A DNA stretch of 34,826 nucleotides from an uncultured bacterium. Lineage in GTDB: Bacteria; Fidelibacterota; Marinisomatia; Marinisomatales; Marinisomataceae. Below, in pieces: positions 1 to 34,826 of this stretch. Made by a program: the position numbers and the translations under genes. The stretch is from NCBI GenBank assembly GCA_905182795.1, contig CAJJCZ010000016.1, positions 1-34,826 on the forward strand, written 5' to 3'. Below the pieces are notes generated by a model. That model saw only the letters and a program-made list of their open reading frames with translations. It did not search any database and was not told the origin of the DNA. Every line of letters starts with the position of its first letter. The stretch's first letter is position 1.

Positions 1-396
1 TTTATTGTGATTAGATCTAAACCTTTAGATGAGCATTATAAGAATATTAAAGGACTAACTCTTTGGACAATTAAAGATGGAGCTGAATATTTTAAAGGTT
101 CTAAAGTAAATCCAAATGCTGGAATTACTATTACAGTTCCTGGAAGTGAAATTATAATATCTGAAGATGAAAATAATAAAGTATGTTTACCAAAAAAGTA
201 TATGGACCAAATTAAAGGTAATCCAGGAGATCTTATTTATATTAGCGACAAGCGTTGGTACTTGGGTGGATTAAAATCTACGCATGCTAATCTTGGATCA
301 GTAACTAAGGTTGATGGAGTCATTATATCAAAAGATGTCTATAAGCATGCACAATTTGATTTATCGAAAGATTTAATTATTGAGCTTGAGGTGTAA
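1..396 (+). CDS. Hypothetical protein, probably 5'-truncated by the window edge
   Basis: The frame is open from base 1 to the TAA at 394-396. A GTG at 7 could be the start (129 residues), but with no upstream sequence the gene may begin outside the window. I do not recognise the family. The middle, around residues 60-82 of the GTG-started form, reads like one strand-loop half of an AbrB/MazE-type barrel: a basic-proline 'LPKKY' patch, then 'GDLIYIS'. The last 30 residues (a 'GVIISKDVY' stretch, then an alternating hydrophobic end) look similar. A swapped-hairpin barrel is therefore possible, but this is inference from pattern only. No signal peptide or membrane segment is visible. tRNA-Asn follows 46 bases downstream. 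Confidence 0.65.
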   Translation, partial: FIVIRSKPLDEHYKNIKGLTLWTIKDGAEYFKGSKVNPNAGITITVPGSEIIISEDENNKVCLPKKYMDQIKGNPGDLIYISDKRWYLGGLKSTHANLGSVTKVDGVIISKDVYKHAQFDLSKDLIIELEV

Positions 397-442
397 TATT
401 CCTTGTTTTTTCGATAATAATATTAAAAATTCCAAATCATAT

Positions 443-515
443 TCCGGAGTAGCTCAGTTGGTAGAGCGAGTGACTGTTAATCACCAGGTCGGGAGTTCGA
501 GTCTCTCCTCCGGAG
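443..515 (+). tRNA. tRNA-Asn (anticodon GTT)
   Basis: A full cloverleaf folds here. The acceptor arm is TCCGGAG with CTCCGGA and G is the discriminator base. The D arm is GCTC/GAGC. The anticodon loop CTGTTAA has GTT at 476-478. The T arm carries TTCGAGT. CCA is not fully encoded (CA follows). A T-run begins just after the gene and may end transcription. The local AspRS looks non-discriminating, so this tRNA may be charged through Asp-tRNA(Asn). Confidence 0.96.
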
Positions 516-558
516 CAATTTTTTTTCGTCATAAATCATTCAAAAAAAAAATAAACTC

Positions 559-588
559 TTGACATATATTCTGAATATTTTTTATTAT
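559..588 (+). promoter_or_regulatory. Sigma-70-type promoter for the repeat-bearing leader
   Basis: A consensus -35 box TTGACA (559-564) is separated by 18 bases from a near-consensus -10 box TATTAT (583-588). The expected transcription start, about 594-597, falls just before the first copy of the tandem structured motif (602). All three copies and the 57 bases before the PiT-like gene would then be the transcript's 5' leader, about 260 bases long. Confidence 0.7.
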
Positions 589-601
589 TCCGTGTAGTTA
601 A

Positions 602-660
602 AATCGCTTTTTAAGAGTTGAAGCAGATCTAGATGAAAAAAGAGATCTGGCCATGCGATT
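602..660 (+). repeat. Leader motif copy 1
   Basis: The outer stem is 602-607 with 655-660 (6 bp). The inner stem is 624-630 with 643-649 (7 bp, perfect). The U-tract 608-612 faces the A-rich loop 636-641, and C607 could pair with G642 to extend a pseudoknot helix. The 3' internal-loop side reads GCCAT. Confidence 0.65.
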
Positions 661-672
661 AAAAAGAGTTTT

Positions 673-726
673 ATTGCTTTTTAATAGTTGAAGCAGATTT
701 TGAAAAAAAAAATCTGGCCATGCAAT
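673..726 (+). repeat. Leader motif copy 2
   Basis: The outer stem is 673-677 with 722-726 (ATTGC/GCAAT). The inner stem is 694-700 with 710-716 (CAGATTT/AAATCTG). The single-stranded parts match copy 1 almost exactly: CTTTTTAA, one variable base, AGTTGAAG, and GGCCATGC on the 3' side. Differences fall mainly in paired positions and are compensated. Confidence 0.65.
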
Positions 727-744
727 TAAATAAGTCTTAGAGGG

Positions 745-794
745 CGTTTTTAAAAGTTAAAACTAATGTTATGAAAAAATTAGGTTATACGATT
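745..794 (+). repeat. Leader motif copy 3 (diverged)
   Basis: The inner stem is completely re-sequenced but still pairs (CTAAT 763-767 with ATTAG 779-783). The U-tract 747-751, the AAAAGTTAAAA strand and the TGAAAAA loop are kept, and the 3' side is GGTTATACGATT where the other copies have GGCCATGC. The outer stem is reduced to about 3 bp (CGT/ACG). This copy may be decayed or may have different specificity. Confidence 0.55.
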
Positions 795-854
795 AAGAAC
801 ATTTGTCCTATCTGTATATCTAATTTAATTCATAAGTAAATAATAGGAAGAAAT

Positions 855-1829
855 ATGGATTTTCTTACACTTTGGTCATTACTTGGATTTTTATTTGCGG
901 TATACGCAGTTACTGCCAATGATAGTATCCAAACGCTCGGAACATATATATCATCTAATAGCGAAGTGAAGTGGTATTGGATGTTTGGATATATGGGTTC
1001 TATCTTTTTAATAACAATGTTACAAGGTTTCAATGGCGGTGATCCAGCTTTTGGAAGGCTAGATAAGTTTCCAGAAATTGAAATACAGTGGTATCATGCA
1101 GTAGCGCCATTAGTTTTAGTAGCATTGACAAGACTTAAAATACCAGTATCAACAACCTTTTTAGTGTTATCCGTTTTTGCATCATCTGTCGTAATGGAAA
1201 AAATGTTATTAAAAAGTTTTCTAGGCTATGCAGTATCTTTTGTCTTTGCTTGGGGGTCTTGGTTCTTAATTAGCAAGTACTTGTTACATGAGGGCGAAAA
1301 AGGTGAAAACAAAAATAATAATTATTGGAGAATAGCTCAATGGTTAACTACTGGTTGGCTGTGGTCAACATGGTTGAAACATGATCTAGCTAATATCATG
1401 ATATTCCTACCAAGATTCAGTACTATTGACACGGCTACATACCAAGCATTTGTTCTTGGGGTAATGCTTATAGGACTAGGATTTATGTTCTATGAACGTG
1501 GAGGAAAGATACAGGAAATTGTCTTATCAAAAACTAATACAAGATATGTTCGTTCAGCTACATTGATCGATTTAGTTTATTGTTTTGTATTATACTATTT
1601 TAAAGAAGTAAATAATATACCTATGAGTACAACATTTGTTTTTATGGGAATGTTAGCAGGTAGAGAGCTTGGAATTTGGATGTCTCTTGGATATGGAGAA
1701 TTAACATATACTAGTAGACATAAAAAGGCTATCTTCCCAATGCTATATAAAGATTTCCTTAGATTGATGCTAGGACTGATGATTAGCGTCACTCTTGCAT
1801 ATGGTATTCAATGGTATAGTGCACTTTAA
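855..1829 (+). CDS. PiT-family-like inorganic phosphate permease
   Basis: This is a 324-residue integral membrane protein, probably an ion-coupled phosphate transporter of the inner membrane. It shows the internal inverted duplication expected of PiT proteins: an 'AND...LGT' signature at residues 21-30 pairs with 'KHDLAN' at 175-180, and 'IPVSTT' at 96-101 pairs with 'IPMSTT' at 255-260. About eight to ten hydrophobic segments are visible, with a short charged loop near 145-155 (EGEKGENKNNN) between the halves. It is shorter than E. coli PitA, which fits compact bacterial relatives. An AGGAAG ribosome site at 845-850 supports the ATG at 855. It is the first gene after the triple-motif leader, and a porin and phytase-like protein follow. 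The phosphate substrate is inferred from family and neighbours; the signature is degenerate, so another anion is possible. Confidence 0.7.
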   Translation: MDFLTLWSLLGFLFAVYAVTANDSIQTLGTYISSNSEVKWYWMFGYMGSIFLITMLQGFNGGDPAFGRLDKFPEIEIQWYHAVAPLVLVALTRLKIPVSTTFLVLSVFASSVVMEKMLLKSFLGYAVSFVFAWGSWFLISKYLLHEGEKGENKNNNYWRIAQWLTTGWLWSTWLKHDLANIMIFLPRFSTIDTATYQAFVLGVMLIGLGFMFYERGGKIQEIVLSKTNTRYVRSATLIDLVYCFVLYYFKEVNNIPMSTTFVFMGMLAGRELGIWMSLGYGELTYTSRHKKAIFPMLYKDFLRLMLGLMISVTLAYGIQWYSAL

Positions 1830-1880
1830 TCAAAATGATGTATTGCAGCACTCACAACTATTCATGATATTATTGCTGGT

Positions 1881-2714
1881 ATGAATCTTAAAAATAAAAT
1901 CGTATTAGTTACGGGTGCTGCTAAAGGCATTGGTCTAGCCACCGTTAAACGACTACTCAAAAAAAATGCTAAAGTTATCTTATGGGATTTTCAACCTGAA
2001 GATCTAGAGAATGCTGTAAAATCATTGAAAGCTGAAGGACATGATGTGTTCTCACAAGTCTGTGATGTCACAAATAAAGAGCAAGTCTATCGCAATGCAG
2101 CAATCATTAAAAAAGATATTGGAGACGTAGATATTTTGATTAATAATGCTGGAACAGTATATACAGGATATATGCTGGATCGTTCAGATGAAGAATTGGA
2201 GAATATGATCAATGTTAATTTTACATCAATGATTTATACTATTAGATCTTTTATGCCTGCAATGTTAGAAAAAAATAAAGGCCATATTATTAATATATCA
2301 TCTGCCTCCTCATTAATTGGTGCTCCAAAATTAGCGATATATGCTGCGACAAAATGGGCTGTAATGGGTTTAACAGAATCTTTAAGATTAGAAGCAATTA
2401 AAATGGGTAAAAAAGGAGTAAGATTCTCTTCTATTCATCCTAATTTTTTGAAAAAAGGTTTATTTGAAGGGACTAAACTAAATATTTTAGGCTCCATTTT
2501 TGCACCAGGCGTGAAATCTCACGATGTTGTTGCAAGAGTTATTGTGAATAGAGCAATTCGTTTTGGATTTCATTCACCTAAAATTCCATGGATTATGAAT
2601 CAATCTGTATTATTGAGAGCTCTATTACCCAGTTCCTTACTCGTCAAGTTTGGTAGTCTATACGGATTAAATAGTATGATGGACGAACATACAGGCTATA
2701 AGGATGGTCGTTAA
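1881..2714 (+). CDS. Short-chain dehydrogenase/reductase (SDR)
   Basis: A 277-residue classical SDR expected to oxidise or reduce an alcohol/carbonyl with a nicotinamide cofactor in the cytoplasm. The cofactor glycine motif TGAAKGIG is at 11-18, NNAG at 88-91, the structural Asn at 113, and the catalytic set Ser141, Tyr154, Lys158 (YAATK). Asp36 after the second beta strand favours NAD(H) over NADP(H). The C-terminal part, with 'HPNFL' after the active site and a hydrophobic tail region, resembles the SDR16C group (retinol/hydroxysteroid dehydrogenase type) and may touch the membrane. The real substrate cannot be told. It starts 51 bases after the PiT-like gene, with no clear ribosome site, and is probably co-transcribed with it. 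Confidence 0.85.
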   Translation: MNLKNKIVLVTGAAKGIGLATVKRLLKKNAKVILWDFQPEDLENAVKSLKAEGHDVFSQVCDVTNKEQVYRNAAIIKKDIGDVDILINNAGTVYTGYMLDRSDEELENMINVNFTSMIYTIRSFMPAMLEKNKGHIINISSASSLIGAPKLAIYAATKWAVMGLTESLRLEAIKMGKKGVRFSSIHPNFLKKGLFEGTKLNILGSIFAPGVKSHDVVARVIVNRAIRFGFHSPKIPWIMNQSVLLRALLPSSLLVKFGSLYGLNSMMDEHTGYKDGR

Positions 2715-2758
2715 TTTTTTTTCTTTACTATGAATATTGATACTAATAGAATAGGCCA

Positions 2759-3511
2759 ATGAATAATTCAATAAAGATACTAATTATTATATGTAGTTTG
2801 ACGCTTCTTGCTAATTGCGACAATTCATCCAACACTCAAGAAGATGAAAAATTACTCATGGTCACTTTTGAAGATTCATTAAGTTATTCTATCGGCGTTA
2901 CTATGGGAAAAAATTTACCTGACGCCGAATTCAATCATGACCTTATCCAACAGGGACTAAATGATTATCTAAATAAAAAAGAACCAAGACTAAATAATCC
3001 AGATAGACAGGTAATATTAAGAGAGTTTAATGTAAGAAACTCGCAAATAGAGAGAGATCAAATGCAATTAGCTTCAGAAGAGTCCAGAGACCTATCTAGA
3101 AAGAATAAAATATTAGGACAAGAATTCTTAGATAAAAATAAGATAAAAGAAGGAGTGTTTGTTCGCGAACGTAGTGGATTACAATATAAAGTGATTATAG
3201 AAGGTTCTGGTATCATTCCAGATTATGATGATAAAGTTGTTATGCACTATACTGGATATTTAATCGATGGACATAAATTTGATAGTAGTTACGATATGGG
3301 GACACCATTAACACTTGAATTGACACGTTTCATTCCAGGTTGGCAGGAAGCACTGCTAATGATGCCTGTTGGGTCAAAATGGGAGATCTATGTACCTTAT
3401 AATCTGGCCTATGGAGATGCGGGGATTCAAGGTTCAAAGTTAGGAGAATATGTCATTCCACCTTCTTCTACTCTTATTTTTGAAATGGAATTACTAGCTA
3501 TTGCTAAGTAA
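2759..3511 (+). CDS. FKBP-type peptidyl-prolyl isomerase lipoprotein
   Basis: A 250-residue periplasmic lipoprotein that catalyses cis-trans isomerisation at proline bonds during folding of envelope proteins. A signal peptide ends in the lipobox LLANC with the lipidated Cys at 20. Residues about 38-125 form the helical dimerisation segment of Mip/FkpA-type proteins (DSLSYSIGVTMG, then a charged helix). Residues about 139-249 form the FKBP domain with the expected pocket residues: Tyr164, FDSS at 174-177, Trp195, and a Tyr-Gly pair in 'LAYGD'. The typical 'IPPSSTLIFEMELL' ending is present. The barrel protein encoded next is a plausible client, but that is only inference from position. Confidence 0.9.
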   Translation: MNNSIKILIIICSLTLLANCDNSSNTQEDEKLLMVTFEDSLSYSIGVTMGKNLPDAEFNHDLIQQGLNDYLNKKEPRLNNPDRQVILREFNVRNSQIERDQMQLASEESRDLSRKNKILGQEFLDKNKIKEGVFVRERSGLQYKVIIEGSGIIPDYDDKVVMHYTGYLIDGHKFDSSYDMGTPLTLELTRFIPGWQEALLMMPVGSKWEIYVPYNLAYGDAGIQGSKLGEYVIPPSSTLIFEMELLAIAK

Positions 3512-3568
3512 TCCTAAAATTTATTTAATAATTTCAATCATAACTTAAAACAGGGGACATATAATATA

Positions 3569-4513
3569 ATGTTACTACATAAAAAATGGCATGTAATGCT
3601 CTTAATTGCTTTTTCAACATTAATTGCTCAAGATATTAAGGGAGAAGTTTTTTTTGATTATACTGATTCAGGCGATAGTAGTAAAGTAGACGAATTTGCT
3701 TTAAAGCGAGTTTATCTTACATTTTCAAAATCAATTTCTGATGAACTTTCAGTAACGATACAAACAGATGTAGATACTAACAGTTCGCCTAAAAATATCT
3801 ATCTTAAAAATGCAAAGGTAGATTGGAAAACACTCGATGGTAATATTGTTATTGGGTTACAAGGCATGAATATGTTCAAAGTCCAAGAGGGAAATTGGGG
3901 AAAACGATATCTTGATAAAACTATTATGGATCGTTTCAAATATTCTAGTGCAGCTGATATGGGAATAGGATATTATCATTCAAAAGATAAATTTCATGGT
4001 AGCTTATTAATGACAAATGGTGCGGGTTATAAAAAATCAGAAAATGATTCCCATAAGAAACTATCCCTACAATTTATCTATGGAAATACAAATTTATCTA
4101 AATCAGATGGATTTAATGTAGGAGCAGTTCTTTCTCATGAACCTTATGATAGAGATGGCGAAGTAGGGATTCCAGAAGAGCCAATAGGAGAACATACCAA
4201 AAAAGTATTTGGACTATTTGGTGGATATGCAAAAAATAATTTACGTGTTGGAGTAGAATGGAATCAATTAGAGGACTCTGGACTATTAGACGGAAATTAT
4301 GATAATAATCTTACTTCTGTTTATTGTACTTATGTTCTTAATCCTAAACAGACTTTAGTCGCTAAGCATGACATGGTATCAGGAAATAAAGATGCTAATT
4401 ATGCAGTAGTAGCCATGGAATTTGCCCCTACTAAAGGGTTGGTAGTTGCACCAAATGTTCGTTCTAACGATGGAACTACAATGCTTGGAGTAAATTTCCA
4501 ATTTCAATTCTAG
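3569..4513 (+). CDS. Outer-membrane beta-barrel, phosphate-selective-porin-like
   Basis: A 314-residue protein with a cleavable signal peptide (likely cut near Ala20) and alternating strand patterns ending in aromatic 'FQFQF', the usual C-terminal signal for barrel assembly. The early stretch 'FALKRVYLTFSKSISDELSVTIQTD' resembles the opening of OprO/OprP-type porins, in which a conserved R-x-Y-L-x-F strand is followed by 'sdnLs...fq.D'. It would pass phosphate, phosphoesters or other anions across the outer membrane. An AGGGGA site at 3552-3557 precedes the ATG. The phytase-like gene follows after 1 base, so the two are surely co-transcribed. General porin function is firm; the phosphate preference rests on family resemblance and neighbours. 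Confidence 0.7.
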   Translation: MLLHKKWHVMLLIAFSTLIAQDIKGEVFFDYTDSGDSSKVDEFALKRVYLTFSKSISDELSVTIQTDVDTNSSPKNIYLKNAKVDWKTLDGNIVIGLQGMNMFKVQEGNWGKRYLDKTIMDRFKYSSAADMGIGYYHSKDKFHGSLLMTNGAGYKKSENDSHKKLSLQFIYGNTNLSKSDGFNVGAVLSHEPYDRDGEVGIPEEPIGEHTKKVFGLFGGYAKNNLRVGVEWNQLEDSGLLDGNYDNNLTSVYCTYVLNPKQTLVAKHDMVSGNKDANYAVVAMEFAPTKGLVVAPNVRSNDGTTMLGVNFQFQF

Positions 4514-4514
4514 T

Positions 4515-5477
4515 ATGATGTATAGTTCTAAAAAAATGATAAGTATATTTTTTATTTCGATAGTATTGTTACTAACATCTGGTTGTCAGTCTAATAACAA
4601 AATGGTGTTGTCTGATCCATTATTTTATACCCAATCAATGCCAAATGCTGGTATTGATAGTATAGGATTTCTTATGCGAAAGCATGTTATAGTTGTAACG
4701 GGAAAAGAAGCTAATCAATTGTATGTCTATAATGCAATGAACGGAGAACTAAAACAAACAATTGAGAGACCTGATGCATACCCTAATGGCGTCAATGTGA
4801 TTAACGATGAGTTAGTTTTGATCACTGAAAGAGATACGCACCAGGTATCTGTTTTCGATACTTCAATGAAGTTTCTTGGTACTTTTGGAGCAGATATTTT
4901 GCGTCAACCCTATGGAATTACAAGCTATAAAAAATCAGATGGGATATATCAAATTTTTATCACAGATAGTTATGACTATGATACGCCGAAAACTGATAGA
5001 ATTACTTCTTTTGAACTATCTTATGATAAGGATTCATTTTCCATAATTTCTTTTGAAACATTCGGAGAAGAGGTACTTTATCAAGTAGAAAGCATTATGG
5101 TTGATTCTTCTAATAATACATTATTGGTAGCAGATGAAAATAAAGAACATTATAAAATTGCTGTGCTCGATTTAAATAGTGGTGCAAATATAGGTTCAAA
5201 GCTCCAAGACTTTATATTTTTAACAGATCCTGAAGGGATAGCACTCGTTAAAACATCTAAAAATTCTGGGTATTGGATTGCTACCGAACAGAGTAAGACA
5301 GATAATAAATTTCACTTATTTGACAGAGAATCTTTTGAATATTTAAATACATTACATTTAGAAGATATATCAAATACTGACGGCATTGCCACAGCATATA
5401 TGCATGGAAGTTGGTACTTGTATGCAGTTGACAATGATCATCGAGTTGGAGCATTTAAGCTCCCAGAAATGAACTAG
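4515..5477 (+). CDS. Beta-propeller phytase-like lipoprotein
   Basis: A 320-residue exported lipoprotein: signal peptide, then TSGC with the lipidated Cys at 24. The body is strand-rich with repeated propeller blades (for example 'QLYVYNAMNGELKQTI', 'QVSVFDTSMKFLGTFG', 'YGIT', 'LLVADENKEHYKIAVLDLN'). The C-terminal third has the order seen in 3-phytases: 'DPEGIAL', then 'GYWIATEQSKTDNKFHLFDR', then 'DTDGIAT'-like 'NTDGIAT'. Acidic loops could hold calcium. It would release phosphate from inositol phosphates or similar phosphomonoesters at the cell surface or in the periplasm. A related NHL-type binding propeller without activity is the main alternative. Start: ATG at 4515 or the adjacent 4518; a single base separates it from the porin gene. 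Confidence 0.65.
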   Translation: MMYSSKKMISIFFISIVLLLTSGCQSNNKMVLSDPLFYTQSMPNAGIDSIGFLMRKHVIVVTGKEANQLYVYNAMNGELKQTIERPDAYPNGVNVINDELVLITERDTHQVSVFDTSMKFLGTFGADILRQPYGITSYKKSDGIYQIFITDSYDYDTPKTDRITSFELSYDKDSFSIISFETFGEEVLYQVESIMVDSSNNTLLVADENKEHYKIAVLDLNSGANIGSKLQDFIFLTDPEGIALVKTSKNSGYWIATEQSKTDNKFHLFDRESFEYLNTLHLEDISNTDGIATAYMHGSWYLYAVDNDHRVGAFKLPEMN

Positions 5478-5512
5478 TTTTTCGCTATAATTTCATCTAG
5501 ATTTATTGAATT

Positions 5513-6928
5513 ATGAATCATCCAATGACAAATAGAACAAAGTATACGTATTCTATTGGTCAAATTTCTTTCGAAATTAAAAATACATTATTTCATTATT
5601 TTTTTATTTTATTTTTTAGTACAGTGATGGGTTTACCAGCAACTCTTGTTGGTTCAGCAATCTTTATTACTCTTATTATTGACGCTATAACAGATCCAAT
5701 CATGGGAGGAATTTCAGATGAATGGCGATCTAAGATATGGGGACGCAGACATTTATTTATGTTGTTAAGTGCTGTTCCTACAGGACTAGGTCTATGGTTT
5801 ATATTTTCACCACCTCTTTTATTGAGTAGTACCAATTTATTTATCTGGATGCTTAGTTTTGCAATCCTTACTCGTTTAGGATTAACCTTATTTTATATTC
5901 CTTATCTAGCACTAAATGCAGAATTGACTGATTCTTATGATGAACGTACTGAGCTTTCATCATTACGTACAATATTTGGGGAGCTATTTAAGATTGGCCT
6001 CCTCGCACTATTTTTTACAGTATTTCTTGTAGATCCAAATCCAGACATTGATGGGAGGATGAACCCTAGTGCATATGCACAGATGGGCAAGGTAGGCGCT
6101 ATTTGTGCTGTGATTGCGATATTAATTAGCACATTAGGAACTTTTAACCAAGTTCCAAGATTAAACCAAAAAACTCATTCTTCAAAATCTATAAAGTGGT
6201 GGAAAGTATATGGAGAAATTATTAAGGCATTGAGATTTAAGCCTTTTAGATCACTATCATTAGGATTTATCTTTTTTAATATTATGGCTGGTATTACCAT
6301 AGCATTAGGATTGTACTTCATGACTTATTTCTGGGAATTCACGCAAGAGCAGAGCATGTATATTTTAATTGTAATGGGCGTAGCAGTTGTTCCAGGAGCT
6401 ATCATTGCTCGTATTGTTCAAAAAATGTATGATAAAAAAAATGGAGTAATTATAGCTCTTATTTTTTATGCAATTATTTATTGTGCTCCAATAATGCTTC
6501 GACTGCTAGGGTTGATGCCAGAAAATAATACAGAAAATTTATTTTATGTGATGCTCTTATTCTATTTTTCAGGTCAAATATGTGTTATGATTGGACTTAT
6601 TCTTTCAGAATCAATGATGGCCGATGTTACGGACGATTATGAGCTAGAAACGGAGAAAAGACAAGAAGGGTTACTATTTTCTGCAATCATGTTTGCAAAA
6701 AAGGCTACATTTGGATTAGGAGGATTTTTTGCAGGTATTATTTTAGATAGTATCTATTTCCCAGTTAAAACAAATCCAGGAGAAGTTGATTTATCTATTT
6801 TATGGAACCTAGGATTTGTTGTCATTCCTATCGTCATATTATTACAACTCATATCTGCTTTTTTCTTCAACCTTTATCCTATTACTCGAGCGAAGCATGA
6901 AGAGACACTAAAGTCATTAAATCGTTAA
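5513..6928 (+). CDS. MFS transporter of the GPH (MelB-like) cation symporter family
   Basis: A 471-residue, twelve-helix inner-membrane protein. The GPH/MelB signature is clear: 'DAITDP' with Asp57 and Asp61 at the positions of the MelB cation-site aspartates, followed by 'GGISDEWRSKIWGRRH' (65-80), the conserved helix 2-3 loop. A second family feature is the 'MMADVTDDYELETEKRQEG' stretch in the C-terminal half. Members take up sugars, glycosides or related solutes with Na+ or H+. The solute cannot be read from sequence; beside a phytase-like gene, inositol or a dephosphorylated sugar is an attractive guess only. A TATAAT at 5486-5491 lies upstream but has no good -35 partner. Confidence 0.85.
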   Translation: MNHPMTNRTKYTYSIGQISFEIKNTLFHYFFILFFSTVMGLPATLVGSAIFITLIIDAITDPIMGGISDEWRSKIWGRRHLFMLLSAVPTGLGLWFIFSPPLLLSSTNLFIWMLSFAILTRLGLTLFYIPYLALNAELTDSYDERTELSSLRTIFGELFKIGLLALFFTVFLVDPNPDIDGRMNPSAYAQMGKVGAICAVIAILISTLGTFNQVPRLNQKTHSSKSIKWWKVYGEIIKALRFKPFRSLSLGFIFFNIMAGITIALGLYFMTYFWEFTQEQSMYILIVMGVAVVPGAIIARIVQKMYDKKNGVIIALIFYAIIYCAPIMLRLLGLMPENNTENLFYVMLLFYFSGQICVMIGLILSESMMADVTDDYELETEKRQEGLLFSAIMFAKKATFGLGGFFAGIILDSIYFPVKTNPGEVDLSILWNLGFVVIPIVILLQLISAFFFNLYPITRAKHEETLKSLNR

Positions 6929-6932
6929 TTAT

Positions 6933-7820
6933 ATGCTTTATATTTCTATAGCCATATTTTGTATTATTCTGATATTATATATTTTTAGAAATAACATTAT
7001 AATGAATATCTATAAACTCCCATTGATCAGAAAGACTTGGCAATTACCAGATATGGCTGCAGCAACATTTGAAATTCCATCTAATAATACTAAGCCGGTT
7101 GTTGTTTGTTGTGGTGATAGTATTACTCATGGACATATTGGATATGATTGGGTTAGCAGCCTAAGAAACATCGATAAATCGAAGGTATATATTAACGCGG
7201 GAATTAATGCTGACTTAACATGGAATCTCAATCAACGTATTGATGACATCATTAAGCATCATCCTGATTATGTAACCATATTAATCGGTACAAATGACGC
7301 AATAGGCAGTGAGAACATTAAACACATCCAAGATTATTATGTATCTACTAAAGGATTACCTCGATTACCTCATATTGATTGGTATGCATCAGAATTAGAA
7401 AAATTTATTATAGATATTCAAAGTAAGACAAATGCTAAAATTGCTATCAGTACATTGTCTTGGTTGGGCGAGCAATCTGAAGCTGAAATTATCAAGGTAG
7501 TAAGATCGCATAATAATATTATCAGAGACTTATCTGCAAAGTATAACTTGAAGTTGATAGATTTATTTAAGGAATTTGATCAAATCATTGATACTAATAA
7601 TAGTATTCCATATACCACTACAGAATGGAGAAGACTTAGAGGACTGAGAGCTGTCATATTGCATTATGTTTTTGGATGGAGCTGGAATCGTATTGGTCGT
7701 AAGTATAAGCTAAAACTATTGTGTGATCATATTCATTTAAATGAGAAGGCAGGAGTGATGTTAGAAGAGTTAATGAAAGATTTTATTGATAGAGAGAAGA
7801 GTACCCCGGACAGGATTTGA
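6933..7820 (+). CDS. Membrane-anchored SGNH/GDSL hydrolase
   Basis: A 295-residue esterase-type protein with an N-terminal membrane segment (about 2-18) that probably anchors it with the catalytic domain in the periplasm. SGNH blocks are all present: block I 'GDSIT' with nucleophile Ser63, block II Gly with 'NAGINAD' around 88-94, block III 'GTND' at 119-122, and block V 'DHIH' giving Asp265 and His268. It could cleave acyl or acetyl esters on lipids or sugars; the substrate is unknown. It follows the symporter by 4 bases. Its last codons and TGA stop lie inside the 3' end of the oppositely oriented tRNA-Arg gene, a 19-base antisense overlap, so the tail (STPDRI) is dictated by the tRNA sequence. 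Confidence 0.85.
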   Translation: MLYISIAIFCIILILYIFRNNIIMNIYKLPLIRKTWQLPDMAAATFEIPSNNTKPVVVCCGDSITHGHIGYDWVSSLRNIDKSKVYINAGINADLTWNLNQRIDDIIKHHPDYVTILIGTNDAIGSENIKHIQDYYVSTKGLPRLPHIDWYASELEKFIIDIQSKTNAKIAISTLSWLGEQSEAEIIKVVRSHNNIIRDLSAKYNLKLIDLFKEFDQIIDTNNSIPYTTTEWRRLRGLRAVILHYVFGWSWNRIGRKYKLKLLCDHIHLNEKAGVMLEELMKDFIDREKSTPDRI

Positions 7821-7875
7821 ACCTGTGACCTACGGATTAGAAATCCGTTGCTCTATCCAGCTGAGCTACCGGGGC
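7802..7875 (-). tRNA. tRNA-Arg (anticodon TCT)
   Basis: Read on the minus strand, the acceptor arm GCCCCGG pairs with CCGGGGT (one G-U), with discriminator A. The D arm is GCTC/GAGC, the anticodon stem ACGGA/TCCGT with loop TTTCTAA, and the T loop TTCAAAT. The anticodon complement is AGA at 7839-7841 on the plus strand, so it reads AGA/AGG, the dominant arginine codons in this AT-rich DNA. CCA is not encoded. The 3' end overlaps the stop region of the SGNH hydrolase gene. Confidence 0.96.
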
Positions 7876-7959
7876 ATGGACGGAACTTAGTTAATTAAAA
7901 AAATATTTAAAGGTCTTTTTTCGATTTATTTATAGAGAGGGCTCCGACGGAGAAATTTC

Positions 7960-8003
7960 TTGCAATAAGTATTCTTTATCTGTAGTATAGAGGAGATTAT
8001 AAT
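7960..8003 (+). promoter_or_regulatory. Promoter region for the 75-residue repeat protein
   Basis: Two overlapping choices are visible. TTGCAA (7960-7965) is followed after 17 bases by TAGTAT (7983-7988). Slightly downstream is a perfect -10 box TATAAT (7998-8003) with only a poor -35. Either gives a 30-45-base leader ending in the strong GAGGAGA ribosome site. The choice between them is not resolvable by eye. Confidence 0.45.
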
Positions 8004-8040
8004 AAAAAGTATGTTAAATTAAATTTTCGAGGAGAAAATC

Positions 8041-8268
8041 ATGGCTGAAAAAGTAAAAACAACAGGCGTTAGTAAAGAAAAAGGTTTTTTATACTACTTA
8101 GGTAAAGATGGTAACGTATGGAGATCAGGTATGTCAAGAGGCGGATCTGGCGGCGGAAACGCAGAAAAAGTTGCTGATGCAGGTGTTAAACGTGAAAGCG
8201 GATTCTTATACTTCATCGATAAAGATGGAGATGTATCTCGCGCACCTATGGCTAGAGGTAGAGGTTAA
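8041..8268 (+). CDS. Small two-repeat protein of unknown function, probably highly expressed
   Basis: A 75-residue protein made of two ungapped 35-residue repeats (2-36 and 41-75) that agree at about 19 positions. Each unit reads roughly AEKV...GV..E.GFLY...KDG.V.R..M.RG and looks like a beta hairpin followed by a basic, glycine-rich tail (SRGGSGGG, ARGRG). There is no signal peptide, membrane segment or cysteine. I do not recognise a named family. Signs of strong expression: a GAGGAGA ribosome site directly upstream, its own promoter region, a strong terminator at 8301-8329, and more GGC/CGT/CGC codons than neighbouring genes. The basic RG-rich ends could bind nucleic acid, but this is inference. 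It is monocistronic, between tRNA-Arg and a convergent DUF502 gene. Confidence 0.85.
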   Translation: MAEKVKTTGVSKEKGFLYYLGKDGNVWRSGMSRGGSGGGNAEKVADAGVKRESGFLYFIDKDGDVSRAPMARGRG

Positions 8269-8300
8269 ATTTTAACTTTTACTTTTTAGATATTTAAAAT

Positions 8301-8329
8301 AAAAAAGGAGCATTGATTGCTCCTTTTTT
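8301..8329. terminator. Bidirectional intrinsic terminator
   Basis: The arm AAAAAAGGAGCA (8301-8312) pairs perfectly with TGCTCCTTTTTT (8318-8329) around a 5-base loop. With T-runs on both strands it can end transcription of the 75-residue gene and of the convergent DUF502 gene, whose TAA stop (8328-8330 complement) lies within it. Confidence 0.9.
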
Positions 8330-8948
8330 ATTTAACAATTGAATTTTTCTTATTTGAGACAATCCCACTAGATACAATCATTCTAAATCCTTCTTCTACA
8401 TTTACTCCAGCATCCGATGTCTCTTCTTTAGGAACAATTAAGAAAAATCCAGAAGTAGGATTTGGAGTTGTAGGAACGAATAAATGATAAAATTCTTCAT
8501 TTGCTTCGTTAGTAGATTCGCTTGTTACAAATCCTAGCGTCCATATATTTTTTCTTGGGTATTCAATATAAACTACTTTTTCAAAAGAATGGGATCCTCC
8601 ACCAGATATAGATTCTATAATCTGTTTGGTTGTTGTATAAATCATTCCAATGAATGGAATATTTTTGAAAATTCCTTCTAGCCATGCAACCACTCTTTTA
8701 CCGACTACATTTCTAGCTAATGCACCTATAAGAATTAAATAAATTATTACAATAATTAATCCAATAATGGAGCTTAAAAGATTAAAGCCGGGGAATGTGA
8801 CATCTACAAGCTGCTTTAGAGGTTCTGATACTTTTCCACCCAATGTAATTGTTATCGCAAGAATAGCCTGGAGCACATAAACTGCTAATGCTATAGGAAT
8901 AGTAATTGCTAAGCCAGCTAAAAATGAATTTTTTATTTTATTTCCCAT
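8328..8948 (-). CDS. DUF502 family membrane protein
   Basis: A 206-residue protein with two transmembrane segments (about 7-32 and 53-78) and a C-terminal soluble domain. The DUF502 hallmarks are present: 'NIPFIGMIYTTTKQI' after the second helix, 'YPRKNIWTLGFVT', and 'FVPTTPNPTSGFFLIVPKEE' near residues 153-172, then 'VEEGFRMIVSSG'. Function is not established for the family. It is the last gene of the minus-strand group, 29 bases after the EamA gene, and ends at the shared terminator. Confidence 0.9.
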   Translation of the reverse strand: MGNKIKNSFLAGLAITIPIALAVYVLQAILAITITLGGKVSEPLKQLVDVTFPGFNLLSSIIGLIIVIIYLILIGALARNVVGKRVVAWLEGIFKNIPFIGMIYTTTKQIIESISGGGSHSFEKVVYIEYPRKNIWTLGFVTSESTNEANEEFYHLFVPTTPNPTSGFFLIVPKEETSDAGVNVEEGFRMIVSSGIVSNKKNSIVK

Positions 8949-8977
8949 ATCAGTATCAATTTATATAAAATTTTGAT

Positions 8978-9859
8978 CTACTTCCTATATATAAGTACAG
9001 AACTACCCAAAATAAACATTGTACCAATAATCTCTTTCGCGCTTAACACTTCATTCAGGAATATCCAACCTAAGGTAATAGCAACAATTGGAGGAAAAAT
9101 AGCAACGTAAGTTACTTGAGTTACGCTTAAATACTGATAAAGCCAAAAATAGATCCCCCAAGATATCACTCCTCCAAAAATTACAAGGTATACACTTGCT
9201 AGTATTAATTGGTTATCCCAAACTATTGGAGAAAGATCTTCTTTAAGTATATATGACAATGTAAGCATAACAACCCCAGTTAATACTTGGCAGACAGCAT
9301 TCATTTGATATGGACCAACCACATCACTATGTTTTTTATAAAGCACGCTAGGCCAAGCTGCGATCATAATAGCTCCTACTAATATCATTATAGCAAAAAA
9401 TGACTGTGACTCTAAATCAATTACTTGATTAGAACCAATAAAAATCATTCCTATAAGTCCTACAAATAATGCAAGCATCTTATTTGTAGTCAACTTCTCA
9501 TTATTATCTTCTGGAATCATAAAATGAGCCATGACACTCGTAAATAAGGGGAACAGCCCCCAAAGAATAGACGAAATACTTGAGTAAACATATTGTGTTG
9601 CCCAATAAGTAATTCCATATGAGAGAGCAAAGTTTAAGAGTCCAAACGATAAGTAAAGCTTGATTGCTTGTCTATTGAAGGGAATTGACTCTTTTTTGAA
9701 AAAAATAATTAAGAAAAATAAGAGACCTGATAGAAAGAACCTAAATCCTACTCCAAAAAAAGGAGGCACTCCAGCATTTAGAGAAATTTTGATAAAATAC
9801 CAAGTAGATCCCCAAATCAGACATAATGCGATAAAAGGAAAAAGAACTTTATTGTTCAT
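8978..9859 (-). CDS. EamA/DMT-family permease
   Basis: A 293-residue inner-membrane protein with ten predicted hydrophobic helices forming two EamA repeats. Typical marks are 'LIWGSTWYFIKISL' near the start (14-27), 'SILWGLFPLFTSVMAHF' closing the third to fourth helix, and 'GGVISWGIYFWLYQY' in the second half. DMT members export or import small metabolites such as amino acids; the substrate is unknown. Its ATG overlaps the secF stop by one base (TAATG), so it is probably translated by coupling with secF. A second, partial member of the family lies at the right edge of the window. Confidence 0.85.
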   Translation of the reverse strand: MNNKVLFPFIALCLIWGSTWYFIKISLNAGVPPFFGVGFRFFLSGLLFFLIIFFKKESIPFNRQAIKLYLSFGLLNFALSYGITYWATQYVYSSISSILWGLFPLFTSVMAHFMIPEDNNEKLTTNKMLALFVGLIGMIFIGSNQVIDLESQSFFAIMILVGAIMIAAWPSVLYKKHSDVVGPYQMNAVCQVLTGVVMLTLSYILKEDLSPIVWDNQLILASVYLVIFGGVISWGIYFWLYQYLSVTQVTYVAIFPPIVAITLGWIFLNEVLSAKEIIGTMFILGSSVLIYRK

Positions 9860-10779
9860 TAATTAGATGATTTATAAATAGTGGCAAGTAAGGCACTTGC
9901 AATATATATGCTTGAGTATGTACCTACAATGACGCCTACAAGCATTGTAAATGCAAAAGGACGTATGACTTGACCGCCATAAACTAACAGGACTAGAATA
10001 ACAAATAAGGTTGTTAATGAGGTAATCAAAGTTCTGCTTAGTGATTGGTTAATACTTTTATCGATAGTTGATTCAAATAATACAGTACCTGAGGATTTCA
10101 TATTTTCTCTCACTCTATCAAGAATAACAATTGTATCATTTAGTGAGTAACCAACAATCGTTAAGAATGCAGCTACAGTGCTTAATGTAATTTCATATCC
10201 AGTTAGAGAAAATATTCCAAGAGTAATAGTAATATCATGAACGAGAGCAAGTATTGCGCCCACTGCAAATTTGAATTCAAATCTAATAGATATATAAAAA
10301 AGGATAAGAACGAGGGCAGAAACAATAGACCAAAATGCTTTTCCACTTAACTCTGATCCCACTTTTGGACTAACAGCTCCAAGGGAAAGTATAAACATAT
10401 TTTTGTCTTGAGGAACTTTTGTCGGCATAGATTTATAGATATGATTTACAATACCTTGCCCAAAATTTTCAGGCGTATTATCCTGACTTTTAATTTTAAT
10501 CATTATCTCTTTATTACTACCAAAATATTTTATTTCTTCTGTACTAAGATCAAATTTTTGATCTCCAACAGATACAGATTGCATAACAGCTCTTACCTCT
10601 TGAATACTTACTTCTTGGTCAAAACTTAATCCAATCGCAGTCCCTCCCTTAAAATCAATACCGAGATTTAAGCCAAGCATCAATAAGAATAATGATCCAG
10701 CTCCAAGAGTAGCTGATAGTGCAAACCCTACTTTCTTGAAAGACATAAATTTAATTTTTGTATTTTCTATAAATTTCAT
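9859..10779 (-). CDS. secF: Protein translocase subunit SecF
   Basis: A 306-residue partner of SecD in the proton-driven SecDF complex that pulls exported proteins through SecYEG. The first membrane helix is followed by the conserved 'NLGIDFKGGT' (38-47), then a periplasmic domain (about 50-135). Five further helices include 'GAVSPKVGSEL', 'IRFEFKFAVGAILALVHDI' and 'VGYSLNDTIVILDRVREN', the last two being the family's helix 4-5 signatures. It starts 2 bases after the secD stop. Length is normal. Confidence 0.97.
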   Translation of the reverse strand: MKFIENTKIKFMSFKKVGFALSATLGAGSLFLLMLGLNLGIDFKGGTAIGLSFDQEVSIQEVRAVMQSVSVGDQKFDLSTEEIKYFGSNKEIMIKIKSQDNTPENFGQGIVNHIYKSMPTKVPQDKNMFILSLGAVSPKVGSELSGKAFWSIVSALVLILFYISIRFEFKFAVGAILALVHDITITLGIFSLTGYEITLSTVAAFLTIVGYSLNDTIVILDRVRENMKSSGTVLFESTIDKSINQSLSRTLITSLTTLFVILVLLVYGGQVIRPFAFTMLVGVIVGTYSSIYIASALLATIYKSSN

Positions 10780-10781
10780 AA

Positions 10782-12575
10782 TTATATACTCAATTTTTCT
10801 ATAGTTCTCTTTGAAGTCACATAGTCAAAAATAAATCTTGTTACAATTATTGCTGTAAACATACTGACAATAATACCCCAGAATAATACAGTTGCAAATC
10901 CTTTGATTGGACCACTTCCATATTGATATAGGACTGCTGCAGCTATACCAGTGGTTAGATTCGCATCCACAATAGTAGTAATCGCTCTTTCATATCCTGC
11001 ATCAATAGCAGAGCGTACAGATTTTCCATTTCGTAATTCTTCTTTAATTCTTTCAAAAATAATTACATTAGCATCTACAGACATACCTACGGTTAAAATT
11101 AATCCAGCGATTCCAGGTAGAGTTAATGTTGCTCCTAATAATGCTAGTATTCCCAGCAATAAGATTAATGTCCAAATAACAGCAAAACTTGCAATAAAAC
11201 CGGATAGCTTGTAATAGAATATGATAAATAAGATTACAATTAATAATCCTACTAACATAGAGTATGTTCCTTTGCTAACGGAATCTGCACCAAGTGATGC
11301 ACCAACAGTTCTTTCTTCTTGGATTGTAACTGGGACAGGTAAAGACCCTGCACGCAATACAATCGCAATATCTTCTGCTTCTTGAATAGAATCCATACCC
11401 TCAATAACAGTACCACCACCAAAAATTTGACTTCTGATTACTGGAGCCATATGTACTTTTTTATCTAATACAATTGCAATTCTTTTATTGATATTAGATC
11501 CAGTAATTCTTGCCCATTCTCTTGATCCTTCATTGCTCATTTCTACTTGTACTGTAGCTTGTCCAGCACTAACACCAGACTGGCTTAATCTCATTTGTGC
11601 ATCTTCTATTACACCACCTGTTAGTTCTGCATTATCTACTAGATGGTAGAGCAGATAGACTTCTTCTTCTTCACCAAAATCGTTTATTAAGGTTATAGCA
11701 GAGTTGCTAGTAAGGAATAGACTCCCGGTTGCATCTAATACTTGCTTAACGTTATCTTGATTTAAAATATTTTGTAGCTTAGATAAATTACTTGTAGATA
11801 TTGCTAGATCGCTACCAACAGCTATCAATAATGAAGAAAATCCTAAGCTATTCTCATCAGAGTTGTTTGTATCAAATAACTGATCAACATCATCATTAGT
11901 TTTTTCAACATTCATTGCAGCCAGATTATCAATCTGTCTTACAATAGTATTAGTACTTTCTATATCTTTTACAATCATAAGTTCGAGTAGAGCAGTGCTT
12001 TGTAGTAAGTCTCTAGCTCTTTCAGAATCTTGTACACCTGCAAGCTCAACTATGACTCTATTGTTACCTTGTTTTTGAATTGTAGGCTCTGCAACACCAA
12101 ATTGATCTACACGATTTTGAATAATTTCAATAATTCGATTAATTGAATCCGCTGATTCAAGATTTAATTGTTCAATGATTTGATCTTTTGTCTTACCGTA
12201 ACTGATAAAATATCTAGGTAGTTTTAAATCTTTTTCTAATGCTTTTTTTTCAAACAGAGTAAAGAAGTCGGTACTATTATTTTTATAATCTTCACTTAAT
12301 TCTTCTAAAAATTTATCAAATTTTTTATCTTTATTTTTAGCAAGAGTGTTAATGAGTTGAGGTAGATCTACTTCAAGTACAATATATATACCACCCTTTA
12401 AATCAAGACCCTGTTTGATACTTTTTGATTCAAAGTATGTTAACTCATCTTCTGATAAGTTATTTTTTGCGTCATCACTTAACAATTGATATCTAATTGA
12501 TGGTAAAAGGGCATAAATCCCTAACCCAAAAATAAATAGAATTGATAGTAATCTTGTTCTTAATGTATTGTTCAT
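10782..12575 (-). CDS. secD: Protein translocase subunit SecD
   Basis: A 597-residue inner-membrane protein with six helices and a large periplasmic domain. The 'GLDLKGGIYIVLEVD' motif is at 56-70. The P1 head domain includes a 'RVDQFGVAEPTIQKQGNNRVIVELAG' stretch. An extra 120-residue, Asp/Asn/Ser-rich region (about 205-315) lies between the halves of P1, longer than in a minimal SecD. The C-terminal block has 'GTVIEGMDSIQEAEDIAIVLRAGSLPVPV' followed by 'GMSVDANVIIFERIKEE', which carries the conserved Asp of the proton path. It is followed by secF with a 2-base gap. Confidence 0.97.
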   Translation of the reverse strand: MNNTLRTRLLSILFIFGLGIYALLPSIRYQLLSDDAKNNLSEDELTYFESKSIKQGLDLKGGIYIVLEVDLPQLINTLAKNKDKKFDKFLEELSEDYKNNSTDFFTLFEKKALEKDLKLPRYFISYGKTKDQIIEQLNLESADSINRIIEIIQNRVDQFGVAEPTIQKQGNNRVIVELAGVQDSERARDLLQSTALLELMIVKDIESTNTIVRQIDNLAAMNVEKTNDDVDQLFDTNNSDENSLGFSSLLIAVGSDLAISTSNLSKLQNILNQDNVKQVLDATGSLFLTSNSAITLINDFGEEEEVYLLYHLVDNAELTGGVIEDAQMRLSQSGVSAGQATVQVEMSNEGSREWARITGSNINKRIAIVLDKKVHMAPVIRSQIFGGGTVIEGMDSIQEAEDIAIVLRAGSLPVPVTIQEERTVGASLGADSVSKGTYSMLVGLLIVILFIIFYYKLSGFIASFAVIWTLILLLGILALLGATLTLPGIAGLILTVGMSVDANVIIFERIKEELRNGKSVRSAIDAGYERAITTIVDANLTTGIAAAVLYQYGSGPIKGFATVLFWGIIVSMFTAIIVTRFIFDYVTSKRTIEKLSI

Positions 12576-12591
12576 AGCTTACTTGCTTTAA

Positions 12592-12629
12592 AGTGAAAAG
12601 AATTTAATACTTTCAAATACTTTTTCACT
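12592..12629 (-). other. Imperfect hairpin between kbl and secD
   Basis: In the 60 bases separating kbl from secD, AGTGAAAAG (12592-12600) can pair with CTTTTTCACT (12620-12629), with one bulged base and a 19-base loop. On the minus strand the T-run after it is poor, so it is at best a weak terminator for kbl or part of the secD leader. Confidence 0.3.
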
Positions 12630-12635
12630 ATTTTT

Positions 12636-13814
12636 TTAAATTATATTTAACTCTGTTCCAACATCATGAAAAGCACTGAGTGCATGATCGAGCTGTTCTT
12701 GAGTATGATCTGCAGATAATTGCACTCTAATTCTTGCTTCGTCTTTACCTACTACTGGGTATGAAAATGCTATAACGTATATATTTTTTTTCAATAAATT
12801 TTCAGACATTTGAACAGCTTTTTTTGCATCATAAATCATAATAGGTACAATCGGATGATCGATACCTTTTATATCAAAACCATGTTCTTTAATTTTTTCT
12901 CGAAAATACATCGTATTTTTTTCTAGTCTTTGTTTGTAGCTATAATCATTTTGAATAATATCAAATACTTTAATACATGCTGCAACTAGAGCAGGCGCTA
13001 AACTGTTAGAGAATAGATAAGGCCTCGATTTTTGTCGTAGAGTTTCAACAATCTCTTTGGAAGCACATACAAACCCTCCAGAAGCACCACCCAATGCTTT
13101 TCCAAATGTAGATGTAATAATATCAATATCATCCAAAACATCGTGATAATCTGCACTTCCTTTTCCATCGCTGCCTAAGAATCCTGTTGCATGACAATCA
13201 TCTACCATTACCATAGCATTATATTTTTTTGCTAACATAACTATGTCTTTTAATGGAGCAACTACTCCATCCATACTAAAAACACCATCTGTTGCAATTA
13301 ATTTTAATCGAGCACTAGAATTTTTTAATAATTTTTCTAAATGTTCCATGTCTGAATGTCGGTAGCGATTTTTTTCTGCTTTACACAGTCTTATTCCATC
13401 TATAATAGATGCATGATTTAATTCATCTGAGAATACAGCATCTTCTTTTGATAAAATAGTTTCAAATAAACCACCATTAGCATCAAAGCATGAGGAATAA
13501 AGAATAGTATCTTCTTTGCCATGAAATTGACTCACTTTCTTTTCTAGATCCTTATGAATTGTTTGAGTACCACAAATAAATCGAACAGAACTTAATCCAA
13601 ATCCCCAGTCATTAATTGCTTGAATAGCCGCTTTTTTTATATCAATATTATTAGATAGTCCCAAGTAGTTATTAGCACAAAAATTAATGACAGTTTTTCC
13701 GAGTACATTAATTTCCGTTTCTTGAGGAGTTTCAATTATACGTTCATTTTTAAATGTACCATCTTGCTTAATTTTTTCAAGATTAGTTTGTAGGATATTT
13801 TTAATGTTTTCCAT
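12636..13814 (-). CDS. kbl: 2-amino-3-ketobutyrate CoA ligase (glycine C-acetyltransferase)
   Basis: A 392-residue PLP enzyme of the alpha-oxoamine synthase family (E. coli Kbl is close to this length). It converts 2-amino-3-oxobutyrate and CoA to glycine and acetyl-CoA. Visible features: 'NFCANNYLGL' at 44-53, 'GTQTIHKDLE' at 82-91, 'NHASIIDG' (His134 for stacking on PLP), 'DDCHATG' with Asp205 and His208, and Schiff-base Lys239 in 'TFGKALGGASGG'. The acyl-CoA enzyme family also includes KBL-like serine palmitoyltransferases, but the adjoining threonine dehydrogenase settles the assignment. Its ATG overlaps the 3' end of that gene by 14 bases. Confidence 0.93.
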   Translation of the reverse strand: MENIKNILQTNLEKIKQDGTFKNERIIETPQETEINVLGKTVINFCANNYLGLSNNIDIKKAAIQAINDWGFGLSSVRFICGTQTIHKDLEKKVSQFHGKEDTILYSSCFDANGGLFETILSKEDAVFSDELNHASIIDGIRLCKAEKNRYRHSDMEHLEKLLKNSSARLKLIATDGVFSMDGVVAPLKDIVMLAKKYNAMVMVDDCHATGFLGSDGKGSADYHDVLDDIDIITSTFGKALGGASGGFVCASKEIVETLRQKSRPYLFSNSLAPALVAACIKVFDIIQNDYSYKQRLEKNTMYFREKIKEHGFDIKGIDHPIVPIMIYDAKKAVQMSENLLKKNIYVIAFSYPVVGKDEARIRVQLSADHTQEQLDHALSAFHDVGTELNII

Positions 13815-14796
13815 AATTTTTTTTGATTTCCGGTATTAGATACTGTTCAAACATTACATTTTTGCTATGATTATTTACAAAATTCCATTCTTTTTTAGCT
13901 TCTTCACAATTTAAATTTTCAGGCCACGTATCCGCAATAGATTGAAACCTAGAATCTATGTTATAATCTACAATAAATTTTGGAAATTCCTTTTGTAGTT
14001 CTTCAACAATTTCTTTTGGACTCAAACTTAGTTCTTCTACGTTAAATGCTCTCAATTTTGAGTTGATGTGCGGAATAGTCATAATCTGCAAAATAGCATC
14101 AATTGTACTTTTAATGCTTAAAAATGGAAGCAATGTAGATGGATCTACCTTACAAGTATATTTTTTATTATTGTATGCCGCATGCAGCATTTGTGGAGCA
14201 AAATCGGTTGTTCCCCCTGATGGTATAGTATATGGACTAATAATTCCAGGAAATCTTAAGCATCTAAAGTCAATTCCAAATCCTAGCTGAATGCTTTCTT
14301 CATATTTTTGCGTACCAAATTGTTCTATAACTAGTTTATTACACCCATATATTGTTTGAGGTTTTATAATATCATATTCTTTTGCGTCTTTTAATTTTTT
14401 TGGGCCATACACTGCAATTGAGCTAGGAAAAAAAATTCTTACAAATGATTTATGTTTTATTCCATGATTGGTAGCTAATTGAATTATTAATTTTGATCCT
14501 TCTTCATTTACTTCATAAGCTGATTTTGGATTACTGTTTGCAGATTGACTTAATAGTGCAGCAAAATGATATACTTCAATAATATTATAATCGTTAAATA
14601 TGGATTTCATGACATCTTTATTAAGAATGCTGTCTTTTATATAGATAACATTATCATATTTTATATGAGGATTATTGATATCTAACGCAATTATAAGAGT
14701 CTCTTTTTTAGACAAGGCGAGCAGGGTCTGCCTACCTATTTCACCATTGAATCCCGTAATTAAAATTGCATTATCCATAGTGTAAATTAACTCCAT
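13801..14796 (-). CDS. NAD-dependent L-threonine 3-dehydrogenase (epimerase-type)
   Basis: A protein of up to 331 residues in the extended SDR/epimerase family, oxidising L-threonine to 2-amino-3-oxobutyrate, the substrate of the next enzyme. The Rossmann motif GFNGEIG is at 15-21, with the YxxxK pair Tyr150/Lys154 and a Ser at 125/126. The diagnostic threonine dehydrogenase stretch is 'FRCLRFPGIIS', then a 'GGTTDFA' segment and 'YTCKVDP'. The end 'TWPENLNCEEAKKEW' matches the family's usual 'WP..iddt.ArkDW'. The first ATG gives six extra residues (MELIYT); the second, at 14778, starts right before the Rossmann strand and is the more likely start. The pair with kbl forms the threonine-to-glycine route. 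Confidence 0.88.
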   Translation of the reverse strand: MELIYTMDNAILITGFNGEIGRQTLLALSKKETLIIALDINNPHIKYDNVIYIKDSILNKDVMKSIFNDYNIIEVYHFAALLSQSANSNPKSAYEVNEEGSKLIIQLATNHGIKHKSFVRIFFPSSIAVYGPKKLKDAKEYDIIKPQTIYGCNKLVIEQFGTQKYEESIQLGFGIDFRCLRFPGIISPYTIPSGGTTDFAPQMLHAAYNNKKYTCKVDPSTLLPFLSIKSTIDAILQIMTIPHINSKLRAFNVEELSLSPKEIVEELQKEFPKFIVDYNIDSRFQSIADTWPENLNCEEAKKEWNFVNNHSKNVMFEQYLIPEIKKNYGKH

Positions 14797-14857
14797 TGAG
14801 ATGATTTTTTAAAAACTTTGTATTAAGATTGAATACCAATTAAATTTTTTTGCTCAA

Positions 14858-15622
14858 ATGAAAAAAATTATCGCAGTTATTAATCAAAAAGGTGGCGTTG
14901 GTAAAACGACGACAGCTATTAATTTAGCTGCTAGTCTAGCTATCTTAGAGAAAAGAACTTTATTAATTGATTTTGATCCTCAAGCAAATGCTACAACTGG
15001 CTTATCAAATTTTGGAATTGATAAGAATCATTCTATCTATGATGCATTAAGTGGAAATCAAGCTATGAAAGATATTATTTCAACTACGAGCTTAGACTAC
15101 CTAGACTTTATTAGATCAGATAATAATTTGGTAGGTTGCGAAGTAGAATTGGTGTCAGTAAAAAACAGAGAAAAGCAATTATTGCGATTAATTAATAAAG
15201 TAAAAAAAGATTATGATTTTATCTTGATAGATTGTCCTCCGTCGTTAGGGTTATTAACATTAAATGTTCTAGTTGCATCAAACAACGTATTGATTCCTAT
15301 CCAAAGTGAATTTTTTGCTTTAGAGGGCTTGAAAAGCTTGCAAGAGACTATTAGGTTGGTTCAAGATAATGTTAATAAGGATTTAAAAATACTTGGAATT
15401 CTTATTACCATGCATACTAAAAGACTGCGTTTAGCAAAAAAAGTAGAAAATATATTAAAATCAAAATTCAAAAATAAGTTGCTTAAGACAAAAATTAGCA
15501 GAAATATCAGATTAGCTGAAGCTCCGGACGATGGAAAGCCAGCTATTATGTATGATGTTGATTGTGCTGGAGCAAAAAACTATATGGAATTAGCATTGGA
15601 GATTTTAAATGAAAAAAAATAA
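14858..15622 (+). CDS. parA: Chromosome partitioning ATPase ParA/Soj
   Basis: A 254-residue deviant Walker ATPase that forms ATP-dependent, DNA-bound dimers and moves ParB-bound origins. The 'KGGVGKTT' deviant Walker A motif is at 11-18, with 'LLIDFDPQANATTGL' (Walker A' region) and 'DFILIDCPPSLGLLT' (Walker B). The short N-terminus, without a helix-turn-helix, marks the chromosomal type rather than the plasmid P1 type. It is divergent from the threonine dehydrogenase gene across a 61-base gap, where its promoter should lie; no clear ribosome site is seen. Its end overlaps parB by 14 bases. Confidence 0.96.
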   Translation: MKKIIAVINQKGGVGKTTTAINLAASLAILEKRTLLIDFDPQANATTGLSNFGIDKNHSIYDALSGNQAMKDIISTTSLDYLDFIRSDNNLVGCEVELVSVKNREKQLLRLINKVKKDYDFILIDCPPSLGLLTLNVLVASNNVLIPIQSEFFALEGLKSLQETIRLVQDNVNKDLKILGILITMHTKRLRLAKKVENILKSKFKNKLLKTKISRNIRLAEAPDDGKPAIMYDVDCAGAKNYMELALEILNEKK

Positions 15623-16445
15623 TCAGATAGGGCAAGGGATTGGTGCACTACTTACACCAAATAAATCTTCTGACGATGTAGAGCAAAATAATATATTGAT
15701 CAGTAGAATTACTCCAAACCCCAATCAGCCTAGAAAAGTTTTTGATGAAAAATCGCTAAAACAATTAGCTCAGTCTATTGATGAAAAAGGCTTAATCACT
15801 CCCATTACAGTTAAAGCATCAAATAATAAATATATTATTGTTGCAGGAGAAAGAAGATTTAGAGCCCATCAATTACTAAAAAGAAAAAGAATATTAGCAT
15901 ATATAATAGATGCAGATTCCAATAAAGATATAATGTATATGGCATTAATTGAAAATATACAAAGAGAAGATTTAAATGCAATAGAGCAAGCCAAAGGATA
16001 TAAATATTTAAAAGATAATTTAGATAGCTCTATAACAGAGATTGCAAAAACAGTTGGTAAATCACGTCCAGCAGTTTCTAATTCATTGAGATTATTGAAT
16101 CTACCCGAAGAAATTCAAGACAGTATTCTTAAAAGTGAAATTAATGCAGGACAAGCAAGAGCAATTTTACAGAAAAAGACTACTCAAGGTATGATTCTTC
16201 TCTGGAGGCGATTATTAAAAGAAAAAATGTCTGTTAGGAAAGTAGAAGCTGCAGCGTCAAATGATATAAAATGGGACAATCAAATAAATCAAATTGAAAA
16301 TAAAATTGCAAGAATTATTGGAACTAAGGTAACAATCAATAACAATAAGAATACAAAAAAAGGATTTGTAAAAATTCATTTTGATTCAAAAACTTGGGAT
16401 CGCGTTGTTAGTAAGCTTAAAAGTATCAAGTCAGATTTTGAATAA
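15609..16445 (+). CDS. parB: Chromosome partitioning protein ParB/Spo0J
   Basis: A 278-residue CTP-binding DNA clamp that loads at parS sites. The N-terminal 'GQGIGALL' is the ParA-contacting tip. The CTP-binding motifs are 'GERRFRA' (80-86) and 'ENIQREDLN' (115-123). A helix-turn-helix follows ('EIAKTVGKSRPAVSNSLRLL'). The C-terminal 60 residues are basic and should dimerise. No match to the consensus parS palindrome was seen in this window, so the sites are elsewhere or diverged. Confidence 0.96.
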   Translation: MKKNNQIGQGIGALLTPNKSSDDVEQNNILISRITPNPNQPRKVFDEKSLKQLAQSIDEKGLITPITVKASNNKYIIVAGERRFRAHQLLKRKRILAYIIDADSNKDIMYMALIENIQREDLNAIEQAKGYKYLKDNLDSSITEIAKTVGKSRPAVSNSLRLLNLPEEIQDSILKSEINAGQARAILQKKTTQGMILLWRRLLKEKMSVRKVEAAASNDIKWDNQINQIENKIARIIGTKVTINNNKNTKKGFVKIHFDSKTWDRVVSKLKSIKSDFE

Positions 16446-16473
16446 TAGGACTATTTAATAAAGAAAGATATCA

Positions 16474-17220
16474 ATGAAATTTAAAAAATATAAAATATTA
16501 TTTATTTCTCCCTTTAATGATAAAACATGGCAGTCCGAATTCAATAGACCTATGCTGATAGCAGGATTATCTTTAATATCTTTTTCGTTTATCGCTTCTT
16601 TGTCGTTAATGTTTCTTTCTATACCTATTGTAAAAGAATACCTTAAAATCACCGCTATTAACAAAGAGATTAAGCAGCAAGAAAAAATTATAGAAAATAT
16701 TAGTGGAACGTTAGATGAAATAGGACTGATGAAATCTTATATTGAGAATATCATTGGCTCTGATAGTCAAAACAAATTACCAGATAATAATATTAGATTT
16801 ATGGTTACAGATAATATACCAGATATCCAGCCTACCGATGGAATTATTAGTAAAGATTTCAATCTAAGTACTCTACATTTTGGAATAGACATTGTAAGCG
16901 ATGAATCTACTCCGATTGTTTCAATTGCTGATGGCGTTGTTATTTATAGTGATTATTCTAAAGAGCTTGGTAATGGAATCGTAATCGATCATCAAAATGG
17001 ATATCAGTCCCATTATTACCATAACGAAGAAAATTTTGTCAAAAAAAATGAGAAAATAGATAGAGGCATGTTAATTGGAAAGATTGGAAATACAGGAGTA
17101 TCTACAGGACCTCACCTACATTTTGAAATATGGAAAGATGGGAAGCCAATTGATCCATTAAATTTTTTCCCTAATTTTTCAAAAAAATCTGATAAATTTG
17201 AGGAGGAATCAAATGAATAA
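16474..17220 (+). CDS. M23 (LytM) peptidoglycan endopeptidase, membrane-anchored
   Basis: A 248-residue protein: cytoplasmic N-terminus, one membrane helix (about 27-50), a coiled-coil-like stretch (58-95), then the M23 domain (about 130-232). The zinc ligands His135 and Asp139 ('HFGID') and His216 in 'HLHFE' are present, and His180 or His183 with His214 supply the catalytic histidines, so it should be active in cutting peptide cross-links. The gene overlaps the following bactofilin gene by 8 bases. M23-bactofilin pairs recur in many Gram-negative bacteria, where the bactofilin positions the hydrolase; that role is inferred here. Confidence 0.92.
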   Translation: MKFKKYKILFISPFNDKTWQSEFNRPMLIAGLSLISFSFIASLSLMFLSIPIVKEYLKITAINKEIKQQEKIIENISGTLDEIGLMKSYIENIIGSDSQNKLPDNNIRFMVTDNIPDIQPTDGIISKDFNLSTLHFGIDIVSDESTPIVSIADGVVIYSDYSKELGNGIVIDHQNGYQSHYYHNEENFVKKNEKIDRGMLIGKIGNTGVSTGPHLHFEIWKDGKPIDPLNFFPNFSKKSDKFEEESNE

Positions 17221-17560
17221 TAAATCAAGTAATAGCCAGACGATTATAGCAGAAGATGTCCAAATTGATGGTGATATGGTTCTAATTGGTAATATCACTA
17301 TTTATGGAGAAATAAGAGGATCAGTTTCTACGGACGGAGCAATCCAGTTAGCAAAAAAAGGAAAAATTTTTGGAGATGTTAAGGCTTCTACAATACAAAT
17401 TAATGGCTATATCCAAGGTGATGTTTTTATCAATGGCTCTGCTGAGTTATTAGGAAAATGTGAGTTAGTTGGAGACTTAAAATATAAAATATTAACAATA
17501 CAGGATGGCGCTCAATTCTCTGGACGCTGTGAAATCATTGAAGATGATTTTGATTTATAA
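17213..17560 (+). CDS. Bactofilin
   Basis: A 115-residue cytoskeletal protein forming a right-handed beta-helix that polymerises without nucleotide, often as membrane-bound scaffolds for cell-wall enzymes. The body (about 10-108) shows the regular six-residue glycine/hydrophobic rhythm: 'DVQIDGDMVLIGNITIYGEIRGSV', 'GDVKAS', 'IQGDVFINGSAELLGK'. Short polar tails flank it. Start choice: an AGGAGG site at 17201-17206, 6 bases ahead, points to the ATG at 17213; the frame stays open back to a TTG at 17198, but that lies on the ribosome site and is not likely used. The M23 stop overlaps the start by 8 bases, indicating coupled synthesis. Confidence 0.92.
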   Translation: MNNKSSNSQTIIAEDVQIDGDMVLIGNITIYGEIRGSVSTDGAIQLAKKGKIFGDVKASTIQINGYIQGDVFINGSAELLGKCELVGDLKYKILTIQDGAQFSGRCEIIEDDFDL

Positions 17561-17755
17561 ATGAACCCTCCTAAAAGATCTTTAAGCTCAATCATGTCAG
17601 AAAGCTATGCTATATATTTTCAGTTTTTTGGTATTATTATCAGTTGGATATTATGCGGATATCTTATTACAAAAAGTATATCTTATATTGCTATTATTGG
17701 AGGTGTAATCCACGGCTCTATAAAGGCATACCAGCATGTTATAAAAAATAATTAG
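17561..17755 (+). CDS. AtpI/AtpZ-type small ATP synthase accessory protein
   Basis: A 64-residue membrane protein with two helices (about 16-37 and 40-58), the size and layout of the AtpZ/AtpI group (putative F0F1-ATPase subunit family) that precedes atp operons and helps c-ring assembly or ion supply. 'YFQFFGIIISWILCGYLI' is the typical first helix. It begins on the base after the bactofilin stop and lies 53 bases before atpB. Family assignment rests on size, topology and position as much as on motif. Confidence 0.75.
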   Translation: MNPPKRSLSSIMSESYAIYFQFFGIIISWILCGYLITKSISYIAIIGGVIHGSIKAYQHVIKNN

Positions 17756-17808
17756 AAAATCTGATTTTTTCCTGTGATTAATTACATCTCTTTGTTAATA
17801 TTTCATCG

Positions 17809-18762
17809 ATGTTTGTAGATAAAAAAATAACTGAAACTCATCATGCTCAAAGTCCTGCAGATACAGCTATTGGTCATGTTGCAAATACAGATCATGGACA
17901 TCATATTTTTGATGTAGAATTTTTATCTTACTTATCAACAAAGATTTCATCGTTCTTTGGTATATCAGAAAACTCTATGTTTTTTATTAATCTTGGTATT
18001 ACTAAGCATGTATTTGTGCTCTTATTTATATCTACATTAATGGTATTAAGTATTATTGGATTGATTAGAAATTATATATCACATAAAAATAATATACCAA
18101 ACAAGCTCATGAGCGTTGTAGAAATGTTTGTGGTTTATTTAAAAGATGATGTCTTAGAAAATTTTATTGGTAAAAATTATAGAGAGTGGGCATCATTAAT
18201 TTATACGATTTTCTTTTTTGTTTTATTTGCCAATATATCAGGATTGATACCTTTTTTTGATCTACTTGGATTATTTGGTAAATTGGGAAATAATGAATTA
18301 TTAAGTAATTTATCTCATGGAGGTGCTACAATAACTGCCAATGCGAATGTTACCTTTGCTATTGCAACTATTACTTTTGTTGCGTTTATAGGTGCAGGTA
18401 TTAAAAAATATGGCTTTATTCAGCATTGGAAAAATTTAGCTCCTTCAGGTTTAGCCTGGCCACTTTATTTTGTTGTAGTTCCTATTGAATTTATGGGACT
18501 ATTTATTAGACCTCTTGCGTTAACATTGAGGTTAGCAGGTAATATGATGGGCGGCCATATAGCATTAGTGATTTTTATAACATTTATATTTTCAATGGCA
18601 GATAGCTTTGGAGCATGGGCAGGTTTTGGTATAGCACCATTCTCTATTGCATTAGCAGTAGGATTAACTATGTTAGAATTGTTGGTTGCAGTAATTCAAG
18701 CATATGTATTTGCTTTATTAACAGCCGTTTTTATAGGAATGGCAATAAACGTAGATCATTAA
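17809..18762 (+). CDS. atpB: ATP synthase F0 subunit a
   Basis: A 317-residue membrane stator subunit that forms the ion half-channels next to the c ring. The essential Arg241 is in 'LTLRLAGNMMGGH' and the following helices 'FSIALAVGLTMLELLVAVIQAYVFALLTAVFI' carry the conserved Glu and Gln. The N-terminal 40 residues are polar and rich in histidine (HH at 11-12, HGHH at 29-32). This extension resembles the long subunit-a N-termini of Bacteroidota-type enzymes. No good ribosome site is seen before the ATG. Confidence 0.96.
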   Translation: MFVDKKITETHHAQSPADTAIGHVANTDHGHHIFDVEFLSYLSTKISSFFGISENSMFFINLGITKHVFVLLFISTLMVLSIIGLIRNYISHKNNIPNKLMSVVEMFVVYLKDDVLENFIGKNYREWASLIYTIFFFVLFANISGLIPFFDLLGLFGKLGNNELLSNLSHGGATITANANVTFAIATITFVAFIGAGIKKYGFIQHWKNLAPSGLAWPLYFVVVPIEFMGLFIRPLALTLRLAGNMMGGHIALVIFITFIFSMADSFGAWAGFGIAPFSIALAVGLTMLELLVAVIQAYVFALLTAVFIGMAINVDH

Positions 18763-18966
<204 letters not shown>

Positions 18967-18985
18967 TCAACGTTAGGAATACAAT

Positions 18986-19492
18986 ATGAACCCATTATTA
19001 ACGGTAGATCTAGGCTTATATGTCTGGACACTAGTAATTTTTATGACAGTGCTTTTTGTTTTAAAGAAGTATGCATGGAATCCTCTTCTAGATTTTATTG
19101 AAGAGAGAGAAAAGGACATTGCTAATTCTTTATCAATGGCTGAAAGTGCAAAGTCTGATTTAGAAAAAATCAAAGACGAGTCACAAAAAATATTAGATCA
19201 AGCCAAAAAAGAAGGCAAGGTTATCGTAAATGATAGCAAACAAAAAGCTGAAGATGCAGCCAATAACATTTTAGAAAAAGCTAAAGTAAAATCTGATGAA
19301 TTTATTGTAGATGCCAAATCTAAAATTGAAATTGAGAAGCAACGAGCAATTAAAGAGATCAAAGAAGAAGTAGTTGATCTTAGTATTGATTTAGCTTCTA
19401 AAATATTACAAAGAAATGTGAATGATGATGATAATGATAAATTTATTAAATCTTCACTAGAAGCAATGAATATAGATGAAGCAAAATCATAA
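18986..19492 (+). CDS. atpF: ATP synthase F0 subunit b
   Basis: A 168-residue peripheral stalk subunit: one membrane helix (about 8-27), then a long charged coiled coil to residue 150. The 'KKYAWNPLLDFIEEREKDIANSL' segment after the membrane helix is the usual family start of the stalk. TAGGAA lies upstream of the ATG. The gene overlaps atpH by 17 bases. Confidence 0.95.
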   Translation: MNPLLTVDLGLYVWTLVIFMTVLFVLKKYAWNPLLDFIEEREKDIANSLSMAESAKSDLEKIKDESQKILDQAKKEGKVIVNDSKQKAEDAANNILEKAKVKSDEFIVDAKSKIEIEKQRAIKEIKEEVVDLSIDLASKILQRNVNDDDNDKFIKSSLEAMNIDEAKS

Positions 19493-20018
19493 AAAAATAA
19501 AAATCTATTCTGAAGCGCTATGTGGTAGTGTTGATACTTTTGAAAGTTTTCAAGGTATCAAGATATCATTGCATGGACTTGCTGCTTTATCAACAAAAGA
19601 CCTGACAATTAATACATTTTTGAAATCAAAGTCAGTTGATTCAAATCAAAAGATGAACATATTTAGAGAAGCTTTTAAAGGAGTCTTTAATGATAGCTTA
19701 TTAGATATGTTATTGGTTATGATTGAAAATGATGATATAAATTTATTAATTGATGTAAATAAAAGTTTTGTGGTTTTAGCCAAAAAGAAGTTAAATATAG
19801 CATATGTAGAAGTAACATCATCTTCAGATATGGATGATAATGCAAGAATACAATTATCAGATGCGCTAAGCAACATAACGAAAAAGAAAATTGATATTAA
19901 TTTTTCAACTAATAAAAATTTAATTGGAGGATTAAAGATTAAAATTGATGACATGCTATTCGATAGCAGCTTAAAAACAAAATTAGAAAACGCAAAATCA
20001 AAATTAATAGGGGTATAG
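19476..20018 (+). CDS. atpH: ATP synthase F1 subunit delta
   Basis: A 180-residue protein (normal length) linking the peripheral stalk to the top of alpha3beta3. An N-terminal six-helix domain ends near residue 105, and the C-terminal domain has 'KKLNIAYVEVTSSSDMDD' and 'LIGGLKIKIDDMLFDSSLKTKLENAKSKL', the conserved delta/OSCP ending. It starts inside atpF and is followed directly by atpA. Confidence 0.93.
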   Translation: MKQNHKKIKIYSEALCGSVDTFESFQGIKISLHGLAALSTKDLTINTFLKSKSVDSNQKMNIFREAFKGVFNDSLLDMLLVMIENDDINLLIDVNKSFVVLAKKKLNIAYVEVTSSSDMDDNARIQLSDALSNITKKKIDINFSTNKNLIGGLKIKIDDMLFDSSLKTKLENAKSKLIGV

Positions 20019-21536
20019 ATGGATATTAAAACTAATCAAATCGGCGACTTACTACGCGACCAAATAAAAAATATCGATAATAATGTCGATGTGAATGAAG
20101 TTGGTGAAGTTCTAGAGATCGGAGACGGAGTTGCTAGAACTAGCGGCTTGGGTAATGTGATGAGTTCTGAGCTTGTAGAATTTCCAAACAATGTATTTGG
20201 TATGGCATTGAACTTGGAAGAAGAAAATGTAGGTGTTGTACTTTTTGGAGATAGCAGTCTTGTGAAAGAGGGTGATATTGTGAAAAGAACAGGAAAGGTA
20301 GTAGAAGTTCCTGTAGGAAAAGAATTATTGGGTCGAGTAGTTAGTCCGTTAGGTGTACCTATGGATGGTAAAGGTCCAATCAATGCAAAACATACATTGC
20401 CAATTGAAAGAAAAGCATTAGGAGTTATGCAAAGATTTCCAGTAAAAGAACCTTTGCAAACAGGCTTAAAATCAATCGATAGTATGATTCCAATTGGTAG
20501 AGGTCAAAGAGAATTAATTATTGGAGATAGGCAGACAGGAAAATCTGCTATTGCTACAGATACAATTATTAATCAAAAATCTACTCATGATGGTGATAGC
20601 CCAGTTTATTGCATTTATGTTGCGATTGGTCAAAAGGCATCTACAGTAGCAAAATTAGTAGGTGAGTTAGAAGCAAATGGTGCAATGGAATATACTACAG
20701 TAGTTGTTGCAAATGCATCTGACCCTGCTCCCTTACAATATATAGCACCATATTCTGGATGTGCAATGGGAGAATATTATAGAGATAATAGTATGCATGC
20801 CTTAATTGTTTATGACGACCTGTCTAAGCAAGCCACAGCTTATAGGCAAATGTCGCTAGTACTAAGACGACCTCCAGGCAGAGAGGCTTTTCCTGGAGAT
20901 GTATTTTATTTACATAGTAGATTATTAGAAAGATCTTCAAAATTATCTGAAGATTTAGGTTCAGGTTCATTAACTGCATTACCGGTTATTGAAACTCAAG
21001 AAGGAGATGTATCAGCATATATTCCAACAAATGTAATTTCTATTACTGATGGACAAATATACCTAGATACTAATCTATTTAATGGTGGAGTCAGACCTGC
21101 AGTAGATGTAGGACTTTCTGTATCTAGAGTTGGTGGAAGTGCACAGATTAAAGCAATGAAAAAGATTGCTGGTAAATTGAGACTAGACTTAGCACAATTT
21201 AGAGAATTGGAAGCGTTTGCAAAATTTGCTTCTGATTTAGATGAGGCTACAGCAGCACAGATTACCAGAGGGCGTCGTATGGTAGAAATATTGAAACAAA
21301 ATCAATATGTACCAATGTCTACAGCCAACCAAGTAGTAATTATTTATGCAGCTAGTCAAGGATATCTTGATGATATAGATATTGAATCTGTTAAGGAGTT
21401 TGAAGTTGGTTTACTAGAACACTTTGCATCTAAGGCTTCAGACTGTATTAAAGAAATTAATGATACAGGAGATATTGGAGATGACTTAGCTGGTAAGATG
21501 AATAAGACAATTGAGGAATTCAAAAAGAGCTTCTAG
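20019..21536 (+). CDS. atpA: ATP synthase F1 subunit alpha
   Basis: A 505-residue non-catalytic nucleotide-binding subunit of F1. The P-loop is 'GDRQTGKSA' (about 170-178), and '[45 protein letters not shown]' covers Walker B and the alpha signature, including the arginine finger region. Full length, with no damage seen. The ATG abuts the atpH stop, and an AGGGG site lies 7 bases upstream. Confidence 0.98.
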
Positions 21537-21537
21537 T

Positions 21538-24097
<2,560 letters not shown>

Positions 24098-24115
24098 TTA
24101 TTACATTCATACTAT

Positions 24116-25879
24116 ATGGAATCTAGAACACATAATTGTGGTGAATTAACCAAAAAGAATATTGATAAAAATGTTCGATTATTTGGATGGATTAATTCAA
24201 CGCGTACACATGGAAAAATTATTTTTATTGATATCAGAGATAGATTTGGTAAAACTCAAATTATCTTAAATACAGATTCTTTAGTAGAAAAAGGAAAAAC
24301 TTTATCAAATGAAGATGTAATATCAGTCTCTGGTAATGTGGTAGCTAGATCATCAGATCTAATAAATAATAATATCACAACAGGAGAAATTGAAGTTGTT
24401 GCAGAGGAATTAGAAATCCTAAATATGGCATCTCCACTTCCAATGTCGATTCATGATAGGTCAGCTTCTACTGAAGAACATCGATTAAAGTATCGCTATC
24501 TAGAATTAAGAAATTCTGAACTGCAAAATAATTTAATTATCAGACATAAAACAACTCAAGTAGTCAGAAATTTTTTAAATGACCAAAATTTTATTGAAAT
24601 TGAAACTCCTATATTAACTAAATCTACCCCTGAAGGAGCGAGAGACTATTTAGTACCAAGTAGAGTGCATAATGGAAAATTTTATGCCTTACCTCAATCT
24701 CCTCAGATGTATAAACAGTTATTCATGATCTCTGGTTTAGATAGATATTTTCAAATTGTAAAATGTTTTAGGGATGAAGATTTGAGATCTGACAGACAGC
24801 CTGAGTTTACTCAAATTGATATTGAGATGAGCTTTGTAGATGAAGAGCATATAAGAGATATGGTAGAAAAACTTATTGTAACCGTATTTGACAAAGTAAA
24901 TAATAATAAAATGCAGACTCCATTTCCCATTTTAACGTATGAAGAGTCAATGAATAGATTTGGTACTGATAAGCCTGATCTTAGATATCCAATAGAGATA
25001 AAAGATTTTAAAAAGTTTTCTGATCAATCCGATTTTCAAGCATTCAAAAATTCAGAATCTGTCAATATGATTCATGTGAACAATGTAGAATATTTTTCTA
25101 GAAAGGTTATTTCTGAACTTGATTCTTATGCACAGTCTCTTGGTGCTAAAGGGTTAGCATGGATGAAATATAATGATGGTTCTTTTGAAGGTGGCATATC
25201 AAAATTTTTTAATAAAGATCTTCAATCTGATATTGCATCAGATTGCAATATAAATGACGGTTCAATATGTTTCATGGTAGCTGATAGCTCTCAATTATCT
25301 TTAAAGGTATTAGGAAAAATAAGAGTTAAAGTTGCAAAGATGTTGAGCCTATATAATGCTAATAATGATTCAGTATTTCAGCCAGTATGGATTGTCGACT
25401 TCCCATTATTTGATTGGGATGAAGATAATCAACGCTTTGATTCAGTTCACCATCCTTTTGTAGCACCAAAAGATAAAGATATTAAAACTGCAATATCAGA
25501 ACCTGGCAAAGCTATATCGAAAGGCTATGATCTTGTAATCAATGGTTACGAGGTAGCAGGGGGATCTATTAGAATTCATGATCAAAAACTACAGCAGAAA
25601 ATTTTTGAAACAATGAACCTTACTAAAGAAGATATTGATAGTAAATTTGGTTTTTTCATTGATGCTCTAAAATTTGGAACTCCTCCTCATGGCGGTATTG
25701 CATTTGGTTTAGATAGATTGGTTATGTTATTAGCTGGTGTTAATAATATAAGAGACGTAATTGCATTTCCAAAAACTACCTCAGCCTCCGCTCTTATGGA
25801 AGATTCTCCCAATACTGTATCAGATGAACAATTAGATGATTTAGGTATAGGTATTAAAGAGAATGAAAAAAACGTTTGA
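24116..25879 (+). CDS. aspS: Aspartyl-tRNA synthetase, bacterial type, probably non-discriminating
   Basis: A 587-residue class IIb synthetase. The anticodon-binding OB domain is at the N-terminus ('LFGWINSTRTHGKIIFIDIRDRFG', 22-45). The catalytic core has 'PEGARDYLVPSR', 'SPQMYKQLFM' and motif 2 'RYFQIVKCFRDEDLRSDRQPEFTQIDIEMSF'. A GAD insertion (about 285-400) and motif 3 'GIAFGLDRLVMLLAG' follow. His32 with Gly33 in the OB fold is the pattern reported for enzymes that also charge tRNA-Asn; discriminating enzymes usually have Leu there. Such cells need GatCAB, not seen here. The 3' end overlaps phoH by 17 bases. Confidence 0.97.
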   Translation: MESRTHNCGELTKKNIDKNVRLFGWINSTRTHGKIIFIDIRDRFGKTQIILNTDSLVEKGKTLSNEDVISVSGNVVARSSDLINNNITTGEIEVVAEELEILNMASPLPMSIHDRSASTEEHRLKYRYLELRNSELQNNLIIRHKTTQVVRNFLNDQNFIEIETPILTKSTPEGARDYLVPSRVHNGKFYALPQSPQMYKQLFMISGLDRYFQIVKCFRDEDLRSDRQPEFTQIDIEMSFVDEEHIRDMVEKLIVTVFDKVNNNKMQTPFPILTYEESMNRFGTDKPDLRYPIEIKDFKKFSDQSDFQAFKNSESVNMIHVNNVEYFSRKVISELDSYAQSLGAKGLAWMKYNDGSFEGGISKFFNKDLQSDIASDCNINDGSICFMVADSSQLSLKVLGKIRVKVAKMLSLYNANNDSVFQPVWIVDFPLFDWDEDNQRFDSVHHPFVAPKDKDIKTAISEPGKAISKGYDLVINGYEVAGGSIRIHDQKLQQKIFETMNLTKEDIDSKFGFFIDALKFGTPPHGGIAFGLDRLVMLLAGVNNIRDVIAFPKTTSASALMEDSPNTVSDEQLDDLGIGIKENEKNV

Positions 25880-26801
25880 AATAAAAGGAGTTGATCTAAC
25901 AGAGCTTTATGGCATTGGTGATCAAAATATCCTTTTTCTTGAAAAATCCCTTCCATTAAATATCAATATTCGTGGTAATAGTCTTTTTTGCAAAGGACTA
26001 AAAAAAGATCTAGAACATTTTTCTATAATCTTAAGCCATATGGTTGATTCTATTAAAAAAGGCAACAATCTTAGCACAAAAGATATCAATCAATTATTGG
26101 CAATGAATATGCAGAAAAATTTAGACAGTAAAAAATCTATCAATAATGTTATTTTTTATGGTAAAAAAGGACCTATACATGCTAAAACGGATGGACAGAA
26201 AAATTTATTAGAATCTTTATATAAAAATGAAATTGTTATATCTATAGGACCTGCGGGTACTGGAAAAACATTCTTAGCAGTTGCCCATGCGCTATCTTTA
26301 TTAGAAAAGCATGAAATTGAAAAAATTATTTTTTGTAGACCTGCAGTAGAGGCAGGAGAGAGTTTAGGATTTCTTCCAGGAGATTTGAAAGATAAAATTG
26401 ATCCATATCTTGGACCACTGTATGATGCATTGAATGAATTATTACCAAAAAGTAAAATTCAAATGTTTCTTAGTAAGGGAATTATAGAAATTATTCCCTT
26501 AGCTTACATGAGAGGAAGAACAATTAATAGATCGGTAATGATATTAGACGAAGCTCAAAATGCATCTACTATTCAAATGAAGATGTTTCTAACTAGGTTG
26601 GGTATAGGCTCTAGAGCAATAATCACCGGAGATATATCTCAAATTGACTTACCAAAAAAATCTAATTCAGGATTGATTAGCATTCTGAGTATTTTAAAAA
26701 ACATAAAAGATATTGGAATTGTAGAATTAAATGAGCATGATATCGCCAGACACCGTTTAGTGAAGTATATTATAAATGCATATTCAAAAATGGAAGTATA
26801 A
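25863..26801 (+). CDS. phoH: PhoH-family ATPase
   Basis: A 312-residue ATPase of the PhoH/YbeZ type, linked in other bacteria to RNA metabolism and ribosome maturation. An N-terminal KH-like portion (about 1-95) precedes the P-loop 'GPAGTGKT' (129-136), and 'VMILDEAQNAS' is Walker B. 'RPAVEAGESLGFLPGDLKDKIDPYLGPLYDAL' is the diagnostic PhoH block. The usual partner ybeY is not next to it in this window. The start overlaps aspS, and the leucine dehydrogenase gene follows after 13 bases. Confidence 0.95.
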   Translation: MKKTFEIKGVDLTELYGIGDQNILFLEKSLPLNINIRGNSLFCKGLKKDLEHFSIILSHMVDSIKKGNNLSTKDINQLLAMNMQKNLDSKKSINNVIFYGKKGPIHAKTDGQKNLLESLYKNEIVISIGPAGTGKTFLAVAHALSLLEKHEIEKIIFCRPAVEAGESLGFLPGDLKDKIDPYLGPLYDALNELLPKSKIQMFLSKGIIEIIPLAYMRGRTINRSVMILDEAQNASTIQMKMFLTRLGIGSRAIITGDISQIDLPKKSNSGLISILSILKNIKDIGIVELNEHDIARHRLVKYIINAYSKMEV

Positions 26802-26814
26802 AAGGAAAATTATC

Positions 26815-27879
26815 ATGAATAAAGGCATATTTGAAAGAATTAGTAAAACAAATCATGAGCAAGTAGTCTACTGTAATGACAAAAGTTCTGGCTTAAAAGC
26901 GATTATAGCAATTCACAATACTGTTTTAGGTCCCGCACTAGGAGGATGCAGAATGTATCCCTATAAAAATGAAAATGATGCTTTGGTTGATGTTTTGAGA
27001 CTTTCGAGAGGAATGACATACAAAGCTTCAATAGCAAATTTAAATTTAGGTGGAGGTAAAGCAGTAATTATTGGAGACCCATCAACAGATAAGTCAGAAG
27101 TGCTTTTGAGATCTTTTGGAAAATTTGTAGAAAGTTTGAATGGAGCATATATTACAGCAGAAGATGTTGGGATGTCAGTACATGATATGGAGTTTATTAG
27201 AATGGAAACTAACCATGTTACTGGAATTAAAAGAGCTATGGGTGGGAGTGGAGATCCATCAATATTAACTGCATACGGTTTATTTGTGGGTATGCAGGCT
27301 GCACTAAAGAAAAGATTAGGCATAACTTCAATGAGAGATCTAAAGGTTGGAATACAAGGATTTGGAAAAGTAGGGTATAATCTATGTGGCCATCTCCAAA
27401 AAGCAGGTGCAATAATCTATGGCTATGATATAGATCAAGCAAAACTAGATGATGTGGTTAATACTTTTGGAGTTATACCTATATCAAACAAAGAATTAAT
27501 TTCTTTAGATCTTGATATATTTTCACCATGCGCTTTAGGCGCAGTGATCAATCCAGAAACAATTAAAAAATTAAAATGCTCTGTTATTGCTGGTGCAGCA
27601 AACAATCAACTAGAGGAAGAAGCTAGAGATTCAAAATTATTACTGAGCAAAAAAATAATGTATGTTCCCGACTATGTTATTAATGCTGGAGGATTAATAA
27701 ACGTTGCAAATGAGCTCCAAGGATATAATAAAGAAAAGGCTCGCTATCAAGTAGAGGGAATATATTATATTCTTATGAGGATATTTGACTATGCAGCAAC
27801 AAACAATATTTCAACTCTCGAAGCAGCAAATCTGCTTGCAGAAAGAAGAGTGAATGAATTTATTAAATGGCATCATTAA
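26815..27879 (+). CDS. Leucine/branched-chain amino acid dehydrogenase
   Basis: A 354-residue Glu/Leu/Phe/Val-family NAD dehydrogenase. It interconverts branched-chain amino acids and 2-oxo acids with release of ammonia. The catalytic block 'SRGMTYKASIANLNLGGGKAVI' supplies Lys70 and Lys82, and 'HNTVLGPALGGCRMYPY' forms the substrate pocket. The Rossmann motif is 'GIQGFGKVG'. Its length and the 'LGPALGGCR' form match leucine dehydrogenase better than glutamate dehydrogenase (usually over 410). Start choice: ATG at 26815 with AAAGGAA ahead; an upstream in-frame ATG at 26776 lies in phoH and adds a basic 13-residue leader unlike the family. The stop overlaps nusB. Confidence 0.88.
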   Translation: MNKGIFERISKTNHEQVVYCNDKSSGLKAIIAIHNTVLGPALGGCRMYPYKNENDALVDVLRLSRGMTYKASIANLNLGGGKAVIIGDPSTDKSEVLLRSFGKFVESLNGAYITAEDVGMSVHDMEFIRMETNHVTGIKRAMGGSGDPSILTAYGLFVGMQAALKKRLGITSMRDLKVGIQGFGKVGYNLCGHLQKAGAIIYGYDIDQAKLDDVVNTFGVIPISNKELISLDLDIFSPCALGAVINPETIKKLKCSVIAGAANNQLEEEARDSKLLLSKKIMYVPDYVINAGGLINVANELQGYNKEKARYQVEGIYYILMRIFDYAATNNISTLEAANLLAERRVNEFIKWHH

Positions 27880-28295
27880 TGAGCAAAAAACAACATAGAA
27901 AGAAAGCTAGAGAAGCAGTATTACAAGCTTTATATGCAAAGCATGTGTCTAATGAAGATGAAAAAAAAGTGCTACATGATATTAATGAACGCTATCAATT
28001 TGATAAGCCAACAAAGAAATTTGTGAATGAATTGTTTAAATCTACAATCAAGAACTGCGATAGTTTGGATAAAAAAATTGAAGCCTCACTAGAGAATTGG
28101 ACACTTGATAGAATTAATATTATTGATAGATTAATCATGCAGATGTCAATATGTGAAATGTCACTTATGCAACATTATGATATATCATACAAAGTCACTA
28201 TTAGTTCTGCTATAGAAAATGCTAAAAAGTTTAGCTCAGAAGATAGCACTGCATTCGTAAATGGAGTGTTAGACTCCGTTTATAAAAAATTATAA
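27879..28295 (+). CDS. nusB: Transcription antitermination factor NusB
   Basis: A 138-residue all-helical RNA-binding protein that, with NusE/S10, binds boxA in rRNA leaders. The basic N-terminus 'KKQHRKKAREAVLQALYA' is the classic NusB start, and 'NWTLDRINIIDRLIMQMSICEM' and 'SSAIENAKKFSSEDSTAFVNGVLDSVYKKL' are the family's later helices. I chose the ATG at 27879, which forms TAATG with the preceding stop; an ATG at 27867 would add MASL and is possible. secA follows after 5 bases. Confidence 0.93.
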   Translation: MSKKQHRKKAREAVLQALYAKHVSNEDEKKVLHDINERYQFDKPTKKFVNELFKSTIKNCDSLDKKIEASLENWTLDRINIIDRLIMQMSICEMSLMQHYDISYKVTISSAIENAKKFSSEDSTAFVNGVLDSVYKKL

Positions 28296-28300
28296 TTAAT

Positions 28301-31300
28301 ATGAGCTTATTAACAAAAATATTTGGTACAAAATCTGGGAGAGAAATTAAACAGATTAAACCTTTAGTTGATCAGATTAACAATCTATATGATTCATTGG
28401 AAGGAAAAGATGAATCCTATCTAGCGGAAAGAACTCGCGAATTACAACAGACTGTACAACAAGAGATTCAGGCTATAGAAGATAAAAAATTAAAAGATAT
28501 TACCGATAGAAAAGAAGTACAAAAAATACGTACAGAAATTGAAAAAGAAGTACTTGATAATATTTTAGTAGAGGCATTTGCTTTAGTCAAACACGCTTCT
28601 CGATTGTTATGTGGAAAAAATTGGACAGTTGTTGGTCAAAAAATTGAATGGGAAATGATTCCCTATGATGAGCAATTGATTGGTGGAGTTGTTCTTCATC
28701 AAGGAAAGATTTCTGAGATGAAAACTGGAGAAGGAAAAACGCTAGTTGCAACGATGCCTATTTATCTAAATGCTTTATCTGGCAGAGGAGTCCATGTTGT
28801 GACTGTTAATGATTATTTAGCACAGCGAGATTCGGAATGGATGGGTAAGGTTTTTGAGATATTAGGTATGTCTGTTGGACATATTTTAAATTCAATGACT
28901 CCAGATCAAAGAAAAAAAGCTTATAGTTGCGATGTTACATATGGAACTAATAATGAATTTGGATTTGACTATTTAAGAGATAACATGACCATTGATTCCG
29001 AGTATTTGGTACAAAGACCTCATCATTATGCTATAGTAGATGAAGTAGATAGTGTCTTAGTGGATGAGGCCAGAACTCCTTTGATTATTTCAGGTCCAGT
29101 AGAGACTAAAATTAATCAATCTTATATAGATTTAAGTTCCCCTGTAAAAACTCTAGTTAGGCAACAAAAGCAGTTAGTCTCTGAATTAGTAGCAAAAGCA
29201 GAAGAAATTTTAAGGATTGATTCTCCATCAGAAGATCAGCGTTATGATGCTGGCTTACTTTTATTAAAAGCAAAAAAAGGATTACCGAAAGATGGCAAAT
29301 TACAAGAATTATTTCAAGAACAAGGAACGTTAAAATTAATGAATAGTGTTGAATCTGAATATATTGCAGATAAAAAATTACATGAGCTTGATGAAGATTT
29401 ATATTTTGGTATAGATGAGCAATCAAATAGCGTAGATCTTTCAGATAAAGGTAGACTAGCTTTATCCCCAGATAATGTTGAAGCATTTACAATTCCTGAT
29501 TTGGGAGAAATGTTAAGCGATATCGATGAAAGCAATTTATCTGATGATCAAAAAAAGCTAAATAAAGAAAAAGCATACCAATTACACTCTCAAAGAAGCG
29601 GTAAAATTCACTATTTAAATCAATTACTTAAAGCATATACATTATTTGATAAAGATGTAGAGTATGTAGTACAGAATGGGCAAGTATTAATTGTGGATGA
29701 ATTTACAGGAAGAGTATTGCCTGGAAGAAGATTTAGTGGAGGACTCCATCAGGCATTAGAAGCAAAAGAAAATGTTAAGATTGAAAAAGAAACTCAAACC
29801 TTAGCTTCAATTACTATTCAAAATTATTTTAGAATGTATGATAAATTATCTGGAATGACAGGTACTGCTGATACTGAAGCAGCAGAATTTGAAAAAATTT
29901 ATAATCTAGGTGTCACGGTTATTCCAACTCATCGCCCTATTGCTAGAAAAGATTTTAACGATGCTATTTATAAATCAATGCATGCAAAGTATAAGGCGGT
30001 TATTAATGAGGTAGGTGATTACTTCAAAAAAGGACAACCAGTTTTAATTGGAACAATCTCAGTAGAAGTTTCAGAGCTGTTATCAAAAATGTTAAAACAA
30101 AAAGGAATACCACATAATGTATTGAATGCTAAGCAGCATCAGAGTGAAGCTGAAATTGTAGCGCAAGCAGGACTAAAAAATGCTATTACTATTGCAACAA
30201 ATATGGCAGGAAGAGGAACTGATATAAAATTAGGTCCAGGAGTAGAAGAATTAGGCGGATTACATATCATTGGTACTGCACGACATGAATCAAGACGTAT
30301 TGATTTGCAGTTACGCGGTCGATCTGGTAGACAAGGAGACAGTGGTTCATCAAAATTCTATATTTCCCTAGAAGATGATTTAATGCGACTGTTCAATATG
30401 GATAAACTTGCTTCATATATGGATAGACTTGCAATGGATGAAGATCAAGAGCTAAGTGCTGGTATGTTAAACCGTGGTGTAAGTAATGCTCAGAAGAAAG
30501 TTGAAGAAAGAAATTTTGGTATGCGTAAGCATTTACTAGAATATGACGATGTTTTAAATCAGCAAAGAGAAATTATTTATGAATTAAGAAATAAAGCACT
30601 ATTATCAGATTCAATTAAATCTTCAATTGATGAATTTATTGATGATTTTATCTACGATTTATTTGAGCCATTAGATATCAAGCATATAAAAGATTGGGAT
30701 TGGGCTGCGTTAAATCAAGAATTGAATGCACACTTATTGATTGATATAAATCAATCTGATTTTGAAGAAAAAAATAATAAAGAAGAGATATTAAATATTA
30801 TTCTGAAAAAAGCATTAGGGTACTATAATAAAAAAGAAGAACTCATACCAGAAGAGTTATTACGTAAGCTTGAAAAGTTTGTGGTATTAAGAACTATCGA
30901 TGAAAAATGGCGTAATCATTTATTAGGGATGGATCAATTAAGAGAGGGTATTGGTTTAAGGGCATTTGGACAAAAAAATCCTTTAATAGAATATAAAGGA
31001 GAAGCATATACTTTTTTTCAAGATCTTATGGTAAGTCTGCGAGCTTCAATCGTACAACGTGTCTATCATGCACAGATTAGTGAAAATGCTCGTCCAAAAG
31101 AAACGTCACCTCTTCAAAAAAATATTCAATTAACCCATGCAAATCCAAAAGACAATCCTCTGCCAAAATCAAAAAATGCTCCCAATATTAATGTAGAAGA
31201 TAAAGTTGGTAGAAATGATAAAATAAAAGTATTATCTCCATCAGGAGAAGAAGTAGAAATTAAATTTAAAAAATTAGAATCTTATTTACTGAAGGGGTAT

Positions 31301-31312
31301 ACACGTGTCTGA
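28301..31312 (+). CDS. secA: Preprotein translocase ATPase SecA (long, FCB-type)
   Basis: A 1003-residue motor that drives exported chains through SecYEG. Walker A 'GEGKT' is at 143-147, 'IVDEVDSVLVDEARTPLIISG' is Walker B plus the next motif, and 'ATNMAGRGTDIKLGPGVEELGGLHIIGTARHESRRIDLQLRGRSGRQGD' is the second nucleotide-binding fold. It is about 100 residues longer than E. coli SecA (901): an extra, largely helical, Lys/Glu/Leu-rich stretch lies around 265-390, before 'VEYVVQNGQVLIVDEFTGR', as in Bacteroidota and relatives. The C-terminal zinc/SecB-binding cysteine motif is absent; the protein ends in a Lys/Asn/Pro-rich linker and 'KLESYLLKGYTRV'. The stop overlaps the next gene by 8 bases. 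Confidence 0.98.
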   Translation: MSLLTKIFGTKSGREIKQIKPLVDQINNLYDSLEGKDESYLAERTRELQQTVQQEIQAIEDKKLKDITDRKEVQKIRTEIEKEVLDNILVEAFALVKHASRLLCGKNWTVVGQKIEWEMIPYDEQLIGGVVLHQGKISEMKTGEGKTLVATMPIYLNALSGRGVHVVTVNDYLAQRDSEWMGKVFEILGMSVGHILNSMTPDQRKKAYSCDVTYGTNNEFGFDYLRDNMTIDSEYLVQRPHHYAIVDEVDSVLVDEARTPLIISGPVETKINQSYIDLSSPVKTLVRQQKQLVSELVAKAEEILRIDSPSEDQRYDAGLLLLKAKKGLPKDGKLQELFQEQGTLKLMNSVESEYIADKKLHELDEDLYFGIDEQSNSVDLSDKGRLALSPDNVEAFTIPDLGEMLSDIDESNLSDDQKKLNKEKAYQLHSQRSGKIHYLNQLLKAYTLFDKDVEYVVQNGQVLIVDEFTGRVLPGRRFSGGLHQALEAKENVKIEKETQTLASITIQNYFRMYDKLSGMTGTADTEAAEFEKIYNLGVTVIPTHRPIARKDFNDAIYKSMHAKYKAVINEVGDYFKKGQPVLIGTISVEVSELLSKMLKQKGIPHNVLNAKQHQSEAEIVAQAGLKNAITIATNMAGRGTDIKLGPGVEELGGLHIIGTARHESRRIDLQLRGRSGRQGDSGSSKFYISLEDDLMRLFNMDKLASYMDRLAMDEDQELSAGMLNRGVSNAQKKVEERNFGMRKHLLEYDDVLNQQREIIYELRNKALLSDSIKSSIDEFIDDFIYDLFEPLDIKHIKDWDWAALNQELNAHLLIDINQSDFEEKNNKEEILNIILKKALGYYNKKEELIPEELLRKLEKFVVLRTIDEKWRNHLLGMDQLREGIGLRAFGQKNPLIEYKGEAYTFFQDLMVSLRASIVQRVYHAQISENARPKETSPLQKNIQLTHANPKDNPLPKSKNAPNINVEDKVGRNDKIKVLSPSGEEVEIKFKKLESYLLKGYTRV

Positions 31313-32477
31313 TAAAAAAAATAAATTACATTTTTCAACAAAATCTATTCATGTTGGGAACAAAATTGATGAAACTGGAGCTGCTGTTACTCCAATTCAT
31401 TTTACATCCACTTTTAGACAACCTACTTTTGCTAGTACAGAAAAGTATGTTTATTCTAGAGTTGGAAGTCCAACATTAGCAGCTTTAGAAGAAAATTTAG
31501 CTATGTTAGAAAATGCTAAATATGCTTATGCATTTTCTTCTGGAATGGCAGCAATGACTGCAATTTTTATGATGTTCAAGCCAGGAGATCATGTTTTAAT
31601 TTCACGCAATGTATACGGAGGTGTTTTCAGATTAGTAACGAAAGTTCTAAATGATAATAAAGTAGATTTTGAATTTATTGATACAACAAACCTAGATACA
31701 GTTGCTAACGCAATTAAAGATAATACAAAATTAATTCATCTCGAAACTCCAAGCAATCCTTTGTTAGAGTTAGCTGATATAGAAAAAATTTCAACTTTAG
31801 CACATAAAAATAATGTTTTAGTCAGTGTTGATAATACTTTTATGGGCTCTTATGGACAAAGACCATTAGATCTAGGCGCAGATATTGTAATGCATAGTAC
31901 AACAAAGTTTTTGAGTGGACACTCTGATGTATTGAGTGGTGCATTAATGATTAATAATGATATAGCATCTGAAAAAATAACATTAATTCAGAATACTGGA
32001 GGGGCACTTCCTAGTCCATTTGATGCATGGTTACTTTTGAGATCAGTAAAGACGCTATCTGTTAGGGTGGAAAAGCAGTTTGAGAATGCTGGTAAAATTG
32101 CTAGATGGTTAGACGATAATCCTAAGGTTACAAGAGTGATTTATCCAGGATTAGAATCTCATAAACAATTTGATTTAGCAACAAAACAACATTCTTCTCC
32201 AGATGGTGATCCAGTATATGGAAGCATGATTTCTTTTGAACTAGATCAATCCATTAATCTCGATAGCTTTGCAAAGAAATTAAGCATTATTACATTAGCT
32301 GAAAGTTTGGGTGGAGTTAAAAGTTTAATATCTTGCCCTTATTCTATGACTCATGCTTCTGTACCACATGATGAGAAAATAGAGTTAGGAATAACGCCTA
32401 ACCTATTAAGATTTTCTGTTGGTATTGAGCATGTAGATGATTTAATTTCAGAACTTGATTTTGCAATGAATCTATAA
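31305..32477 (+). CDS. Cys/Met metabolism PLP enzyme (cystathionine gamma-lyase/synthase or methionine gamma-lyase type)
   Basis: A 390-residue fold-type I PLP enzyme of trans-sulfuration. It carries 'YSRVGSPT' (50-57), 'FSSGMAAMTA' (77-86), 'VYGG' with Tyr104, 'SVDNTFMG' with Asp176, and the Schiff-base Lys201 in 'HSTTKFLSGHSD'. The C-terminal part includes 'SLGGVKSLISCPYSMTHASVP' and ends with 'LRFSVGIEHVDDLISELDFAM'. The family mixes gamma-synthases, beta/gamma-lyases and methionine gamma-lyase, and the exact reaction cannot be fixed by eye. It starts with GTG at 31305 behind a GAAGGGG ribosome site and overlaps secA by 8 bases. A weak terminator follows. Confidence 0.9.
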   Translation: MSDKKNKLHFSTKSIHVGNKIDETGAAVTPIHFTSTFRQPTFASTEKYVYSRVGSPTLAALEENLAMLENAKYAYAFSSGMAAMTAIFMMFKPGDHVLISRNVYGGVFRLVTKVLNDNKVDFEFIDTTNLDTVANAIKDNTKLIHLETPSNPLLELADIEKISTLAHKNNVLVSVDNTFMGSYGQRPLDLGADIVMHSTTKFLSGHSDVLSGALMINNDIASEKITLIQNTGGALPSPFDAWLLLRSVKTLSVRVEKQFENAGKIARWLDDNPKVTRVIYPGLESHKQFDLATKQHSSPDGDPVYGSMISFELDQSINLDSFAKKLSIITLAESLGGVKSLISCPYSMTHASVPHDEKIELGITPNLLRFSVGIEHVDDLISELDFAMNL

Positions 32478-32505
32478 TTAACGCTTTTTTTAGTTAATTC
32501 TTTTT
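32476..32505 (+). terminator. Weak AT-rich intrinsic terminator
   Basis: AATTAAC (32476-32482) pairs with GTTAATT (32492-32498) around a 9-base loop and is followed by CTTTTTAT. The stem is nearly all A-T, so termination is likely partial. It starts inside the stop codon region of the PLP enzyme gene. Confidence 0.4.
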
Positions 32506-32523
32506 ATATTGGTAAAAATATAT

Positions 32524-32605
32524 GCCGTGGTGGCGGAATTGGTAGACGCGCTGGTCTTAGGAACCAGTATCGTAAGATGTGAAGGTTCGAGTCCTTTCCA
32601 CGGTA
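32524..32605 (+). tRNA. tRNA-Leu (anticodon TAG)
   Basis: An 82-base class II tRNA. The acceptor arm GCCGTGG pairs with CCACGGT (one G-U), with discriminator A. The anticodon arm CTGGT/ACCAG has loop CTTAGGA with TAG at 32558-32560. The variable arm is extended (TATCGTAAGATGT), as expected for Leu, and the T loop is TTCGAGT. CCA is not encoded. A permease ATG follows only 3 bases after the discriminator. Confidence 0.96.
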
Positions 32606-32608
32606 CTT

Positions 32609-34414
32609 ATGGAAATTATATTCCTAGTTGTTATAATTCTGACAGCATTAGTGCTTTTTATTACAGAATTATTTCCAATAGATGTAACAGCTCTACTGGT
32701 TCTTGGGTTGTTGCTAGTCCTCGGACTATTTAGTCCAGCTGGGATTACTCCGGCTGAGGGTCTTGCTGGATTTTCTAATCCTGCTGTCATTACTATTGCT
32801 TGTCTTTTTGTGATGAGTTATGCACTACAGAAATCCCATATCCTAGAATATGTTATTATCAATATTAATAAATTAATTGATAAGTCTAGAATTTTAGGAA
32901 TGTTTGCTTATTTATTCTTTATTGGTATTGCTTCTGCAGTTGTAAATAACACAGCAATTGTAGCAATATTCATGCCTGTTACTATCCGACTGGCAGATAA
33001 ATATAATATTAGTCCTTCTAAGGTACTGATTCCATTGAGCTATGCAGCCATTTTAGGTGGAACATTAACATTAGTAGGAACCTCTACAAACTTAATTGTT
33101 AACTCAATATTGATAGACACTTCAGGAGGATCAGTATCACTAGGAATGCTTGAATTTGCAAAATTTGGAATCATCAAATTTGCAATAGGTCTAGTATATA
33201 TTTTTACTATTGGGCATAAGTTGCTTCCTTCTAGGGTAGCAAAATCTTCAAGTATTGAAGGATATAGTTTGGATGGATATTTAACAGAATTTAGAATTAA
33301 TGAAAATTCCCCTTTATGTGGTAAAACTTTATTGGATAGAAAAATTAATGAAAATTATGATGTTATTGTTTTAGATGTATTACGAGGTGGTGAGATTATT
33401 GCCTCTAATTTAAGAAACTTAGAATTAAAACAAGATGACGTTCTATTTGTGAAAGGTTCTTTCGAAAACTTTCAACGCTTAAAAGAAATTGAAAATTTAG
33501 CTCTTTTAACTGATGAAAAACTTACACAAGAGGAGCTAGAGCAAGAAGACCATATATTAGCAGAGTGTCTAATTACTGATAACTCTGAACTTATTGGACA
33601 AACTCTTCAAGAGGCAAATTTTAGAAGATCCTTTGGTAGCTTTGTTCTAGCAATTCGTAGAGAAGGTGAAGTTATTCGACGAAAATTAGCACATTTTATT
33701 TTAAAGCCATTTGATACTTTGTTAGTATACGGACCTAAAGATCGTATCAATGAACTTGCTTCTAGAGAAGGATTTATTGTATTAGGGAAAGTAGATGCAA
33801 AGCTTGATAGTCATCCCTTGTGGTGGTTAAGTATCGCTACAATTCTATGTGCTGTAGGTTTAGCTATTTTTAACATTGTTCCTATTGCGGTTGGAGTTAT
33901 TCTTGGAGTAATTACACTGCTATTAGCTAGAGTTATTACACCTCAAGAGGCTTACTCATCTATTCATTGGCAGGTTATTATAGTTATCGCAGCTTTTTTA
34001 CCAATGGGAGTTGCTATTCAACGTACAGGTTTAGATGTTATTATAGGTAATGGAATAGGGAGTATAGTCAATTTATTTCCTGAACATCTCACTCCATATT
34101 TTCTGTTAGCTGTTATTTATTTGATTACAATGATATTAACAGAAATTGCATCTAATGCAGCTACTGCAATTATTATGACACCAATTACTTTAACATTAGC
34201 AGCAAGCTTTGGGTTTGATCCAAAGCCATTTATTTTTGCTGTATGTTATGCTGCATCAGCATCTTTCATTACTCCGGTAGGCTATCAGACAAACTTGATG
34301 GTATATGGTCCTGGAGGATATAGGTATTCTGACTACATTAAGGTAGGACTTCCTTTAGGTATTATTTTATGGATTGTTTCTGTATTGGTTATTCCAATGA
34401 TCTGGCCTTTTTAA
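32609..34414 (+). CDS. SLC13/DASS-type permease with two TrkA-C (RCK_C) domains
   Basis: A 601-residue inner-membrane transporter. N-terminal helices (about 1-205) include 'FSNPAVITIACLFVMSYAL', 'SAVVNNTAIVAIFMPV' and 'GGTLTLVGTSTNLIVNS', the SNT-type substrate/sodium motif of DASS proteins. Two soluble TrkA-C domains follow (about 215-295 and 305-390), each with an 'LC/LIGKT(L)' start and a 'DDVLFVKG' or 'DTLLVYGP' strand. The C-terminal helices hold a second motif, 'TEIASNAATAIIMTPI' and 'SFITPVGYQTNLMVYGPGGY'. The likely substrate is a dicarboxylate, sulfate or similar anion. The open frame extends upstream into tRNA-Leu (to 32579), but the ATG at 32609 is the sensible start. There is no room for a ribosome site outside the tRNA. 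Confidence 0.88.
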   Translation: MEIIFLVVIILTALVLFITELFPIDVTALLVLGLLLVLGLFSPAGITPAEGLAGFSNPAVITIACLFVMSYALQKSHILEYVIININKLIDKSRILGMFAYLFFIGIASAVVNNTAIVAIFMPVTIRLADKYNISPSKVLIPLSYAAILGGTLTLVGTSTNLIVNSILIDTSGGSVSLGMLEFAKFGIIKFAIGLVYIFTIGHKLLPSRVAKSSSIEGYSLDGYLTEFRINENSPLCGKTLLDRKINENYDVIVLDVLRGGEIIASNLRNLELKQDDVLFVKGSFENFQRLKEIENLALLTDEKLTQEELEQEDHILAECLITDNSELIGQTLQEANFRRSFGSFVLAIRREGEVIRRKLAHFILKPFDTLLVYGPKDRINELASREGFIVLGKVDAKLDSHPLWWLSIATILCAVGLAIFNIVPIAVGVILGVITLLLARVITPQEAYSSIHWQVIIVIAAFLPMGVAIQRTGLDVIIGNGIGSIVNLFPEHLTPYFLLAVIYLITMILTEIASNAATAIIMTPITLTLAASFGFDPKPFIFAVCYAASASFITPVGYQTNLMVYGPGGYRYSDYIKVGLPLGIILWIVSVLVIPMIWPF

Positions 34415-34665
34415 TGTTTAAAGATTTAGACAGCTGGGAATATGAAAATAAAGCTATCTCAAAAACGTTTGAGTTTTCATCATATTTATCTGGCGTAAAC
34501 TTTCTTAGTAAGGTGGCTTCTTTAGCTGAGGAACTCAATCATCATCCAGACATGACATTAACCTGGTGTAAGGTGCATATAGTGCTCACAACGCATGATA
34601 GTGGCGATGTAACAGATAAAGATGTGGCATTAGCTAAATTATGTGATCAACATTTCAAGGGCTAG
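34414..34665 (+). CDS. Pterin-4a-carbinolamine dehydratase
   Basis: An 83-residue protein that dehydrates 4a-hydroxy-tetrahydropterin, recycling the pterin cofactor of aromatic amino acid hydroxylases; in bacteria it may also act in other pterin routes. The signature is clear: 'ELNHHPDMTLTWCKVHIVLTTHDSGDVTDKDVALA', which gives the active-site His-His-Pro, the Trp, the second His in TTH and the closing Asp. It starts at the ATG in TAATG overlapping the permease stop by one base; the frame is open farther upstream into the permease gene, but those residues do not fit the family. It is slightly shorter than most members at the N-terminus. Confidence 0.9.
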   Translation: MFKDLDSWEYENKAISKTFEFSSYLSGVNFLSKVASLAEELNHHPDMTLTWCKVHIVLTTHDSGDVTDKDVALAKLCDQHFKG

Positions 34666-34667
34666 TA

Positions 34668-34826
34668 TTGAGATACCTAGTATTAGTATCATTACTTTGG
34701 TCGTTTTCATTTGGAATTATTAAATATGGTCTATCCGGCGTAGATCCTTTTTTTATTAGTTATGCTAGAAATTTGATTGCACTGGTCTTTTTCACTTCAA
34801 TTTCTCTTTATCAGTTCAAGAAATTT
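34668..34826 (+). CDS. EamA/DMT-family permease, N-terminal fragment cut by the window end
   Basis: Fifty-three codons are open from a TTG at 34668, 2 bases after the dehydratase stop, to the last base. 'LVSLLWSFSFGIIKYGL' and 'VDPFFISYARNLIALVFF' are the first two helices of an EamA repeat, comparable to the start of the minus-strand permease at 8978-9859. AGGG lies just ahead of the TTG. No other start exists between the dehydratase stop and the first helix. The rest of the gene is outside the window. Confidence 0.75.
   Translation, partial: MRYLVLVSLLWSFSFGIIKYGLSGVDPFFISYARNLIALVFFTSISLYQFKKF

Follow-up and report, generated by a model that had tools for sequence, protein, structure and literature searches.

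The 5′ leader of a transcript in the window (the whole 34,826-nucleotide stretch analyzed here, from a SAR406 genome of 0.95 Mb that is 98.5% complete) contains three tandem copies of a conserved hairpin. Conserved RNA structure with compensatory changes, a feature expected of riboswitches, is present in this leader. The same element is found in relatives of the same genus, and in six of the ten carrier species (G008, G009, G011, G012, G013, and G020) it lies directly 5′ of the gene of a 911-aa TonB-dependent receptor, the start codon of which falls within the third copy. The receptor gene has been lost from the window's genome, leaving a phosphate permease gene as the neighbor. We regard it as an evenly balanced proposition, resting on predicted folds, that the element is an mRNA leader with three sites and governs translation of the receptor by way of hairpin 3, in response to a ligand or RNA-binding protein.

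Fold and conservation of the tandem hairpins

The promoter proposed in the sequence-only reading, TTGACA-18-TATTAT, was confirmed at 559–588. It is the sole promoter-like site detected in the scanned interval (380–900), and alignments give a TTGAC(A/T) box upstream of the leader in all ten species. Repeat 1 starts approximately 12 bases downstream of the promoter. The transcript should start directly 5′ of copy 1, with a predicted 5′ end at about 594–599 in the window and directly 5′ of GTTAAAATCGC in the relatives. A covariance model finds the three copies, as first read from the sequence, at 600–666 (E = 1e-13), 670–733 (E = 2e-11), and 739–800 (E = 6e-8). The repeats start at 600, 670, and 739, and the hairpin unit is about 60 nt. 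The pattern AGTTGAAG..GGCCATGC occurs twice in the window versus 0.00 times expected. The features are as follows.

559..588, + strand: sigma-70-type promoter (promoter scan and alignments)
607..666, + strand: hairpin copy 1, apical stem CAGAUCU/AGAUCUG (model match 600–666, consensus fold, pair counts, free-energy minimum)
607–614 / 659–666, + strand: outer helix of copy 1, CUUUUUAA/UUAAAAAG
617–623: GUUGAAG of copy 1, opposite GGCCAUGC at 649–656
653..691, + strand: possible short upstream ORF, MRLKRVLLLFNS-stop, from the copy 1 ATG
677..733, + strand: hairpin copy 2, folded as copy 1 (model match 670–733), with GGCCAUGC at 716–723
720..740, + strand: possible short upstream ORF, MQLNKS-stop, from the copy 2 ATG
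746..800, + strand: hairpin copy 3, derived (model match 739–800, alignment, free-energy minimum)
787..817, + strand: remains of the 5′ end (~10 codons) of the TonB-dependent receptor gene that was lost (alignment with L062–L069)
855..1829, + strand: divergent PiT-type phosphate permease (putative), the first intact gene of the transcript in the window genome

Twenty distinct copies went into the RNAalifold consensus and the covariance model. The best description of each copy, on these predictions, is one long hairpin, which is the free-energy minimum in all 20. The shared fold consists of a U/A-rich outer helix, a conserved internal loop made up of GUUGAAG on one side and GGCCAUGC on the other, and a variable but paired apical stem, with GTTGAAG and GGCCATGC on opposite sides of the hairpin. 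In the consensus, the outer helix UUUAA/UUAAA is followed by a G-C/U-G step and then by the apical stem. The longer form, UUUUUAA/UUAAAAA, appears in the free-energy minimum of every copy, in some with just 5–6 of the 7 pairs, and its partner strand lies 3′ of GGCCATGC within the same copy. The first reading of the sequence took CTTTTTAA as unpaired, but its UUUUUAA pairs with UUAAAAA to form the real outer helix. The outer stem it proposed instead (AATCGC/GCGATT) pairs in only 60% of cells, and most relatives have it disrupted in copy 1, where they carry GCACTT. Its apical loop TGAAAAA is not conserved either, the relatives having TGAGAAAA, TATAAAAAA, or ACGTAAA. The inner stem holds: 97.5% of its cells are paired, and compensatory changes occur at five of its six pairs.

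The whole structure is also supported by paired changes. In a 17-pair structure, 93% of cells are paired with 35 double-change cells versus 11.7 after shuffling, and sliding the partner by at least one base reduces pairing to at most 58%. The corresponding values for a 20-pair version are 94% and 40 versus 12.6. At the outermost position, copy 1 has C-G where copy 3 has G-C. Across species, the apical stem has G-C in place of A-U in copy 1 and C-G in place of U-A in copy 2; from copy to copy, CTAAT/ATTAG replaces CAGAT/ATCTG. Few of the compensatory events are independent, and recombination of the receptor cassette may have spread some of them between species. Compared with dinucleotide shuffles, the full leader has the better fold, with z = −2.8 in G013, whose leader lies at L064 5600–5830, and z = −3.7 in the window.

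The internal loop in the free-energy minimum is UGAAG + GCCAU, and it is partly closed in copy 3 of G023. In a bulged version of the loop (G22-C55 and G25-C54), all cells pair and both pairs covary; the changes are confined to one copy 3 lineage and the energy is less favorable than that of the open 5 × 5 loop. A register between copies, in which UUAAAAAG of one copy pairs with CUUUUUAA of the next, fits copies 1 and 2 and shows one paired change there (C-G in most species, A-U in the window and G002). We rejected it as the main fold, since any tandem hairpin permits it and the flank between copies 2 and 3 does not fit; inter-copy pairing is a possible alternative fold in these predictions. 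A pseudoknot of the U-run with the A-rich apical loop was not supported, the loop being variable.

The leader is 92–100% identical among the six receptor-bearing species, where 4-fold sites are 64–90% identical in the receptor gene and 34–92% in the permease gene. In these species, conservation rises abruptly, from 0.55 to 1.00, where the leader begins. Divergence is lower in the receptor cassette than in the permease, and permease 4-fold sites alone would therefore mislead; the receptor 4-fold sites are the proper yardstick, and by them the leader is clearly more conserved than the receptor. At L062, L064–L066, L068, and L069, the receptor 4-fold sites are 64–90% identical versus 34–57% for the adjacent permease in most pairs, which suggests from sequence comparison that the cassette has been exchanged between species and has a partly recombined history. 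Same-numbered copies of different species are on average 89% identical, versus 65% for different copies in one genome, indicating that the triplication predates these species.

The element is present in 10 of the 24 species of this SAR406 (Neomarinimicrobiota) genus, that of the window and nine others, as found by pattern search and covariance model. The locus is the same in all ten carriers; nine have three copies, and in G016 a deletion follows the single copy present. None of the 221 other genomes of the phylum that were searched has the element, nor do the phages and plasmids searched; three pattern matches in viral contigs proved unrelated. The search for homologs proposed in the sequence-only reading yielded carriers with compensatory changes; in six of them the gene context differs from the one expected. 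The Rfam comparison it also proposed gave no family in Rfam 15 at the gathering threshold or at a relaxed E-value for either the window or the intact leader of a relative; the matches were chance ones, far below threshold. Its central claim, a selected tandem RNA structure, is supported by the compensatory changes, uniform fold, strong conservation, and absence of an Rfam match. A narrow literature search found no paper on regulatory RNAs of SAR406.

The receptor gene, its loss, and its neighbors

In the six receptor-bearing species, the gene order is leader, receptor, permease. The leader had been assigned to the phosphate permease, a context that turns out to be secondary. The receptor matches TIGR01782 (E = 5e-137) and has Plug, β-barrel, and CarbopepD_reg_2 domains. 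Its start codon is the ATG within GGCCATGC of copy 3 (GGAGATTAGGCC-ATG-CGA-TTA-AAA-ACA), giving an N-terminus MRLKT... followed by a signal-peptide-like stretch. The Shine-Dalgarno GGAG is located 8 nt upstream of this ATG in the 3′ arm of hairpin 3, where it is held by UUUU/GGAG apical pairs, while the AUG is in the internal loop. Among the copies, only the one that starts the gene has a Shine-Dalgarno. Such placement of both elements in hairpin 3 would make it an expression platform in the six species, a feature lost in the window.

The window, G002, and G023 lack the receptor and retain a short remnant of its first codons after copy 3; searches for the receptor gave no match in the three. 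In the window, GGCCATGC of copy 3 is changed to GGTTATAC. The Shine-Dalgarno is gone in both the window and G002, and the receptor start codon is ATA in both. Deletion of the receptor in the window's lineage made the permease the first gene of the transcript. In G016, most of the receptor was lost by a separate deletion. At the G016 locus (G016:C3; L074 and L134), what is left of the receptor behind copy 1 is its last ~106 codons, and several in-frame stops interrupt the permease next to it, so the two genes appear to be decaying together. In the permease tree, G023 groups with the receptor-bearing species, apart from the window and G002 (support 86/82, below the starred level), which suggests that the receptor was lost more than once. 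The leader variants shared by the window, G002, and G023 conversely argue for recombination or retained ancestral states.

Between the window and G002, both receptor-less, 6 of 203 leader sites differ versus 17 of 120 permease 4-fold sites (p = 0.0002), suggesting that the leader still matters in them. G002 has nevertheless suffered damage, with one broken apical pair and the copy 2 ATG changed to ACG.

Relatives with an orthologous receptor at another locus (e.g., G007, G017, G019, and G075) do not have such a leader, and the element is thus tied to this cassette and not to the receptor family. A tRNA gene (443–515 in the window) stands between a symporter gene and the leader or permease in receptor-less species. 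In G013, the symporter is directly followed by the leader with no tRNA gene between. The cassette may have arrived at, or moved to, a tRNA-adjacent site.

The link to phosphorus drawn in the sequence-only reading stays plausible from the neighboring genes (a PHO4-like permease, PhoU, and a phytase-like lipoprotein), with phosphorus as a candidate signal. The permease at 855–1829 matches PHO4 (PF01384) below the curated cut-off (E = 0.0026, 17.2 bits versus 33.7), and no Pfam or NCBIfam model matches it at cut-off. Its homolog L095 reaches 32.7 bits with PHO4 and a Pontibacter homolog gives 5e-8. The permease resembles the Pontibacter family with 44–49% identity. We take it as a probable divergent PiT branch beyond current models. 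PhoU and a histidine kinase are encoded beside the permease ortholog of G007, and the PhoU neighbor supports a PiT phosphate permease function.

Downstream of the permease in the window, a porin-like protein with no Pfam match and a phytase-like NHL lipoprotein are encoded in the same direction (3569–5477) and may be part of the same nutrient-uptake gene set. In G007, G017, G019, and G075, a phytase-like lipoprotein 35% identical to the product of the window gene at 4515–5477 follows directly behind the orthologous receptor. This gene arrangement is like that of Fjoh_1368/1367 in Flavobacterium johnsoniae, in which a phosphate-starvation-induced TonB-dependent transporter stands beside a phytase (PMC8115612). 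Genus-typical genes at L084, L092, and L125 (G075) occur in bins labeled Gammaproteobacteria, Nitrospina, and another family of the order, probably as misbinned contigs or through recent transfer.

Possible modes of action

In the proposed control of receptor translation, hairpin 3 would limit initiation at the receptor gene. A binder of the shared internal loop (an RNA-binding protein, a small molecule, or a base-pairing RNA) would occupy all three copies, and its binding would close hairpin 3. Although copies 1 and 2 lack a Shine-Dalgarno, both retain the same internal loop, which suggests that the loop is probably the part recognized. These two copies would add affinity or cooperativity and so confine switching of the receptor to a narrow range of a nutrient signal, which is most likely phosphorus-related. 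The predicted occlusion is moderate: at 37 °C the Shine-Dalgarno is 3–38% unpaired, and rearranged folds that pair one copy with another compete. In the window genome, the action of the leader on the permease would be less direct, since a separate ribosome-binding site at 845–850 serves the permease. Each carrier genome holds the element at one site, additional matches being at chance level (E ≥ 0.35), so a regulon is not indicated.

Translational operators of the CsrA or phage coat protein type are bound at the start codon by RNA-binding proteins. The SAR406 leader is like them in its repeated hairpin with a conserved loop around the start codon, but its three copies share no GGA apical loop of the CsrA type. 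It is like tandem riboswitches in repeating structured RNA domains in a single 5′ leader, and unlike them in being a small, simple hairpin with no Rfam match at one locus of one genus. Tandem sensing domains give more complex or steeper control (PMC9481103). A triple-tandem c-di-GMP riboswitch is known (PMC4759541), and the SAM-II/SAM-V tandem occurs in Pelagibacter (PMC11508383); SAM-V controls translation (PMC6061858).

A passive, RNA-thermometer-like leader is an unlikely alternative, in which hairpin 3 traps the Shine-Dalgarno and start codon until heat or passing ribosomes open it, while copies 1 and 2 only stabilize the leader. The U-run does pair with GGAG in copy 3 of the receptor-bearing species, though this pairing is absent in the window, and the layout is like that of thermometers of the cyanobacterial hsp17 and fourU type: one stem holds the Shine-Dalgarno, and the start codon lies in or beside the adjoining stem, which in hsp17 contains its AU (PMC4477652). 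The SAR406 leader differs in its three conserved copies, two of them without a Shine-Dalgarno, and its gene is not a heat-shock gene. GUUGAAG and GGCCAUGC are conserved even in the copies without a Shine-Dalgarno, and the predicted Shine-Dalgarno opening is nearly flat from 10 to 37 °C. The thermometer is weakened because its predicted opening is nearly temperature-independent and the repeated loop is left unexplained.

Equally improbable, in our estimate, is action of the leader on the transcript, by mRNA stability or by 5′-end hairpins affecting RNA polymerase. Retention of the leader in the window and G002 despite the loss of the copy 3 Shine-Dalgarno and start codon fits such action, but no intrinsic terminator was found in the leader, and the receptor-less lineage is itself damaged, as described for G002. 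Less probable still is control by upstream ORFs, with ribosomes starting at the ATG of copy 1 (12 codons) and that of copy 2 (6 codons) and termination or re-initiation setting receptor expression. The short ORFs start at both ATGs and have constant length in receptor-bearing species; however, neither start has a Shine-Dalgarno, most substitutions in the first ORF alter an amino acid with no peptide-level conservation seen, and G002 no longer has the copy 2 ATG. The lack of a Shine-Dalgarno and of conserved peptides weakens this explanation.

The short ORFs resemble the receptor N-terminus (MRLK..), and the repeat unit thus probably arose from the gene start. That the 5′ end of the gene was duplicated twice and retained by chance as inert sequence is nonetheless very doubtful, as the copies predate the species, are more conserved than the receptor 4-fold sites, and change together at paired positions. 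A DNA-level operator of three palindromic transcription-factor sites directly downstream of the promoter has the slimmest chance of all: the apical stem is an inverted repeat with a constant ~70-bp period, but G-U pairs are present, and the varying arm spacing between copies and species and the start of conservation near the predicted transcript start weaken it.

Structured leaders, tandem riboswitches, and start-codon hairpins are already known kinds. What is new about the three-site leader is that no described family matches it, that it is confined to one genus, and that it has three copies, the third built around a start codon. We propose, only tentatively, that it represents a new class of cis-regulatory RNA in SAR406, in which three cooperating aptamer- or operator-like hairpins respond to a nutrient signal, probably a phosphorus-related one, and switch receptor translation, with the receptor start codon inside the recognition loop of hairpin 3. 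A claim of a new riboswitch class would require ligand binding. The locus also warns against assigning a leader to its present neighbor gene, which here became the neighbor by deletion. SAR406 bacteria, which are uncultivated, occur in abundance in the ocean interior. If the proposal is true, the leader would be a clean natural experiment on why RNA sensors come in repeats and would give a handle on how SAR406 controls outer-membrane uptake.
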